Positions 1 to 64,000 of a stretch of 64,000 nt of DNA are shown here, piece by piece; position 1 is the first letter of the stretch; every line of letters begins with the position of its first letter. Source of the stretch: Roseospira goensis (GTDB lineage Bacteria > Pseudomonadota > Alphaproteobacteria > Rhodospirillales > Rhodospirillaceae); assembly GCF_014197795.1 (NCBI RefSeq), contig NZ_JACIGI010000001.1, positions 112,213 through 176,212 on the forward strand, read 5' to 3'. Under the pieces are notes generated by a model, which had not been told where the DNA came from, ran no database searches, and saw nothing but the letters and a program-made list of their open reading frames with translations. A program made the position numbers and the translations under genes.

Positions 1-301
1 CATCCGCGTCCGCGTCCGCGTCAGCATCCGCGTCAGCGTCAGCGTCCGCGTCGGCATCGGCGTCCGCATCCGCGTCGGCGTCCGCATCCGCATCCGCGTC
101 GGCATCGGCGTCAGCATCCGCATCGGCGTCAGCGTCCGCATCCGCGTCGGCATCGGCGTCAGCATCCGCATCGGCGTCAGCGTCCGCATCCGCGTCGGCG
201 TCAGCATCGGCGTCGGCGTCGGCGTCGGCGTCAGCGTCGGCATCCGCGTCGGCATCGGCGTCCGCATCCGCGTCCGCATCCGCGTCATCGTCGGCGTCGG
301 C
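1..301 (-). repeat. 6-bp tandem repeat encoding (Asp-Ala)n
   Basis: On the minus strand the sequence is an almost pure run of GAC/GAT alternating with GCG/GCC/GCT codons, giving about 50 Asp-Ala units in the window and continuing past the left edge. The only break seen near its start is a short Asp-Asp-Asp. Synonymous third positions vary, so it is a degenerate hexamer array kept in frame, not a perfect microsatellite. Confidence 0.9.
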
Positions 302-1000
302 CCCGCCGTCCGGGATCACGCCGGCCGCCGGCGCCGCCGCGGCGTCCGCATCGTCGACCAGCCCGTCGTCCTCGACGTCGAACACCACGTCGAACGCCAG
401 ATCGAGGTTCCCCAGCAGATCAAGGGGCGTCAGCCCATCGCCGATCGCCCCGATCGCATAGAGGTCGAATCCGGCGCCACCGCCACCGCCGGCCGGAGCC
501 GGCGCGGCCGGCGCCGCGGCCGCCGGCGCACCCGCGGCCGGGGCCAGGTCGCCCAGGTCGACGCCGTAGTCGGCGGAGAGAATCTCGGGGGTGATGACCG
601 TTCCGTCCGCCAGCGTCAGCACCGGCGGCAGCGCGCCGGAGTCCGGCGCGGCAAAGGTCAGGAAGTCGGCCAGCACGATGGCACCGCCCCCCTCGGCGGT
701 GATCACGAGGTCGCCACCATCCTGACGGATCGACACGCGGTCGGGGTCCGCGTCGATCACATAGGCCTGGCCGGGAATGACGAACTCTTCGAGCGTCTCG
801 CCGGGCGGGGGCGGCGACAGCGTCACCGCGTCGGCGGCCACCGGCGCCGGGGGCGCACTGTCCTGCGCCTGCGTGGTCTCGTCCTGCACCGGCCCGTCGG
901 GGCTTGGCGTGGCCGCGGTTTCCGCGCTGTCGGGCGCGTCCGGCTGCGCCGCCTGACTCACCTGCTGGGAGGATGGCGTCCCGCCCGTTGTGTCGGCCAT
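1..1000 (-). CDS. N-terminal part of a giant Asp-Ala-repeat surface or secreted protein (partial)
   Basis: The reading frame opens at the ATG complementary to 998-1000 and stays open to the left edge, so only the first 333 or so residues are visible. There is no classical signal peptide. The first 85 residues are Ala/Pro/Asp/Thr-rich. Residues about 85-150 form a beta-like module with GQAYVIDAD, DGGDLVITAEGG and DGTVITPEIL, a pattern I associate with the N-termini of large alphaproteobacterial repeat or RTX-type adhesins. An Ala/Pro/Gly linker follows, then an acidic run of strict Asp-Ala dipeptides from about residue 234 to the edge. Export would probably be C-terminal (type I), but that end is not visible. 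It diverges from the operon starting at 1260. The frame is secure; the adhesin idea is inference. Confidence 0.7.
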   Translation of the reverse strand, partial: MADTTGGTPSSQQVSQAAQPDAPDSAETAATPSPDGPVQDETTQAQDSAPPAPVAADAVTLSPPPPGETLEEFVIPGQAYVIDADPDRVSIRQDGGDLVITAEGGGAIVLADFLTFAAPDSGALPPVLTLADGTVITPEILSADYGVDLGDLAPAAGAPAAAAPAAPAPAGGGGGAGFDLYAIGAIGDGLTPLDLLGNLDLAFDVVFDVEDDGLVDDADAAAAPAAGVIPDGGADADDDADADADADADADADADADADADADADADADADADADADADADADADADADADADADADADADADADADADADADADADADADADADADADADAD

Positions 1001-1259
1001 GATCGGTCTCCCCGAAGGTCCCGGCGCGGAGGGCCCTGGGCCCGGTTTCCGCCGTGGACTGAATCCATCATCGCAGCACACACGGGTGCTGACCTATCGT
1101 CCGAGGCTACGGCGCGGCGGCGGCCGCGGCATCCCCCATATGAGGGAAAACGGCGCCGGCTTGTGTTCCCGGCAGCCATGGCACATACACATACAGGAGG
1201 GCACATTCAGAAAGGCACATCCGGAACGGAACGTACTCGGGACCGGACGAAGGCGGACC

Positions 1260-3473
1260 ATGCTGCGGCGGCGCGCGACCATCACCGAACAGTGGGACCC
1301 GGGGTTCGAGACCGCCCTGATGGCCGCCCTGGACGCTGCCCCGGACGGCGCTCCGGACGGCGCCGCCGTGGCCTGGGGCGGCGGTCGCGACCCGCGCCGC
1401 TTCTTTCCCGCCCTGCGCGGGCGCGTCCATGTGCTCGACCTGGACCGGCTGGACACCCAGGAGCCGGCCGCGGCCGTCGCGGCGCTGCGCCGGGCCGGCG
1501 TCGCCCTGGTCGTGACCGACCGCACCCTGCCCCGCGTCGCACCCTGGCTGGAGCCGGATCTGTCGCGGCTACGGGTGCGGCTGCGCGACGGGCTGGACAC
1601 CCCCGGCTTCGCGCCGCTGGCGCTGTCCAGCGGCTGGGCGTTACATCGCCTGGTCGACCCCGCCGCCGGCCCGGCGCGGCCGGACGCGGACGGTGCGGCC
1701 CTGGTGGCGCGGGCCCGCGCCCTGCTGGCGGACCCCGCGACGAGCGACACGGACATCGACGACCATGGCGGCGGCGCGGTGACCGTCACCCTGCTGCGCC
1801 CCGAGGGCGGCCCCCTGGCCGAGCGCACCGCCGCCGATCTGGCCGGCGCGGTGGCGGCGCTGCGGCGCGACTGGCCGGCCCTGAGGGTCGAGGCGGCGGC
1901 GATGGAAGATCTGGCCCTGCCCGAGAGCCTGGCGGCGGCGGCGGTATCGCTGCGTCTCGGCGTCTCCGTGGCGCGGGACCCGTGCCTGCTGGCCGACCGC
2001 GACGTGGCGGCGCTGCCCTGGCTCATCGACCTCGGGCGCGACGGGCTGGCGGCCGGGACGGTGGCGGTCGGGCCCGAGGCGGTGCTGGCCGACGGCCTGA
2101 CCAGTCCCGTCCTGCATCTGGAGGCACTGTTGCGTCGGCTCGATCCGGCGCGCTTCCTGCGCCCGGCGCGCTCGGCGGCGGTGGCCCGGACCCGCCCGCA
2201 GGTGGTGTTCGAGGCCGCCTGGCGGGCCGCCGACGACGTGCCGCTGTGGCGCCGCCGGGCCGACGCCTGGACCGAGCCGGCGCCGGCCGCCGCGCCGCTC
2301 CGCCTGGTGCGGGGCCAGCCGCTGTGGTCCGTCGAGTCCGTGGATCGGACCGCGCTGCGCCGGGCCCTGGCGCTGGGCGCGCGCCGGCTGGTCGCGGACC
2401 AGCGCCCCGACGGCTCGTTCCGCCCGTTCCACCGACCGGACGCGTCGGCCGCGCCCGCGGGGGTGCCGGCCCTGGCCCGCCACGTTCCGGTGCCGCTGGC
2501 GCTGCTGCGGGCCTACCGGCGCCTGGGCGATGCCGCGCTGCTGGACGCCGCCGGCCGCGGCCTTGCCCACGGCCTGGAGCGTCGCGCCCAGGCCGGCCGG
2601 CGCACGCTGGCCTTCCTGGTGCTGACGCTGGTGGAACTGGCCGAGCTGGGCCACCTGGGCGGCTGGCGGCCGCTGCTGGCCGAGCTGGGGGCTGCCCTGG
2701 CTCGCCCCGAGGCGGCGCCGCCGGAGCGCGCGGCCGACGACGCGGACGGCGACGCCGAGGCGGAGACGAGCGGGACGGCCGATGCGGTCGCGGCCCTGGC
2801 GCTGGCACGGCTGTTCGCGCTCGCGGTGCGCTCGGGCGAGCCGGACAGCCCCCTCGGCCCGGTGGCGCGGGGTGCCGTGGCGCGCCTGCGGGACGCCTGG
2901 GAGACATGGGCGGCGGACCGCACGGACGCGGACGGGCCCGACGGCGGCATTCACCCCGAGGCGGCGCGCGAAGGCCTGACCTCCGCCGCGCCTTGGCTGG
3001 CGGCCGCGGCGGGGGCCGTGTTCGAGGCCACCGCTGACGCCGAGGCCGCGCAGACGGTCCGGACCGTGCAGGACTGGATCGAGCGCACGGTGCTGGTCAC
3101 GCCGGCGCGCTGTCCCGCCCCGGACTGGCTGGGCGGGCTGTTCACCCGGCCCGGCGGGCTGCCGACCGTGGCCGGCTGCCATGGGCTGATGACGGCGGCC
3201 GCCGCGCTGACGGTCGCGCGCTCCGACGCCGAGGCCGAGGCCCGAAGGCGCGCCGCCCGGCTCGGCGCGCGCTTCTGCCTCCAGCTTCAGGTGGACGGGC
3301 CGGCGACCCGGGACGCGCTGCCCGCCGCCGTGGCCGCCGCCGTCGGCGGGTTCCGGTTCGGCCTGGGGCAGGCGCTGGTCCGCACCGACTGGTCCGCCCG
3401 GGTGGTGATGGCGCTGGCCGACGCCGAGGCCGCGCTGTGGCCGATGGCGGCCGGCGAGGAGGCGGCAGCATGA
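1260..3473 (+). CDS. Large protein: AMMECR1-like N-half plus alpha/alpha-toroid-like C-half, first gene of the Mur-ligase operon
   Basis: The protein has 737 residues from the ATG at 1260, which follows a purine-rich AAGGCGG; the frame is open further upstream but the coding pattern weakens. Residues about 150-340 contain short strands and the stretch VSLRLGVSVARDP that resemble, weakly, the AMMECR1 fold also suggested for the third gene of this operon. From about residue 356 the sequence is a series of helix pairs rich in Ala, Leu and Arg, with ADQRPDGSFRPF and ALLRAYRRLGDAALLDAAG, typical of six-hairpin or prenyltransferase-like toroids. No signal peptide or membrane span is seen, so it should be cytoplasmic. 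It overlaps the Mur ligase gene by ATGA. Function unknown; a role as a modifying or lyase/epimerase-like enzyme is a guess. Confidence 0.7.
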   Translation: MLRRRATITEQWDPGFETALMAALDAAPDGAPDGAAVAWGGGRDPRRFFPALRGRVHVLDLDRLDTQEPAAAVAALRRAGVALVVTDRTLPRVAPWLEPDLSRLRVRLRDGLDTPGFAPLALSSGWALHRLVDPAAGPARPDADGAALVARARALLADPATSDTDIDDHGGGAVTVTLLRPEGGPLAERTAADLAGAVAALRRDWPALRVEAAAMEDLALPESLAAAAVSLRLGVSVARDPCLLADRDVAALPWLIDLGRDGLAAGTVAVGPEAVLADGLTSPVLHLEALLRRLDPARFLRPARSAAVARTRPQVVFEAAWRAADDVPLWRRRADAWTEPAPAAAPLRLVRGQPLWSVESVDRTALRRALALGARRLVADQRPDGSFRPFHRPDASAAPAGVPALARHVPVPLALLRAYRRLGDAALLDAAGRGLAHGLERRAQAGRRTLAFLVLTLVELAELGHLGGWRPLLAELGAALARPEAAPPERAADDADGDAEAETSGTADAVAALALARLFALAVRSGEPDSPLGPVARGAVARLRDAWETWAADRTDADGPDGGIHPEAAREGLTSAAPWLAAAAGAVFEATADAEAAQTVRTVQDWIERTVLVTPARCPAPDWLGGLFTRPGGLPTVAGCHGLMTAAAALTVARSDAEAEARRRAARLGARFCLQLQVDGPATRDALPAAVAAAVGGFRFGLGQALVRTDWSARVVMALADAEAALWPMAAGEEAAA

Positions 3474-4993
3474 CCGCGCCGGACGCAGCCGGGCCGATCT
3501 GGACCGCGCAGGACGTGGTGGCGGCGACCGACGGCACCTGGTGGCGGGCGCCGCCCGACGGCTGGGTGGCGGGGGGGGCCTGCTACTATCACGGCCTGTT
3601 CCAGCCCGGCGATCTGCTGATCCTGCGGTCGCGCCAGGGCGAACTGGGCATGACCCCGGAGCAGGCGGCGCCGCTGCTGGCGGCCGCCAGTGGTCTCGTC
3701 TGCTCGACGCCCGCCGTCGCCCCGGACGGGCCGTGGCCGGTCTTCGTGGTGCCAGAGACCTATGCGGCGCTGATGGACCTGGGCCGCTACGCCCGGGGCT
3801 GCTTTCGTGGCCGCGTCTACGGCGTCACCGGCAGTGCCGGCAAGACCACCATCTGCCACCTGCTGGCGTTCGCCCTGAGCCGCCTCGGCCCCACCGTCCA
3901 GACCAGCCACAACACCAACCTGCCGCCGGGGGTGGCGCGCACCCTGGCCGGTCTGCCCGGCGACGTCGACCACGCCGTTCTGGAACTGGCGATCGGCCGC
4001 ATGGGGCCAAGCACGCGGCTGGCCCGCCCGTCGGTGGCGATCTTCTCCAACGTCACCGCCGCGCATATGGAGTACCATCGCTCCATCGAGCAGATCGCGG
4101 ACACCAAGGCCTTGATCTTCACCGGCCTGACTCCGGACGGCGTGGCCATCGTCAACCGCGACATGGCGCCGTTCGAGCGCGTCGTCGCCGTGGCGCACCG
4201 GCACGCCGCCCGTGTGGTGACCTACGGCGAGCATCCCGACGCCATGGTGCGCCTGCTGGACCACGATCCCGACGGCCAGGTGCGGGCCGCGTTCGACGGG
4301 GAGACCCTCACCTACCGCCTGGGCGCGCCGGGCCGGCACATGGCGGTCAACAGCCTGGCGGTGCTGGCGGCGGTGGCGACCGTGGGCGCCGACGCCGACG
4401 CCACCGCCACCGCCAACGCCGGTACCCTCGGCGGGGCGGACTGGCGCGGCCTGGTGCTGCCCGCCCTGGCCGACGCGACCCCGGTGGCCGGGCGCGGGGT
4501 CGAGCATGACCTGATCGTGGACGGCCGCCGGGTGCGCCTGATCGACGATGCCTACAACGCCAACCCGGCGTCGATGCGCGCCGGCCTCGCGTTGCTGGGC
4601 GACCGGGTGCCGGGTCCCGGCGGGCGGCGGATCGCGGTCCTGGGCGATATGCTGGAGCTGGGGCCGGACTCCGCGCGCTACCACGAGGCGCTCGCCGAGC
4701 CGCTGGAGGCGGCCGGCGTCGACGTGGCGCACTGCGTGGGGCCGCAGATGGCCCACCTCTGGCGGCGACTGCCCGGCGACCGCCAGGGTCTGCGGGTGGA
4801 CGATCCGGCCGACCTGCTGGCGCCGCTGCGCACCGACCTGCGCGACGGGGACGTGCTGCTGGTCAAGGGGTCGCACGGCGCGGGCGTACACCGCCTGGTG
4901 ACCCGCCTGGTGCAGGCCTCGCACGGCGGTGCGGCCGGTGATAAGGACGGGGCCGGGGCCGGGGCCGGGGAGGGAGAGGAGACCGCGTCATGA
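3470..4993 (+). CDS. MurF-like Mur ligase family protein
   Basis: This 507-residue protein is an ATP-dependent Mur ligase, the family that joins a carboxylate to an amino acid or peptide through an acyl phosphate. The P-loop GVTGSAGKTT lies near residue 118, the middle-domain signature SNVTAAHMEYH follows, and the MurF-type C-terminal motif DDAYNANPASM is near residue 360, with LGDMLELG and KGSHGAG after it. The first 110 residues are atypical for MurF. It sits between two toroid-domain proteins and not in the division/cell-wall cluster, so it is probably a dedicated paralogue making a special amide, not the housekeeping MurF. The ATG at 3470 overlaps the upstream stop, and its own stop overlaps the next start. 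The C-terminal Gly-Ala-Glu tail is low complexity. Confidence 0.85.
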   Translation: MTAPDAAGPIWTAQDVVAATDGTWWRAPPDGWVAGGACYYHGLFQPGDLLILRSRQGELGMTPEQAAPLLAAASGLVCSTPAVAPDGPWPVFVVPETYAALMDLGRYARGCFRGRVYGVTGSAGKTTICHLLAFALSRLGPTVQTSHNTNLPPGVARTLAGLPGDVDHAVLELAIGRMGPSTRLARPSVAIFSNVTAAHMEYHRSIEQIADTKALIFTGLTPDGVAIVNRDMAPFERVVAVAHRHAARVVTYGEHPDAMVRLLDHDPDGQVRAAFDGETLTYRLGAPGRHMAVNSLAVLAAVATVGADADATATANAGTLGGADWRGLVLPALADATPVAGRGVEHDLIVDGRRVRLIDDAYNANPASMRAGLALLGDRVPGPGGRRIAVLGDMLELGPDSARYHEALAEPLEAAGVDVAHCVGPQMAHLWRRLPGDRQGLRVDDPADLLAPLRTDLRDGDVLLVKGSHGAGVHRLVTRLVQASHGGAAGDKDGAGAGAGEGEETAS

Positions 4994-6924
4994 TCCTGCC
5001 CGACGTGCCCCCGGGGGCCTTCGACGCCCCGGAACGCCGCCTGCCCCAATACGGGGCCCGCGCGGCGGACGAGGCCCTGTTGGCCGCGCTGCGCGTGGTG
5101 CTGGCGGGGCCGGACGCGGCGGCCGCCGAGGCCGCGGGCCGGTTGCCGGCGCTGGCGGCGGCGAGCGGCTTCCCGACCGTCTGCGATCGGGTCGTCCTGG
5201 TGCTGTACCAGCCGGGCGAGCGCCGTCTGCTGGGGGTGCGGCGGGGCGCGGACCTGGGCGATGCGCTGGCGCGGGTGGCCACGGCGCTGCGCGGTCATGC
5301 CCGCCGGCCCCGTTTCGCGGTGGACGACCCGGCGCGTTGCCGCCTTCAGATGGACATCGTGGTCGACCCGCCGCGCCCGTGCGACGCGCGCGCGATCGGC
5401 ATGACCCGGACCGGCGACGCCCATTTCGAGATCGGCCTGGACGGCCTGATCCTGTCGCGCCCGGGCCAGCGCCGCTACGTGCTCCCGGGGGATGCCTATG
5501 TCTCCTCGTACATGAGCATGCAGCCGATGCGCCAGCGCATCGCCCGCCTGTACGGCGACGACGTGTTCGACACCCACACCGCCGAGCGGTTCACCAGCGA
5601 GAGCTACGTCAGTTACGGGACCACTTGGCTGCGCCTGTACCGGGGCCATCCGGTCAACGGCGCGCTGACCGTGGAGCGCATGCAGCGGGCCACGCGGCTG
5701 GCGATCGACCACGTGGTGCGCCACCTGGGGGGCGACGGGCGGTTCCTGTACTACTACGACGCCGCCACCGACTCGCGGCGCGATCACGAGCATCCGACCC
5801 GCGATCCGGACACCAACCCCTACTACAACATCGTGCGCCACAGCGGCGGCCTGCTGCTGCTGCTGTATCATGCCCGCCTGACCGGCGACCTGTCGGTGCT
5901 GGAGCCGCTGCATCGCGCGGTCGCGTTCCTGGTGGCGCAGACCCGCGCCTACACGACCAGCCGCGGCGAGGAGGCGCTCTACGTCTACTACAATCGCAAG
6001 GCCAAGCTCGGCGGCAGCGGGGTGGCGCTGTACGCGCTGGGCGAGTACCGGCGCCTGACCGGCGATCCGCGCTACGACGATGTGGCGCGCAAGATCGCCC
6101 GCCACCTGGTGGAGCAGATCGCCGACAGCGGCGAGTTCGTGTACTACAAGTACTACCTGGACCAGCATGTGACCGCCGCCGAGAACCACGCCTACTTTTC
6201 GTTCTACTATCCCGGCGAGGCGCTGTGCGGGCTGGCCGGTTACTGCCTGCACATCCTGGGCGACGGGCCGGACGACGCCGATGAGCGGGCCTGCATCCTG
6301 GACGCGGCCCACAGGGCCATGCGGTTCCTGATCGTGGAGCGCCCCGGGACCCGCGCCGAGCACTACCGCTCGCTGCCGTCCGACGCCTGGCTGATGATGG
6401 CGGTCATGGAGTTCTGGGACGATCCGGCCTTCCGCCAAGACCTCTACAAGGATTTCGTGTTCAGCGATGCCGACGCCATGGTGCGCCAGCTCTACACGGT
6501 GCGGGATGCGCCGTATCCGGACTACGCCGGCGCCTTCTTCTATGAGTTCGGCGAGTTCCCCTACGCCGACGGGGCCCGCGCCGAGGGCCTGATGGGGGCC
6601 TTCACGCTGGCCCACAAGGTCGGTGACCGGGCGCGGGTGACGCTCTACGGCAACGCCCTGCGGCTGGTGGCCTGGGCCACCATGCACCTGGTGAACACGC
6701 CGGAGTCCGTGTATTTCGCGCGTGCGCCGGATATCGCCATCGGCGGTATCCGCTTCAAGTACACCCGGCAGTGGTTCCGCATCGACACCATCCAGCACGT
6801 GGCCGCGTTCTACCTGAAGATGATGCTGGACGGCCGCTGCCCGGTGCCCACCGAGGCCGACCTGGGCCCCGCTGCGGCGACCGAGGCCGCCCCGGCCGTC
6901 CCGTCCCCCGCCCCCGCAGACTGA
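4990..6924 (+). CDS. AMMECR1-like plus alpha/alpha-toroid (six-hairpin glycosidase-like) protein
   Basis: The protein has 644 residues with no signal peptide. Residues about 60-200 look AMMECR1-like: a VVLVLYQPGERRLLGVRRG strand pair, a short PRFAVDDP segment, and GLDGLILSRPGQRRYVLPG, which resembles that family's central Gly-rich strand and LP turn. Residues about 230-620 are tyrosine-rich helical hairpins (FLYYYDAATDS, NPYYNIVRHSGGLLLLLYHA, EEALYVYYNRKAKLGG, ENHAYFSFYYPGEAL), as in D-glucuronyl C5-epimerase or six-hairpin glycosidase toroids. The many Tyr/Trp/His residues suggest a carbohydrate- or peptidoglycan-like ligand. It overlaps the Mur ligase by ATGA and is followed 10 bp later by the exported peptidase-like gene. 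The architecture mirrors the first gene of the operon. Domain calls are by eye and need profile confirmation. Confidence 0.7.
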   Translation: MILPDVPPGAFDAPERRLPQYGARAADEALLAALRVVLAGPDAAAAEAAGRLPALAAASGFPTVCDRVVLVLYQPGERRLLGVRRGADLGDALARVATALRGHARRPRFAVDDPARCRLQMDIVVDPPRPCDARAIGMTRTGDAHFEIGLDGLILSRPGQRRYVLPGDAYVSSYMSMQPMRQRIARLYGDDVFDTHTAERFTSESYVSYGTTWLRLYRGHPVNGALTVERMQRATRLAIDHVVRHLGGDGRFLYYYDAATDSRRDHEHPTRDPDTNPYYNIVRHSGGLLLLLYHARLTGDLSVLEPLHRAVAFLVAQTRAYTTSRGEEALYVYYNRKAKLGGSGVALYALGEYRRLTGDPRYDDVARKIARHLVEQIADSGEFVYYKYYLDQHVTAAENHAYFSFYYPGEALCGLAGYCLHILGDGPDDADERACILDAAHRAMRFLIVERPGTRAEHYRSLPSDAWLMMAVMEFWDDPAFRQDLYKDFVFSDADAMVRQLYTVRDAPYPDYAGAFFYEFGEFPYADGARAEGLMGAFTLAHKVGDRARVTLYGNALRLVAWATMHLVNTPESVYFARAPDIAIGGIRFKYTRQWFRIDTIQHVAAFYLKMMLDGRCPVPTEADLGPAAATEAAPAVPSPAPAD

Positions 6925-6934
6925 GGCCGTACCC

Positions 6935-7966
6935 ATGCCGCGCCGCCCAACGCTTCGTGTACGCCGCCCGCGCGGGATCGTCGCCCCCGTGCGGGCGGTG
7001 CTGGCGGTGCTGATCCTGGCCGGGCTGATTCTGGCCGGGGGTCTGGCCGCGCCGGCCGTGGCCGACTGGAAGGACGAGCGCGAGGCGCTGGACCAGCGCC
7101 GCCTGTCCGGCCCCTACGCCATCTTCCACACCGAGGAGGGGCCGCACGCCTTCCCGGCGCGGCGCCGCAACGCTCACCTGGCGGGGTACTACCTGGATCG
7201 GCTGGAGGAGCGTCTGGCGCTGGCCGATCGGGTCTACCAGCGCGACCTGGGGCTGGCCCCACCGCTGACGCTGCCGCGCTACGCCGGCGGCGCCCGCATC
7301 GACGTGCACATCTACGACATCGGGCGCGGCATGGGCTCGACCGGCGACGAACTGCATCGCTTCGACTACGACCGGTTCGGGGAGGCCGGGCCGGCGCTCA
7401 CCGTCAGCCTGTCGCACCGCTGGCATCCGCCCAACCTGACGCCGGAGCACGAGGTGTTCCACGTGTACCAGTACGCCTACACGTATTTCAAGAATTCCTG
7501 GTATCTGGAGGGGATGGCGCGGGCGCTGGAGTCCCTGTTCCGCGACCGCCCGGCGCCCACCGAGCCACTGCCGGCCGACGACGCGGCGCTGGACGCCTGG
7601 CTGGGGCGCAGCTACGCCGCCGCCCCCGTCTGGACCCGGCTGTTCCGGCGCTGTCAGCCGGGTTGCACCCAGGTGGCGGAGGCCGCCGGGGGGCCGCCGG
7701 GCGCGGTCTGCGGCCGTGCGGTGGTGCGGCCGCTGCTGGAGGCGCTGGACCGGGCCGACGACGCCGTGGCGGCGGCCCGCGGCCTGGACGGGCCGCGCTG
7801 GCCGGAGAAACAGCAGCGCGCGGCCGCCAACACCGGCCCCATGCTGGCGGCGCTGGCGGAGGTGGTGGCGGCCCACTGTCCGGTGTCGGCCGATCCGGAC
7901 CTGGCCCGGTTCCAGCGCCTGCTTACGGCGCGCGCCGCCGCCGCCGCCGGGAGGGCCGAGCCATGA
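6935..7966 (+). CDS. Exported HExxH peptidase-like protein (peptidase MA type)
   Basis: The 343-residue product starts with an Arg-rich n-region, a hydrophobic core (AVLAVLILAGLILAGGLAA) and a likely cleavage after AVA near residue 43, so it should be periplasmic or secreted. H172-E-V-F-H176 followed by Q179 and then WYLEGMA with E192 matches the HExxHxxQ...WxxEGxA pattern of gluzincin-like MA peptidases. Two Cys pairs may occur near residues 230-265 (RCQPGC, VCGRAV). It is the only visibly exported product of the operon, suggesting that the product of the cytoplasmic enzymes is processed or sensed outside. Substrate unknown. Its stop overlaps the next start by ATGA. Confidence 0.75.
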   Translation: MPRRPTLRVRRPRGIVAPVRAVLAVLILAGLILAGGLAAPAVADWKDEREALDQRRLSGPYAIFHTEEGPHAFPARRRNAHLAGYYLDRLEERLALADRVYQRDLGLAPPLTLPRYAGGARIDVHIYDIGRGMGSTGDELHRFDYDRFGEAGPALTVSLSHRWHPPNLTPEHEVFHVYQYAYTYFKNSWYLEGMARALESLFRDRPAPTEPLPADDAALDAWLGRSYAAAPVWTRLFRRCQPGCTQVAEAAGGPPGAVCGRAVVRPLLEALDRADDAVAAARGLDGPRWPEKQQRAAANTGPMLAALAEVVAAHCPVSADPDLARFQRLLTARAAAAAGRAEP

Positions 7967-8940
7967 CCCAGCCCCGCACACCGAAGCCGGACCTGCGCGC
8001 CCTGCTGGCGGCGGCGTGGCCGCGCCTGGGCGAGCGCCTGGGCTGGGCGCCGGAGCGCGTCGAGCGCGTCGCCGTGGTCACCGTCGGCCATCGCAACCCC
8101 ACCCTGGACGTCACCCATGCCGGGGTCCGCTACGCCGTCCGCCTGCCGCGGCCGGTGTTGCAGGCGCCGGACTGGTACCGGCGCGAGGCCCACAACGTCG
8201 CCATCGCCGCCGCCGCCGGGGTGACGCCGCCGCCGTTGGTCCTGGACCCCGCCGACGGGCTGATGGTGCTGCCGTGGATCGAGGGCCGGCCGGCCGAACG
8301 GGGCCTGACGCCGGCGGCGGCGGCCCGCGCCGGGGCGGCCCTGCGCCGCCTGCACGACGGCGGGGCCTTCGAGGCCGGGGACGACGCGCTCGGCCGGCTC
8401 GACCGCCGCCTGCCGCGGCTGCGGCGGGACGGCGCGGCGGTGCTGGCCCATGCCCGCGGCCTGCCGGCCCTGGCCGAGGCGGTGCGCCCGATCCTGGAGG
8501 GCCTGAGCGCCACCCGGCCGCCGCCGCGGCCCTGTCACGGCGACCTGGTGCTGGGCAACATGGTGGACACCGGCCGCGACATGGTGCTGCTGGACTGGGA
8601 GACGGCGACCATGGGCGATCCGCTGTTCGACCTCGCCACGGTGTGCGTTCGCGCCCGCCTGGAGGGGCCGGCGCGGGCGGCGCTGCTCGACACCTGGTTC
8701 GGCCTGGTGGGCGATCCGGACGGCCTGGGCGCGGTGCGGGTGCGGCTGTGGGAGGTGGTCTATTGCCTCGACAAGGCGGTGACCTACTGGGCCAACGGAC
8801 GCGGCGCCGCGACGCCGGACCGCCGCTGCGCGGGCTGGACCGCGCGCGGCTGGTCCCTGCTGGCGGCGCCCGGCACGCGCGCCGCCGCCGTGCGCCTGGA
8901 GCACCAGGCCGCCGGCATCGTGGCGGCGCGGGCGGGATAG
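7963..8940 (+). CDS. Aminoglycoside/choline-kinase family phosphotransferase
   Basis: The 325-residue protein has the protein-kinase-like fold of APH and choline kinases. CHGDLVLGNMV near residue 190 is the Brenner catalytic loop (HGDxxxxN), and LLDWETATMGDPLFDLA about 20 residues later is the metal-binding IDWE-type motif. The N-lobe has VTVGHRNPTLDV and YAVRLPRP. This family phosphorylates hydroxyls of small metabolites such as choline, thiamine, sugars or antibiotics; the substrate here is unknown. As last gene of the operon, co-translated with the exported peptidase-like gene, it probably acts in the same pathway and is less likely a drug-resistance gene. Confidence 0.85.
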   Translation: MTQPRTPKPDLRALLAAAWPRLGERLGWAPERVERVAVVTVGHRNPTLDVTHAGVRYAVRLPRPVLQAPDWYRREAHNVAIAAAAGVTPPPLVLDPADGLMVLPWIEGRPAERGLTPAAAARAGAALRRLHDGGAFEAGDDALGRLDRRLPRLRRDGAAVLAHARGLPALAEAVRPILEGLSATRPPPRPCHGDLVLGNMVDTGRDMVLLDWETATMGDPLFDLATVCVRARLEGPARAALLDTWFGLVGDPDGLGAVRVRLWEVVYCLDKAVTYWANGRGAATPDRRCAGWTARGWSLLAAPGTRAAAVRLEHQAAGIVAARAG

Positions 8941-9010
8941 GGCCGGCGCCGGACCCCGCAAGGGCGGCGGCCGGGGACCGCGGTCAGGGACGGCGGCCCC
9001 CGGTCCTGTG

Positions 9011-10264
9011 CTACCCCTCGACCCGCACCAGGGCGTGGTGTTTGCGGCCGGCGGACAGCTTCAACTCGCCACCCGACAGGTCGGCGTCGGTGACCAGGCG
9101 CCCGATGTCGTCCACCACGGCATCGTTCAGGCGCGCGCCGCCGCCCTTGATGAGCCGCTTGGCCTCGCCGTTGGAGGCCGTCAGGCCGGCGCGGGTGAAC
9201 AGCGTCGGCGCCGGCACCCCGGCCGCCAGCTCGGCCGCCGGCACGGTCACGGTGGGCAGGTCCTCGCCCACGCCGCCCTGCTCGAACACCGCACGCGCGG
9301 TCTCCGCCGCCGCCAGCGCCGCCGCCTCGCCGTGGGCCAGTGCGGTGGCCTCATGCGCCAGCACCTTCTTGGCCTCGTTGATCTCGGCCCCGCCCAGCGC
9401 CTCCAGGCGGGCGATCTCGTCCAGCGGCAGTTCGGTGAACAGGCGCAGGAAGCGGCCGACGTCGGCATCTTCGGTGTTGCGCCAGAACTGCCAGAAGTCG
9501 TACGGGGCCAACTGCTCGGCGTTCAGCCACACGGCGCCCTGGGCGCTCTTGCCCATCTTGGCGCCCGAGGCGCTGGTGATGAGCGGCACCGTCAGGCCGT
9601 ACAGCGAGACGCCATCGCAGCGCCGGCCCAGCTCGACCCCGTTGACGATGTTGCCCCACTGGTCGGCGCCGCCCATCTGCAGGCGCACCCCGTCGCGGCG
9701 GTTCAACTCCAGGAAGTCGTAGGCCTGGAGGATCATGTAGTTGAACTCCAGGAACGACATGTGGGTCTCGCGCTCCAGCCGCATGCGCACCGAATCAAAG
9801 GTCAGCATGCGGTTGATGGAGAAGTGGCGGCCGTAGTCGCGCAGGAACGGGATGTAGGCCAGGCCGTCCAGCCAATCGGCGTTGTTGACCATGCGGGCGT
9901 CGGTGGGGCCGTCGCCGAAGGTCAGGTATTTGGCGAACACGCTCTGGATCCCCGCCATGTTGGCGGCGATCTCATCGTCGGTCAGCAGCTTGCGCATATC
10001 GTCGCGGCCGGTGGGGTCGCCGATGCGGGTGGTGCCGCCGCCCATCAGCACCAACGGGCGGTGCCCGGTCTTCTGCAACCAGCGCAGCAGCATGATGGAG
10101 ACCAGGGAGCCGACGTGCAGACTGCGGGCGGTGCAGTCATAGCCGATATACGCGGTGACCACCTCCCGGTTCAGCAGGGCATCCAGCTCTTCGGCATGGG
10201 TGCAGGCATCCACGAAGCCACGCTCGTGGATGATGCGCATGAAGTCGGAGGCAAAGGCGGTCAT
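9011..10264 (-). CDS. tyrS: Tyrosyl-tRNA synthetase
   Basis: The protein has 417 residues, normal for the bacterial TyrS family, and charges tRNA-Tyr with tyrosine. The class I HIGH-equivalent is in SLHVGSLVS and the KMSKS-equivalent is [19 protein letters not shown] and [10 protein letters not shown] are tyrosine- and ATP-site signatures. The last about 65 residues form an S4-like RNA-binding domain ([21 protein letters not shown]). The frame is open further upstream, but the family N-terminus fits the ATG complementary to 10262-10264. It is divergent from anmK, with 106 bp between the two starts holding both promoters. It is convergent with the Mur-ligase operon. Confidence 0.97.
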
Positions 10265-10370
10265 CGCTTTCGGTCTCGATTTCGATGGTGTGGGGGAGTG
10301 CGCTGGCGCTTGCCGCGCGCCCGGTCGTTTAGCACACTCCCCGGGTCCCGGAAAGCAAGGTGCCCCGCCC

Positions 10371-11537
10371 ATGATCCCGTTTCCCGAAGGTCTGCCCCGC
10401 ACGCCGCGCGCCCGTCCGGCCCGCCGCCCGAGCCGCGCCCCGGCGCATGCGCCGGACGCCACCCTGCTGGTCGTCGGCCTGATGAGCGGGACCTCGATGG
10501 ACGGCATCGACGCCGCGCTGATCGAGACCGACGGCGAGACCGTGGCCGGCATCGGGCCGCACCTGACGGTGCCCTACGACGACGCCTTCCGCGCCCGCAT
10601 CCGCGCCCTGCTGGGGCGCACCAGCCTGGACGACGCGGACGGCCGGCGGCTGCACCGCGACCTCGCGTTGCGCCACGCCGACGCGGTGCGGGGGCTGCTG
10701 GCCGGGGCCACCGTGACCCCGGACCTGATCGGGTTCCACGGCCACACGCTGTGGCACGACCCGGTGGCGCGCCTGACGGTCCAGGCCGGCGATCCGGCGC
10801 AACTGGCCAGCGAACTCGGGATCCCGGTGGTGGCCGACCTGCGCCAGGCCGATATCGCCGCCGGCGGCGAGGGGGCGCCGCTGGCGCCGGTCTATCACGC
10901 CGCGCTGGCCGCCCCATTGGAGCGGCCGCTGGCGGTGCTGAACGTGGGGGGGGTCGCCAACGTCACCTGGATCGGCAAGCGCGGGGTGGACGACCTGGTG
11001 GCCTTCGACACCGGTCCGGGCAACGCCCCGCTGGATGACTGGGTGGCGCGCCACACCGGCCAGGCGTGCGACCAGGACGGCCGACTGGCCGCCGCCGGCC
11101 GCCTCGACGAAGCCCGCCTGCTGACCCTGATGGACCATCCCTATTTCGCCCGCCCGGCGCCCAAGTCGCTGGACCGGCGGGACTTCGACCATGTGCCGGG
11201 GGTGCTGGAGGGGCTGTCGGCGGCGGACGGGGCGACCACCCTGGTGGCCTTCATCTGTGCCGCCGTGGTGCAGGCCGCCGCCCATATGCCGGTGCCGCCG
11301 ACGCGGTGGCTGGTGACCGGCGGCGGGCGCCACAACCCGGTGCTGATGGAGACCCTGGCCGGGTGGCTGGAGGCGCCGGTGGCGCCGGTCGAGGCGGTGG
11401 GCTGGGACGGCGATGCCCTGGAGGCGCAGGCGTTCGCCTTCATGGCGGCGCGGTTCCGGCGTCAGTTGCCGATCACCTTTCCCGGCACCACCGGGGCGCC
11501 GTTTCCGATGGTCGGCGGTCGCCTCTATCAGCCCTGA
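10371..11537 (+). CDS. anmK: Anhydro-N-acetylmuramic acid kinase
   Basis: The 388-residue product phosphorylates and hydrolyses 1,6-anhydro-MurNAc to MurNAc-6-phosphate in peptidoglycan recycling. The ASKHA phosphate motif [13 protein letters not shown] lies near residue 35, followed by [11 protein letters not shown], the adenosine motif VTGGGRHNP and the [12 protein letters not shown]-terminal motif. About 30 Pro/Arg-rich residues precede the core, so a later start is possible, but no better ATG is seen between 10371 and the conserved core. Divergent from tyrS, a pairing seen in many alphaproteobacteria; convergent with yqgE across a hairpin. Confidence 0.95.
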
Positions 11538-11594
11538 CCGGTCCGCCGGCCCCGCTGCTGCTGGTGCTGCTGCGGCGGCGGGCCGGCCGGTCAG
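11534..11594. terminator. Convergent hairpin spanning both stop codons of anmK and yqgE
   Basis: CTGACCGG at 11534-11541 pairs with CCGGTCAG at 11587-11594, and CCGGCCC at 11546-11552 pairs with GGGCCGG at 11580-11586. This gives an extended stem with a four-base bulge on one side. The anmK stop lies inside the left arm and the yqgE stop inside the right arm. There is no T-tract, so it is a candidate bidirectional terminator or 3'-end stabiliser. Confidence 0.5.
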
Positions 11595-12178
11595 GCGTGG
11601 CCGCCCTCGCTGGAGAGCAGCGCCGGGTCGATGCCCAGCCGCCCCAGCGCCTGTGCGTACTTGGCCTCCAGGTCGGGGGCGAACACAAGGTCCGAGTCGG
11701 CGTCAACCGTCAACCAGACGTTGCGGCGCAGTTCGTCGTCGAGCTGCCCCGGGCTCCAGCCGGCGTAGCCCAGGGCCATCAGCGTGCGGCTGGGGCCGGT
11801 GCCGACGGCGATGTCGCGCAACACCTCCAGCGTGGCGGTCAGGGCCACGGTGTCGTCGACCACCAGGGTGCCCTCGTGGATGTAGTCCGCGGTGTGCAGC
11901 ACAAAGCCGCGCTGGCTCTCCACCGGGCCGCCGAACTGGACCTTGATCTGCTGACAGCGCGGCGTGGCCGGAATGCTGAGCTGCTCCAGCAGGTCCACGA
12001 AGCTGAAGTCGGGGATGGCCCGGTTGACCACCAGACCCATGGCGCCCTCGGCCGTGTGCGCGCAGACGTAGATGACCGCGCGCACGAACCGCGGGTCGCT
12101 CATGCCCGGCATCGCGACCAGACACTTGCCGGTCAGGAAGCCGTCGGCCGCGCCGACGCTCGCGAACGTATCGACCAT
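11591..12178 (-). CDS. yqgE: YqgE/AlgH family protein (UPF0301)
   Basis: The 195-residue protein belongs to UPF0301, a conserved single-domain family of unknown biochemical role linked in some species to alginate or ribonucleotide regulation. Recognisable signatures are GKCLVAMPGMSDPRF at the N-terminus, GAMGLVVNR, FGGPVESQRGFVLH and LGYAGWSPGQLDDEL. The start is fixed by a GGAGG eight bases before the ATG complementary to 12176-12178. It is divergent from the dsbD gene. Confidence 0.93.
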   Translation of the reverse strand: MVDTFASVGAADGFLTGKCLVAMPGMSDPRFVRAVIYVCAHTAEGAMGLVVNRAIPDFSFVDLLEQLSIPATPRCQQIKVQFGGPVESQRGFVLHTADYIHEGTLVVDDTVALTATLEVLRDIAVGTGPSRTLMALGYAGWSPGQLDDELRRNVWLTVDADSDLVFAPDLEAKYAQALGRLGIDPALLSSEGGHA

Positions 12179-12394
12179 GACGATGGCGCCTCCGTTGGCT
12201 CGCCGGGGGGCAGACGGCGATTCGACCACGTCCGCCCGGCGATTCCAAGCGGAACCGTACCCGCTCGCCCTGGGCCGACGCCACCCCCCGCGCGCGGTCG
12301 GTCGGCCCTTGCGGGAGGCACCACCCTGTCCGATATGCTGGAGACCGATGCGCCCTGCGGATGCCGGCCGGACCGAGGCGAGGACGAGACCACC

Positions 12395-14698
12395 ATGACC
12401 CACCGGAGTGTCGCCGGGCCGTCGGCCCGGTCCGTTGCCGCCTGGACCCGTGCCGGGGCGCTGCTGGTCCCGCTGATGGGGGTGCTGGCGCTGGCGCTCG
12501 GGCTGGCGGCGCTGGCGCCGGGGGGCGGGGCACGCGCGGAGCTGCCGTCGTGGACGCCGCCGGGCACCAGCGCCTGGGCCGAGACGCCGGAGGGTCGGGT
12601 GCGACTGATCGCCGCCCGCGGCGCCCTCAACGGCGAGTCGACGGTCCGCCTCGGCCTCGAATTCGACATGGTGGACGACTGGAAGGTGTACTGGCGCTCG
12701 CCGGGCGACGCCGGCTATCCGCCGTCCATCGACTGGAGCGGCAGCGCCAACCTGACGGACGCGGCGATGCTGTGGCCGGCGCCCGAACGCTTCTCGGTGC
12801 TGGGCATCGAGACCCTGGGCTACAAGGATGGGGTGGTCTATCCGCTTCACGCCACCGTGGCCGACGCGGGCGAGAGCCTGCGGCTGCGCGCCGACGTGGA
12901 TTATCTGACCTGCGCCGACCTGTGCATCCCGCGCACGGTGTCGCTGAGCCTCGATCTGCCGGCGGGGCCGGGCGCGCCCACCGACCACGCCCACGCCATC
13001 AACCGCGCCGAGTCGGCGGTGCCGGGGGACGGCACCGCCCACGGCCTGCGCCTGGACGAGGCCGCCGTGGTCGGCGACGGCACGGTGCTGCGCGTCGCCG
13101 TCGCGGCCGATCCGCCGCTCACCGCCCCCGACCTGTTCGTGGAAGGGCCGGAGGGGAGCTGGTTCGATCCGCCGACCGTGGCCCGCGATCCGGACAGCGG
13201 CCTGGCCGTGCTGTGGAGCCGCGTCGGCGGTCTCGACGACCTGCGCGGGGTGCCGCTGACGGTGACCGTGGTCGAGGGACCGCGCGGCATGGAGGCCGAG
13301 GTTACGCCCGTGGCGGCGGCCGCGCCGCACCCGCTGGCGGCCCTGGCCGAGGCCGGGGGGACCGGCGGCGGACCGGGCGTGGGTGCGGGGCTCGGCGGCG
13401 GCGCCCCCCAGCCGCCGCCGCTGGACGCCGCGACGCTGCTGACCATGGTGGGGCTGGCGCTGCTGGGCGGCCTGATCCTGAACCTGATGCCCTGCGTGCT
13501 GCCGGTGCTGTCGCTGAAGGTGCTGGGGCTGGTGGGGCACGGCGGGGCGGCGCCGGCGCACGCGCGCACCAGCTTCCTGATGAGCGCCGCCGGCATCGTG
13601 ACCTCGTTCCTGGTGCTGGGCGCCGCCGCCATCGCGGTCAAGGCCGCCGGGGTCGCCGTGGGCTGGGGGATCCAGTTCCAGCAGCCGGCGTTCCTGGTGG
13701 TCATGATCGTGCTGTTGTCGCTGTTCGCGGCCAATCTGTGGGGCCTGTTCGAGGTGGCGCTGCCCGGCTGGCTGGCCGGCGCGGCCAGCGCGGGCGCGAC
13801 CCGCGCCGGCGGCGACGACCCCGGCTCGCCCTGGGGCGCCTTCGGCACCGGTGCCTTCGCCACCCTGCTCGCGACGCCGTGTTCGGCGCCGTTCCTGGGG
13901 ACGGCGGTCGGCTTTGCGCTGTCGCGCGGCTGGGCCGAAATCGGGCTGATCTTCCTGGCGCTCGGCGTCGGCATGGCGCTGCCCTACCTGCTGATCGCGG
14001 CCCGGCCCGGGCTGGCGACGCGGCTGCCGCGCCCGGGACGCTGGATGATCGGCCTGAAGGCGGTGCTGGGGCTGGCGCTGGCCGGCACCGCGGTCTGGCT
14101 GGTCACGGTGCTGGCGGCGCAGGTGCCGCCGCTGGCGGCGGCCCTGGTGGCGGCGTTGATGGCGGTCATGGTGCTGGCGCTGGCGATTCCCCGCCGGCCG
14201 CTGCGGGCCGGCCTGGCGGGGCTGGCGGCGCTGGCCGCCCTGGCGCTGCCGGCCTGGGCCGGGCTGATGCCGGGGGCCGGCGGCGCCGACGGGCGCGGCC
14301 CCGACGCGACGGCGCCGGCCGCCGGGGCCTGGCGGTCGCTGGACGTGGCCGCCATCCCCGGACTGGTGGCCGAGGGCCGCACCGTGTTCGTGGACGTCAC
14401 CGCCGACTGGTGCGTGACCTGCATCGTCAACAAGCGCGCGGTGCTCGATCAGGATCCGGTCGCCGCCCGCCTTGCCGGCGACGACATGGTGCTGATGCGC
14501 GGCGACTGGACCCGGCCCGACGCCGCCATCGCCGCCTATCTGGCCAGCTTCGGCCGCTACGGCATTCCCTTCAACGCGGTCTACGGGCGGGCCGCGCCGG
14601 ATGGCCTGACCCTGCCCGAACTGCTGACCCCCGGCGTGGTTCTGGACGCCATCGACGCCGCCGCCGCGCCGGTGACGGCGGCCCGGCCCGAGTCGTAA
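12395..14698 (+). CDS. dsbD: DsbD/ScsB-type thiol-disulfide transmembrane reductase
   Basis: The 767-residue protein carries electrons from the cytoplasm across the inner membrane to periplasmic thiol proteins. A signal peptide or anchor (LLVPLMGVLALALGLAAL) is followed by an N-terminal periplasmic DsbD-alpha-like domain with the cysteine pair in TCADLCIP. Eight or so membrane spans from about residue 345 carry the two transport cysteines in LMPCVLPVLSLK and ATPCSAPFLG. The C-terminal thioredoxin domain has TADWCVTCIVNK. The layout fits the longer ScsB-like branch better than E. coli DsbD. An ATG 51 bp upstream is in frame, but the 12395 start gives the cleaner signal peptide. It is followed by a peroxiredoxin, so the two may act in the same redox circuit. 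Confidence 0.92.
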   Translation: MTHRSVAGPSARSVAAWTRAGALLVPLMGVLALALGLAALAPGGGARAELPSWTPPGTSAWAETPEGRVRLIAARGALNGESTVRLGLEFDMVDDWKVYWRSPGDAGYPPSIDWSGSANLTDAAMLWPAPERFSVLGIETLGYKDGVVYPLHATVADAGESLRLRADVDYLTCADLCIPRTVSLSLDLPAGPGAPTDHAHAINRAESAVPGDGTAHGLRLDEAAVVGDGTVLRVAVAADPPLTAPDLFVEGPEGSWFDPPTVARDPDSGLAVLWSRVGGLDDLRGVPLTVTVVEGPRGMEAEVTPVAAAAPHPLAALAEAGGTGGGPGVGAGLGGGAPQPPPLDAATLLTMVGLALLGGLILNLMPCVLPVLSLKVLGLVGHGGAAPAHARTSFLMSAAGIVTSFLVLGAAAIAVKAAGVAVGWGIQFQQPAFLVVMIVLLSLFAANLWGLFEVALPGWLAGAASAGATRAGGDDPGSPWGAFGTGAFATLLATPCSAPFLGTAVGFALSRGWAEIGLIFLALGVGMALPYLLIAARPGLATRLPRPGRWMIGLKAVLGLALAGTAVWLVTVLAAQVPPLAAALVAALMAVMVLALAIPRRPLRAGLAGLAALAALALPAWAGLMPGAGGADGRGPDATAPAAGAWRSLDVAAIPGLVAEGRTVFVDVTADWCVTCIVNKRAVLDQDPVAARLAGDDMVLMRGDWTRPDAAIAAYLASFGRYGIPFNAVYGRAAPDGLTLPELLTPGVVLDAIDAAAAPVTAARPES

Positions 14699-14759
14699 CG
14701 GTCCAGGGGCCGCCACCGGCACTGCCTTCCCTCCATCCCCGAACCCAGGAGAGACGCCG

Positions 14760-15245
14760 ATGTCCACCATCCAGGCCGGAGACCGCATGCCTGCGGTGAC
14801 CCTGCACATGATGAGCGAGGGCGGCATCAAGCCGATCACCACCGATGAGCTGTTCGCGGGCAAGACCGTGGTGCTGTTCTCGGTGCCGGGCGCCTTCACC
14901 CCCACCTGCTCGGCCCAGCACCTGCCGGGGTTCGTCGCCCACGTCGACGATTTCGCCGCCAAGGGCGTGGACGCCGTGGCCTGCGTCGCTGTCAACGATC
15001 CCTTCGTCATGGCCACATGGGGCGCCAGTGCCGGCGCCGACGGTCAGGTGCTGATGATCTCCGACGGCAACGGCGCCCTGGCTGCCGCCACCGGCACCGA
15101 GATGGACGGCTCCCAGGTCGGCCTGGGCACGCGCTCGCAGCGCTACGCCATGGTGGTGAAGGACGGCGTGGTCGAACAGATGTTCCTGGAGGAGCCCGGC
15201 GCGTTCCAGGTTTCCAGTGCCGAGAACGTACTGGCCCACCTGTAG
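14760..15245 (+). CDS. Peroxiredoxin (Prx5/AHP-thioredoxin-fold type)
   Basis: The 161-residue protein reduces hydroperoxides through the peroxidatic Cys50 in VPGAFTPTCSAQHLPG, the signature of the Prx5 group; FVMATWGASAGA and SDGNGALAAATG are also typical. Another Cys at about residue 78 could be resolving, or glutathione/glutaredoxin may serve. The ATG at 14760 is preceded by AGGAGAG. It lies 61 bp after dsbD and is probably cytoplasmic (no signal peptide). Confidence 0.95.
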   Translation: MSTIQAGDRMPAVTLHMMSEGGIKPITTDELFAGKTVVLFSVPGAFTPTCSAQHLPGFVAHVDDFAAKGVDAVACVAVNDPFVMATWGASAGADGQVLMISDGNGALAAATGTEMDGSQVGLGTRSQRYAMVVKDGVVEQMFLEEPGAFQVSSAENVLAHL

Positions 15246-15315
15246 GCGCGGCGCCGGAAAACCCCGGTTCAGGCTGGCGTTGACGGGGCGGGTCGTGCAT
15301 GCCAAGTCACGAAGC

Positions 15316-16614
15316 ATGACTCATGCACTTGGCACGGTCGCGGGCGCCCCGGCGCCGGCGACGGCGATCCGCGAAACCCGCCTGCCCAACGGCCTGCGGG
15401 TGGTCACCGATCCCATGGACACGGTCGAGACGGTCTCGGTGGGCGTCTGGGCCGACGTCGGCGCGCGCCACGAGCCGGCCGACCTCAACGGTGTGTGTCA
15501 TATGCTGGAGCATATGGCGTTCAAGGGCACACGCCGGCGCACCGCGCTCGACATCGCGGTGGAGATGGAGGACGTGGGCGGCCACATGAACGCCTACACG
15601 TCCCGCGAGCATACCGCGTTCTACGCCAAGATGCTGCATCAGGACCTGCCGCTAGCGGTCGACATCCTGGCCGATATTCTCCAGCACTCGGTGTTCGACC
15701 CCGAGGAACTGGCGCGCGAGCGCAGCGTGGTGGTGCAGGAGATCTACCAGTCCATCGACACCCCGGACGATATCGTCTTCGATCACTTCCAGGCCACTGC
15801 CTACGGCGACCAGCCGCTGGGCCGGCCGGTGCTCGGCACGGTGGAGAGCGTGGAGCGGCTGGAGTCGGACACCGTCGGCGGCTTCCAGCGCACCCATTAC
15901 AGCCCCGACCGCCTGGTGGTGGCCGCCGCCGGCAAGGTGGACCACGACGCGCTGGTCGGCCTGGTCGAGCGCCATTTCACGGCCCTGGACCGGCGGCTGC
16001 CGGCCACCGGGCAGGGGGCGCGCTACACCGGCGGCGAGTACCGCGAGCCGCGCGCGGTCGAGCAGGCCCATATCGTGCTGGGCTTCGACGGCGTGGCCTA
16101 CGAGGACCCGGACTACTACGCCAGCATCGTCCTGGCGACGCTGCTCGGCGGCGGCATGTCCTCGCGCCTGTTCCAGGAGGTGCGCGAGAAGCGCGGGCTG
16201 GCCTATACCGTCAGCGCCTTTGCCAGCGCCTACGTGGACGGCGGCCTGTTCACGCTCTACGCCGGCACCGGCCCCGAGGACCTGGCGGCGCTGACCCCGG
16301 TGTTGTGCGAGGAGATCAACAAGGTGCGGGTCTCGGTCGGATCGGACGAGGTCGCCCGCGCCCGCGCCCAGCTCCGCGCCGGTGTCCTCATGGGCCAGGA
16401 GAGCACCAGCGGCCGCTGCGAACAGCTCGCCCGGCAGATCCTGGTCTACGGCCGGCCGATCTCCAACGCCGAGGTTCTGGAGGCCCTGGAGGCGGTGGAC
16501 GCCGCCGCCGTGGTGCGCGTGGCCGAGCGCCTGTTCCGCACCGCCCCGACCCTGGCCGCGCTGGGCGCCATCGACGCCATGGATCCGCTCGACCGGCTGC
16601 GGGCGCGGCTGTAG
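15316..16614 (+). CDS. M16 family zinc peptidase (mitochondrial processing peptidase-like)
   Basis: The 432-residue protein is a single M16 unit, cytoplasmic by sequence. The inverted zinc motif H62-M-L-E-H66 lies in VCHMLEHMAFKGT, and the third ligand is expected in RERSVVVQEIYQ. GGGMSSRLFQEVREKRGLAY is the C-terminal-half signature. All catalytic elements are present, so it is likely active, degrading peptides or processing presequence-like segments. Start chosen at the ATG before THALGTV because the conserved RLPNGLRVV follows about 20 residues later. It ends 24 bp from the convergent ackA. Confidence 0.95.
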   Translation: MTHALGTVAGAPAPATAIRETRLPNGLRVVTDPMDTVETVSVGVWADVGARHEPADLNGVCHMLEHMAFKGTRRRTALDIAVEMEDVGGHMNAYTSREHTAFYAKMLHQDLPLAVDILADILQHSVFDPEELARERSVVVQEIYQSIDTPDDIVFDHFQATAYGDQPLGRPVLGTVESVERLESDTVGGFQRTHYSPDRLVVAAAGKVDHDALVGLVERHFTALDRRLPATGQGARYTGGEYREPRAVEQAHIVLGFDGVAYEDPDYYASIVLATLLGGGMSSRLFQEVREKRGLAYTVSAFASAYVDGGLFTLYAGTGPEDLAALTPVLCEEINKVRVSVGSDEVARARAQLRAGVLMGQESTSGRCEQLARQILVYGRPISNAEVLEALEAVDAAAVVRVAERLFRTAPTLAALGAIDAMDPLDRLRARL

Positions 16615-16638
16615 CGGCGCGGCCGGCGTCGGACCCGC

Positions 16639-17832
16639 CTACCCCATCAGCGCGCGGGTGTGGGCGGCGATCATGGCCTCCTCGTTGGTGGGGATGACGT
16701 GGACCGCCACCGGCGCGTCGTCCTTGGAGACCCGGGTCTCGCCGGCCGCGTTGCGGGCCGGGTCGATGTGCACCCCCAGGAACGCCAGACCCTCGCACAC
16801 CCGGGCGCGCAGGCGGGCGTCGTTCTCGCCGATGCCGCCGGCGAACACCAGCGCGTCCAGCCCGCCCAGGACCGCCGCCTGAGCGCCGATCTCGCGCCGC
16901 ACCCGGGATTCGAAGTAGGCGATGGCGCCCAGCGCCTCGGGCGTGCCGACCTCCTCCAGGGTGCGCATGTCGTGGCTCAGGCCGGACAGCCCCTTGAGCC
17001 CCGAGTGCTTGTACAAGAGGTCGGAGATGCCCTTGGCGTTCATGCCCTTCTGTTCGATCAGGTAGAGCACCACGCCCGGATCGAGCTGCCCGCAGCGGGT
17101 GCCCATGGCGAGCCCGTCCAGGGCGGTGAAGCCCAGGGTGCAGTCGATGCTGCGGCCGTTCTCCATCGCGCACAGGCTGGCCCCGTTGCCCAGGTGGGCG
17201 ACGATCACCCGGCCGGCCAGGCGCTCCGGCGCGACCCGCGCCAGTTCCCCGGCGACGTACTCGTAGGACAGCCCGTGGAAGCCGTAGCGCCGTACACCCT
17301 CGCGGTACAGCTCTCGCGGTAGGGCATAGGTGTCGTTGACCCAGGGGTGGCGGCGGTGAAAGGCGGTGTCGAAGCAGGCCACCTCCAGCGCGTCGGGGAA
17401 CGCCTGGCGCGCCGCCTTGATGCCGCTGATGTTGTGCGGCTGGTGCAGCGGCGCCAGCGGGGTGTAGGTCTCCAGCCGGGCCAGCAGCTCGTCGTCGAGC
17501 ACCGCCGGCGCCGCCAGGTGTGGGCCGCCGTGCACCACGCGGTGGCCGATGGCGGCGACCTCCAGATCGCCCAGGTGCTCGCGCTTCCACGCCAGGATCA
17601 GGTCGAGGGCCTGCTTGTGGGTGCCGGGACCCTGACCGGGCGGCCAGCGGGTCTCCAGCAGCACGGCCCCCATGGGGTCCTTCAGCACCACGTGGGGCGC
17701 GTCGCCGACGCCCTCCACCTGACCGCGGGCGCGCTCTTCCAGCGCATCGCCGTCGCCCAGGTGCCAGAGTGAAATCTTCAGGCTCGACGAGCCCGCATTG
17801 AGGGTGAGGATGTGTCGGGAATCGGTCGTCAT
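16639..17832 (-). CDS. ackA: Acetate kinase
   Basis: The 397-residue product converts acetyl phosphate and ADP to acetate and ATP, or the reverse. Signatures are LTLNAGSSSLK at the N-terminus, IGHRVVHGG, CFDTAFH, RRYGFHGLSYEYV, HLGNGASLCA and FAGGIGEND. It lies 71 bp downstream of the phosphate acyltransferase fusion on the same strand, so both are probably co-transcribed and form the acetyl-CoA/acetate branch. Length and motifs are normal, with no missing residues. Confidence 0.97.
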   Translation of the reverse strand: MTTDSRHILTLNAGSSSLKISLWHLGDGDALEERARGQVEGVGDAPHVVLKDPMGAVLLETRWPPGQGPGTHKQALDLILAWKREHLGDLEVAAIGHRVVHGGPHLAAPAVLDDELLARLETYTPLAPLHQPHNISGIKAARQAFPDALEVACFDTAFHRRHPWVNDTYALPRELYREGVRRYGFHGLSYEYVAGELARVAPERLAGRVIVAHLGNGASLCAMENGRSIDCTLGFTALDGLAMGTRCGQLDPGVVLYLIEQKGMNAKGISDLLYKHSGLKGLSGLSHDMRTLEEVGTPEALGAIAYFESRVRREIGAQAAVLGGLDALVFAGGIGENDARLRARVCEGLAFLGVHIDPARNAAGETRVSKDDAPVAVHVIPTNEEAMIAAHTRALMG

Positions 17833-17903
17833 CGGCGTATCCGGGCCTGGAAGGGGACGGGCGCGGGGCGGCGGCGCGCCGGCGGGCGGCGCCGCCGGCG
17901 CCG

Positions 17904-19403
17904 CTACTGGGCGGCCTTCAGCGCGTGGTCGTCGGCGGCGAGGCGCGAGACCCCGCCGCTCTTCCAGTGCTGGTACAGCAGCGCCACGGCGCAGGAGACC
18001 AGCCGGGCCTTGTCGTTGTCGGCGCGGCTGGTGACCATCACCGGCACCTGGGCGCCCAGCACCAGCCCGGCGCTCTCGGCGTGGGCGATGAACGCCAGTT
18101 CCTTGGCCAGCATGTTGCCCGATTCCAGGTTGGGCACGACCAGCACCTCGGCGCGGCCGGCCACCAGCGAGGTGATGCCCTTGGTCTCGGCGGCGTGGAT
18201 GTCGATGGCGTTGTCCATCGCCAGCGGGCCGTCGACGATGCCGCCGGTGATCTGGCCGCGCTCGGCCATCTTGGACAGCACGGCGGCGTCCAGCGTCGAG
18301 GGGATCTTCGGGTTCACGGTCTCCACCGCCGACAGCACGCCCACCCGCGGCCGCTCCAGGCCCACGGCGCGGCCCAGGTCGATGGCGTTCTGGGTGATGT
18401 CCACCTTGGCGTCGAGGTCGGGCGCGATGTTGATGGCGGCATCGGAGATCAGCAGCAGGTGGTCCAGACCCGGCACGTCCATGACGAACACGTGGCTGAT
18501 GCGGCGCCCGGCGCGCAGGCCGCCGTCGCGCTTGGTGACGTGATGCAGCAGCACGTCGGTGTGCAGATGGCCCTTGAGCAGCGCCTGGGCGCGGCCCTTG
18601 TGCACCAGGGCGACGGCCTCGGCGGCGGCGCGGTCGTGGTCGGCCACGTCCAGGACCTCGCAGCCGTCCAGGGACCGCCCCATCTCGTCGGCCAGCGCGC
18701 GCATGCGGTCGGCGCGCCCGATCAGGACGGGCGCGATCAGGCCGCGCTCGGCCGCCATCAGGGCGCCGGCCAGGGCGGACTCCTCCTCCGGCGCCACCAC
18801 GGCGGTGGGCAGCGGCGGCAGGCCCTCGCACACCGACAGCAGGCGGTCGAAATGGCGGTGGCTCTCGACCAGCAGCCCGGGCAGGCCCGGGCCGGCGGTC
18901 TCCTGCCGTTCCGCCGGCGCCACCACCTCGGCGGTGCCGTCGCACAGCAGCGTGCCGCCCGCGCCGGCGTCGGTCGCGCCCTTGAGGACCTGGCACTTCA
19001 GGATCACCACGTGCCCCGGACGCTTGTCGGTCACGGTGACACGCACCGTGAGACGATCTCCGACATGGGCGCGGCCGTGGAACTGCAACGTCTGGCCCAG
19101 GTAGAGGGTGCCGAAGCCCGGCAGCATGTTGCCGAGCACGGCCGAGAACAGCGAGCCCACCCACATGCTGGGGGCCACGACCTGGCTTTCGTCGCCGTCG
19201 TTGGCCTGCGGCAAGTGGACCGGATTGAAGTTGCCCGAGGCGTGGGCGAAGATCACCATGTCGCGGGCGGTGCACAGGCGGTGCACCATGGCCTCGTCGC
19301 CGATGGCGATCTCGTCGTACAGGCGGCTGCTGGGGCCGCGCGCGGCGGCGGCACCCGCGCCGGTGCCGGGGGCGGACTCGGGCGAGAAACGGTCGGCTGT
19401 CAT
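17904..19403 (-). CDS. Bifunctional MaoC-like enoyl-CoA hydratase / phosphate acetyl(butyryl)transferase
   Basis: This 499-residue fusion has a MaoC hot-dog domain at about residues 25-150 (ARDMVIFAHASGNFNPVHL, with the catalytic Asp position replaced by Asn) and a Pta/Ptb domain at about 190-490. The latter has LLKGHLHTDVLLHHV, DITQNAIDLGRA and VVPNLESGNMLAKEL. The transferase swaps CoA and phosphate on short acyl groups and feeds AckA downstream. The start is supported by AAGGGAG before the ATG complementary to 19401-19403. In the hydratase part the usual D-x4-H is seen as N-F-N-P-V-H, so hydratase activity may be reduced; it could bind acyl-CoA only. A separate, intact PhaJ-like gene lies just upstream in the opposite direction. 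Confidence 0.93.
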   Translation of the reverse strand: MTADRFSPESAPGTGAGAAAARGPSSRLYDEIAIGDEAMVHRLCTARDMVIFAHASGNFNPVHLPQANDGDESQVVAPSMWVGSLFSAVLGNMLPGFGTLYLGQTLQFHGRAHVGDRLTVRVTVTDKRPGHVVILKCQVLKGATDAGAGGTLLCDGTAEVVAPAERQETAGPGLPGLLVESHRHFDRLLSVCEGLPPLPTAVVAPEEESALAGALMAAERGLIAPVLIGRADRMRALADEMGRSLDGCEVLDVADHDRAAAEAVALVHKGRAQALLKGHLHTDVLLHHVTKRDGGLRAGRRISHVFVMDVPGLDHLLLISDAAINIAPDLDAKVDITQNAIDLGRAVGLERPRVGVLSAVETVNPKIPSTLDAAVLSKMAERGQITGGIVDGPLAMDNAIDIHAAETKGITSLVAGRAEVLVVPNLESGNMLAKELAFIAHAESAGLVLGAQVPVMVTSRADNDKARLVSCAVALLYQHWKSGGVSRLAADDHALKAAQ

Positions 19404-19584
19404 GGCGGCTCCCTTCTGGATGCGGCTCGGGACAATGCTGCGGCGCACACTATCACTTTCGCGCTTGCGGAACCAATGACCGCTCCGTGGCGGCGGCGGC
19501 GTCCGGACGCTGCCTTGCACGGGGCGCATGTCGGCTCTACTGTGACGCAGCAATGCACACGGCACGCCAGGGGAGGGCCGCGCC

Positions 19585-20025
19585 ATGGAGGGAATCGTCC
19601 ACACCTATTTCGAGGATCTGGCGGTCGGCCAGTCGGCCAGTCTGGGCAAGACCATCACCGACGCCGATCTGGTGATGTTCGCCGGCGTCTCGGGCGATAC
19701 CAACCCGGCCCACATGGACGAGGAATACGCCGCCACCACCCTGTTCAAGGGGCGCATCGCCCACGGTCTGCTCAGCGGCGCGGTCATCTCGGCGCTGTTC
19801 GGCACCAAGTTCCCCGGGCCGGGCTGCATCTACGTCTCGCAGACCCTCAAGTTCAAGGCGCCGGTGCGCCCCGGCGACACCCTGCGGGTCACTGCCGAGG
19901 TCACGGCTCTGAACGAGGCCAAGAAAATGGCGACCTTCAAGACCATCGGCACGGTCGGCGCCACGGTCGTGGTGGAGGGCGAGGCGACCCTGATGGTGCC
20001 GTCGCGCGGCCCCGCCGGGGGCTGA
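19585..20025 (+). CDS. phaJ: (R)-specific enoyl-CoA hydratase (MaoC/PhaJ type)
   Basis: The 146-residue single hot-dog protein hydrates trans-2-enoyl-CoA to (R)-3-hydroxyacyl-CoA, supplying monomers for polyhydroxyalkanoate or fatty acid routes. The active-site motif FAGVSGDTNPAHMDEEYA contains the D-x4-H pair, and FKGRIAHGLLSGAVIS and VSQTLKFKAPVRPGDTL are typical. It starts with ATG at 19585 and is divergent from the MaoC-Pta gene over a 181-bp control region. PHA polymerase genes are not in the window, so the pathway is inferred. Confidence 0.92.
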   Translation: MEGIVHTYFEDLAVGQSASLGKTITDADLVMFAGVSGDTNPAHMDEEYAATTLFKGRIAHGLLSGAVISALFGTKFPGPGCIYVSQTLKFKAPVRPGDTLRVTAEVTALNEAKKMATFKTIGTVGATVVVEGEATLMVPSRGPAGG

Positions 20026-20056
20026 GCCCGCCGTCGGCGCCGGCACCGGATCCGGA

Positions 20057-20677
20057 TCAGAACGGGTTGGCGCTCGGCTTGGCCCCGCCGCGCCCGCCAC
20101 CGAACGGGTTGGCGCCGCCCCCGCCCCCGCCGCCACTGCGGGCCGCGATCCGCTCCAGGTCGTCGTAGCAGTCCACCCACTGGCGGAACGTGGCCATGGT
20201 GCCGTTCAGGTTCACCGGCCAGGTCGCGCCCTGAGGGAACACGATTGCCATTTCCCACGAGCGCGCCCAGCGTTCCAGGAACGCCAGCGCCCCGGATTCG
20301 TTGGACGACAGGTCGCCGACCACGGCCGAGCGGTCGACCGCGCTGACCGGGAACGAGAAGTCGCGGCCGCCGAATCGGAAGCTGACCCAGGACTCCTGGC
20401 CCTGCTCCAGAACCCAGGCCGGATCGGTGATGTAGAAGCCGACGAAGTCGTTGGCGTTGGCGAAGATGTGGAACTCCGAGCCGTCGTCCCAGTAGGTCTC
20501 CATCGAGCAGTTCATACCGTCAGCCGGGTCGAGGTCGTAGGTCAGGGTCCAGGCCCCCTCGGCCCGCGCCGGCGTGAGCGCGGCCGCGCCCCACAGCAGG
20601 CCCAGGGCGAGGACCGCGATGGCGGCGGCGGTGACGGCGCCGGCCCGGCCGGCGTGACGAGACTCGATCCCAGGCAT
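20057..20677 (-). CDS. Exported protein of unknown function with glycine-rich NPF tail
   Basis: The 206-residue product has a signal peptide (AGAVTAAAIAVLALGLLWGAAAL, cleavage near ARA-EG) and an AGGAGG ribosome site that fixes the ATG at 20675-20677. The mature part (ADGMNCSMETYWDDGSEFH, FRFGGRDFSFPVSAVDR, RWVDCYDDLERI) is a compact beta-rich domain with two Cys, perhaps a disulfide. The last about 30 residues are a poly-Gly spacer holding two ANPF motifs. I do not recognise the family. Periplasmic location is likely. Convergent with phaJ, divergent from the SOUL gene. Confidence 0.8.
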   Translation of the reverse strand: MPGIESRHAGRAGAVTAAAIAVLALGLLWGAAALTPARAEGAWTLTYDLDPADGMNCSMETYWDDGSEFHIFANANDFVGFYITDPAWVLEQGQESWVSFRFGGRDFSFPVSAVDRSAVVGDLSSNESGALAFLERWARSWEMAIVFPQGATWPVNLNGTMATFRQWVDCYDDLERIAARSGGGGGGGANPFGGGRGGAKPSANPF

Positions 20678-20912
20678 GGCGTCCTCCTGTCCCTCGGTTC
20701 CCTGTCCCCAGTCTCCTGCCGGCGTCATCGCGCTGACGGTTGCGCCGGCCACATCAATCGGTCCGTCACCGTAACATGCCCGGCCGCGCCGGGGGACCCG
20801 CAATGAACCCGCGACGGGGGCAGGGGCGCCGCCGCCGGCCACCGATCCAGAGCGCACGGGGCCACGTACCCCAAAACACAATACCCCTTCCTCAGGCATG
20901 GGATGACAGACG

Positions 20913-21554
20913 ATGGCCGGACGTTCGCTTTTCGGGGTCAGCTCGCGGATCGAGCAGCCGACGTACGAGGTCGTGGACACCCTCGACGACGCCACCGAGG
21001 TGCGCCGCTACGCACCGCGCCTCGCCGCCGAGGCCCGCCTGCCCGGCGGCGACGGCACCATGGCGCGGGGCCGGGCGTTCCGCATCCTGTTCGACTACAT
21101 CGCCGGGGCCAACACCGGGGGCCGCAAGATCGCCATGACCACCCCGGTCGAGAGCGGCCGCCGGTCCGGGCAGCGCATCGCCATGACGACGCCCGTCGAG
21201 ACCGCCGCCGGTCCGGGCCGCGGCGGGGGCGGATACGCCATGCGGTTCTTCCTGCCGGCGTCGTTCACCCTGGAGACCGCGCCGGCGCCCACCGACGACC
21301 GGGTCGCGCTGGTGGAGATTCCGGCCGCCACGGTGGCGGTGCGGCGCTTCACCGGGCTGCGCGGGACCCCGATGGTGGACCGCCAGAAGGCTAAGCTGCG
21401 CCAGACGCTGGCGCGCGCCGCCGACCGCTGGCAGGCCCAGGGCACGCCGGTGGCCTGGTTCTACGATCCGCCGATGACGCTGCCGTTCCTGCGCCGCAAC
21501 GAGGTGGCGGTGACGGTGGCGCCGACCCCCCGGACGACCCCGGACGCGGCCTGA
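20913..21554 (+). CDS. SOUL family heme-binding protein
   Basis: The 213-residue protein matches the SOUL/HBP family: EQPTYEVVDTLDDATEVRRYAPRLAAEA at the N-terminus (given here in parts: EQPTYEVV, EVRRYAPRLAAE), FDYIAGANTGGRKIAMTTPVE, a second IAMTTPVE, and the C-terminal VAWFYDPPMTLPFLRRNEV. The paired KIAMTTPV motifs are normal for the bacterial branch. It probably binds heme or a related tetrapyrrole. No signal peptide, so cytoplasmic. Confidence 0.92.
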   Translation: MAGRSLFGVSSRIEQPTYEVVDTLDDATEVRRYAPRLAAEARLPGGDGTMARGRAFRILFDYIAGANTGGRKIAMTTPVESGRRSGQRIAMTTPVETAAGPGRGGGGYAMRFFLPASFTLETAPAPTDDRVALVEIPAATVAVRRFTGLRGTPMVDRQKAKLRQTLARAADRWQAQGTPVAWFYDPPMTLPFLRRNEVAVTVAPTPRTTPDAA

Positions 21555-21701
21555 TCGCGGGCCCGGACGCGGCGGCGCGGGCGCCCTCGGCGGTCACAAT
21601 TCTGATACGCTCCGGCATCAAAAAAGTCTTGCGCGCTCTGGCGGTTAGCGGCAGATTCTAGGACATGGCATTCACGCGCATTGGCAGGAGCGCACCAGTC
21701 C

Positions 21702-22001
21702 ATGATTCTGATCCGTTTCCTCGGTTGGATCATGATCGTCGTCGCGTCCGTGGCCGCCTCGGCCGAGGCCGTGCTGGCCCTCGGTCCCGGCGCCCGGCCC
21801 GCCCTCGCCACCGGCGAGATCTGGACCCTGCTGTCGGGCGTCCCGGCCCGCACCGCCGGGGCCCCCGATCACTGGCTGGAGGTCATGGCGGCCAGCGTCA
21901 TGCTGCTGCCGGCGTGGCTGGCGATCGGCCTGCTCGGCCTGGGGTTCGTGCTGATCGGACGGTGGCGCCGCCGCAAGCCGCGCCTGTCCAGCTTCGGCTG
22001 A
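21702..22001 (+). CDS. Small inner-membrane protein, two spans, unknown function
   Basis: The 99-residue protein has two hydrophobic segments (about residues 1-28 and 60-85) and an Arg/Lys-rich C-terminal tail (GRWRRRKPRLSSFG) that should face the cytoplasm. The ATG at 21702 follows GGCAGGAG. A run of AAAAAAG 70 bp upstream marks an AT-richer leader. It ends 55 bp before the convergent TelA-like gene. No family recognised. Confidence 0.75.
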   Translation: MILIRFLGWIMIVVASVAASAEAVLALGPGARPALATGEIWTLLSGVPARTAGAPDHWLEVMAASVMLLPAWLAIGLLGLGFVLIGRWRRRKPRLSSFG

Positions 22002-22056
22002 TCCGGTCCTTGCGCCGTTGGTCAGGAAGCGCGGCCGACGACGGCCGATGGCTGGA

Positions 22057-23175
22057 TCAGCCGGCGGCCGCGACGCGGGCGACTCGGTCGGCGAAGCTGC
22101 GCGTGGCCTCCTGAAGGCGGGCACGGCTCTCGGCGCGGTAGGCCATGGCCTCCCTGGCGCGCTCATCCAGCCGCTCGATGGAGCCGGCGACGTCGTCCAT
22201 CATCTTCAGCAGCACGTCGGTCGAGACCCCACCCTCGCGCATCTGCTCGGCCATCAGGTCGGCGTTGTATTCGAGCTGGCCGGCGACCTGACCGATGATC
22301 TCGTCGGTCATCTGCCGGGTGGCCTTCAGGTTCTCCAGCCGCCGGCCCTGGCGCGCCTGCTGCACGAAGAGGGCGATCTGCTGGCGGATGGCGGGGATGA
22401 ACTGGGTCAGGGCGGTACCCAGTTCCTCCATCACCACGCGTTCCATTTTCAGGGTCTGGTAGACCGTGGGAATGGTGGTGCCCATGATCGAGCGTGTCTT
22501 GGTCAGGTTGGTCACCACCCGGTCCCAGTGGTCGAGCCGGGCCTGCCATTCGCGCTGTTCCATCGCGTCCATGAGCTGCTCGGTCTCGCTGCCGCGGGCC
22601 GTCGGCTGGCCGGCGTTGGCCGGTCCCTGGGCGCGCCACTGCTCCAGCTTGCGGTGACCGGCCTCCACGTGCAGGGCCAGTTCGCGGAACGCGGCGGTGA
22701 CCTCCTGGCCCATGGTGGCCAGGGTTTGGATGGCGATGGCGCTCTCGCGCTGATCGGTTTCGAGCTGGGCCACCACCCGGTCGACGGTGCCGCGCGCGGA
22801 TTCGAACCTCTGGCGGAACTTCTCCAGTTCCTTGTGGAAGCTGAACATCAGCTTGCCGACCAGGCCGTGGTTGTCCTTGCGCAGCCGGTCGGCGCCCAGG
22901 CCCTTGTAGAGCATCTGCAACTCGACCAGCTTGTCGTGCACGCCGTCCAGTTCCGAGGCGGTGACGTGCTCCAGCACCCGGTTGCTGTAGTCCGACGCCA
23001 GTCGCGCCGGGCCGGCGGCGAAGCGGTCCGGATCCATGGCGTCCATCTCGGCCATGATCTCGTCGATGCGCCGCGCGGTCTCGGCGTCGGTCGGGTCGGG
23101 CGCGCGGGCCGCTTCCGCCCCCAAGTGTTCGATGGCCTCGGCCTCGCGGCCGCCGAGCTGGACAACCCCACTCAT
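22057..23175 (-). CDS. TelA/KlaA-like toxic anion resistance protein
   Basis: The 372-residue protein is almost wholly helical and coiled-coil. LMFSFHKELEKFRQRFES, REFELAL-type heptads, KTRSIMGTTIPTVYQTLKMERVV and FIPAIRQQIALFVQQARQ are typical of the TelA family found with tellurite or other stress loci. The biochemical role of the family is unknown; it is thought to act at the membrane or cell envelope. Start fixed by GGAAGGGAAG before the ATG complementary to 23173-23175. No ter genes are nearby, so the resistance label should not be taken literally. Confidence 0.88.
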   Translation of the reverse strand: MSGVVQLGGREAEAIEHLGAEAARAPDPTDAETARRIDEIMAEMDAMDPDRFAAGPARLASDYSNRVLEHVTASELDGVHDKLVELQMLYKGLGADRLRKDNHGLVGKLMFSFHKELEKFRQRFESARGTVDRVVAQLETDQRESAIAIQTLATMGQEVTAAFRELALHVEAGHRKLEQWRAQGPANAGQPTARGSETEQLMDAMEQREWQARLDHWDRVVTNLTKTRSIMGTTIPTVYQTLKMERVVMEELGTALTQFIPAIRQQIALFVQQARQGRRLENLKATRQMTDEIIGQVAGQLEYNADLMAEQMREGGVSTDVLLKMMDDVAGSIERLDERAREAMAYRAESRARLQEATRSFADRVARVAAAG

Positions 23176-23295
23176 GCGTGCGCTTCCCTTCCGTGACGAC
23201 GTGCCGGGACTGTAGCGCAGCCGGCGCCGCGACACCATGGGCGCGCTGCGGCGCCGCCTTGCTGGGGGCGTTCCGCACGCCCCCTCCCGCCGCCG

Positions 23296-24225
23296 TCAGG
23301 CCGGCGCGGTCGCGCGCGCCCAGGCCACCAGCGCCGCCAGCCCCTCGGCCAGCGGGGTTTCGGCGGTCATGCCCAAGGTTTCGTGCAGCCGCGCCGGATC
23401 GCCCACGCTGTGCCGGATGTCGCCGACACGGGCCGGGCCGTGCGAGACCCGCGGCGTCACGCCGATGACCCTGGCCAGGGTGTGGGACAGTTCCAGGACG
23501 CTGGTCGAACGGCCGGTGCAGACGTTGGTCACCGGGGCGTCCAGGGCGGCGGCGCCGAGCGCGGCGCGCAGCGCGCGAACCACGTCGGCCACCGCCACGA
23601 AGTCGCGCGACTGGGCGCCGTCGCCGTGGACGACGATCGGGCGGTCGGCGAGCAGGCGGTCGCAGAACACGCTCACCACGCCCGAGTACGGCGAGCGCGG
23701 GTCCTGGCGCGGACCGTAGACATTGAAGAACCGCAGGCCGTGGGTCGGCACCCCGTGCACGCCGCCGGCGACACGCGCGTGCAGCTCCGAGGCCAGCTTG
23801 TCGGCACCGTAGGCGGTCAACGGCCGCAACAGGGCATCCTCCGCCTGCGGCAGGGCGATCGGGTCGCCGTACACCGCCGCCGACGAGGCGTAGACCACCG
23901 GGACGCCGTGGTCGCGCGCGGCCTCGAACACCGCGATGGTGCCGCGCGCGTTGACGTCGTGGCAGCCGGCCCAGTCCTCGGTGCCGCGCTGCACCGAAGC
24001 GACGGCGGCAAGATGAAAGCAGCCGTCGAGGCCGCGCCACAGGTCGGGGTGGGCGCCGATGCGGTTGATGTCGTCCACCACCAGGGGTGCGTCCGCCGGC
24101 AGGTTCTCGCGCCGCCCCGTGGACAGATCGTCGAGCACCGCGACCGCGTGGCCGTCGCTGTGCAGGGCCTCGACCAGATGGGAGCCGATGAAGCCGGCCC
24201 CGCCCGTGACCAGATAGCGCGCCAT
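23296..24225 (-). CDS. NAD-dependent sugar-nucleotide epimerase/dehydratase (GalE-like)
   Basis: The 309-residue SDR protein has the NAD motif VTGGAGFIGSHLVEAL at residue 6, VLDDLSTGRREN, the catalytic Ser-Ser and YGADK (Tyr-x3-Lys), and LRFFNVYGPRQDP. These mark the extended SDR group of UDP-glucose/UDP-GlcNAc 4-epimerases. It probably supplies an activated sugar for lipopolysaccharide or exopolysaccharide, but no glycosyltransferases are adjacent, so the substrate is open. It lies 42 bp downstream of the coq7 stop on the same strand. Confidence 0.92.
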   Translation of the reverse strand: MARYLVTGGAGFIGSHLVEALHSDGHAVAVLDDLSTGRRENLPADAPLVVDDINRIGAHPDLWRGLDGCFHLAAVASVQRGTEDWAGCHDVNARGTIAVFEAARDHGVPVVYASSAAVYGDPIALPQAEDALLRPLTAYGADKLASELHARVAGGVHGVPTHGLRFFNVYGPRQDPRSPYSGVVSVFCDRLLADRPIVVHGDGAQSRDFVAVADVVRALRAALGAAALDAPVTNVCTGRSTSVLELSHTLARVIGVTPRVSHGPARVGDIRHSVGDPARLHETLGMTAETPLAEGLAALVAWARATAPA

Positions 24226-24267
24226 GGTCGGTTGGCCCCCCCTCTTTTCGACCGGACCGTGGCCGGG

Positions 24268-24879
24268 TCAGAGTCGCTCGGACACCCAGATGGCCAGCCG
24301 CGAGCCGCCCTTGATGAAGCCGGACAGCACGGGATAGGCCGGCGCCCCCTCGGCCCCGTTGCGCAGGCCGATGTCGCGGTGCTCCAGCTCCTCGGCCCGG
24401 AAGCGTTCGATGGTCTCGCGCAGCGGCGCCTCGTCGTCGCCCAGGGACTCGGCCTGAGCCTTGTAATGGCCGTCGATGGCCTCTTCGACCGCCACCGTGC
24501 AGGCCATCGCCGCCTTCTCGCCCATCAGTGCGGTGCCGGCCCCGAGCGCGAAGCCCAGTGCGTGCCACACCGGGGTCATCAGGGTGGGGCGGACGCGACG
24601 CTGGCGGATCAGGTCGTTGAAGGTGTCCAGGTGAACCTGCTCCTGGTCGCGCATGTGCTTGAGCACCGCGGCGTTGGCGGTGCGCCGACCGAGAACCGCC
24701 ATCTGGCCCTCGTAGATCCGCACCGCCCCGTACTCGCCGGCCTGGTCGACGCGGATCAGGCGCTCCAGGGTCGCGCGCGGCGTGCGGTCGCCGGGCAGGC
24801 GGCGCGCCCCGGTGCGCCGGTGCGGCGGGACATCGGCGCGGGGTGGCGGGGCGGTGTCTGTCGCGGTGTCGTGGGTCAT
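24268..24879 (-). CDS. coq7: Demethoxyubiquinone hydroxylase Coq7
   Basis: The 203-residue protein is a di-iron monooxygenase performing the penultimate hydroxylation in ubiquinone synthesis. The six ligands are visible: Glu in DQAGEYGAVRIYEGQ, Glu/His in MRDQEQVHLDTF, Glu in VEEAIDGHYKAQ and Glu/His in RAEELEHRDIGL. The first about 45 residues are a Pro/Arg-rich extension. Its ATG overlaps the dsbB stop by four bases, so the two are translationally coupled; DsbB uses the ubiquinone that Coq7 helps to make. Confidence 0.95.
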   Translation of the reverse strand: MTHDTATDTAPPPRADVPPHRRTGARRLPGDRTPRATLERLIRVDQAGEYGAVRIYEGQMAVLGRRTANAAVLKHMRDQEQVHLDTFNDLIRQRRVRPTLMTPVWHALGFALGAGTALMGEKAAMACTVAVEEAIDGHYKAQAESLGDDEAPLRETIERFRAEELEHRDIGLRNGAEGAPAYPVLSGFIKGGSRLAIWVSERL

Positions 24880-25409
24880 CGGTCTCTCCAGCACGCCGGC
24901 TGGCGGACCGCCCATGCGGCCAGGGTCGCCAGCCCGAGGGACAGGATCATGTTGTAACCGGCCAGCGAGATCCCGAACAGGGACCACGGCACGGCGTCGC
25001 AGGGCACCACCTCCGGCGCGTCCAGGGCGCTGCGCAGGTCGGAGAGGTTGGTGGACAGGCTGGGCGGCGGCGCGCCCTCGCCGCCGCACTGCTCGGTGCC
25101 GGCCCACCAGTGCTGCTCCACGCCCACATGATAGCCGGCCAGCAGCGCCCCGGACAGGAACACGACGCCGATCACGGCGGTCAGGCCGCGCGCCCATGGC
25201 GTCGGCAGCCGCGGCCACGCCGCCAGCGCCCCCAGAGCGGCCGCGATCGCCGGCGGAAACCGCTGGTAGACGCACAGGATGCACGGCGGGATGCCGCCGA
25301 CATGCTCGATGATGAGGGCACCGGAGAGCAGGCTGGCGCCGGCCAGCAGGAACAGCAGGGGCAGGGTACGCGGACCGCCCGGGGCGGTGGTGGCAAGGGA
25401 GGCGCTCAT
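24876..25409 (-). CDS. dsbB: Disulfide bond formation protein B
   Basis: The 177-residue inner-membrane protein reoxidises DsbA and passes electrons to ubiquinone. There are four membrane spans. The first periplasmic pair is C43-I-L-C46 in PPCILCVYQRFPP with the Arg next to the quinone site, and the second pair is C108 (EQCGG) and C137 (VPCDAVPWS). All four catalytic cysteines are present. It is the upstream gene of a coupled dsbB-coq7 pair. Confidence 0.95.
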   Translation of the reverse strand: MSASLATTAPGGPRTLPLLFLLAGASLLSGALIIEHVGGIPPCILCVYQRFPPAIAAALGALAAWPRLPTPWARGLTAVIGVVFLSGALLAGYHVGVEQHWWAGTEQCGGEGAPPPSLSTNLSDLRSALDAPEVVPCDAVPWSLFGISLAGYNMILSLGLATLAAWAVRQPACWRDR

Positions 25410-25521
25410 GGACGGCCAGTGTGGCGTGGGGGATCCGCTGCGGTGCGGACTCGGAGGTGTCCTGAAGGGTGGGGCGGCGGTCCGCCGAAGGCAAGGGGGA
25501 AGACGGCGCCGCCCCCCCGGG

Positions 25522-26337
25522 TCAGTACTGGCCGACGCCGTGGGCTTGGCGCATGGCTTCGAGGCGTGCCTGGTTGGTGCGAATCCAGCGGTTCAGCGAG
25601 GCGATCAGGTCCGGGCGCGTGACGGAGGCGGCATGGTACCGATCGGGCTGATGCGGCAGTCCGGTGTCCATCACCAGCGCGCCGGGCCGGTGCAAGTCCT
25701 CGATCAGGATGCGGGCCAGGACGTCGGCGTTCACGTAGATCGCATCGACCCGTCCGGTCAGGCCCTGTCGCACCAGCCCTTGCAGGTCCTTGTTCGGTCT
25801 GAGGACCGTCAGGCCGGCGTCGGTCCATGACCGCCATGGTCGGGGCGCGAAGCCGATCAGCACCCCCAGCGAGCGGACGCCCTCGGCCGGGGCGCCGAGC
25901 GCTTCGGGGCGCACATAGGTGCCGATCCGGCTGCGGACGATGACGTCGGAGTACATCACGGCGGCGCCCTGTTTGTCGGCCGGGTTCCACTCCGGTGCGG
26001 CCGGGTACTTCAGGTCGATGGCGCCCACCACCAGCCGCTGCATCAGGCGCGGGATGGGGAAGGCGTGATAGGTCAGGGTGTGGCCTTCGTCGCGCGCCCA
26101 TGCCTCCAGAACCTCGGCGCCGAACCCGACGTAGCGCCCGGCCACCCAGCCGAAGTGCGGCAGGTAGTTCTGAGGCTCGACCCCGACCACCAAGGGGTCG
26201 GCGCTGGCGCCGGGGGCCGCCGCAAGGGCGACAATGAGGGTGGTGAGGGCGATGAGGGCCGCCTTCAGAGGCCGCGCGGTGCGGTCCGGCGGGGCCGGGG
26301 CCGGAGCGGGTCCCGAGGGCGGCCGACGAAAAGCCAT
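25522..26337 (-). CDS. Periplasmic solute-binding protein (SBP family 3-like)
   Basis: The 271-residue product has a signal peptide ending near GASA-DPL and a type II binding-protein fold: PLVVGVEPQNYLPHFG, GFGAEVLEAWARDEGH, SDVIVRSRIGTYVRPE, VDAIYVNADVLARIL. This is the amino-acid/polar-solute group, but no permease or ATPase genes adjoin, so it may be an orphan sensor or scavenger. The frame opens 63 bp further up at 26400; those codons (ACT, ATT, CGT, TTT, AGG) are unlike the gene's normal usage, so I prefer the ATG complementary to 26335-26337. Confidence 0.82.
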   Translation of the reverse strand: MAFRRPPSGPAPAPAPPDRTARPLKAALIALTTLIVALAAAPGASADPLVVGVEPQNYLPHFGWVAGRYVGFGAEVLEAWARDEGHTLTYHAFPIPRLMQRLVVGAIDLKYPAAPEWNPADKQGAAVMYSDVIVRSRIGTYVRPEALGAPAEGVRSLGVLIGFAPRPWRSWTDAGLTVLRPNKDLQGLVRQGLTGRVDAIYVNADVLARILIEDLHRPGALVMDTGLPHQPDRYHAASVTRPDLIASLNRWIRTNQARLEAMRQAHGVGQY

Positions 26338-26400
26338 CACCGACCTGACGCGGACCTGGCGGAAAAAACGCACAGGTCGCGTAATAGTCAGTCGGTGCAT

Positions 26401-26535
26401 GCCAGAACTCTTTTTGTTGGTTTTGTCCCTTATATATCAGGACGATAACATATGGATTTCCAAGTAATCAATCTGAGTTCCAACTGTTTTCTACAATATC
26501 TCCAAAAAGGTGCGGCGCGTGTCTGCGTTTGAGAA
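26401..26535 (-). promoter_or_regulatory. AT-rich island upstream of the solute-binding protein gene
   Basis: About 135 bp are visibly AT-rich within a GC-rich genome, including TTATATATC, ATAACATATGGATTT and tracts of T and A. On the minus strand it carries TTGATT and TTGGAA hexamers upstream of TATGTT and GATATATAA. It lies between the IclR gene's 3' end and the binding-protein gene's 5' end, so it most likely contains that gene's promoter. The exact -35/-10 pair cannot be fixed by eye. Confidence 0.45.
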
Positions 26536-26613
26536 ATGAGCGCGTCCCCCCAAAGCGTGAACCGCGTCCCAGCCACCGCCATCAGTGGGGGAGGCGGCAG
26601 GGGGCGATCGCCG

Positions 26614-27417
26614 TCACCCCACCGGTTCCACCACCCCGCCCAGCTTGGCGGTGATGGCCCGGGCGGTGCGCGCCACCAGTCCGCCCAGAGTCGGCAGTCG
26701 GGCATCCGTGATGCGCGCCATGGGGCCGGACAGCGAGACCGCCGCCATCGGCCCGCCGTGCTCGTCGCGGATCACGGCGGCGACGCAGCGCAGCCCGATC
26801 GCCTGTTCCTGGTCGTCCAGGGCGTAGCCGCGCGCCCGCGTCACCTCCAGGTCGGCCAGCAACCGGTCCGGTGTGTCCAGGGTGCCGGGCGTGGCGCGGG
26901 TCGGCGGGCGCTCGGCCAGCAGGCGCTCCACCGCGCTCGGGGCCATCGCCGCCATCAGCGCCTTGCCGACGCCGGAGCAGTGCAGCGGCACCCGCGCCCC
27001 CGGCTTGGCGAAGGCGCGCATCATCTCGCGGCATTCCACCTGGGCCAGGTAGGTGGCCTGGCCGTCGTCCTCGACCGCCAGATTCACGGTCTCGCCGCTG
27101 TCGTACATGAGTTGGCGCAACTCCGGGCGCGCCATCGACACCAGGTCGCGGGCGCGCAGGAAGCCGTTGCCGACGCTGAAGGCGTCCACCCCCACCGACC
27201 ACAACCCGGTGCCGGGGTCGACGCGGGCGAAGCGCTCTTCCTGAAGCGTGGTCAGCAGGCGGTGGGCGGTGGACGGGGCCAGCCCGACCGCCTGGCAGAC
27301 CTCGGTCAGGGTCAGGCCCTCGTCCGCCGTGGTGAGCGCCCGCAGCACGGCAATGGCGCGCCGCACCGACTGCACGCCGCCGGCCTCGCCACGGCTACTC
27401 GGGCTCCGGCCGCTCAT
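26614..27417 (-). CDS. IclR family transcriptional regulator
   Basis: The 267-residue protein has an N-terminal winged helix (SVRRAIAVLRALTTADEGL, VGLAPSTAHRLLTTLQEERF) and a C-terminal GAF-like effector domain (GARVPLHCSGVGKALMAAM, ARGYALDDQEQAIGLRCVAAVI). It is divergent from malyl-CoA lyase, with 262 bp between the starts. By comparison with IclR regulators of glyoxylate metabolism, it probably controls that gene in response to a C2-C4 acid; the effector is not known. GAGGG precedes the ATG complementary to 27415-27417. Confidence 0.93.
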   Translation of the reverse strand: MSGRSPSSRGEAGGVQSVRRAIAVLRALTTADEGLTLTEVCQAVGLAPSTAHRLLTTLQEERFARVDPGTGLWSVGVDAFSVGNGFLRARDLVSMARPELRQLMYDSGETVNLAVEDDGQATYLAQVECREMMRAFAKPGARVPLHCSGVGKALMAAMAPSAVERLLAERPPTRATPGTLDTPDRLLADLEVTRARGYALDDQEQAIGLRCVAAVIRDEHGGPMAAVSLSGPMARITDARLPTLGGLVARTARAITAKLGGVVEPVG

Positions 27418-27592
27418 CCGGGCGCCCTCTTTTCGGGGCTGAGGGTTTCGTGATACGCAGGTCTGTGTTCGCAGTGCAGCATAGATGCCGGGTCCCCGAC
27501 GCCGGATCCGGGCGGTTGACGGCCGCGCTGATGCGGCGCCCGGGCGGACGCCAACAGCATACGCCGGTGCCGGGTCGGGCCGAAGCCCGTTT

Positions 27593-27607
27593 TTCCGCAC
27601 AGTGGAA
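27593..27607. promoter_or_regulatory. Candidate IclR-type operator upstream of mcl1
   Basis: TTCCGCACAGTGGAA is an imperfect inverted repeat (TTCC...GGAA, arms matching at five of seven positions) 73 bp before the mcl1 ATG. TTGACT, a possible -35 element, follows directly at 27608. IclR proteins often bind TTCC/GGAA-type palindromes. The match is suggestive only. Confidence 0.35.
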
Positions 27608-27679
27608 TTGACTCTCATTTCTGAGTTTCTGGCGTCCGAACCGGACGCCGACACCCATCGCAATCCTGGAGGCATCCCG

Positions 27680-28657
27680 ATGAGTTTCACCGTGTTCGAG
27701 CAGGCCCCCGCGCGCCTGAACCGCAGCGAGCTGGCCGTGCCCGGCTCCAGCGTCCGGTTCCTGGAGAAGGCGGCGCAGGGCGACGCGGACGTCGTCTTCC
27801 TCGACCTGGAGGACGCGGTGGCGCCCGACGAGAAGGAAAAGGCCCGCAAGAACATCATCCAGGCGCTCAACGACCTGGACTGGAGTGGCAAGACCGTCTC
27901 CATGCGCATCAACGGCCTGGACACCCCGTACATGTACCGGGACCTCGTGGAGGTGCTGGAGGGGGCACCGGGCAAGCTCGACCTGGTCATGATCCCCAAG
28001 GTGGGCACCGCCGCCGACGTCTATACCGTCGACTGCCTGATCAGCCAGATCGAGGCCGCCACCAAGGCGACCAAGCGCATCGGCATCGAAATCATCATCG
28101 AATCGGCCCTCGGCATGGCCAACGTGGACGCCATCGCCGCCGCCTCCAAGCGCAACGAGAGCCTGCACTTCGGTGTCGCCGACTATGCCGCCTCGACCAA
28201 GGCGGCCACCGTCGGGATCGGCGGGCCGAACCCGAACTACGGGGTGCTGACCGACCCGCTGGAGGACGGCGAACGTCACTACCATTGGGGCGACATGTGG
28301 CATTACGCGCTGAGCCGCCTCGTGGTGGCAGCGCGCGCCCACGGCCTGCGCCCGCTCGATGGCCCGTTCGGCGACATCAAGGACGCCGAGGGCTTCAAGG
28401 CCCAGGCGCGCCGCGCCATGGTGCTGGGCTGCGAGGGCAAATGGGCCATTCATCCGACCCAGGTGGCCTTGTCGAACGACATCTTCACGCCGTCCGAGAG
28501 CGAGGTCGCCAAGGCCCGCGCCATCCTGGACGCCATGGAACAGGCCGCCAAGGAGGGCCGCGGCGCGGTCACCCTGGACGGCAAGCTGATCGACATCGCC
28601 TCGATCAAGCAGGCCGAGGTCCTGGTCCACAAGGCCGAGCAGATCGGCGCCGCCTGA
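27680..28657 (+). CDS. mcl1: L-malyl-CoA / beta-methylmalyl-CoA lyase
   Basis: The 325-residue HpcH/HpaI-type aldolase cleaves or forms malyl-CoA (acetyl-CoA plus glyoxylate) and beta-methylmalyl-CoA, steps of the ethylmalonyl-CoA pathway and glyoxylate metabolism in purple bacteria. Signatures are LAVPGSSVRFLEKAA, VVFLDLEDAVAPDEKE with metal/acid residues, VMIPKVGTAADVYTVD, IIIESALGMANVD and GCEGKWAIHPTQ. CTGGAGG precedes the ATG at 27680. A strong GC hairpin follows the stop. The IclR gene opposite is its likely regulator. Confidence 0.94.
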   Translation: MSFTVFEQAPARLNRSELAVPGSSVRFLEKAAQGDADVVFLDLEDAVAPDEKEKARKNIIQALNDLDWSGKTVSMRINGLDTPYMYRDLVEVLEGAPGKLDLVMIPKVGTAADVYTVDCLISQIEAATKATKRIGIEIIIESALGMANVDAIAAASKRNESLHFGVADYAASTKAATVGIGGPNPNYGVLTDPLEDGERHYHWGDMWHYALSRLVVAARAHGLRPLDGPFGDIKDAEGFKAQARRAMVLGCEGKWAIHPTQVALSNDIFTPSESEVAKARAILDAMEQAAKEGRGAVTLDGKLIDIASIKQAEVLVHKAEQIGAA

Positions 28658-28674
28658 CGTCCGGGCCGGCCGTA

Positions 28675-28697
28675 CCGGTCCCGCGTGCCGGGACCGG
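28675..28697 (+). terminator. GC-rich hairpin after mcl1
   Basis: CCGGTCCCG at 28675-28683 and CGGGACCGG at 28689-28697 form a perfect 9-bp stem with a five-base loop, extendable by flanking GGCC/GGCC pairs. There is no T-tract, so it may be a weak or factor-dependent terminator or an mRNA 3'-end stabiliser. Confidence 0.5.
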
Positions 28698-28821
28698 CCC
28701 GGCCGGTGCCCGCCCGCCGGCGGTCCGGGGGCTTCCGTCGCGGCCCGAAGCGGTCTATGGTCCGCCGCTTCAGGCGCCGGCGCCCGGCGGGCGGGCGCAC
28801 CACCCGGAGGAGAGCCACGCC

Positions 28822-29061
28822 ATGACGACGATCAAGGACCGCGGGCAGTTCGTGTTGACCGGCGCCGAGGCCCTGGCCCAGGCGGCCGGCGCCGACGCCG
28901 ACCGGGTGGCGCGCTTCACCGGCCTGTCGCAGCCGGTGGCCGCACGGGTGCTGGCCGGCCAGAAAACCACCTGGGTCCGCTGCGCCAAGGTGGCCCGGGC
29001 GCTGAACGCGCTGGGCGCGCGCGAGGCCGGCCCCCACGCCGTGGTCCGCCAGGACGGCTAG
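28822..29061 (+). CDS. Small helix-turn-helix-like protein of unknown function
   Basis: The 79-residue protein starts at ATG 28822 after a strong CGGAGGAGAG. Residues about 22-62 (GADADRVARFTGLSQPVAARVL, KTTWVRCAKVARALNALGA, quoted in parts) look like a short Cro/XRE-style helix-turn-helix. It lies 83 bp before the Mrp operon on the same strand and could be its leader gene or regulator; no transcription unit evidence is visible. No close family is recognised. Confidence 0.65.
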   Translation: MTTIKDRGQFVLTGAEALAQAAGADADRVARFTGLSQPVAARVLAGQKTTWVRCAKVARALNALGAREAGPHAVVRQDG

Positions 29062-29144
29062 GGCCGGGCCGCGGGTGCGCCGGCGGCCCCGTCGCCCGGC
29101 GCGCCCCGCACGGCCCGCCCGCGACAGGGGAAACCGCCCTCATC

Positions 29145-29645
29145 ATGCACGCCGTCAACCTCTTCGTCAGCCTGTACGCCCTGTGGCTGCTGCTGTCCGG
29201 CCACTGGTCGGACCCGCTGCTGCTCGGGCTCGGCGCGGCCTCGGCGGCGCTGGCCGTGTTCGTCGCCTGGCGCATGGAGGGCCTGGACCACGAGGGCGTG
29301 CCGGTGCGCATCGCCCTGCGCACCCTGGCCTACTGGCCCTGGCTGCTGGGCCAGATCGTGCTGTCCAATCTGGCGGTGGCGCGCTGCGTGCTCGATCCCG
29401 GGCGCATCCGCCCGCGCATGGCCTGGGTGCCGGCCAGCCAGAAGAGTGATCTCGGCCAGGTGATCTACGCCAACTCGATCACCCTGACGCCGGGCACCAT
29501 CGCCGTGCACATCGACGGCGGCCGCATCCTCGTCCATGCCCTGGAAGGGGCCAGCATCGACGACCTGCGCGCCGGCGACATGGATCGCCGCTGCACCCGC
29601 GTCGAGGGCGACGTCGGCCCCGGCGAGACCGTGGGAGGCACCTGA
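29145..29645 (+). CDS. mrpE: Mrp-type Na+/H+ antiporter subunit E
   Basis: The 166-residue protein has two N-terminal membrane spans (VNLFVSLYALWLLLSGHW, LLLGLGAASAALAVFVAW) and the family's cytoplasmic domain with SDLGQVIYANSITLTPGTI and a conserved ILVHAL strand. It is the first gene of a ten-gene operon for a multi-subunit cation/proton antiporter in the inner membrane. The order E-F-G-(A C-terminal)-B-C-D copies the Mrp module of membrane-bound hydrogenases. The stop abuts the mrpF ATG directly. Confidence 0.92.
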   Translation: MHAVNLFVSLYALWLLLSGHWSDPLLLGLGAASAALAVFVAWRMEGLDHEGVPVRIALRTLAYWPWLLGQIVLSNLAVARCVLDPGRIRPRMAWVPASQKSDLGQVIYANSITLTPGTIAVHIDGGRILVHALEGASIDDLRAGDMDRRCTRVEGDVGPGETVGGT

Positions 29646-29981
29646 ATGTTCACGGTCGCCAGCCTGTTCGTGCTTGCCACCATGGTGCTCGCCCTGCTGC
29701 GCGCGGTGCGCGGCCCGACGGTCTACGATCGCATCGTGGCGGTGAACGTGTTCGGCACCATGACCGTGCTGCTGCTGGTGCTGATCGGCTTCCTGACCGA
29801 CCGGCCGGAGTTCGAGGACATCGCCTTGCTCTACGTGCTCATCAACTTCGTCGCCATCATCGCGGTGCTGAAGTTCGAGCTGTACAGCAGCCTGGCCGGC
29901 CCGCGCGCCGCCTCGGCCGAGGGGGCGACCGAGAAAGCGCGCGACGAGGCCGCCGACGGCGCGGGAGTGGACGGGCGATGA
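29646..29981 (+). CDS. mrpF: Mrp antiporter subunit F
   Basis: The 111-residue protein has three membrane spans. The family signature RAVRGPTVYDRIVAVNVFGT is followed by an acidic FEDIALLYVLINFVAIIAVLKF (quoted in parts). It is a small structural subunit of the antiporter. Translation is coupled: its ATG follows the mrpE stop with no gap and its end overlaps mrpG by four bases. The C-terminus is a charged Ala/Glu-rich tail. Confidence 0.93.
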   Translation: MFTVASLFVLATMVLALLRAVRGPTVYDRIVAVNVFGTMTVLLLVLIGFLTDRPEFEDIALLYVLINFVAIIAVLKFELYSSLAGPRAASAEGATEKARDEAADGAGVDGR

Positions 29982-30394
29982 CGCTGGCGCTGGAGATCCT
30001 GAGCTGGGCCTGCATCGTGGTCGGCGGCGCCTTCTGCCTGCTGTCCGGCATCGGCCTGATGCGCATGCCGGACGTGTTCACCCGCATGCACGCCGCCAGC
30101 CTGGGCGACACCCTGGGGGCCGGTCTTATCATCCTGGGGCTGGTGTTCCAGGCCGGTCTGGGCGCCGATCTGGTCGGCGTCAAGTTGCTGCTGATCCTGG
30201 TGTTCCTGCTGTTCACCGCGCCGGTGGCCACCCACGCCCTGAGCAAGGCGGCCCTGCTCGACGGCCAAAGGCCCTGGACCGCGGACGGACAGCCGCCCGA
30301 GGCCACCCTTGAGCGCGGCGACATCGCCGACGACGACTTCCTGGAGGAGATCCGCAAGGACCGTGCCGGCGGCGGCGCCGGGCGGGCGGACTGA
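29978..30394 (+). CDS. mrpG: Mrp antiporter subunit G
   Basis: The 138-residue protein has three membrane spans. GIGLMRMPDVFTRMHAAS followed by DTLGAGLIILGL is the MrpG/MnhG signature, and FTAPVATHALSKAA ends the conserved part. It overlaps mrpF by ATGA. The last about 35 residues are polar and acidic, without a recognised domain. Confidence 0.94.
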   Translation: MTLALEILSWACIVVGGAFCLLSGIGLMRMPDVFTRMHAASLGDTLGAGLIILGLVFQAGLGADLVGVKLLLILVFLLFTAPVATHALSKAALLDGQRPWTADGQPPEATLERGDIADDDFLEEIRKDRAGGGAGRAD

Positions 30395-30401
30395 CGCCGC
30401 C

Positions 30402-30983
30402 ATGGAACAGATCATCGACATTGTCTTGCTGGCATTCATGGTGGTGGTCGCGATCGCCATGATCCGGCTGCGCAATCTGTACGCCGTGGTGATGCTGTCC
30501 GGCATCTACAGCCTGCTGTCGGCGTCCATGTTCGTGGTCCTGGATGCGGTCGACGTCGCCTTCACCGAGGCCGCCGTTGGCGCCGGCATCGCCACCGTGC
30601 TGATGCTGGGTACGCTGGCGCTGACCTTCCGCGAGGAACGCCCGCCGAAACGGCGCACCCCGCTGCTGCCGCTGGCGGTGGTGGTGGTGACCGGGGCGGC
30701 GCTGGTCTATGGCACGCTCGACATGCCGCATTACGGCGATCCGGAGGCGCCGATCCACCAGCACGTCGCGCCGCGCTACATCGCCGACAGCCCCCTGGAG
30801 GTGGGACCGCCGAACATGGTGACCAGCGTGCTGGCCAGCTATCGCGGCTACGACACCCTGGGTGAGACGACGGTGATCTTCACCGCCGGCATCGCCGTGC
30901 TGGTGCTGCTGTCCGGCGTCACCCGGCGGCGGCAGCGCCGACGCCCGGCGCGCGGCGACGAGTCCCGGGAGGCGCGGCGATGA
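30402..30983 (+). CDS. DUF4040/MbhD-MbhE-like subunit (equivalent of the MrpA C-terminus)
   Basis: The 193-residue protein has an N-terminal MbhD/DUF4040 domain of three spans (IRLRNLYAVVMLSGIYSLLSA, quoted in part, then VAFTEAAVGAGIATVLMLGTLAL) and a C-terminal MbhE-like part with PPNMVTSVLASYRGYDTLGE. In classic Mrp systems these domains are fused to the end of the large MrpA; here they are a separate gene, as in membrane-bound hydrogenase loci. The Glu in FTEAAVG belongs to the proton path in the known structures. Confidence 0.85.
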   Translation: MEQIIDIVLLAFMVVVAIAMIRLRNLYAVVMLSGIYSLLSASMFVVLDAVDVAFTEAAVGAGIATVLMLGTLALTFREERPPKRRTPLLPLAVVVVTGAALVYGTLDMPHYGDPEAPIHQHVAPRYIADSPLEVGPPNMVTSVLASYRGYDTLGETTVIFTAGIAVLVLLSGVTRRRQRRRPARGDESREARR

Positions 30984-31468
30984 GACTGCATTCGGTGTTG
31001 CGCACCACGACCAAGCTGCTCATGCCGCCGATCATGCTGTTTGCGCTGTATGTGCAGTTTCACGGCGATTACGGCCCCGGGGGCGGGTTCCAGGCCGGGG
31101 TGATCTTTGCCGTTGCCTTCATCCTGTTCACCCTGATCTTCGGTCCGGTGCGCGCCCGCCGGGTGGCGCCGGCCTGGGTGACGACGCCGCTGTGCGCGGC
31201 CGGCGTGTTGCTGTACGCCGGGGTCGGCCTGGTCACCATGGCGCTGGGCGGCGCCTACCTGGACTACGACGTGCTCGCCCACACGCCGCTGCACGGCCAG
31301 CACCTGGGCATCCTGCTGGTCGAACTGGGCGTGGGTCTGACGGTGTGGGCGGTGATGGTGTCGATCTTCCTGGCCTTCGTCGGCCGCGACACCGGCGCGC
31401 TGGCGGACGAGGCGGACACGGACACGGACACGGGCGCGGACACGGGCGCGGGGGACGGTCATGCTTGA
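30980..31468 (+). CDS. mrpB: Mrp antiporter subunit B
   Basis: The 162-residue protein has four membrane spans. KLLMPPIMLFALYVQFHGDYGPGGGF (quoted in part) with QAGVIFAVAFIL is the MrpB/MnhB signature; GILLVELGVGLTVWAVMV is the last span. The C-terminus is a short Asp-Thr repeat encoded by alternating GACACG codons, a minor low-complexity tail. It overlaps the genes on both sides by four and eight bases. Confidence 0.94.
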   Translation: MRLHSVLRTTTKLLMPPIMLFALYVQFHGDYGPGGGFQAGVIFAVAFILFTLIFGPVRARRVAPAWVTTPLCAAGVLLYAGVGLVTMALGGAYLDYDVLAHTPLHGQHLGILLVELGVGLTVWAVMVSIFLAFVGRDTGALADEADTDTDTGADTGAGDGHA

Positions 31469-31832
31469 GACCGTCCTCGGCCTGTACAACTACTGGATCG
31501 TCATCGTGCTGATGATGGCCGGGTTCTACACCGTCATCGTGCGCGGTAACCTGGTGAAGAAGGTGGTCGGCCTGAACATCTTTCAGACCTCCGTCTTCCT
31601 GCTGTACATCACCATGGGCACCGTCGAGGGCGGCACCGCGCCCATCGTCGATGCCGGCGCCGACCTTTACACCAACCCGCTGCCCAGCGTGCTGATCCTG
31701 ACCGCCATCGTGGTCGGGATCGCCACCACCGCCCTCGGCCTGGCGCTCACCGTGCGCATTCGCGAGTCCTACGGCACGCTGGAGGAGGACGAGATCATCG
31801 AGATCGAGGACCGCATGGACGGGGAGGTCTAG
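31461..31832 (+). CDS. mrpC: Mrp antiporter subunit C (NuoK-like)
   Basis: The 123-residue protein has three membrane spans and the NuoK/MrpC pattern: VKKVVGLNIFQTSVFLLYI, then NPLPSVLILTAIVVGIATTALGLAL (quoted in parts), and an acidic C-terminal tail (EEDEIIEIED). It couples the small and large antiporter subunits. It starts inside the end of mrpB. Confidence 0.93.
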   Translation: MLETVLGLYNYWIVIVLMMAGFYTVIVRGNLVKKVVGLNIFQTSVFLLYITMGTVEGGTAPIVDAGADLYTNPLPSVLILTAIVVGIATTALGLALTVRIRESYGTLEEDEIIEIEDRMDGEV

Positions 31833-31839
31833 GCGCGCC

Positions 31840-33432
31840 ATGCCGCTGGTCCAGAACCTGCCCGCCCTGCAGGTGGTGCTGCCCCTGGTCGCCGCGCCCC
31901 TGTGCCTGTTCCTGCGTGCGCCGCGCCTGGCCTGGCTATTCGCGCTGGCGGTGAGCGCCGCCGCCTTCGCCATCGCCGTCAGCCTGACCGTCTCGGTGAC
32001 CGAGGTTGGCGCCTTCACGTATGCGATGGGGGGGTGGGCAGCGCCCTGGGGCATCGAATACGTCATCGACCCGCTGGACTCGTTCATCCTCTGCCTGGTC
32101 ACCGGCATCGCCACGCTGGTGCTGCTCTACGCCGGGCCCAGCGTCGAGGCCGAGGTGCCGCACCGCCTGATCCCGGCCTTCTATGTCCTGTTCCTGCTGT
32201 GCCTGACCGGCCTGCTGGGCATGGTCGCCACCGGCGATGCGTTCAACCTGTTCGTCTTCCTGGAGATTTCGTCGCTGTCCACCTACGCGCTGGTGGCCAT
32301 GGGGCGCGACCCGCGGGCGCAGACGGCGGCCTACCGCTACCTGATCCTGGGCACGCTGGGGGCCACCTTCTATCTGATCGGGGTCGGTCTGCTGTACATG
32401 ATGACCGGCACCCTGAACATGGAGGATCTGGCCCGGCGCATTCCCGCGGTGGCCGATACCCGCACCATTTCGGTGGCCATCGCCTTCCTGGCCGTGGGTC
32501 TGGCGCTGAAGCTGGCGCTGTTCCCGCTGCACAAGTGGCTGCCCGGCGCCTACACCCACGCCCCGTCGGCGGTGACCGCGTTCCTGGCGGCGACCGCGAC
32601 CAAGGTGGCGATCTACGTTCTGGTGCGCATTTTCTTCACCGTGTTGGGGCCCATCGAAGCCTTCCAGACCCTGCCGGCGGCGGTGCACGAGACCCAGGTG
32701 GTGGGGGTGCTGGCCATTATCGCCATGCTGTCCGGCTCCGCCGTCGCCATCTTCCAGCCCAATCTGAAGCGGCTGTTGGCCTATTCGTCCTTGGCCCAGA
32801 TCGGCTACATGGTCCTGGGCATCAGCATGGTGTCGGTGACCGGCATGACCGCCGGGCTGGTGCACATGGTCAACCACGCCATGATGAAGGGCGCCCTGTT
32901 CATGGCTCTGGGCGCGGTCGTGCTGCGCATCGGCAGTCCGCGCATCGAGCGCCTGGACGGCATCGGCGCCCGCATGCCGGTGACCATGGCGGCGTTCCTG
33001 ATCGCCGCCCTCAGCCTGATTGGCGTGCCCGGCACCTCCGGCTTCGTCAGCAAGCTGTACCTGGTCCGCGCCGCCCTGGAGGATCAGCACTGGATCATGG
33101 CGGCGGCGGTCATCGTCTCGTCGCTGCTGGCCATCGTCTATGTCTGGCGCATCGTGGAGGTCGCCTACATGCGGTCGCCGCCGGCCGATGCCCGGCCGGT
33201 GCGCGAGGCCCCGCTGGTGATGCTGGCGCCCTTGTGGGTGCTGGCGCTGGCGAACGTGTACTTCGGCCTGGAAACCACCTGGACCGTCGGGCTCGCGGAG
33301 GACGCCGCCGGCTTCATCCTCACCTACGTACCGGGCGAGGGGCCGCTGAGCGAGCATCCGGCCCTGGAGGAGCTGTTGGAGGGCGTCAACGGCGGCGGTC
33401 ACGGACCGGCGGCCGAGGAGGGGGCGCACTGA
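31840..33432 (+). CDS. mrpD: Mrp antiporter subunit D (NuoN/M-like proton channel)
   Basis: The 530-residue protein has about 14 spans and is an ion-translocating subunit. Key residues are the Glu in FVFLEISSLSTYAL, the TM7 Lys in GLALKLALFPLHKWLPGAY, the TM8 Lys in ATATKVAIYVLVR and the His-rich GLVHMVNHAMMKGALFMAL. All canonical charged residues are present, so it should be functional. The tail beyond residue 490 is short and polar. Its stop shares one base with the next start. Confidence 0.94.
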   Translation: MPLVQNLPALQVVLPLVAAPLCLFLRAPRLAWLFALAVSAAAFAIAVSLTVSVTEVGAFTYAMGGWAAPWGIEYVIDPLDSFILCLVTGIATLVLLYAGPSVEAEVPHRLIPAFYVLFLLCLTGLLGMVATGDAFNLFVFLEISSLSTYALVAMGRDPRAQTAAYRYLILGTLGATFYLIGVGLLYMMTGTLNMEDLARRIPAVADTRTISVAIAFLAVGLALKLALFPLHKWLPGAYTHAPSAVTAFLAATATKVAIYVLVRIFFTVLGPIEAFQTLPAAVHETQVVGVLAIIAMLSGSAVAIFQPNLKRLLAYSSLAQIGYMVLGISMVSVTGMTAGLVHMVNHAMMKGALFMALGAVVLRIGSPRIERLDGIGARMPVTMAAFLIAALSLIGVPGTSGFVSKLYLVRAALEDQHWIMAAAVIVSSLLAIVYVWRIVEVAYMRSPPADARPVREAPLVMLAPLWVLALANVYFGLETTWTVGLAEDAAGFILTYVPGEGPLSEHPALEELLEGVNGGGHGPAAEEGAH

Positions 33433-34919
33433 TGATCCCGCCCCTGCTCGACCCCGCCGCCACCATCGCCGCCGCCCTGCTCGTGCCGTTCACCGGGACC
33501 CTGCTGGTGCTGCTGTGCGGGCGCTGGCCCAACCTGCGCGAGGCGGTCTCGCTGGTCACCGCCCTGGGGCTGACCGCGCTGGTCTATTCCCTGCTCGGCC
33601 CGGTGCTGGCCGGGGCGCGGCCGACGCTGACCCTGTGGGAGGTCATCCCCGGCGTGCCGCTGGCGTTCACGGTGGAGCCACTGGGCCTGATCTTCGCCAT
33701 GATCGCCAGCCTGCTGTGGATCGTCACCACGATCTATTCCGTCGGCTACATGCGCGGCAACCAGGAGCACGCGCAGACCCGGTTCTACGCCTGTTTCGCG
33801 GTCGCCATCCTGTCGGCCATCGGCATCGCCTTCTCGGGCAACCTGCTGACCCTGTTCTTGTTCTACGAGCTGCTGACGATCAGCACGGTGCCCCTGGTCA
33901 CCCACACCGGCACCGACGAGGCGCGCCGGTCGGGCCGGGTCTATCTGGGCCTGTTGATGGGCACCTCGATCGGGCTGCAACTGGTGGCCATCATCGGCTG
34001 CTGGGTGCTGGCCGGCCACCTGGACTTCGTGCCCGGCGGCCTGCTGGCCGGTCACGCCGAGGGCTGGCCCGTGCTGATCCTGTTGGCGCTGTTCGTCTTC
34101 GGCATCGGCAAGGCCGCGGTGATGCCGTTCCACCGCTGGCTGCCGGCGGCCATGGTGGCCCCCACCCCGGTCTCGGCCCTGCTGCACGCCGTGGCGGTGG
34201 TCAAGGCGGGCGTGTTCACGGTGGTCAAGGTGGTGGTCTACGTCTTCGGGCTCGACCTGCTGACCGCCACGCCGGGGGTGTCGTGGATCGCCGCGCTGGC
34301 CGGCTTCACCATCCTGTCCGCCAGCTTCGTCGCCCTGCGTCAGGACAACCTGAAACGACGTCTGGCCTATTCGACCATCAGTCAGTTGAGCTACGTGGTC
34401 CTGGCGGCGCTGATCCTGGCGCCGCTGTCGGTGATGGGCGCGGCCCTGCACATCATGGCCCACGCCTTCGGCAAGATCACCCTGTTCTTCGCCGCCGGCT
34501 CCCTCTACACCGCCGCGCACAAGACCCACGTCAGCCAGCTCGACGGCATCGGCTGGACCATGCCCTGGACCATGGGCGCGTTCGCCATCGGCAGCCTGTC
34601 CATGATCGGGCTGCCGCCCACCGCCGGATTCGTCTCCAAGTGGTTCATGCTGGGCGGCGCCTACCAGGCCGAGGCCTGGGCCGCCATGGCGGTGATCCTG
34701 GCCTCCACGGTGCTGAACGCGGCCTATTTCCTGCCCATCGTCTACCGCGCCTTTGCCACCCGGCCGGCCCCGGCCGCCGACCCGGCGCAGGCCCACGGCG
34801 AGGCACCCTGGCCGATCGTGCTGGCGCTGACCCTGACGGCGGCCGGCAGCCTGGTCCTGTTCCTGGCCCCGGACGCCTTCCTGGCCCTGGCCGCGCAGCT
34901 CGTGGGAGGCGCCCCATGA
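33432..34919 (+). CDS. Second NuoL/M/N-like antiporter subunit
   Basis: The 495-residue membrane protein belongs to the same family as MrpD but to the MrpA-N/MbhH-prime branch, with an early IYSVGYMRGNQEHAQTRFYA. The channel Glu is in LFLFYELLTISTVPL, the TM7 Lys in FGIGKAAVMPFHRWLP and the TM8 Lys in HAVAVVKAGVFTVVK. It probably stands in for the N-terminal part of MrpA. Start ATG at 33432 within TGATG, coupled to mrpD. Confidence 0.9.
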   Translation: MIPPLLDPAATIAAALLVPFTGTLLVLLCGRWPNLREAVSLVTALGLTALVYSLLGPVLAGARPTLTLWEVIPGVPLAFTVEPLGLIFAMIASLLWIVTTIYSVGYMRGNQEHAQTRFYACFAVAILSAIGIAFSGNLLTLFLFYELLTISTVPLVTHTGTDEARRSGRVYLGLLMGTSIGLQLVAIIGCWVLAGHLDFVPGGLLAGHAEGWPVLILLALFVFGIGKAAVMPFHRWLPAAMVAPTPVSALLHAVAVVKAGVFTVVKVVVYVFGLDLLTATPGVSWIAALAGFTILSASFVALRQDNLKRRLAYSTISQLSYVVLAALILAPLSVMGAALHIMAHAFGKITLFFAAGSLYTAAHKTHVSQLDGIGWTMPWTMGAFAIGSLSMIGLPPTAGFVSKWFMLGGAYQAEAWAAMAVILASTVLNAAYFLPIVYRAFATRPAPAADPAQAHGEAPWPIVLALTLTAAGSLVLFLAPDAFLALAAQLVGGAP

Positions 34920-35239
34920 CCGACACCGGCCCCCGCCTCGTGCGGATCACCGAGACCCCGCCGTGTGGCGAGATGCCGGCCGTGCGCGCGCCGGACGAGC
35001 GCCAACCGTGGATCGTGCGGCCGGAGGGCATCCGGGCGCTGTGGTGGATCTTCGCCGGCGTGCTGGCGCTGACCGTTCTCGCCGAGTTGCTGGTGGACCT
35101 GCATCCCGAATTCGGTGTCGATGGCTGGTTCGGGTTCCACGCCTGGTTCGGGTTCCTGGCCTGCGTCGCCATGGTGCTGGGCGCCAAGGCCCTGGGTGTG
35201 GTGCTGAAGCGCAAGGACACGTACTACGATGCTGGCTAG
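34916..35239 (+). CDS. Small two-span membrane subunit of the antiporter operon
   Basis: The 107-residue protein has a polar N-terminal 38 residues, then two hydrophobic segments (ALWWIFAGVLALTVLAELLV and the region ending FLACVAMVLGAKALG) separated by HPEFGVDGWFGFHAWFGF, and ends in KRKDTYYDAG. Overlaps of 4 and 11 bases with its neighbours place it in the operon. I do not recognise a named family, but similar small proteins accompany Mrp variants; a structural role is inferred. Confidence 0.8.
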   Translation: MTDTGPRLVRITETPPCGEMPAVRAPDERQPWIVRPEGIRALWWIFAGVLALTVLAELLVDLHPEFGVDGWFGFHAWFGFLACVAMVLGAKALGVVLKRKDTYYDAG

Positions 35240-36917
35240 CCTGCCCCCCGGCCTGATCCTGATCCTGGGCGGCCTGCTGCTGCCCCTGCTGCCGCGCGGG
35301 GCGCGCCCGCTGCTGACCCTGGGCGCGCCGCTGGCGGCGCTGGGGCTGGTGTGGGCGCTGCCGGACGGGGTGGCGCTGTCGGTGGACTACCTGGGCTATC
35401 GCCTCGATCTGGTCGAGACCGACGCGCTGTCGCGCCTGTTCGGCACCATTTTCGCCCTCATGGCCCTGGTCGGCGGGCTGTTCGCGCTGCCCCAGAAGAC
35501 CGTCCTGGAACTGGCCGCGGCCCTGGTCTACGCCGGCGGCGCGCTGGGGGTGACCTTCGCCGGCGACCTGATCGGGGTGTTCATCTTCTGGGAGCTGATG
35601 GCGATCGCCTCCACCCTGGTGATCTGGTCGCCCGGCACCCCGGCCAGCCGCCGGGCCGGCCTGCGCTACGCCTTCATGCACTTCCTGGGCGGCGCCGTGC
35701 TGATGGCCGGCATCGCCGGGCACATCGCCGCCACCGGCTCGATCGAGTTCACCGCCATGACGGCGGACACCCCGGCCACCTGGCTGATGCTGGCCGGGTT
35801 CCTGATCAACGCCGGCGCTCCCCCGCTGACCGCCTGGCTGCCGGACGCCTACCCCGAGGGGTCGTGGAGCGGCACCGTGTTCCTGTCGGCGTTCACGACC
35901 AAGACCGCGGTCTACGTGCTGCTGCGCGGCTTTCCCGGCACCGAAATCCTGATCTGGGTCGGGCTGTACATGGTGTTTTACGGCATCATCTACGCGCTGC
36001 TGGAAAACGACATGCGACGCATCCTGGCCTATTCGATCATCAACCAGGTCGGGTTCATGGTGTGCGGCATCGGCATCGGCACCGAGATGGCGCTGAACGG
36101 GGCCGCCGCCCATGCCTTCGCCCACATCATCTACAAGGCGCTGCTGCTCATGAGCGCCGGCTCGGTGCTGTACATGACCGGGCTGCGCAAGTGCACCGAC
36201 CTGGGCGGGTTGTTCCGCACCATGCCGGTGACCGCGGCCTGCGGCATCGTCGGCGCGCTGGCGATCTCGGCCTTTCCCTGGACCTCGGGGTTCGTGACCA
36301 AGTCGATGATCACCCAGGGCGCGGCCGACGAACACATGGTCTGGGCCTGGATGCTGTTGCAGGCGGCCAGCGCGGGTGTGTTCCTGCACGCCGGCATCAA
36401 GTTCCCCTGGTTCGTGTTCTTCCAGAAGGACAGCGGCCTGCGCCCGACCGACCCGCCGTGGCCGATGCGGGCCGCCATGATCGCCTTCGCGGCGCTGTGC
36501 ATCGGCATCGGGCTGTTCCCGGGGCCGCTGTACGCCCTGCTGCCGTTCCCGGTGGACTACCAAGCCTACACCGGCGCCCATGTGGTCACGCAGCTTCAGT
36601 TGCTGCTGTTCTCGGGGCTGGCGTTCTTCATCCTGCTGCCCTTGATGAAGCGCACCCTGACCATCACCCTGGACTGGGACTGGTTGTGGCGGGTGGCCGG
36701 GCCGGCCGTGGGTCGGGCCGTGCTGCGCCACGGCGGACCGCTGTGGAGCGGCGGGCTGGCGCTGGCGCGCCGACGGATCGACGGCCTGATCGCCTGGACC
36801 GCCGCCACCCATGGCCCCTACGGCACCCTGGGGCGACGCTGGCCGGTACAGGCCTCGGCGGTCATGGTGGCGCTGTTCCTGCTGCTCTACCTGATGCTGT
36901 TCTTCCTGTGGCCGTAG
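35229..36917 (+). CDS. Third NuoL/M/N-like antiporter subunit, TM7 lysine replaced
   Basis: The 562-residue protein has about 14 spans and ends in a helical C-terminal extension with a final span. The channel Glu is in VFIFWELMAIAST and the TM8 Lys in FTTKTAVYVLLR, but the TM7 position that is Lys in the two sister subunits is Asn194 here (GFLINAGAPPLTAWLPDAY). Later motifs YALLENDMRRILAYSIINQVG (quoted in part) and AHIIYKALLLMSAG are normal. It probably pumps differently or plays a structural part. It is the last gene of the operon, convergent with the next gene. Confidence 0.9.
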   Translation: MLASLPPGLILILGGLLLPLLPRGARPLLTLGAPLAALGLVWALPDGVALSVDYLGYRLDLVETDALSRLFGTIFALMALVGGLFALPQKTVLELAAALVYAGGALGVTFAGDLIGVFIFWELMAIASTLVIWSPGTPASRRAGLRYAFMHFLGGAVLMAGIAGHIAATGSIEFTAMTADTPATWLMLAGFLINAGAPPLTAWLPDAYPEGSWSGTVFLSAFTTKTAVYVLLRGFPGTEILIWVGLYMVFYGIIYALLENDMRRILAYSIINQVGFMVCGIGIGTEMALNGAAAHAFAHIIYKALLLMSAGSVLYMTGLRKCTDLGGLFRTMPVTAACGIVGALAISAFPWTSGFVTKSMITQGAADEHMVWAWMLLQAASAGVFLHAGIKFPWFVFFQKDSGLRPTDPPWPMRAAMIAFAALCIGIGLFPGPLYALLPFPVDYQAYTGAHVVTQLQLLLFSGLAFFILLPLMKRTLTITLDWDWLWRVAGPAVGRAVLRHGGPLWSGGLALARRRIDGLIAWTAATHGPYGTLGRRWPVQASAVMVALFLLLYLMLFFLWP

Positions 36918-36927
36918 GGCGGGCGCC

Positions 36928-37344
36928 TCACGGTAGCGTCTCCATCCAGGCCAGGGCGTCGTCCAAGGTCTGGCAGATGTGGATGTCGGTGCGAACCCCG
37001 GCGCGCTGGAAGACCTCCGCGACCAAGGGAACGAGGGCGGCCGTGGCCTCGGTGTCGGACAGGTAACACACCGACAGATGCTTCACCCGCGCCCGGGCCA
37101 GAACGTCGGCCTGGTGGAACAGCCCGTCCACATCGGTCCGTCGCGTGGACGCCGCGATGTCGAGGATGGCGCGGCAGCGCGGGCTCAGGACCCCATGCCC
37201 GGCCACCCGTTCAAGGCAATGGGCGAAGGCGGCCGATGTCACCTCGCCGCTGACCGTGAAGAGCAACACTGGGCGCCCGTCGCTCAGCACCCGGTCCGAG
37301 ACGGTCAGGGTGATCTCGCCGCACCGTTCGGTGATCACGTCCAT
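36928..37344 (-). CDS. Conserved hypothetical protein, possible STAS/SpoIIAA-like fold
   Basis: The 138-residue soluble protein alternates strands and helices: GEITLTVSDRVLSDGRPVLLF, RCRAILDIAASTRRTDVDGL, RARVKHLSVCYLSDTEATAAL, VFQRAGVRTDIHICQTLDDA. The pattern resembles STAS/SEC14-like small domains, and the ILDIAAST strand sits where the regulatory Ser of STAS domains lies. Assignment is tentative. It is convergent with the Mrp operon, 10 bp away. Confidence 0.65.
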   Translation of the reverse strand: MDVITERCGEITLTVSDRVLSDGRPVLLFTVSGEVTSAAFAHCLERVAGHGVLSPRCRAILDIAASTRRTDVDGLFHQADVLARARVKHLSVCYLSDTEATAALVPLVAEVFQRAGVRTDIHICQTLDDALAWMETLP

Positions 37345-37467
37345 GAGCGCTGTGGTCCTCGGCCCAACTCGTGACCGCTCGCCGCGCCCTGAGCCCGGCC
37401 GCCGGATTCTGCACCATCGCCGGCCCGGACGCGCGACCTGTCATGGCGCCGTGGATGGGCGATCTCC

Positions 37468-40281
37468 TCAATGCGCCCCGGCCCAGGTCGCCGCAACCCC
37501 GGTGTCCACCACCAGCGGCACGGACAGCGTGGCCGCGCCCTCCATCACCCGCCGGACCAGGGCGGCGGTGTCGTCGGCCTCCGCCTCCGGCACCTCGAAG
37601 ATCAGTTCGTCGTGCACCTGCAACAGCAGGCGCGCGCCCAGCCCGGCCTCGGTCAGCGCCCCCGGGACGCGGATCATGGCGCGCTTGATGATATCCGCCG
37701 CGCCGCCCTGGATCGGGGCGTTGATCGCCGCGCGCTCGGCCAGGCCCTTCGCCGTCGGGTTCTTGTCGGTGATCCCCGGGGTCCAGCATTTGCGCCCGAA
37801 CAGGGTGCGCACGAAGCCGTGCTGGCGGGCTTCGGCCTTTGTGGCCTCCATGTAGTCCAGGATCTCCGGAAACTCCTTGAAGTAGGCGTCGATGAACGCC
37901 TGGGCCTCGCCGCGCGGGATCGACAACTGCCGCGCCAGCCCGAAGGCGGAAATGCCGTAGATGATGCCGAAGTTGATGGCCTTGGCGCGCCGGCGCAGCA
38001 TCGGGTCCATGCCCTCGACCGGCTGACCGAACATGCGGCTGGCGGTGATGGCGTGGATGTCGGCGCCCTTGTCGAAGGCCTCCTTCAGCGCCTTGATGCC
38101 GGCGACGTGGGCCACCAGCCGCAACTCGATCTGGGAGTAGTCCGCCGACAGCAGCACGTGTCCGGGCTCAGCCACGAAGGCCTCGCGGATGCGCCGGCCC
38201 TCCTCGGTGCGGATCGGGATGTTCTGCAGGTTGGGATCGTTGGACGACAGCCGCCCCGTCGACGTGCCCGTCAGCCCGAAGGTAGTATGCACCCGGCCGG
38301 TGTCCGGGTTGATGTCCTCCACCAGGGCATCGGTGTAGGTGCTCTTGAGCTTGGAGAACTGGCGCCAGTCCAGCACCCGCGCCGGCAGGTCGTGGCCCTG
38401 CGCGGCCAGGTCCTCCAGCACGTCGGCGCCGGTGGACTTGGCGCCGGTCTTGCTGCTCTTGCGGCCGGCCTGCAACCCCATCTCGTCGAACAGCACTTCA
38501 CCCAGTTGCTTGGGCGAGCCGATGTTGAACGCATGGCCGGCCATGCGGTGGATCTCGTCCTCCAGGTCGCCGATACGGGCGGCGAAGGTCTTGGACAGGT
38601 CCTTGAGCACCGCCGGGTCGACCCTGATCCCGGCCCGTTCCATGGCCGTCAGCAGGGGGACCATCGGCCGGTCCAGGGTTTCGTAGACCGCCACCATGCG
38701 GTCTTCCACCAGCCGCGGCTTGAACAGGCGGTGCAGGCGCAGGGTGTAGTCCGCATCCTCGGCGGCGTAGTCCAGGGCCGCCTTGAGAGTGACCGTGTCG
38801 AAGGTGATCTGGCTCTTGCCCGACCCGCAGACGTCCTTGAAGGCGATCATGGCGTGGTCGAAGTGGCGCTTGGCCAGGTCGTCCAGGCCGTGGGTCCCCT
38901 GGCCCAGGCGGGTCCCGTCCAGCACATAGGACAGCACCATGGTGTCGTCGATCGGCGACACCTCCAGGCCGACGCGGGCCAGCACGTGCAGGTCGTACTT
39001 GATGTTGTGGCCGACTTTGAGCACCCCGGGGTTGAGCAGCAGATCTTTCAACTCTGCGACGCAGTCCGCCAGCGGGATCTGGCGCGGCGCCTCGGCCGGG
39101 TCGCCGCCGTCCAGCGCCAGTTGCCCGGTCCCGCCGGCGACATGGGCGAGCGGGATGTAGCAGGCCTGGCCCGGCGCCACCGCCAGCGAGATCCCCACCA
39201 GCCCACCGCGCATGGCGGACAGGGCGTCGGTCTCGGTATCGACGGCCACGACCCCGGCCTCGTGTGCCGCCGCCACCCAGCGGCGCAGGGTCTCGACGTC
39301 CTGCACCAGCGCGTAATCCGCCTCGGCCTGCACCGCCTCGGCCACCGGGTCGGCGGCCGCCGCGCTGCCGTCCTCCGGTTTGGGGATCAGGTCGCCCTCG
39401 ACCCGGGCCAGCACGGACTTGAAACCGTTCTCCACCAGGAAGGCGCGCAGGGCCTCCGGCTCGGGCGGGCGCACGTCGAAGCCGCTCAGGGGCTCGGGCA
39501 CGTCCACATCGTCGCGCAGCCGCACCAGGTCGCGGGACAGGCGGGCCTGGTCGGCATACTCGGTCAGGTTCTGGCGCCGCTTGGGCTGCTTGATCTCGCC
39601 GGCGCGGTCCAGCAGCGTCTCCAGGTCGCCGTATTCGGTGATGAGCTGGGCCGCCGTCTTGACGCCGATGCCGGGCACGCCGGGCACGTTGTCGGACGAA
39701 TCGCCGGCCAGCGCCTGTACGTCGACCACGTGGTCGGGGCCGACGCCGAACTTCTCGTGAACCTCGTCCGGGCCGATCGGGCGGTTCTTCATCGGGTCGA
39801 ACAGCGCCACCCCGTCGCGGACCAGTTGCATCAGGTCCTTGTCCGACGACACCACGGTGACGGCGAGACCCCGGTCGCGGGCCTGCCTGGCGTAGGTGGC
39901 GATCAGGTCGTCGGCCTCGAAGCCCTCCAGCTCCACGCAGGCGACGTTGAAGGCGCGCACCGCGTCCCGGATCAGCGGGAACTGCGGCACCAGATCCTCG
40001 GGCGCCTCCGGGCGGTGGCCCTTGTAGTCCGGGTGCAGGTCGGTGCGGAAGGTGCGCCGGCCCTTGTCGAAGATGACCGCCACGTGTTCGGCGTCCATGT
40101 CCGCCAGCAGCTTCATCAGCATGTTGGTGAAGCCCAGGACGGCGTTCACCGGCGTGCCGTCCGGCCGCGTCATCGGTGGCAGGCTGTGGTAGGCGCGGAA
40201 GATGTAGCCGGAGCCGTCGACCAGGAACAGCCGGTCGGGGCGGGTGACGTCGTCGGAGACGTCTTCGGGGGTGTCGGGCAT
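37468..40281 (-). CDS. polA: DNA polymerase I
   Basis: The 937-residue protein is a full-length Pol I for Okazaki fragment processing and repair. The 5'-3' exonuclease (residues 1 to about 300) has DGSGYIFRAYHSLP and SSDKDLMQLV; the 3'-5' exonuclease retains the DTE of VVAVDTETDAL, so proofreading is likely. Polymerase motifs are A (LLSADYSQIELRLVAHVA), B (RRAKAINFGIIYGISAFG) and C (LQVHDELIFEVPE). The start was chosen at MPDTPEDV, about 15 residues before the first conserved motif; longer upstream frame lacks family similarity. Confidence 0.97.
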   Translation of the reverse strand: MPDTPEDVSDDVTRPDRLFLVDGSGYIFRAYHSLPPMTRPDGTPVNAVLGFTNMLMKLLADMDAEHVAVIFDKGRRTFRTDLHPDYKGHRPEAPEDLVPQFPLIRDAVRAFNVACVELEGFEADDLIATYARQARDRGLAVTVVSSDKDLMQLVRDGVALFDPMKNRPIGPDEVHEKFGVGPDHVVDVQALAGDSSDNVPGVPGIGVKTAAQLITEYGDLETLLDRAGEIKQPKRRQNLTEYADQARLSRDLVRLRDDVDVPEPLSGFDVRPPEPEALRAFLVENGFKSVLARVEGDLIPKPEDGSAAAADPVAEAVQAEADYALVQDVETLRRWVAAAHEAGVVAVDTETDALSAMRGGLVGISLAVAPGQACYIPLAHVAGGTGQLALDGGDPAEAPRQIPLADCVAELKDLLLNPGVLKVGHNIKYDLHVLARVGLEVSPIDDTMVLSYVLDGTRLGQGTHGLDDLAKRHFDHAMIAFKDVCGSGKSQITFDTVTLKAALDYAAEDADYTLRLHRLFKPRLVEDRMVAVYETLDRPMVPLLTAMERAGIRVDPAVLKDLSKTFAARIGDLEDEIHRMAGHAFNIGSPKQLGEVLFDEMGLQAGRKSSKTGAKSTGADVLEDLAAQGHDLPARVLDWRQFSKLKSTYTDALVEDINPDTGRVHTTFGLTGTSTGRLSSNDPNLQNIPIRTEEGRRIREAFVAEPGHVLLSADYSQIELRLVAHVAGIKALKEAFDKGADIHAITASRMFGQPVEGMDPMLRRRAKAINFGIIYGISAFGLARQLSIPRGEAQAFIDAYFKEFPEILDYMEATKAEARQHGFVRTLFGRKCWTPGITDKNPTAKGLAERAAINAPIQGGAADIIKRAMIRVPGALTEAGLGARLLLQVHDELIFEVPEAEADDTAALVRRVMEGAATLSVPLVVDTGVAATWAGAH

Positions 40282-40401
40282 CTGGGCTCTCGGGGTCGGG
40301 GGCTGCGACGGTCGGCGGTCGCGCGGGCGCGCGGCTCCGGGCGAACGCGGTCTCCCGGTCCCACGCTCCCGCCTGGGACCGGACTCCACGCTCTGCTGTC
40401 C

Positions 40402-40602
40402 CTAATGCCCCGCCGCCGCGCCGGCGCCCTCCTTGAGCACGAAGCGGCGCGAGCAGTACGGGCACACCACGTCGGTCTCGCCCGGCTTGATGTGAAGGAA
40501 CACGCGCGGGTGGCCGAGCGCGATGTTCAGGCCGTCGCAGGCCACCTCGCGGCGGTCCACCTCGACGGTCTCGCTGACGGGAAAGGTCGGCATGTGGGCC
40601 AT
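40402..40602 (-). CDS. Zinc-finger domain protein (zf-CHCC type, NDUFS6-like)
   Basis: The 66-residue protein ends in the pattern C-x-GLNIALGHPRVFLHI...C-PYC-S, giving a Cys/His/Cys/Cys zinc site as in the alphaproteobacterial and mitochondrial NDUFS6 complex I accessory family. It may assist complex I assembly; direct evidence in this window is lacking. GAGGAG precedes the ATG complementary to 40600-40602. It is 120 bp upstream of polA on the same strand and divergent from the ABC ATPase. Confidence 0.88.
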   Translation of the reverse strand: MAHMPTFPVSETVEVDRREVACDGLNIALGHPRVFLHIKPGETDVVCPYCSRRFVLKEGAGAAAGH

Positions 40603-40769
40603 GGCACGGCTCCTCGACTTCTGGCGGAGGCGCCCTATGTTGAGAGGGGCGCCGAACGGCTGTGCCGGATCATACTGCCGGCCGGGGGCCACGCAACAGC
40701 CGCGCGCGCCTCGCTTGACCACGCAGGTCCCCGCCCGACCCCGCCCACCGCCGCAGCGAAGGCGCTTCG

Positions 40770-41765
40770 ATGCCCGATACCGCGACCCTCACCCGCGCCA
40801 CCGCATCGCGGGCCGCCGCCTACCCCGACAACGCCATCGACATCGCGCATCTGACCAAGGTCTACCGCGCCCGCGCCGGCCAGGCGGCCAAGACCGCGCT
40901 GGACGACGTCTCGCTGACCGTCCCGCGCGGCAGTTTCTTCGCCCTGCTGGGGCCGAACGGCGCCGGCAAGTCCACGCTCATCAACATCATGGCCGGGCTG
41001 GTGATGAAGACCAGCGGCAGTGCGCGTATCTGGGGCCACGACATCGACCGCAACCCGCGCCAGAGCCGGGCGGCCATCGGCATTGTGCCGCAGGAGTTGA
41101 ATCTGGATCCGTTCTTCACCCCGCGCGAGCTGCTGGAGGTGCAGGCCGGACTGTACGGCGTGCCGGCGCGCGAGCGCCGCACCCTGGAGATCCTGGACGC
41201 GGTGGGCCTGGCGGACAAGGCCGACGCCTACGCCCGCACCCTGTCCGGCGGCATGCGCCGGCGGCTGCTGGTGGCCAAGGCGATGGTCCACACCCCGCCG
41301 ATTCTGGTGCTGGACGAGCCCACGGCCGGGGTGGACATCGAACTGCGCCAGCAGCTCTGGTCGTATGTGAAGGACCTGAACGCGCGCGGCACCACCATCC
41401 TGCTGACCACGCACTACCTGGAGGAGGCGGAAACGCTCTGCGACCGCACCGCCATCATCAACAAGGGCCGGGTGGCGGCCTGTGACACCACCCGCAACCT
41501 GCTGCAACGGCTGGACTCCAAGACCGTGATCGTGACCGTCGCCGGGAGCGCGCCGGATCCGCTGCCGCCGTCGCTGGCGGCGCTGGGGGCGCAGGTGAAG
41601 GGCGCCGAGCGCGACCAGATCTGTGTCCGCTACCGCCCCAGCGAGACCCCGATCGGCGCCATCCTCGATGCCTTCCGCGGCGCCGACCTGGAGATGACGG
41701 ACCTGGTGACCGAGGAAACCGACCTGGAGGACATCTTCCTGCAGCTCACGCGGGACGCGGCGTGA
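40770..41765 (+). CDS. ABC transporter ATP-binding protein (YadG/DrrA type)
   Basis: The 331-residue ATPase has Walker A LLGPNGAGKSTLI, the Q-loop region VPQELNLDPFFT, the signature TLSGGMRRRLLVAKA, Walker B ILVLDEPTAGVD and the switch His in LTTHYLEEAE. The C-terminal extension is typical of ATPases paired with ABC-2 permeases for lipids or drugs. No permease follows: the next gene is dapD. It must work with an unlinked partner. Confidence 0.93.
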   Translation: MPDTATLTRATASRAAAYPDNAIDIAHLTKVYRARAGQAAKTALDDVSLTVPRGSFFALLGPNGAGKSTLINIMAGLVMKTSGSARIWGHDIDRNPRQSRAAIGIVPQELNLDPFFTPRELLEVQAGLYGVPARERRTLEILDAVGLADKADAYARTLSGGMRRRLLVAKAMVHTPPILVLDEPTAGVDIELRQQLWSYVKDLNARGTTILLTTHYLEEAETLCDRTAIINKGRVAACDTTRNLLQRLDSKTVIVTVAGSAPDPLPPSLAALGAQVKGAERDQICVRYRPSETPIGAILDAFRGADLEMTDLVTEETDLEDIFLQLTRDAA

Positions 41766-41851
41766 GGGCGTCGCAGGGCAATCGGCCCGTCGGTTGACTT
41801 GACCGCCGCGCCGGCTATGGTCGCGGGACCCGTTACAGACTTGCACACCGG

Positions 41852-42706
41852 ATGCCGCCCGCCATGACCCTGGACGACCTGGAACGCACCATCGAGGAGG
41901 CCTGGGAGGCCCGCGACACCGTCACCGCGACCACGACGGGTCCGGTGCGCCAGGCCGTGGACCTGGCGCTGGACGGCCTCGACGCCGGCATCTACCGCGT
42001 GGCCGAGAAGCACGAGGACACCTGGCGGGTCAACCAGTGGCTCAAGAAGGCGGTGCTGCTGAGCTTCCGGCTCAACGACATGGCGCCCATCACCGGCGGC
42101 GTCGGCGGGAGCACGTGGTGGGACAAGGTGCCGTCCAAGTTCGAGGGCTGGGACGCCGCGCGCTTCAAGGCCGCCGGCTTCCGCGCCGTGCCGCCCTGCG
42201 CCGTGCGTCGCTCGGCCTACATCGCGCCCGGTGTGGTGCTGATGCCGTCCTACGTGAACCTGGGCGCCTACGTGGACTCCGGGACCATGGTCGACACCTG
42301 GGCGACCGTCGGGTCCTGCGCCCAGATCGGCAAGAACGTGCACCTGTCGGGCGGCGTCGGCATCGGCGGCGTGCTGGAGCCGTTGCAGGCCAACCCGGTC
42401 ATCATCGAGGACAACGTGTTCATCGGCGCCCGCTCCGAGGTGGTCGAGGGCGTGATCGTCGAAGAGGGTTCGGTGCTGTCCATGGGGGTGTTCGTCGGCG
42501 CCTCGACCAAGATCGTCGACCGCACCACCGGCGAGGTGTTCATGGGCCGGGTGCCGGCCTATTCCGTGGTGGTGGCCGGCAGCCTGCCCGGCAAACCGCT
42601 GCCCGACGGCAGCCCGGGCCCGGCGCTGGCCTGCGCCGTCATCGTCAAGCGCGTGGACGAACGCACGCGCGCCAAAGTCTCGATCAACGACCTGCTGCGT
42701 GACTAG
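41852..42706 (+). CDS. dapD: 2,3,4,5-tetrahydropyridine-2,6-dicarboxylate N-succinyltransferase
   Basis: The 284-residue enzyme makes N-succinyl-2-amino-6-oxopimelate in the succinylase branch of lysine/meso-DAP synthesis. The family N-terminus [13 protein letters not shown], the substrate motif [15 protein letters not shown], and the left-handed beta-helix ([30 protein letters not shown]) are clear. An in-frame ATG at 41864 is the alternative start. The dapE start overlaps its end, so the two consecutive pathway genes are coupled. Confidence 0.97.
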
Positions 42707-43916
42707 TCCGCCGCCCGCGCCCGCCGCCATGCCCGCCCCCGTCCCGACATGGACGGCGGCCGCCCTGCGCGACCCGCTGCCGCTGGCCCGCGCGCTGATC
42801 CAGCGGCGCAGCGTCACGCCGGCGGACGACGGCGCGCTGGACGTCCTCCAGGCCGCCCTGGAGGCGCTCGGCTTCACCGCCCGGCGCCTGCCCTTCAGTC
42901 AGCCCGGCACCGCCGACGTCGACAACCTCTACGCCCGCCTGGGCGCGGACGGCCCGCACCTGTGCTTCGCCGGGCACACCGACGTGGTGCCGGCCGGCGA
43001 CGGCTGGACCCGCGACCCCTTCGCCGCCGTGGTCGAGGATGGCGTGCTGTACGGCCGCGGCGCCTCGGACATGAAGGGCGCCATCGCCGCCTTCGTCGCC
43101 GCCTGCGCCCGCCACCTGGGCGAGCACGGCCCCCCGCCGGGATCGCTGAGCCTGCTCATCACCGGCGACGAGGAAGGCCCGGCGCTCAACGGCACCAGGC
43201 GCGTGGTGGAGACCCTCGCCGCCGAGGGCGAACGCATCGACCACTGCATCGTCGGCGAGCCCACCAGTCCCGACCATCTGGGCGAAATGCTCAAGGTGGG
43301 CCGGCGCGGCAGCCTCAACGCCCAGCTTCTGGTGTACGGCACCCAGGGCCACGCCGCCTATCCGGAGCGGGCCGACAACCCCATTCCGCGCCTGCTGGAG
43401 ATGCTGGCAGCGCTGACCGCCGAACCGCTGGACCGGGGCTCGGATCATTTCCAGCCGTCGACCCTGACCATCACCAGCGTCGACGTCGGCAACCCGGCCA
43501 CCAACGTGATCCCGGCCGCCGCCAGCGCGCGGTTCAACATCCGCTTCAACGACCATCACACCAGCGCCACGCTGGAGCGACACCTGCGCGCCGTGTGCGA
43601 GTCGGTGCAGGCCGGTCGCCCGGGGCGCTACGATCTGGTGATCGCGGTCTCGGGCGAAAGCTTTGTGACGCCGCCGGGGCTCCTGTCGGATCTGCTGAGC
43701 GACGCGGCCGCGGCGGTCACCGGGCGCCGCCCCGTGCTGTCCACCTCGGGCGGCACGTCGGATGCGCGCTTCATCAAGGATATCGCCGCCGTGGCCGAGT
43801 TCGGGCTGGTCGGGCGCACCATCCACCAGGCTGACGAATGCGTCGCCGTGGCCGATCTGGAGGCCCTGACGGAGATCTACCGCCGCGTCCTCGCCGGCTA
43901 CGGCGTCCGGTCCTGA
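42699..43916 (+). CDS. dapE: Succinyl-diaminopimelate desuccinylase
   Basis: The 405-residue M20 zinc amidohydrolase removes succinate from N-succinyl-LL-DAP. Metal-ligand motifs are [37 protein letters not shown] and GEPTSP, with [13 protein letters not shown] near the end. Likely start is GTG at 42699, overlapping dapD; an ATG at 42729 would remove ten Pro-rich residues and fits the family better in length. Part of dapD-dapE-membrane protein. Confidence 0.96.
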
Positions 43917-43927
43917 GGAGCGCCGCC

Positions 43928-44527
43928 ATGCCGCCGCTCAGCATCGCCGACATTGCCGCCGCCCTGCATGGGCTGTCGCGCCTGGTGCGGCTGGACCGGG
44001 AGGGCTTCGACTACTTTGACGCCAGCCCGACCGGCCTGCTCAAGTCGTTCTGGGTGGCGGTGGTCCTGCTGCCGCTCTACCTGTTGCACCTCGCGCTCGA
44101 CGTGCTGGTGCTGGACATCGGGGCGCAGGTGGCGGTGCCGCGCTATGTGGCGGTGGAACTGATCGCCTACGTCATCGACTGGGTGGCGTTCCCGCTGCTC
44201 ATGCTGACCCTGGCGCCCGCGATCGGGATCGCGCCCACGGTGTTCCGCTTCCTGGTGCCGCTGAACTGGATGCAGTTGCCGATCGGCCTCATCATCCTGC
44301 CGCTGGGGGTGATCGTGCGCCTCGACGCGGTGCCGATGGACCTGGCCGGCTTCGTCGGGTTGATGGTGGTTGCGGCGTCGCTGGTCATCACCGCCTTGCT
44401 GGCGCGTCACGCCTTGGAGGTGCCGTGGTGGTCGGCCGCCGGCGTCACCATCCTCAGCTTCACCATCAGCCTGTTCGTCAACGGCATCGCGTTCTCCCTG
44501 TCCGGCTTCCAGGTGCCGGTGGCATAG
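43928..44527 (+). CDS. Integral membrane protein of unknown function downstream of dapE
   Basis: The 199-residue protein has a polar N-terminal 40 residues (REGFDYFDASPTGLLKSFW) and about five membrane spans. It starts 12 bp after the dapE stop and is probably co-transcribed with it. No catalytic motif is visible; the family is not recognised. A palindromic intergenic element follows its stop. Confidence 0.78.
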   Translation: MPPLSIADIAAALHGLSRLVRLDREGFDYFDASPTGLLKSFWVAVVLLPLYLLHLALDVLVLDIGAQVAVPRYVAVELIAYVIDWVAFPLLMLTLAPAIGIAPTVFRFLVPLNWMQLPIGLIILPLGVIVRLDAVPMDLAGFVGLMVVAASLVITALLARHALEVPWWSAAGVTILSFTISLFVNGIAFSLSGFQVPVA

Positions 44528-44528
44528 C

Positions 44529-44640
44529 GCGGATCGCGATCAACCGGAACCACGATGAGAGTCGGCGTGATCGCGTGACTCCGCTCTGAAACCAAAAATG
44601 TCGAGCCGGTTCATGTTCGCGATCGGCTGGAGGGCGCCGT
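44529..44640. repeat. Palindromic intergenic element, candidate dispersed repeat
   Basis: GCGGATCGCGATCA at 44529-44542 is answered by TGATCGCG at 44568-44575 and TCCGC at 44580-44584, interrupted by TGAC, making an imperfect stem around a 25-base centre. A non-coding AT-richer stretch (GAAACCAAAAATG) and a second GATCGGC follow. It occupies most of the gap between two convergent genes. The sequence has the look of a dispersed alphaproteobacterial repeat; its copy number cannot be judged from one window. Confidence 0.5.
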
Positions 44641-44672
44641 CCCGCGCCGTCCCGCATCCCACCCGCGGGGCG

Positions 44673-45986
44673 TCACCGCACCAGCCGGGCCAGCACCGCG
44701 TTCAGGCAGGGACGGCCCGCCGCCGTCGCGCGCAAACGCACACCGTCCCAGGCCACCAGGCCAAGAGCCGTCAGGTCCGCGAGCGCCTCCGGGTCCACCG
44801 TCTCCGGCAGCGGGCGGCCGCACAGCCGTTCGAACCGGGCGGCGTGGACCCCCTCGGTCAGACGCAGGCCCATCAGCAGCAGTTCGACCGCGCGGTCGGC
44901 GGGAGCCAGTCTCTCGCGCGCCTGCACACCGTGACCGTCGCGCTCCACCCGCGCCAGCCAGCCGGCCGGGCCGGCGACGGTGCGGGTGGCGCGCCCGCCC
45001 AGGCGGCCGTGGGCGCCCGGGCCGAGCCCCACGTAGTCGCCGCCGCGCCAGTAGACCAGGTTGTGCCGGCATTCGCCCCCGGGGCGGGCGTGGTTGGAGA
45101 TCTCGTAGGCCGGCAGCCCGGCCGCCGCGGTGGTCTCCTGGGTCACGTCCCACAGGTCGGCGGCGGTGTCCTCGTCCGGCAGCACGAAGGCGCCGTCGCG
45201 GTGGGCGGCGAAGAAGGCCGTGCCCGTCTCGATGGTGAGCTGATAGAGCGACAGGTGCTCGGGCGCGAAGGCCAGCGCGCGGCCCAGCTCGTCGGCCCAG
45301 GCCTCCGGGGTCTGACCGGGGCGGGCGTAGATCAGGTCATAGGAGACGCGGGCGAACGTCGACCGCGCCAGGTCGAGCGCGGCCAGCGCCTCGGCTGCGT
45401 CGTGGCGCCGCCCCAGGAAGCGCAAGGCGGTATCGTCGAGCGCCTGCACGCCGAGCGACAGTCGGCTCACGCCGGCCGCCCGCAGGTCCTGGAATCGGAC
45501 CCGGTCGACGGCGCCCGGGTTGGCCTCCAGCGTGACCTCGATGTCGTCGGCCAGCGGCCACAGCCGCGCCGCCGCCTCCAGCACCGCGGCGACGGTGGCG
45601 GGCGCCATCAGCGAGGGTGTGCCGCCGCCGAAGAATACGCTGGTGAGCGGGCGGCGTGGGGCCGCCGCGGCCAGGGTCTCCAACTCGCGGACGTAGGCGC
45701 GCGCCCAACGGTCCTGGTCCGGGCGGTCGATCATACCGGCCGACGGAAGGGCGGACCTGTCCGTCGGCCGGCCGGCGCGACCGCGCCGGCGCGGCGAAGC
45801 CGCGTATGGCCCTGATCCTGACGCGTCAGGATCAGGGCCGGCCCGTATCACATGGCTGTTGAAGTCGCAGTAGGGGCACTTCGACAGGCACCACGGCCAG
45901 TGCACGTACAGCCCGAAGCCCTCGTCATGCGGGTCGATGGCGGGGTCCGTGGGCGGCACGGTGGTGCAGGCGGGGAGGGCGGTCAT
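44673..45986 (-). CDS. hemW: Radical SAM heme chaperone HemW with an in-frame palindromic insertion
   Basis: The 437-residue protein is HemW (formerly HemN-like), an iron-sulfur radical SAM protein that delivers heme. The cluster motif CLSKCPYC (Cys33, 37, 40) sits in YVHWPWCLSKCPYCDFNSH; GGGTPSLM, SLGVQALDD and the HemN C-terminal domain follow. Residues 50-84 are foreign in composition (Ser/Pro/Arg/Gly) and encoded by a palindromic cassette; the normal sequence resumes with RPDQDRWARAY. The insertion lies just after the cluster loop but keeps the frame and both flanks intact, so the protein may still fold. Start chosen at MTALPACT; the terminator of the upstream pckG separates the two genes. 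Confidence 0.93.
   Translation of the reverse strand: MTALPACTTVPPTDPAIDPHDEGFGLYVHWPWCLSKCPYCDFNSHVIRAGPDPDASGSGPYAASPRRRGRAGRPTDRSALPSAGMIDRPDQDRWARAYVRELETLAAAAPRRPLTSVFFGGGTPSLMAPATVAAVLEAAARLWPLADDIEVTLEANPGAVDRVRFQDLRAAGVSRLSLGVQALDDTALRFLGRRHDAAEALAALDLARSTFARVSYDLIYARPGQTPEAWADELGRALAFAPEHLSLYQLTIETGTAFFAAHRDGAFVLPDEDTAADLWDVTQETTAAAGLPAYEISNHARPGGECRHNLVYWRGGDYVGLGPGAHGRLGGRATRTVAGPAGWLARVERDGHGVQARERLAPADRAVELLLMGLRLTEGVHAARFERLCGRPLPETVDPEALADLTALGLVAWDGVRLRATAAGRPCLNAVLARLVR
45735..45839. repeat. 105-bp in-frame palindromic cassette inside hemW
   Basis: Three parts are seen. (1) 45808-45839 is a perfect 32-bp palindrome, half-site GGCCCTGATCCTGACG. (2) 45736-45747 and 45760-45771 are 12-bp arms CCGGCCGACGGA/TCCGTCGGCCGG. 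(3) Between them, GCCGGCGCG (45771-45779) pairs with CGCGCCGGC (45782-45790) and CGCGGC (45790-45795) with GCCGCG (45799-45804). The unit is exactly 35 codons. Flanks ATACCGGCC and GGCCCGTAT form near-inverted ends. This fits a protein-tolerated mobile palindrome like the Rickettsia RPE. Confidence 0.85.
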
Positions 45987-46017
45987 CGGGACCCCGGGCC
46001 AGGGCGGATGGCGGCAG

Positions 46018-46051
46018 AAAAACCCCCGCCGGGCGGGCGGCCCGGCGGGGG
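46018..46051 (-). terminator. Rho-independent terminator of pckG
   Basis: On the minus strand a perfect 11-bp GC stem (CCCCCGCCGGG arms at 46023-46033 and 46041-46051, loop of seven) is followed by five T residues. It lies 49 bp after the pckG stop and before hemW. A second stem-loop, 46066-46089, lies between it and the stop codon. Confidence 0.88.
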
Positions 46052-46099
46052 ACAGCGATGCGGGCGCGGGCCGCGCCGTCGCGGCCCGCGGGGGACGGC

Positions 46100-47935
46100 T
46101 TACGCCGACTTGGGCAGTTCCCACACCTCCGGGGCCTGCTCCAGCTCGGCCATCATGAGGTCGCGCATGGCCGTGATCTCCTTCGGCACGCGATCGCCGA
46201 ACTTGTCGAACAGGTCGGCCTGGGTCTGCACCTCGCGCAGCGCCTTGTCCTTCTCGACGCTCATGATGCGGTTGTACAGCGCCTTGTCGAACGGCAGGCC
46301 GTTCCAGTTGATATCGGTGTAGGACGGTACGTTGCCCAGCGGGCTCTCGACCGCGTGGGCCTCACCGCGCACCCGGTTCACGATCCATTCCAGGGCCCGC
46401 ATGTTGTCGCCGAAGCCGGGCCAGATGAACTTGCCGTTGTCGTCCTTGCGGAACCAGTTGACGCGGTAGATGTGCGGCAGGCTGCCGGCCAGGCGGTGGC
46501 CCAGATCCAGCCAATGCTTCCAGTAGTCGGCCATGTTGTAGCCGCAGAACGGCAGCATGGCGAACGGATCCCGGCGCAGGTCGCCGGGCTTGCCCTCGGC
46601 GGCGGCGGTCAGTTCCGAGCCCATGGTCGCGGCCAGGTAGACACCGTGGGTCCAGTCCTTGGCTTCGAACACCAGCGGGAAGTTGGAGGCGACCCGGCCG
46701 CCGAACAGGAAGGCATCGACCGGCACGCCCGCGGGGTCCTCCCAGCGTTCATCCACCGACGGGCACTGGCCCAGCGGTGCGGTGAAGCGGGCGTTCGGGT
46801 GCGCCGCCACGCGGCCGCAATCCGGCGTCCAGTCCTGGCCCTTCCAGTCGATCAGGTGGGCCGGCGGCGCGTCGGTCATGCCTTCCCACCAGACGTCGCC
46901 GTCATCGGTCATGGCCACGTTGGTGAAGATGCAGTTCCCCCGAAGCGAGAGCATCGCGTTCGGGTTCGACTTCATCGAGGTCCCGGGCGCCACGCCGAAG
47001 AAGCCGTATTCCGGGTTGATGGCCCGTAGCGTGCCGTCCGGTGCCGGCTTGATCCAGGCGATGTCGTCGCCAACGGTGGTGACCTCCCAGCCCTCGTAGC
47101 CCTCGGGCGGGATCAGCATGGCGAAGTTGGTCTTGCCGCAGGCGCTGGGGAAGGCGCCGCAGACATAGGACTTGCGGCCGTCCGGGCTCTTGACCCCCAG
47201 GATCAGCATGTGTTCGGCCAGCCACCCTTCGTCGCGGGCCTTCACCGAGGCGATGCGCAGCGCGAAGCACTTCTTGCCCAGCAGGGCGTTGCCGCCGTAG
47301 CCGGAGCCGAAGGACCAGATCTCGCGCGTCTCCGGGTAGTGCACGATGTACTTGTTGTCGGCGTTGCACGGCCAGGGCACGTCCTTCTGGCCGTCGGTCA
47401 GCGGCATGCCGACCGAGTGGACGCAGGGCACGAACTCGCCGTCGTCGCCCAGGACGTCCAGCGCCGCCTGGCCCATGCGCGTCATGATGCGCATGTTGGT
47501 GACCACGTAGGCGGAATCGGAGATCTCCACGCCGATCTCGGAGATGTCCGAGCCCAGCGGCCCCATCGAGAACGGAATCACGTACATGGTGCGGCCGCGC
47601 ATGCAGCCGTCGAACAGGCCGTTCAGGGTGGCCCGCATCTCCTTGGGGTCGACCCAATTGTTGGTCGGCCCGGCGTCGTCCGGATTCTCGGAGCAGATGA
47701 AGGTGCGGTTCTCGACCCGGGCCACGTCGGCGGGGTCGGAGCGACACAGAAAACTGTTGGGCCGTTTCTCCGGGTTCAGGCGGATGTAGGACCCGCCCTG
47801 CACCAGCAGCTCGCACAGGCGGTCGTATTCCTCCTGACTGCCGTCGCACCATTCGATGCGGTCCGGCTTGGTCAGGGCGGCGATTTCATCCACCCACGCC
47901 AGCAGTCTGGCATGCTTGGTCGGTGCTTCGCTCAT
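46100..47935 (-). CDS. pckG: Phosphoenolpyruvate carboxykinase (GTP)
   Basis: The 611-residue enzyme converts oxaloacetate and GTP to PEP, CO2 and GDP at the entrance to gluconeogenesis. FPSACGKTN is the GTP-type P-loop with its reactive Cys; [21 protein letters not shown] (quoted in parts), the metal/substrate residues in [10 protein letters not shown] and the GTP-site [13 protein letters not shown] are all present. The ATG complementary to 47933-47935 follows GGGAGGG. Most proteobacteria use the ATP enzyme, so the GTP type is a useful lineage marker. A strong terminator follows. Confidence 0.96.
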
Positions 47936-48113
47936 CAACTCACCCTCCCGTTGGCACGGCGATTCCGCGATTTTAGAATCACACTGAAGATTAAGGTAAC
48001 CAGGTCATCCGGCTACGACAACAGACACCGGGGTGGACCCGGCGGTCGCCGTTGGCGTTCCATTCCGGCGCTCCCGGGCGGGCGCGCCGTCCTCCCTACT
48101 CTGGTGTTTTCTC

Positions 48114-48881
48114 TTATAGTGTTCGGGCCTCCGGCGCGGGCGCCCCGGCGGCGGCGCCGTCCCGCAGCAGGGACCGCACGGCCGCATCGAGGGCGTCGGC
48201 ATCGGCCAGGGGCGTGGCGAAGGCGACTCGGCGCACGCGGCCGCTCTCGCCCGGGTCTTTCTCCGCCGGCCCGGGGTCCGGCGGCGCCGGCGGGGCGAGG
48301 TCGATCCCGTCCGCGTCCACACCCACCAGGCGCCAGCCGTCCGCGTCCCGGAGCGCGCCCAGCGCCGCCGCGCGCGCCTGCACGCTGGCCGCCAGGTCGG
48401 CGGGCACCAGCCAGTCGGCGGGATCGTCGATCCAGGCGGCGGCGCCGAAGCCGCCGACGAAATGGGCATGCGAGACGGTCATGCGATACACTGCGAAGTC
48501 GGTAAATCCGGCGTACAGCGCCGCATGGGGATGACGCGCGAGGAACCGGTCCCGGGCCGCCGGGTCCGGGTCGGGGACCAGCCGGCCCATGAGCGTGACG
48601 CGCGCGTCCTCCTGGGGATTGACGTGGCCGCCGGCCTCGGTGAACAGCAGGGCGGCGCGGTCATCGGCCTTCAGGTTGCGGGTGTGATCGGACAGATCGG
48701 ACAGCAACACCAGGGGCGCCCCGCGCGGGTCGGTCGCGACGGTCACCAGCGATCCGTAGGGAGCACCCAACGGTGGCCCGGCCATCACGGTGGATAAGGC
48801 GGCCTGGACGCTGCGTCGCACCATCAGGCGCGCGGCCCGACTCTGCGTGCCGGTGGGCCGTTTCCGGGGCTGAACCTTCAT
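48114..48881 (-). CDS. HugZ-like pyridoxamine 5'-phosphate oxidase-fold heme utilisation protein
   Basis: The 255-residue protein has an N-terminal split-barrel flavin-binding-type domain (ALSTVMAGPPLGAPYGSLVTVA, LLSDLSDHTRNLKADDRAALLF, DPRVTLMGRLV-type strand seen as EDARVTLMGRLVPD) and the C-terminal VSHAHFVGGFGAAAWI characteristic of HugZ/HutZ heme-degrading or heme-binding proteins. The His in the latter motif is a heme-ligand candidate. The first 20 residues are basic. No ribosome site is convincing for the 48881 start, which is therefore less sure than the domain call. Confidence 0.85.
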   Translation of the reverse strand: MKVQPRKRPTGTQSRAARLMVRRSVQAALSTVMAGPPLGAPYGSLVTVATDPRGAPLVLLSDLSDHTRNLKADDRAALLFTEAGGHVNPQEDARVTLMGRLVPDPDPAARDRFLARHPHAALYAGFTDFAVYRMTVSHAHFVGGFGAAAWIDDPADWLVPADLAASVQARAAALGALRDADGWRLVGVDADGIDLAPPAPPDPGPAEKDPGESGRVRRVAFATPLADADALDAAVRSLLRDGAAAGAPAPEARTL

Positions 48882-49059
48882 CGCGCCGCAGTGTGCCCGG
48901 ATTCGGCGGACGGGTCCAGCCCGGAGCGGGCCTCGGCGCGCGGCGCGGCACGAACCGCGGCGGTCGCGATGCTTGCCCCGCCGCCGCCGGCACGGCAAGG
49001 TTTGCGCCGCACGGGGCGGGTGCGTCCGCCCTGCGCCCATCGCCTCAGGGAGAGTCGTC

Positions 49060-49590
49060 ATGTCGCCGCAGTCCATGTTCGCCGTTCCGTCCCTGCTGTC
49101 CGCCGCCCTGCTCGCCCTGCCCCTGGCGATCGGGACCGGCCCGGCGGCCGCCGCCGACGCGGTGACCGCCGGGGACCTCACCATCCGCGCGCCGTGGGCG
49201 CGGGCCTCCGCCGGCATGGCGCGGGCCGGTGCGGCCTTCCTCACCATCGAGAACGCCGGCGCCGCCGACCGCCTGGTGGCCGCCGACGCCGAGGTGTCGG
49301 ACGTCGTCGAACTGCACACCCACATCAAGGACGGCGACGTCATGCGCATGCGCAAGGTGGAGGCCATCGACGTCCCGGCGGACGCCGTCACCCGGTTGCA
49401 GCCGGGCGGTCTGCACGTGATGTTCATCGGGCTGCACGCGCCGCTGGAAGAGGGCGAGACGTTTCCGCTGTCGCTGACCTTCGACCAGGCCGGGACGGTG
49501 GACGTGACCGTGACCGTCCGGGGTGTGGGCGCCATGGGTGCGGGCATGGGTGCGGGCATGGGCGCGGGCATGGGCCACGGCACCCAGTAG
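49060..49590 (+). CDS. Periplasmic copper chaperone PCu(A)C
   Basis: The 176-residue exported protein has a signal peptide ending at AAA-DAV. The Cu(I) site H(M)x10Mx21HxM is visible as ELHTHIKDGDVMRMRKVEAI and GGLHVMFIGL. It delivers copper to cytochrome c oxidase. The C-terminus adds four Met-Gly-Ala-Gly units ending in MGHGTQ, an extra Met/His tail likely to bind copper. AGGGAGAG precedes the ATG at 49060. It is convergent with the VWA gene. Confidence 0.93.
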   Translation: MSPQSMFAVPSLLSAALLALPLAIGTGPAAAADAVTAGDLTIRAPWARASAGMARAGAAFLTIENAGAADRLVAADAEVSDVVELHTHIKDGDVMRMRKVEAIDVPADAVTRLQPGGLHVMFIGLHAPLEEGETFPLSLTFDQAGTVDVTVTVRGVGAMGAGMGAGMGAGMGHGTQ

Positions 49591-49616
49591 CCTCTCTCGC
49601 CACCGCGCCGCCGGTC

Positions 49617-50801
49617 CTACCGGTTCAACTCGCCCATGGCCCGGTCCAGGCCCTCCAGCGTGAGCGGGAACATGCGCCCGCCCATCAGCTTTTCGACCAT
49701 CTGGATCGACTGGGTGTAGCCCCAGTGCGCCTGCGGCACCGGGTTGAGCCACGCCGCATGCGGAAACTGGTCCAGCAGCCGGGTCAGCCACACCTGGCCC
49801 GGCTCTTCGTTCCAGTGCTCGACCGCGCCGCCGGCATAGACGATCTCGTAGGGGCTCATGGAGGCGTCGCCGACCAGCACCAGCTTGTAGTCCCGGGGGT
49901 AGGTGTGGATGACGTCCCAGGTCGGCGTCTGCTCCTGCCAGTGCCGGGCGTTGTCGCGCCACAGCCCCTCGTAGACGCAGTTGTGGAAATAGTAGTGCTC
50001 CAGGTGCTTGAACTCGGAGCGTACGGCCGAGAACAACTCCTCGCAGATCCGCACATGGTCGTCCATCGACCCGCCCACGTCCAGCAGCAGCAAGACCTTC
50101 ACCGTATTGTGCCGCTCCGGCACCATCTTCAGGTCCAGCATGCCGCCCTGATGGGCGGTGGAGCGGATGGTGTCGTCCAGGTCCAGCTCGGTGGCCGCCC
50201 CCTGGCGGGCGAAGCGGCGCAGCCGGCGCAGGGCGACCTTGATGTTGCGGGTGCCAATCTCGACCTGATCGTCCAGGTCCTTGAAGTCGCGCTTGTCCCA
50301 GACCTTGACGGCGCGGCGGTGGCGCGAGCGGTCCTGGCCGATGCGGATGCCCTCGGGGTTGTAGCCGTAGGCGCCGAAGGGCGAGGTGCCCTTGGTGCCA
50401 ATCCACTTGTTGCCGCCCTCGTGGCGGCCCTTCTGCTCCTCCAGGCGCTGGCGCAGGGTCTCCATGAGTTTTTCCCAGCCGCCCAGGGCCTCGACCTGCC
50501 GCTTCTCCTCCTCGGTGAGGAAGCGCTCGCCCAGGGCGCGCAGCCACTCCTCGGGGATCTCGGCGGTGAGGCCGGCCTCGCCCTCGGGCTTTTCCAGGCC
50601 CCGGAAGACGTGGCCGAAGACCTGGTCGAACTTGTCCAGGTTGCGCTCGTCCTTCACCAGGGTGGCGCGGGAGAGGAAATAGAAGTCGTCCACGCTGTAC
50701 TGGGGCACCTCCGCGACCATGGCCTCCAGCAGGGTCAGGTACTCGTTGAGCGAGACCGGTACCTTGGCCTTGCGCAGTTCGTAGAAGAGGTTCAGGAACA
50801 T
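49617..50801 (-). CDS. VWA domain protein, CoxE-like
   Basis: The 394-residue protein has a helical N-terminal half (FLNLFYELRKAKVPVSLNEYL) and a C-terminal von Willebrand A domain whose metal site is altered to DVGGSMDDH, still an Asp-x-Gly/Ser type. NWIGTKGTSPFGAYGYNPEG (seen as NKWIGTKGTSPFGAYG) precedes it. CoxE-like VWA proteins usually work with a MoxR AAA ATPase to insert metals or assemble complexes; no MoxR gene is adjacent. It lies 88 bp downstream of the DUF2189 gene. Confidence 0.9.
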   Translation of the reverse strand: MFLNLFYELRKAKVPVSLNEYLTLLEAMVAEVPQYSVDDFYFLSRATLVKDERNLDKFDQVFGHVFRGLEKPEGEAGLTAEIPEEWLRALGERFLTEEEKRQVEALGGWEKLMETLRQRLEEQKGRHEGGNKWIGTKGTSPFGAYGYNPEGIRIGQDRSRHRRAVKVWDKRDFKDLDDQVEIGTRNIKVALRRLRRFARQGAATELDLDDTIRSTAHQGGMLDLKMVPERHNTVKVLLLLDVGGSMDDHVRICEELFSAVRSEFKHLEHYYFHNCVYEGLWRDNARHWQEQTPTWDVIHTYPRDYKLVLVGDASMSPYEIVYAGGAVEHWNEEPGQVWLTRLLDQFPHAAWLNPVPQAHWGYTQSIQMVEKLMGGRMFPLTLEGLDRAMGELNR

Positions 50802-50889
50802 GACGGCGGCATCCCGTGGCGCGGTGGACGTGCATCGCAGGTGGGACGGACTCTAGCCATCGCAAGGGGCGGGGGGAAGAGACGGCCCG

Positions 50890-51807
50890 TCACCCCTCGG
50901 GCGTCCGCACCGTCTCCCGGTAGGCGTGCCAACTGGCGTGGCCGATCAGCGGCAGCGTCAGCGCCAGCCCGACGAACAGGGTGACCAGCCCGGCCTGGGT
51001 GAAGACCGCGATCAGCCCGGCCCACAGCGCCATCGCCGGCCCGTTGCGCAGCACCGCGACGATGCTGGTCAGCACCGCCTCGACGGCATCCACCTTGCGA
51101 TCGAGCATCATCGGCGCCGAGATCACGGCGCACACGAAGGCGACGGCGGCGAAGACCGCGCCCACGGCGGAGCCCACGGCCAGGAACACCAGACCCTCCG
51201 GCGACAGGGTCTGGTTGAGCATGCTGCCCCAGGACATGCTCACATAGGGGAAGAACAGGGCGAAGATCAGGGCCGCGAAGCGCAGCCAGATCATCATCAG
51301 GAACATGAGCGCGACACCCAGCGACAGCATGTGGAACGGGTTGGCCCGCCACGCCGTCAGCGCCGAGCCCAGGCTCGGGCGCTCGCCGCGCTCCAGCCGC
51401 CGGCTGATGTCGTAGAACCCCATCGCCAGCGCCGGCGCCACCAGCAGGAAGCCGGCGCCCACCGAGGTGACGAGATAGTCCATCCCGGCCAGCACCAGAC
51501 CCACGGTCAGGGCCAGGCCGAGCAGGGTGAACAGTCCGCCGAGGGCTAGGCTCACCGGCCACGCCGCCATCAGGTCGCGCCAGCCGGCGGCGAGCCAACC
51601 CCAGGGCGCGTCCATCGTCAGGGTGGTGACGCGCTCCGCCAGGGGCTGCGCCCGCGCCGGCGGATCGGCGGCGGCGGCGGCGGACGGCCGCCCCGCCGTC
51701 GGGTCCGTCGGGTCCGCCGGGTCGACCGAGTCGGACTCGGGCATGGTCGGCACGGCGCCCGATCCCGCGGGGCCGATGGTGTCCGCGGGGGTGGGGGTGG
51801 TCTGCAT
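50890..51807 (-). CDS. DUF2189-type inner-membrane protein
   Basis: The 305-residue protein has an Ala/Pro/Asp-rich N-terminal 60 residues, then six or so membrane spans with APALAMGFYDISRRLERGERP, MLDRKVDAVEAVLTS and LPLIGHASWHAYRETV, which I associate with DUF2189, a family of unknown function found in many alphaproteobacteria. GGGAGGG precedes the ATG complementary to 51805-51807. A short Asp-Pro-Thr repeat occurs near residue 30. Confidence 0.85.
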   Translation of the reverse strand: MQTTPTPADTIGPAGSGAVPTMPESDSVDPADPTDPTAGRPSAAAAADPPARAQPLAERVTTLTMDAPWGWLAAGWRDLMAAWPVSLALGGLFTLLGLALTVGLVLAGMDYLVTSVGAGFLLVAPALAMGFYDISRRLERGERPSLGSALTAWRANPFHMLSLGVALMFLMMIWLRFAALIFALFFPYVSMSWGSMLNQTLSPEGLVFLAVGSAVGAVFAAVAFVCAVISAPMMLDRKVDAVEAVLTSIVAVLRNGPAMALWAGLIAVFTQAGLVTLFVGLALTLPLIGHASWHAYRETVRTPEG

Positions 51808-51962
51808 GGAACGCCCTCCCTGTCCGGGGCCGCCGCGCGACGACCGGGCGGCGGCCGGCGCGCCCCGGTTGATCCGGGGTTGGCGCCATCCTGACCGTTG
51901 CCAGCATGGAACAAAGCGGGAGGGAGGAAAAGGGCGGGATCGCGGCGCGGGGGGGACGCGGC

Positions 51963-54770
51963 CTATCCCGTCGCGCCCAGGCCGGCGGCGATGGCGTTGA
52001 CCGTCTGCAACAGCGACGGCAGCCAGCGGTCCGCCTCGTACTCCTTGCCGTCGGCGCGCAGCCGCCGCCAGCGGTCCAGGATCTGGACCTGGCGGGCGTG
52101 GATCGGGGCCAGCGCCGGGGCCCGCAGGCTCAGCACCCGGTGCACCCGCGGCCGGGTTTCCGACAGCGGTCCCTCGTAGATGGCCTCCAGCGCCACCCGG
52201 GTGCGCTCGTACTCGTCCAGGATCAGGTCCATCAGGCGGTCGCGCAGGGCCTCGTCCTCGACCAGGCCGGCGTATCGGCGCATGATCCGGGGATCGGCGG
52301 TGGCCCAGGCCGTGGCGGCGTTGCTGATGAGGTAGTGCAGCGGCGGCCACTCGGTGGCGCGCTTGCAGGCGGCCAGGCGTTCGAAGGCGTCGGGGTCGTC
52401 GTCGCGCAGCCCGATCAGCGCGCTGCCGACGCCGAACCAGGCCGACACCAGGAACCGCGATTGGCTCCAGGCGAACACCCACGGGATGGCGCGCAGGTCC
52501 TGCAAGGTGCGCTGGCCCGTGCGGCGCGCCGGCCGCGAGCCGATGCGGCTGGATTCGATGACGTCGATGGGCGTGGCCTGGGCATAGAAGTCCATGAAGC
52601 CCTCGGCCTCCAGCAGCGAGCGGTAGCGCGCCCGGCTGTCGGCCGCCAGCCGCTCCATCACGGGCGCCAGGGCGTGTCCGTTGCGGCCGGCGCGGCGGCC
52701 CCGCAGAGTGGCGTTGAGGGCGCCGGCGGTCAGAAGCTCCAGGTTGTAGGCGGCGGTGACCACGTTGGCGTACTTCTGGGAGATCGTCTCGCCCTGCTCG
52801 GTCAGGCGGAACTCGCCGTCGATGGCGCCGGGCGGCTGTGCCCGCACGAAGCGGTGGGTGGGGCCGGAGCCGCGGCTGATGGTGCCGCCGCGGCCGTGGA
52901 AGAAGCGCAGGCGCACGCCGTGCCGCTCCGCCACCGCGATCATGTCGGCCTGCGCCCGGTACAGGCCCCACTGACTGGCCACCAGGCCGCCGTCCTTGCC
53001 GCTGTCGCTGTAGCCGATCATGACCTGCTGTCGTGGGGCCGAGCCCCCGGCGTCGCGGCGCTGCTGCTCCAGGCTGGCGCGGGTGACGGGGTGGGACAGG
53101 AAGGCATCGAGAATGCCGGCGCTGTGCTGGAGATCCTCGATGGTCTCGAACAACGGCACCACCGGCAGCGGGCAGCAGGCGACGCCGTCCGGATAGGTCA
53201 GCAGGCCGGCCTCGCGCCCCAGCAGGTACACCGCCAGCAGGTCGGAGAGGCCCCGCGTCATGCTGACGATGAGGGCGCCCAGGCCGTCCGGTCCCCGCTC
53301 CTGGATGCGCCGGGCGACCACCCGCAGGCAGCCCAGCACGCTGGCCGCTTCCGGCCCGGCACGGGTGCCGTCGTGCATGAAGGGGCGCGGCGAGCGCAGT
53401 TCGGTTTCCAGCAGGGCGAGGCGGCGGTCTTCGTCCCAGTCCGCGAAGCCGGCGCCGTCGAGCCCGCCGGCCACCAGCAACTGAGCCACGGCGCGGTCGT
53501 GGAAGGCGCTGTTCTGACGGATGTCGAGCGAGGCCAGGTGGAACCCGAAGGTCCGCACCATGGCGTGCACCGCGCCCACGTCGCGGTCGGCCAGCCGGCG
53601 CGCCCCGATCGCCGACAGCGTGTCGCCCAGCAGCTCCAGGTCGGCCAGGAGTTCGCGCGGCCGGCGGTAGCGCCCGGGCGCCACCGGACCCGACGGCGTC
53701 GGCAGGGCGGCAATCATCAGATTCACCATTTGCCGCCAGGGCTCGCCGCGGTTGCGTTCCAGCGCCGCCTGGGCGTCGTCCCCCAGGGCTTGGGCCATGC
53801 GGGTCAGGCGCGTGGTCAACGCCGGCGGCACCGCCTGGCGCGAGGTGGTCAGCGACAGCCCGGCGGCAAGCTTGCCGAGCCGGTCGCGCAGGTTGTCGAG
53901 CGCGGTGGTGGCGAGCTGCTCCAGGGTCCAGGCGGTGATCTCGGGGGTGACCAGCGGGTGGCCGTCGCGGTCGCCGCCGACCCAGTTGCCGAAGGTGACG
54001 CGCGGCCGATGGGTCGGGTCACGCAGCAGCGCCGGGTCGAAGCCGACGCGGCGCCAAGCCGTCTCCAGCCGCCGGTCGAGCCACGGCAGTGTCTGCGGGA
54101 ACATCTCGCCCAGGAAATACAGGACGATCCCCAACTCGCCCTGAACGGTCGGCTTCTCCAGCAGGATTTCGCCGGTGCGCCACAGCCGCTCCAGGCCGGC
54201 CTTGGTCTCGTCGCGCAGCGCCGCGCGCTCGCCCGGCGTCCACATGGTGTTCTCGTTGTCCACCAGCAGGCGGTAGATGGCGCGGTGATGGTGCAGCACG
54301 CTGGACCGCTTGGCCTCGGTGGGATGGGCGGTCAGAACCGGTTCGACCCGCACCGTCCCCAGGGCATCGGCGATCTCTGCCGGGGTCCAGCCGTCGCGGG
54401 CCAGTCGGCTCAGCACGTATTCCCAGGAGCCCGAATCGGCCTCCAGCGAACCCTCGCTCTCGACCCGGCGCCGGCTCTGGGCGAGGGCGTTCTCCTCGGC
54501 CTGGTGCAGGAGCTGGAAGGCGATCGAACGCGCCTCGACGCACCGTTCGGCGAGCGGATCGGCCGGGTCTTCGGGCCACTCGTTGACGCGCTCGACGTCC
54601 ACGGTCACCAGGGTGTCGCCCTCGCGCGGCCAGGGCAGGCGCGTGGCGACTCCGTGTTCGCCGATGTCGCCCAGGACCTCGGCGAAGGCGTCCATCAGAG
54701 AGCGCAGGTCCTGGTCGACCTTGGGCAGGGCGGCGGCGTCGGACAGACGCGAGGTCAGGATGGCGGGCAT
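51963..54770 (-). CDS. ppc: Phosphoenolpyruvate carboxylase
   Basis: The 935-residue enzyme forms oxaloacetate from PEP and bicarbonate. Catalytic His lies in VLTAHPTEAKR, the Arg-Gly-rich loop is FFHGRGGTISRGSGPTHR, and IGYSDSGKDGGLVASQ is complete. With pckG 4 kb away the window encodes both directions of the PEP/oxaloacetate exchange. The usual terminal QNTG/RNTG is GATG here, so the penultimate residues are changed. Start chosen at MPAILTSR; the longer frame has no family match. Confidence 0.96.
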   Translation of the reverse strand: MPAILTSRLSDAAALPKVDQDLRSLMDAFAEVLGDIGEHGVATRLPWPREGDTLVTVDVERVNEWPEDPADPLAERCVEARSIAFQLLHQAEENALAQSRRRVESEGSLEADSGSWEYVLSRLARDGWTPAEIADALGTVRVEPVLTAHPTEAKRSSVLHHHRAIYRLLVDNENTMWTPGERAALRDETKAGLERLWRTGEILLEKPTVQGELGIVLYFLGEMFPQTLPWLDRRLETAWRRVGFDPALLRDPTHRPRVTFGNWVGGDRDGHPLVTPEITAWTLEQLATTALDNLRDRLGKLAAGLSLTTSRQAVPPALTTRLTRMAQALGDDAQAALERNRGEPWRQMVNLMIAALPTPSGPVAPGRYRRPRELLADLELLGDTLSAIGARRLADRDVGAVHAMVRTFGFHLASLDIRQNSAFHDRAVAQLLVAGGLDGAGFADWDEDRRLALLETELRSPRPFMHDGTRAGPEAASVLGCLRVVARRIQERGPDGLGALIVSMTRGLSDLLAVYLLGREAGLLTYPDGVACCPLPVVPLFETIEDLQHSAGILDAFLSHPVTRASLEQQRRDAGGSAPRQQVMIGYSDSGKDGGLVASQWGLYRAQADMIAVAERHGVRLRFFHGRGGTISRGSGPTHRFVRAQPPGAIDGEFRLTEQGETISQKYANVVTAAYNLELLTAGALNATLRGRRAGRNGHALAPVMERLAADSRARYRSLLEAEGFMDFYAQATPIDVIESSRIGSRPARRTGQRTLQDLRAIPWVFAWSQSRFLVSAWFGVGSALIGLRDDDPDAFERLAACKRATEWPPLHYLISNAATAWATADPRIMRRYAGLVEDEALRDRLMDLILDEYERTRVALEAIYEGPLSETRPRVHRVLSLRAPALAPIHARQVQILDRWRRLRADGKEYEADRWLPSLLQTVNAIAAGLGATG

Positions 54771-54966
54771 GGGCGGGCCTCGCTGTGAGCCGGCGGATGT
54801 CAGGGAAGGCGTGGGAACGGGGACTCGAGGATATGGGGCAGGGGCGGCGGAACCCAAGGGGTCGTGGGGCCGCAAGGCGCCTCCCCCGGCGGGACCTTAG
54901 GACAATCGGGCGGGAATGCCCATGACGGTGATAGGCGCATCGCATCCCCGGCCGCGACCGCGCCCG

Positions 54967-56034
54967 TCAGCCGTCGGTGGCGGGGTCTTCCAGCCCGGTG
55001 CGCACGTCGGCCGCCCCGGCCGGCTGCCATTTTCGGGCGAAGGCGCGCAGTTTCTCGTCCTTGGGGTCTTCCAGCACGAGCCGCAGGCGGACGAGTTGGT
55101 CGCCGCGCGCGCCCGCCGGGCCATCCTTCCGGGGCAGGCCCTTGCCGCGCAGGCGCAGGGTGGCCCCGGTGTTGGAGCCCTCGGGCACCGTCACTGCGAC
55201 CCGGCCGTCGATGGTGGGCACCGTGATCTTGGCGCCCAGCACGGCCTCGCGCAGTCCGACCGGCACGTCGGCGATGACGTCATCGCCCTCGCGGCGGAAC
55301 ACGGGATGCTCGCGCACGACGATCTCGACCAGGGCGTCGCCGGCCGGGCCGCCGAAACGCCCCGCCTGGCCCTGTCCGCGCAGGCGCAGGACGGCGCCGC
55401 TCTCGGTGCCGGGGGGCACGCGCACGTCGAGCGTCTTGCCGCTGGTCAGAGTGATGCGGCGGGTGGTCCCGAGCGCGGCCTCCTCGAAGGCAACGCGCAG
55501 GCGATACTGGGCATCGCCGCCGCGGGCTGCCCCGGTCTGCGATCCGCCGCCACCTGGACCGCTGCCTGCACCGCCGCCCGCGCCGCTTCCCTTGCGCTTG
55601 GCCGACTGGGCGCGGGCGAAGATGTCCTCGACGGTGTCGGCGCCCTTGAACAGGTCCTCGAAGCGGAAGTGGAACCCGCCATCGGATCCGGCGGATCCGG
55701 CGGATCCGGCGGATCCGTCGGTTCGGCCGCCGCCGGCCCGGAAGCCGGAGAACCCGCCGAACCCGCCCGGTCCGGCGCCGGCATGCCCGCCGCGGAACCC
55801 GAACGGCCGCTCCTGGCCGTTGGCGTCGATCTCGCCGCGGTCGAAGCGGGCGCGCTTATCGGCGTCCGACAGCAGGTCGTAGGCCGCGTTGAGGTCCTTG
55901 AACCGCTCCTCGGCCTTGGGGTCGCCGGGGTTGACGTCGGGATGCATCGTCCGCGCCAACCGGCGATAGGCGCGCTTGATCTCGTCTGTGCTGGCGCTGC
56001 GCGCAACGCCGAGCACGCCATAGGGGTCCTTCAT
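54967..56034 (-). CDS. DnaJ-class chaperone, CbpA-like
   Basis: The 355-residue protein has an N-terminal J-domain ([20 protein letters not shown], quoted in part, with the HPD of MHPDVNPGD), a Gly/Phe- and Ser/Gly-rich linker (residues about 75-175) and two C-terminal beta domains ([41 protein letters not shown]). There is no zinc finger, so it is the CbpA/DnaJ type II group that hands clients to DnaK. The linker contains a 9-bp tandem repeat. It is divergent from nothing close by; the gene before it on the same strand is the glycine-zipper lipoprotein. Confidence 0.93.
55684..55719 (-). repeat. 9-bp tandem repeat in the CbpA-like linker
   Basis: GGATCCGGC occurs three times in succession, plus a fourth copy changed to GGATCCGTC. 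It encodes a Ser-Ala-Gly repeat in the flexible Ser/Gly linker and keeps the reading frame, so copy-number changes would only alter linker length. Confidence 0.85.
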
Positions 56035-56101
56035 GACCGTCCCGTCGCCCCACAGTGTTCACGGAAACTGCGGACAATATAGGTCGGTGTGCAAGAGCCC
56101 G

Positions 56102-56599
56102 CTAGTTGACCATCTGCCAGGTGCCGTCCGGCTGGCGGCAGGCGGTGCCCGTGGCCTCCTCCAGGCGGCCGTCGATCGTCACCGTGGTGCGGAACTGGCG
56201 GCAGTACTGGCCGGTGTTGGTGTAGCCGTCGTTGACCGGCGTGAACGTGCCGCTGTTGCCGGATTGCGGGTTGTTCCAGCGGATGGTCTGGCCGACCGGG
56301 GCGGTGTACGCCTGCTGCGACGCCTGGCGCATGCGCATGCGGTCGGTCTCGTCGAGCGAGCGGCCGATCTCGCTGCCGACCACGGCGCCCAGCAGCACAC
56401 CGAGCCCGGTGGCGGCCATCTTCCATTCGGTCGAGCCGCCGAACTGGGAGCCGAGCAGGCCGCCCAGGGCGGCGCCGCCGACGGCGCCGGCGGTCTGCTT
56501 GGGGTTGTTCTGGGCCTGCTGGCAGGCGCTCAGCACGGGCGCGGCCAGCAGGACGGCGGCCAGCGCCGTGGCGGTGGAACGTTTCGCGATGCTGTGCAT
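56102..56599 (-). CDS. Outer-membrane lipoprotein with glycine zipper (17-kDa antigen-like)
   Basis: The 165-residue protein has a lipoprotein signal ending at the lipobox LSAC (Cys26), then a double-Gly-zipper segment ([33 protein letters not shown]) and a beta-rich C-terminal domain with YCRQFRTTV and [11 protein letters not shown], typical of rickettsial 17-kDa surface antigen-like proteins. A role in envelope stability is inferred. AAGGG precedes the ATG complementary to 56597-56599, and a 14-bp tandem repeat lies 22 bp upstream of it. Confidence 0.9.
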
Positions 56600-56620
56600 G
56601 GAGGGACCCTTTCTCACGTT

Positions 56621-56676
56621 CTCTCGTCTCCGGGCTCTCGTCTCCGGGCTCTCGTCTCCGGGCTCTCGTCTCGGGG
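56621..56676. repeat. Four 14-bp tandem repeats upstream of the lipoprotein gene
   Basis: CTCTCGTCTCCGGG is repeated three times exactly (56621-56662) and a fourth time with one change (56663-56676). The array lies just upstream of the lipoprotein start on its promoter side, where copy-number change could alter leader length or promoter spacing. Confidence 0.85.
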
Positions 56677-56950
56677 AGCGACTCCGGGGCCATGTCCGAG
56701 CGGGTCGGGCGCGCGACCCATCCTTCCCGCTACCGTGGCCCACCAAGATGGCGAAATAAAGGGCATATCCGGGCCGTCCGACGGTGCGGCGGCCAGAACC
56801 GGCGGCGGCGGCCGGGGCGTGCGCCGCTCTCACATGGGGCTGGAAAGCGCGGCCGGGTTCTGGTTTGTGTGGGCGCCCCGTTCCCAGTCCGGTGGTCGTC
56901 CGGCCCGCGCGCCGCGCGGCGGCGGCCGGCCCGCTCAGGAGGATTGTCCC

Positions 56951-57556
56951 GTGTCCTCGATCGACGTGTCCGATCCGTTCGCCCTCTTCCGCGCCTGGCT
57001 GGCCGAGGCGGAGGCGGCCGAGCCCAACGACCCCACCGCCATGGCGCTGGCCACGGCGACCCCGGACGGGCGGCCGTCGGTGCGCATGGTGCTGCTCAAG
57101 GACGTCGTGCCCCGGCCCGGCCCGGACGGCGGCTTCGTCTTCTACACCAACATGGAGAGCCGCAAGGGCGAGGACCTGGAGAACAACCCGCACGCCGCCC
57201 TGTGTTTCCACTGGAAGAGCCTGCGCCGCCAAGTGCGGGTCGAGGGGCCGGTGGTCCCGGTCAGCAACGCGGAGGCCGATGCCTACTTCGCCTCCCGCGC
57301 CCGCGACAGCCGGATCGGGGCCTGGGCCTCGCAGCAGTCGCGGCCGTTGCGCGCGCGCATGGACCTGGAGAAACGCATCGCCCAGTATGCGGCCCGGTAC
57401 GCGGTGGGCGCCGTGCCCCGGCCGCCGTACTGGACCGGGCGCCGCGTCGTGGCCGAGCGCATCGAGTTCTGGCGCGATCGACCGTTCCGGCTGCACGATC
57501 GCATGGTCTACACCTGGGACGGCACGGCCTGGCGGACCGAGCGGCTGTATCCCTGA
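56951..57556 (+). CDS. pdxH: Pyridoxamine 5'-phosphate oxidase
   Basis: The 201-residue FMN enzyme oxidises pyridoxine/pyridoxamine phosphate to pyridoxal phosphate. Signatures are [51 protein letters not shown] and the C-terminal [23 protein letters not shown] (quoted in part). The start is GTG at 56951, fixed by AGGAGG eight bases before it; the longer upstream frame lacks similarity. It is 44 bp upstream of the cation efflux gene. Confidence 0.95.
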
Positions 57557-57600
57557 GCCGGCCGCCGCCACCACCGCCGCCGCGAGGAGGACCCGTTCCG

Positions 57601-58641
57601 ATGGTCGACAGCCCCGTGTTGCCCGAGACCGAGGCCGCCGCCGACACCACCGCGCACGCCGGGCGCCTGATGCGGTGGGCGACCTATGCCGCGGTGGGGA
57701 CGGCGACGACCCTGATCCTCATCAAGCTGGTCGCCTGGACACTGACCGGTTCGCTGTCGCTGCTGTCGACGCTGGTCGATTCCGTGCTGGACGCGGCGGC
57801 CTCGCTGCTGAACCTGTTCGCGGTGCGGGTGGCGCTGGCGCCGGCAGACCGCGATCACCGGTTCGGCCACGGCAAGGCCGAGCCGCTGGCCGGGCTGGCG
57901 CAGGCGGCCTTCATCGGCGGCTCGGCCCTGTTCCTGGTGGTCGAGGCCAGCGACCGGTTCCTGGACCCCGTGCCGGTGGCGCGCTCGGGCCTGGGCATCG
58001 CCGTCATGGTTGTGTCGATCGCCATGACTCTTGCTCTGGTGGCGTTCCAACGCCACGTCGTGCGGCGCACCGGCTCGATCGCCATCCAGGCCGACTCGAC
58101 GCATTACGCCGGCGACGTCCTCATCAATCTCAGCGTGATTCTCTCGTTGGTGCTCGCCACGACGGTCGGCCTGCCCTGGGCCGATCCGGCGTTCGCGTTC
58201 GCCATCGCGCTCTACCTGCTCTACAATGCATGGGCGATCCTGCGCAATTCCCTGAACCTTCTGATGGATCGGGAGTTCGACGAGCCGGACCGCACGCGCA
58301 TCCTGGAGATCGCCCGCGACCACGCCCAGGTGCTGGACGTGCACGATCTGCGCACGCGCTCGTCCGGGCCGCAGCGGTTCATCCAACTGCACCTGGTGAT
58401 GGAGCGCACCCTGCCGCTCTGGCAGGCCCACGGCATCGCCGATCAGGTCGAGGCCCGCATTCGGCGCGCCTTTCCGGGCGCCGACGTGCTCATCCACCAG
58501 GACCCCTCGGGCCTGGCCGAGCGCCACGACGCCCTGGTCTACAGCGACGGACCGGCGGCCGACGCCGACCCGGCGTCCGCGGACGGTGCACAGACGGGCC
58601 AAGAGATCGGGCCAGGGGCGCAAGACTCGCGCCCCGCCTAA
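57601..58641 (+). CDS. Cation diffusion facilitator (FieF-like metal efflux)
   Basis: The 346-residue antiporter expels divalent metals such as Zn, Fe or Cd using protons. Six membrane spans start with TLILIKLVAWTLTGSLSLLS; the intramembrane metal residues are in LVDSVLDAAASLLN (DxxxD) and ADSTHYAGDVLINLS (H/DxxxD). RDHRFGHGKAEPLAG is the inter-span loop. The C-terminal cytoplasmic domain (residues about 235-300) has HDLRTRSSGPQRFIQLHL. The last about 30 residues are disordered and acidic. Confidence 0.94.
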   Translation: MVDSPVLPETEAAADTTAHAGRLMRWATYAAVGTATTLILIKLVAWTLTGSLSLLSTLVDSVLDAAASLLNLFAVRVALAPADRDHRFGHGKAEPLAGLAQAAFIGGSALFLVVEASDRFLDPVPVARSGLGIAVMVVSIAMTLALVAFQRHVVRRTGSIAIQADSTHYAGDVLINLSVILSLVLATTVGLPWADPAFAFAIALYLLYNAWAILRNSLNLLMDREFDEPDRTRILEIARDHAQVLDVHDLRTRSSGPQRFIQLHLVMERTLPLWQAHGIADQVEARIRRAFPGADVLIHQDPSGLAERHDALVYSDGPAADADPASADGAQTGQEIGPGAQDSRPA

Positions 58642-58842
58642 AGACTGTCCGGGCCAATGAAGACGCCGAAAGGCTGAGGCTTGCCGCCGCCGTTGCTCGG
58701 GGTCATCGTCAGTGGCGGTCCGGTCCCGCATTCCGGTCCCGGCGCTCTTTTGATTGTTGGCTTTCCGGTATCCTTTCCCTACCATGCCGTCCCGGTTGCA
58801 GGTGTGGTCCGGCGACCCGGCCGCGCGGTTACAGCACTGTGC

Positions 58843-58906
58843 GTTTGTATCACGGTGCATTTGCGTCACCATGCGTTTGCATCACCATGTGTTTGCATCA
58901 CCGGGC
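58843..58906. repeat. 16-bp tandem repeat, about four to six units
   Basis: Consecutive 16-mers GTTTGTATCACGGTGC, ATTTGCGTCACCATGC, GTTTGCATCACCATGT and GTTTGCATCACCGGGC share GTTTGCATCACC. A diverged unit precedes (58827-58842) and follows (from 58907). No unique spacers separate the units, so this is not a CRISPR. Confidence 0.85.
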
Positions 58907-58937
58907 ATTTGCAGCACTGAGAGTGTGCTGCAGCGTG

Positions 58938-58976
58938 CCGGAGAGTGTGGCCGGAGAGTGTGGCCGGAGAGTGTGG
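58938..58976. repeat. 13-bp perfect tandem repeat, three units
   Basis: CCGGAGAGTGTGG occurs three times without change, 67 bp before the start of the REC-GGDEF gene. Perfect identity suggests recent expansion or slippage. Confidence 0.9.
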
Positions 58977-59042
58977 ATGCGCGGCGGACACCCGGTGCAG
59001 GGCCGAACGCGGCCGCACCCAGATAATGCAGGGGAGGGGGGC

Positions 59043-60062
59043 ATGGCCGAGGACCCCGCTCGGGTTTTGGTGATCGGGGGAGACGGCGAGCGGGTTGACA
59101 CCCTCTGCGTCACCCTGGCTGGCGACTCCGACGTTCACAGGGTGCCCGACGTGGACGCGGCCGAGGGGGCGGTGTTCGGGTTGCGGCCCGACCTTGTGGT
59201 GCTCGACGCCGCTCTTCTGGGCGACCGCGCGCGGCATCTGTGTGCCGCGCTGCGGGCCGACACCCGCACCGCCATGACGCCGGTCGTGCTGCTGCAAGCC
59301 GGGGCCGACGGGGCGGGTGGCGCCGGCGGCGCGGGCGCGTCGGCGCGGGCGTGGCGGGACCTCGGCATCGCCGACGTGCTGTCGGAGCCGGTGGACGCCG
59401 ACCTGGCGCGGGCCCGGGTCGCCTGGCTGGTGGAACTGCGTCGCCTGCGCATGGACATGGCGCTTGCGGTCCGCTGCGAGACGGGCGGCGGCATCATGAA
59501 CCGCCGCGTGTTCGATGGCCTGCTGCGGCGCGAGAGCGGCCGCCTGCGCCGGTCCGACGGCTCGCTCGCGCTACTTCTTCTCGACATCGACCACTTTCGG
59601 GACTTCCGCGCCCGCCACGGCGCCGCGGCCGCGGAAGACTGTTATCACCGGGTGGCGGACTGCGTCTCCGCCCGCCTGCGGCGCCCGCCCGACGTGGTCT
59701 CGCGCTTCACCGCCGACCAGGTGGCCTGCCTGCTGCCGGAGACGGACCTGCGCGGGGCCCGGGTGGTGGCGGAGACCATCCGCGAGTCGGTCGCCGCGCT
59801 GGCGCTGCCGCACGGGGACTCGCCGGTGGCCGATCACGTCACCGTGAGCGTCGGGGTCGCCGCGCGGCGCTGCTCCGGGCCCGAGGTGGACGCCTGGCTG
59901 CTGTCGGAATGCCTGGAGCGGCTGAGCCGGGCGCGACGCGAGGGCTGCAACCGCGTCGTCGCCGGTGATGGCGGCCCCACCCTGATGGGCGGCGGTCTGG
60001 AGCGGTTCGGCGCACTGTCGGGCGGCGCCGACATGCCACCGTACGGCTATTCGGCCCTTTGA
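59043..60062 (+). CDS. Response-regulator-like protein with degenerate GGDEF domain
   Basis: The 339-residue protein has an N-terminal receiver-like domain (RVLVIGGDGERVDTL, with Asp55 in LVVLDAALLG as phospho-acceptor candidate) and a C-terminal GGDEF-fold domain. The latter keeps LLLDIDHFRDF but has SRFTADQVACLLPE where R-[YF]-GG-[DE]-EF is expected, so diguanylate cyclase activity is unlikely. It may bind nucleotide or a partner instead. An Ala/Gly-rich stretch interrupts the receiver near residue 95. The 3' end overlaps the convergent zapE by 16 bp. Confidence 0.9.
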   Translation: MAEDPARVLVIGGDGERVDTLCVTLAGDSDVHRVPDVDAAEGAVFGLRPDLVVLDAALLGDRARHLCAALRADTRTAMTPVVLLQAGADGAGGAGGAGASARAWRDLGIADVLSEPVDADLARARVAWLVELRRLRMDMALAVRCETGGGIMNRRVFDGLLRRESGRLRRSDGSLALLLLDIDHFRDFRARHGAAAAEDCYHRVADCVSARLRRPPDVVSRFTADQVACLLPETDLRGARVVAETIRESVAALALPHGDSPVADHVTVSVGVAARRCSGPEVDAWLLSECLERLSRARREGCNRVVAGDGGPTLMGGGLERFGALSGGADMPPYGYSAL

Positions 60063-61285
60063 CCGGCCGGCGCGGCCGGCGCCGGATGCCGGTCCAGCAC
60101 GTGGGGCCGCCCCAGGTAGTCGGCCGCCTGCATCTCCATCAGGCGGGAGACCGTGCGGTCGAACTCGAACCGGCCTTCGCCGGCCTCGTACAGCTCGGTG
60201 GCCGGCGCGTCGGCACCGCAGACCAGGGCCGTGCGGTGCTCGTAGAGGGCATCGACGAGGACCACGAAGCGGCGCGCGCGGTCCCGGTCCTGCGGCCCCA
60301 GGCGCGGGATGCCGCTGACCACCACGACGTCGTACAGGCTGGCGATTTCCAGGTAATCGGCGGCCCCGAGCGGTCGCCCGCACAGGTCGTCGAAGGAGAA
60401 CCAGGCCACGCCGTTGCCGGCCCGCGACACGGCGATGGCCCGACCGTGCACCGGGATCGTGTCCGGCGTCTCCGGGGTGCCGTCCAGCAGCGCCTGGAAC
60501 GTCTTCTCCAGCATCGCGTCGGTGTCGGGTCCGAGCGGATGGTGATAGAGCGCGTGGCCCTGCAACCGGCCCAGGCGGTAGTCCTGGGCGGCGTCCAGTT
60601 CCAGCACGTCCAGACGGGTTTCCAGCAGGCGGATGAAGGGCACGAACTTCTCGCGTTGCAGCCCGTCCTTGTACAGGTCGGCCGGCGGCCGGTTCGAGGT
60701 CGTGACCACCACCACGCCGGCGTCGAGCAGACGGCCGAACAGGCGCGCGACGATCATGGCGTCGGCGATGTCCTTGACCTCCATCTCGTCCAGGCACAGC
60801 AGCGTGGCGCCGGCGGCGATCTCGTCGGCCAGGCGCACCAGGGGGTCCGTGCCCTCGCGTCCCTCCTGGCGCCAGCGGTGCAGGGTCTCGTGGATCTCGC
60901 GCATCAGGACGTGGAAGTGCACCCGGCGCTTGCGCGTCAGCGCGACGGATCCGTGCAACAGGTCCATCAGCATGGACTTGCCGCGCCCCACGGCGCCGTG
61001 AATATACAGGCCGCGCGGCGCCGTCCGTCGCGCCTCGTCGCGTCGCGCCTCGTCGGCCCGCCGGCCGCCGGCCGCGCCGCGCCCCAGCCCGGGCAGGCGC
61101 CGCAGCAGGCCGCGTCCGGCGCCGCGGGCCGCGCCGCCGTCCGGCCGGCCGGCGTCATGCGCGGGCAGGGCCGCGGCGAGCGCGTCGAGGCGGTGCACCA
61201 CATGCTCCTGGGCGGGGTCGGGATGCAGCGTGCCCGCCTCCAGCAGGGCCCGATAGCGGGCCAGCGGGCCGTCCGGCGCGGTCAT
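60047..61285 (-). CDS. zapE: ZapE/AFG1-like cell-division ATPase
   Basis: The 412-residue AAA-related ATPase has Walker A HGAVGRGKSMLMDLLH, Walker B TLLCLDEMEVKDIADAMI and the sensor region VVVTTSNRPPADLYKDGLQRE, matching ZapE/LACE1. It acts at the division ring or in protein quality control. An Arg/Gly-rich segment (residues about 50-90) separates the N-terminal helix from the ATPase. Start is the ATG complementary to 61283-61285; a GTG six bases upstream is the alternative. Confidence 0.94.
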   Translation of the reverse strand: MTAPDGPLARYRALLEAGTLHPDPAQEHVVHRLDALAAALPAHDAGRPDGGAARGAGRGLLRRLPGLGRGAAGGRRADEARRDEARRTAPRGLYIHGAVGRGKSMLMDLLHGSVALTRKRRVHFHVLMREIHETLHRWRQEGREGTDPLVRLADEIAAGATLLCLDEMEVKDIADAMIVARLFGRLLDAGVVVVTTSNRPPADLYKDGLQREKFVPFIRLLETRLDVLELDAAQDYRLGRLQGHALYHHPLGPDTDAMLEKTFQALLDGTPETPDTIPVHGRAIAVSRAGNGVAWFSFDDLCGRPLGAADYLEIASLYDVVVVSGIPRLGPQDRDRARRFVVLVDALYEHRTALVCGADAPATELYEAGEGRFEFDRTVSRLMEMQAADYLGRPHVLDRHPAPAAPAGQRAE

Positions 61286-61349
61286 CGCCACACCCCGGCG
61301 GTCCCCGCCGCCGTGCCGCGCCCGGGGCCTGTCCTCGTCGTCGCGGGAG

Positions 61350-62078
61350 TCACGAGGCCCGGCCGCCCCCGGCCGCCGCGGCCTCCGGACTGGTGGCGAA
61401 TCCCAGGCGGGCGGCGGCGACCACCGCGCCGGTCCGGTTGTGCACCTTGAGGGCCTTGAGAATCGCGGTCACGTGCAGCTTGACGGTGCCTTCGGACAGG
61501 TCGAGGGCGCGCGCGATCTCCTTGTTGGACTTGCCCTGGCCGAGCAGCGCCAGGACCTCCCGCTGGCGCGGCGTCAGCAGGCCGCTGGCCGGGGTCTGCA
61601 CGGGCGCCCGGTCCGGATCGGCCATCGCCGCCGCGCTGTCGCTGCCGAGGGGCAGGGCCTCGCGCAGGTGGCTGACCTCGCGGTCCTCCAGCAGGGCCGG
61701 CGGCAGATAGACCCCGCCCGACAGCACCAGGCGCAGGGCGCCGATCATCACCTTGCCGCTCGAGGTCTTGGGGATGAACCCGGAGGCGCCGAGCCGGACC
61801 GCGTCGGTGACCAGGCGGCGGTCCTCGGCCGCCGTGAGCACCACCAGGGGCGTCTCGCCGATGCGACGCTTGAGCGCGGTCAATCCCTCGTGCCAGGACA
61901 TCCCCGGCATGACCAGATCCAGAAGGACGAGATCCACGCCCGGCGGCTCCGCGGCGCGGGCCAGGGCCTCGTCGAAGGTGCTGGCCTCGATGATCTCCAG
62001 ACCCGGGTCGAGTTCGGTCAGGACCAGCCGCAGCCCGTCGCGGAACAGTTCGTGATCATCTGCGATCAGAAGTCTCAC
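61350..62078 (-). CDS. NarL/FixJ-type two-component response regulator
   Basis: The 242-residue protein has an N-terminal receiver domain (IADDHELFRDGLRLVL, phospho-acceptor Asp in LVLLDLVMPGMS, Lys in GFIPKTSS) and a C-terminal LuxR helix-turn-helix (LTPRQREVLALLGQGKSNKEIARALDLSEGTVKLHV quoted in parts: LTPRQREVLALL, NKEIARALDLSEGTVKLH). No histidine kinase is adjacent, so its partner is elsewhere. A 600-bp non-coding stretch lies upstream. Confidence 0.94.
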   Translation of the reverse strand: MRLLIADDHELFRDGLRLVLTELDPGLEIIEASTFDEALARAAEPPGVDLVLLDLVMPGMSWHEGLTALKRRIGETPLVVLTAAEDRRLVTDAVRLGASGFIPKTSSGKVMIGALRLVLSGGVYLPPALLEDREVSHLREALPLGSDSAAAMADPDRAPVQTPASGLLTPRQREVLALLGQGKSNKEIARALDLSEGTVKLHVTAILKALKVHNRTGAVVAAARLGFATSPEAAAAGGGRAS

Positions 62079-62678
62079 CGGACCCTCGCGCTGCTGTTTG
62101 GCGCCGTGCGCCCGTCCCCCGGTCTACCTCATCCCGCCCGCGGCGCGGCCTCCCGCCGACCGGACCGGCAACATCGAGTCTGCCCGGTCCCCAGCCTGAT
62201 CCGCGCCTGATCCGCGCCCGACCGGTGCCGGTGACACCGCCCCCGCGCCCGGGGCTCGGGCTGCGTTGGGGTGTACCAGGGTCGTTGCGCGGGAGCCGCC
62301 GTGCGCCTGCCTTCATGCGCCTGCCCGTGTGCGCCTGCCTGCGGTGGCGACCCGGCCTGTCGGCAGGGGGGGCGGTTCCGACGCCCCCGACTTTGGTCAT
62401 ACTAGGGACGTTTTGATCCGCTGGCAAAGGCTTCCGCATATCTGGACCAACACCGGAACCAACACACATGTGCGGCGTCGGCGGCGGGCGCAAGCCCACG
62501 GCGTGCGAACGCGGGGTCATTCGGCAATCGAGGGCAGAAATAGGGCAAGACACCCGCCGGGCATTCGCTTGCAAGGCGCATCGGGACGACAGTCCGGCGG
62601 TCGCCCCGAGACCGCTGCAACTCTTGCAGTATACGGCCGCGACGCTGCTCGCCCCGGCCGCAAGCGCCCGGGCTTGGC
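62079..62678. other. 600-bp region without a recognisable gene
   Basis: Short frames here lack ribosome sites and family features. It includes an AT-richer segment (62395-62425, with CTTTGGTCATACTAGGGACGTT quoted in part as GGTCATACTAGGGACG) and GTTTTGATCC. It contains the response-regulator promoter at its left end and the 3' flank of the lipoprotein gene at its right. A small RNA cannot be excluded. Confidence 0.4.
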
Positions 62679-63158
62679 CTACAGGCGCGGCGGTCTCGGC
62701 ACCACGCCGCCCGGGTAGACGGCGCCGGGCGCGTCCGGGCCCGCCGCAGACCCCGCGGGGGGACCAAGCCGGGGCGAGGCCGGGCCGGCGGATCCCGGTG
62801 GGACGCAGGTGAAGCGCGCCCGCCACGGCTGCATCAGGCGACAGCGCAGCAGGTCCTCGCCGTCGAACCGCGGCACCCGCCCGGTCTCGGCGCAGACCTC
62901 GGCAGCCAGGGCGCGAACCTGCTCGGGCGTGGTCTCCCCACGGGCATAGCAGATCACCGGCCGATCGAGGGTGGACGGCCCCACCATCTCGCGGCTGCCG
63001 GCCTCGCGCCGGCTGTCGACGAAGGGCGCGCCGCAGGCCGCCAGCAGCGGGAGGGTCAGGCCGGCGACGGTCAGCAGGGCGGCGCGGGTGCGTCGCGTCC
63101 GTCGGGTCGGGGGGCGGCGGGCCGCGTCCCGCGCGGTCGGCCGATCCTGAAACAGCAT
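62679..63158 (-). CDS. Small lipoprotein of unknown function
   Basis: The 159-residue protein has an Arg-rich n-region, a hydrophobic core (AALLTVAGLTLPLLAAC) and a lipobox LAAC at about residue 42. The mature part has RPVICYARGETTPEQVRALAAE and RCRLMQPWRARFTCVPPG, with several Cys, then a disordered Pro/Gly-rich tail. This resembles small alphaproteobacterial lipoproteins whose role is unknown. AGGGA lies before the ATG complementary to 63156-63158. Confidence 0.78.
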   Translation of the reverse strand: MLFQDRPTARDAARRPPTRRTRRTRAALLTVAGLTLPLLAACGAPFVDSRREAGSREMVGPSTLDRPVICYARGETTPEQVRALAAEVCAETGRVPRFDGEDLLRCRLMQPWRARFTCVPPGSAGPASPRLGPPAGSAAGPDAPGAVYPGGVVPRPPRL

Positions 63159-63503
63159 GGCGGGGTCCCTGGGAACGCTCCAGCCGATCGCCCGAAGTCG
63201 GCGTCATGCCGTGATCCGGCGTCGGACGAGGGTCGGCTGATGACTCAACAGATCGCGGGGCGTCGCGCGCCCCTTCGTGATCACCGACATGATCACGGAT
63301 TGGCGCAATCCGCGCTCGCGGCGGTGGCACGGCGCCGATCCCCTGTGTGGGCCGGCCGGTGCCCGGAATCAACCGGGAATCGACCGGGACTCAAGGGCCT
63401 GTGCCGGTCGCGACACGGTGTGCGGCGCCGTCCCGCCGTTGCTTGCGCAGGGCACGGCCGGTGCAGTATACGGGACGGCGAATGACACCGGGGAGACCCA
63501 GGC
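63159..63503. other. 345-bp intergenic region between divergent genes
   Basis: No gene is seen. A short imperfect repeat AACCGGGAATCGACCGGGACTC (seen as ACCGGGA twice) lies near 63380. AT-poor throughout apart from GCAGTATACGGG at 63461-63472, close to the right-hand gene and possibly its -10 region. It should hold promoters for both neighbours. Confidence 0.4.
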
Positions 63504-64000
63504 ATGGCGAATGCCAAGCATCGGCTGGTCACACGCAGCGACTTCGACGGCCTGGTCTGTGCCGCCCTCCTGAAGGAACTCGACATGATCGACGAGATCA
63601 TGTTCGTCCATCCGAAGGATATGCAGGACGGCCGCATCGACATCACAGGGCGGGACATCACCACCAACCTGCCCTATGTGCCCGGCGTTCATCTGGCCTT
63701 TGATCATCACCTGTCCGAGACCATTCGCGTCGGCCGGCGCGACAATCACATCATCGACCCGCTCGCGCCCTCGGCCGCCCGGGTGGTTTACGAGCACTTC
63801 GGCGGTCGGGCCGCGTTTCCCCGCATCTCCGACGAGATGATGGAAGCGGTCGACAAGGCGGACTCCGCGCAGTACGAGAAGGAGGAGGTCCTCAACCCGA
63901 CCGGGTGGGAGCTGCTCAACTTCATCATGGATGCGCGCACCGGGTTGGGACGGTTCCGGACCTTCCGGATTTCCAACTACGCCCTCATGATGGAGTTGAT
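63504..64000 (+). CDS. DHH-family phosphoesterase / exopolyphosphatase-like (partial)
   Basis: The frame opens at ATG 63504 and runs to the right edge (165 residues visible). SDFDGLVCAALL near residue 13 supplies the first metal Asp pair, and FDHHLSE near residue 74 is the DHH motif of the manganese phosphoesterase superfamily (RecJ, pyrophosphatase PpaC, NrnA). DPLAPSAARVVYEHFGG and AVDKADSAQY follow as expected. The C-terminal DHHA domain is cut off, so the substrate (polyphosphate, pAp, short oligonucleotides) cannot be told. Confidence 0.88.
   Translation, partial: MANAKHRLVTRSDFDGLVCAALLKELDMIDEIMFVHPKDMQDGRIDITGRDITTNLPYVPGVHLAFDHHLSETIRVGRRDNHIIDPLAPSAARVVYEHFGGRAAFPRISDEMMEAVDKADSAQYEKEEVLNPTGWELLNFIMDARTGLGRFRTFRISNYALMMEL

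Follow-up and report, generated by a model that had tools for sequence, protein, structure and literature searches.

Short palindromic or MITE elements inserted in frame have been reported in Rickettsia, in enterobacteria and in Coxiella, according to passages of PMC10969869, PMC2229807, and PMC3733652. In R. conorii, 44 insertions of the Rickettsia palindromic element (RPE) were counted, nearly half of which lie in ORFs (Ogata 2000, 2002, as told in parts of PMC10969869 and PMC2229807), and the target duplication of the RPE is marked "?" in a table given in the available part of PMC2229807. In the open-access literature, which was searched by titles and the beginnings of abstracts, in part among the best-ranked matches, nothing was found on the repeats of Roseospira or on the Azospirillum form of this element, and no paper pairing "Roseospira" with "palindromic" was retrieved. 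This is consistent with the statement made in the original prediction that no such element was known in this group of bacteria.

The window analyzed here, a stretch of 64,000 nucleotides belonging to a contig of Roseospira goensis, carries on the minus strand the hemW gene encoding the radical SAM heme chaperone (44673..45986), interrupted in frame. The genome is a draft (4.18 Mb in 81 contigs), and one genome per species was compared. The ORF was identified as HemW with TIGR00539 (269 bits vs. a cut-off of 205); its 437-aa form starts from an ATG at 45986, which is a chosen, predicted start, and the ORF of 483 aa extends back to a GTG at 46124. The insertion amounts to 117 bp, or 39 codons (residues 94-132 of the 483-aa ORF), instead of the 105 bp and 35 codons initially proposed, from which the ends of the element had been left out. 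The 39 extra residues, IRAGPDPDASGSGPYAASPRRRGRAGRPTDRSALPSAGM, which are rich in Ser, Pro, Arg, and Gly, are located between His-Val and Ile-Asp, just past the C-X3-C-X2-C motif CLSKCPYCDFNSHV. Since the frame used contains no stop codon and the length is 117 bp, hemW is translatable through the element.

The HemW query was matched in all the 61 genomes searched, only weakly in those of G009 and G051, and no second HemW match of comparable strength was present in the host genome among the matches listed (four of six). The segment was expected to be absent from related HemW proteins, and this was found to be the case in five of the six congeners, where eight residues form the loop from NSHV to the next Trp; the sixth, G006, carries a different insert of 34 codons at the same spot. 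Among the 29 HemW sequences viewed in the alignment, 27 have no insert, the exceptions being those of the host strain and G006. With respect to HemN (1olt), the insert falls between chain residues 78 and 83, just past the cluster-binding loop, based on a phmmer alignment whose first segment has a low score (5.2 bits). The HemW loop seems to be tolerant of insertion at this point. A search of plasmids with HemW yielded only HemW proteins with less than 60% identity, and a scan of viral contigs with the neighboring PckA protein gave two loci, which were of no use.

The borders of the element were obtained by comparison with the uninterrupted hemW of the congeners. On the gene strand, the empty site reads GTGATCGAC in L037 and L039, and the filled site reads GTGA-TACGGG...CCGGTA-TGATCGAC in the window, with a 3-bp direct duplication, TGA. 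The element is thus a 114-bp sequence (45734..45847) flanked by two copies of the target, which are TCA on the plus strand (45731..45733 and 45848..45850), and as the 114 bp of the element and the 3 bp of the duplication add up to 117 bp, the reading frame is kept. Its termini are TACYGG...CCRGTA, or TACYGGCC...GGCCRGTA when two more bases are given at each end. The in-frame insertion of a mobile-like palindromic element, as originally predicted, was therefore confirmed by the empty site in relatives, by the TCA duplication, and by the copies present elsewhere.

The element contains four stems in the order H1-H2-H3-H4 on the plus strand, and is read by hemW on the minus strand. H1 (45736..45771) consists of CCGGCCGACGGA and TCCGTCGGCCGG separated by a loop of 12 bases, H2 (45772..45789) of CCGGCGCG and CGCGCCGG, and H3 (45790..45804) of CGCGGC gaa GCCGCG; H4 (45808..45839) is a perfect 32-bp palindrome with the core GATCCTGACNNGTCAGGATC, which is common to the Azospirillum copies. 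The perfect palindrome and three further perfect stems noted at the outset are therefore all present. In an alignment of 16 copies, pairs changed on both sides were observed at 6 of the 12 pairs of H1, 1 of the 8 pairs of H2, 1 of the 6 pairs of H3, and 5 of the 15 pairs of H4. These 13 pairs and the 57 cells involved exceed the means of 9.1 and 19.3 obtained with shuffled data, neither value being reached in any of 500 shuffles, and 97.4% of the cells pair, although the stem structure was drawn from the same 16 copies as those tested, which favors the structure. In a control where the partner was slid by 1-3 columns, only 1-6 double-changed cells were left; one of the five covariation measures, the number of further pair types, showed no excess (23 vs. 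23.4 in the shuffles). The four stems are real, and the structure is kept among the copies. Their upkeep may involve selection on the hairpins or copying between the arms, and the data fit either process. The predicted RNA of the gene strand between 45731 and 45850 has a folding energy of -85.4 kcal/mol (z -6.8), and none of 200 shuffles was as good. The hemW copy scored 119.4 bits (E 5.6e-21) with the covariance model R1, of which it is one of the 16 seeds. No match of the hemW region with Rfam was obtained at the gathering score, and three sub-threshold matches found on scanning 45000-47000 were taken as chance.

The element is not restricted to hemW. Near-full-length copies elsewhere in the 4.18 Mb of the host genome are 93% and 91% identical to it, partial copies are numerous, and 76 BLAST matches were obtained at E<=10, a figure which includes reverse-strand self-matches and several pieces of single copies. 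The 32-bp palindrome occurs with up to three mismatches at four places in this genome, hemW included, which agrees with the prediction that it would be multicopy. With the covariance model built on the 16 copies, at least 39 matches were detected in the host genome at E<=0.01, with 27 distinct places among the matches listed, and at least 242 across all the seven genomes of the genus; 150 candidates were scored per genome, so that these tallies may leave out some copies, and they may include one copy more than once where it was also read on the opposite strand. G005 accounts for 108 of these matches, as compared with 7 to 39 in each of the other six genomes, which perhaps reflects a recent expansion. 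The positions of the G005 hits coincide with those on contigs of Roseospira navarrensis.

When an order-wide sample of 150 genomes was examined under stricter filtering, a match was obtained in 3, all three belonging to this genus (1 of 79 genera), and the core pattern was found in 6 of the 74 genomes of the family, all six from this genus. In a named collection, the core pattern was present in 32 stretches: 14 in Roseospira navarrensis, 4 in R. visakhapatnamensis, Rhodospira trueperi, and metagenome bins of Rhodospira taken together, 6 in Azospirillum-type genomes, and 8 in unrelated bacteria. Around three of these last eight hits, which were inspected (L092, L104, and L113), there was no such element. 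Based on the spread of the core pattern over Roseospira and Rhodospira, the family was assigned to the Roseospira/Rhodospira group. Model matches were also obtained in three of four Azospirillum-type genomes (five matches in total). The Azospirillum-type copies (L274-L278, L084, L088, L097, and L108) are divergent and show the same stem order and the same H4 core; their ends mostly resemble TACCRGCGG...CCGCTGGTA, with TTA, TCA, or TAA outside.

Several variants were observed along with the 114- to 115-bp form. A second, longer type of about 180 bp has stems H1-H3 and the TACCG..CGGTA ends in common with the element, and a different right half comprising a GCGCCCC..GGGGCGC hairpin, an A-run, and CAAAGACTC; it is present in G005, G003, and G002 (L137, L155, L156, L163, L210, L218, L220, and L229, where the element runs from position 1501, or to its far end on the minus strand). 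In L007, L009, L011, L012, L014, L016, and L028, an extra hairpin module, CTGGCATCGC...GCGATGCCAG, lies beside H2 and gives elements of about 130-168 bp, so that modules seem to be exchanged. Two minimal copies with TACYGG...CCRGTA ends were also noted, one reduced to a single H1 hairpin of 40 bp (L024:1502-1541) and the other, of 62 bp, having neither H3 nor H4 (L017, about 741-802).

The trinucleotide TNA was found directly outside 47 of the 58 ends having an exact TACYRS tip, and at each of 27 offsets further out its frequency was 0 to 7%. In the set of 146 distinct copies collected from the seven genomes, both 6-bp tips are recognizable within one mismatch in 27, the remainder being degenerate or different at one or both ends. 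Identical 3-bp flanks, all of them TNA, occur in 17 of these 27 two-ended copies (shuffled mean 7.5, maximum 14 in 5000), and the other 10 have no identical flanks; TNA is present on both sides of 31 of the 146 copies, with identical triplets in 25 of the 31. Taken together with the empty site of hemW, these flank statistics are best read as a TNA target duplication of 3 bp, which makes the element MITE-like. The MITE features found here are a short core (114-115 bp), no transposase gene, many copies, terminal inverted repeats, and a target duplication. The hemW segment thus very probably belongs to a MITE-like, non-autonomous family of palindromic transposable elements from Roseospira/Rhodospira, whose copies would be mobilized by a transposase that recognizes their termini in trans. 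In the search for an autonomous partner, exact TNATACYRGCC sites of the host genome and G005, paired by eye, gave no matching termini at transposon distance, nor did the 1.07 Mb of fetched sequence, apart from one pair in an unrelated Chitinophaga locus. Transposases of the PF01609 family were detected in six of the seven genomes of the genus, G005, the genome with the most copies, having none; PF07592 was found in none of the seven, and the control genomes gave no match either.

The second hemW insert, that of G006, comes from an assembly which is 88% complete and consists of 750 contigs. It comprises 34 GC-rich codons (L040:2568-2666), and the covariance model matched the whole of it, with the element oriented as in the host, at 33.2 bits (E 1.1e-4; composition bias, 20.6 bits), the best unrelated match in the same search scoring 14.9. 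Local alignment with a copy from G005 gave 34 identities over 39 columns and a score of 53, which exceeds those of the shuffled sequences (mean 35, maximum 50, n=200) and was not reached by any of 390 control windows (maximum 45), which are less GC-rich than the insert; the best-scoring copies were those of other genomes of the genus, not of G006 itself. The folding energy of this insert is ordinary (z -0.04), which a decayed copy of high GC content might well show. The insert of G006 is probably a decayed copy of the element, judging from these similarities.

The two hemW inserts may be independent or may have a common origin. If they stem from a single ancestral insertion, which was later lost in G001-G005, their identical position and the identical orientation of the element are both accounted for. 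In the HemW tree, which is based on one gene and 14 rows, G006 groups with G001 (100/100) and the host with G004 and G005 (80/82), and since these nearest partners, G001, G004, and G005, all lack the insert, a single ancestral insertion would demand several precise losses; in addition, the frames in which the element is read in the host and in G006 appear by eye to be different, which also argues against a common origin, and we regard the latter as unlikely. Two independent insertions into the same tolerant loop of HemW are the simpler reading and probably the correct one. In the part of PMC3733652 available, different REPs are reported at about the same recB site in two Xanthomonas species, an earlier case of a site being hit more than once.

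The gene context of the 146 copies was established not from annotation but from a codon-usage score, for which HemW and PckA genes served as the training set. Codon models trained on the longest or the best-scoring ORFs of the window were discarded, the second having chosen the strand that does not carry hemW and pckA. A coding frame running through the element with coding sequence on both flanks was found in only 1 of the 146 copies, that of hemW; this test misses gene-breaking and frame-shifting insertions, which were scanned only by eye in the flank scores. Because gene calling places the start of hemW beyond the insert, its class of copies inside a gene, in which none was found, is blind even to the hemW case. 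L149, L161, and L204, which were considered as genic copies, proved on inspection to lie outside genes. With the hemW copy counted, 85 copies lie between tandem genes, 44 between convergent, and 8 between divergent ones, 9 being unclassed. By the same score, coding sequence makes up about 89% of the window (56.9 of 64 kb), and yet only 1 of the 146 copies is genic, so that genic insertions must have been either purged by selection or never made. The near-exclusively intergenic location of the copies is probably the outcome of selection.

In 41 of the 146 copies, the element starts immediately after a stop codon (25 TGA, 13 TAA, and 3 TAG, the last of which do not fit TNA), and the triplet recurs on the far side of the element in only 5 of these 41. 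Insertion at a TGA or TAA stop is harmless because the duplication restores the stop. TNA sites which are stop codons were used by 32 of 87 usable copies, as compared with 20.0 expected from random TNA sites in the same spacers (0.0004 by simulation, a 1.6-fold excess), and by 1 of 14 copies in the host genome. The excess is modest, and most of it may result from the TNA rule and selection rather than from any active preference.

This distribution, mostly between tandem or convergent genes and often right after a stop codon, along with the strong covarying hairpins, would also suit a REP/RAYT-type hairpin element carried by an HUH tyrosine transposase, or a structural RNA or terminator spreading by recombination, in either case with no DDE transposase. 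A direct 3-bp TNA duplication is present here, and HUH elements are not known to make such duplications. No Rfam match in the hemW region reaches the gathering score, and the TACYGG ends bear neither the GTAG nor the CGTC tags of the REP families, as these are presented in the part of PMC3733652 available. This type of origin is quite unlikely on these grounds.

Comparison with the RPE was part of the original prediction, where the hemW segment was said to behave like one of these elements. This holds for the hemW insertion itself and fails for the family. A system of the RPE type, specialized in coding genes or widely tolerated in them and giving a conserved peptide, would be consistent with a palindromic element placed in frame in a conserved enzyme, with a length near that of the RPE (105-146 bp, according to a part of PMC2229807), and with the probable second case in the hemW of G006. 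The fact that only 1 of the 146 copies has a coding frame running through it, the apparently different frame in G006 (by eye), which would leave no conserved peptide, and the target duplications and TACYGG ends, which are traits of MITEs, make a system of this kind very unlikely. In a frame test on 20 copies, four of the five host-genome copies tested were 114 bp long, a length which with the 3-bp duplication gives an insertion that is a multiple of three, and of the 12 ways of combining frame, strand, and target, 6, 6, 6, and 5 were open in these four; a frameshift results from the seven 115-bp copies of G005, in which 1 of the 12 was open. In all, 28 of the 240 combinations would be tolerated in the 20 copies.

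That the segment might be a native, ancestral loop of HemW, as the extra residues present at the same place in G006 might suggest, has next to no probability. For this strain, the empty sites and the copies dispersed over the genome disprove such an origin, given that five of six congeners and 27 of the 29 HemW sequences viewed have no insert, that copies with 91-93% DNA identity occur elsewhere in the host genome, and that the target is duplicated.

The mobile-element reading can be put in the form of a sequence of events. The element would insert at a TNA trinucleotide, which is duplicated; in an ancestor of the strain, it would have entered hemW at GTGATCGAC, just past the CX3CX2C motif, and hemW would now be translated through it, gaining a 39-residue loop rich in Ser, Pro, Arg, and Gly, which may be unstructured and roughly neutral, the interrupted HemW presumably being still functional. 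Elsewhere in the genome, TGA and TAA stop codons would serve as safe sites which are restored by the duplication. To the more specific proposal that a lineage-specific, four-stem, TNA-inserting family rebuilds TGA and TAA stops and has entered the same HemW loop independently in two species and in different frames, we give even chances. If this is true, the loop beside the radical-SAM cluster would be a natural hotspot for the uptake of mobile DNA as protein. The locus provides a case outside Rickettsia of a mobile palindrome built into a conserved enzyme, and since the site is empty in sister species, HemW can be compared with and without the insert. In addition, recognizable ends, a target rule, and many copies make the movement of transposase-less elements directly testable, and insertion at stop codons would constitute a simple and harmless route of spread in gene-dense genomes.

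We therefore filed the element as a new family of MITEs, which is RPE-like in hemW alone and does not belong to the RPEs by the test of frequent coding insertion. The mycobacterial MIRU, in work attributed to Supply et al. in 1997, reportedly inserts at a TGA stop codon, and the stop is said to be regenerated; MIRUs resemble the present element in this respect and differ from it in that they are not known to be palindromic. The likeness to the RPE lies in the palindromic structure, the length of about 100-150 bp, and the in-frame position in a conserved enzyme (available parts of PMC10969869 and PMC2229807). The difference, as far as the RPE descriptions in those parts go, is that RPEs are often found in ORFs, as against 1 of 146 copies here, where TNA is duplicated. 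The element shares with the MITEs RUP, Correia/NEMIS, and ERIC, as treated in the accessible sections of PMC2229807, a short length, terminal inverted repeats, a target duplication, and a mostly intergenic location, and it differs from them by its four separate covarying stems, its TNA target, and in having no known autonomous partner. In the case of the Correia elements, the same source in part describes two length classes, 107 bp and 155 bp, one being open-framed and gene-entering and the other not, which is comparable to the 114- and 115-bp copies described here. The REP families with GTAG/CGTC tags similarly have palindromes near stop codons, whereas the present element is longer, composite, and devoid of these tags, and has a target duplication (PMC3733652, in part). 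The CcrM-associated CIR of Caulobacter are, like it, structured intergenic repeats of alphaproteobacteria; according to the part of PMC2229807 concerned, they differ in containing GANTC and in being closed by stops in each of the six frames; none was found inside a gene, and their target duplication is marked "?".
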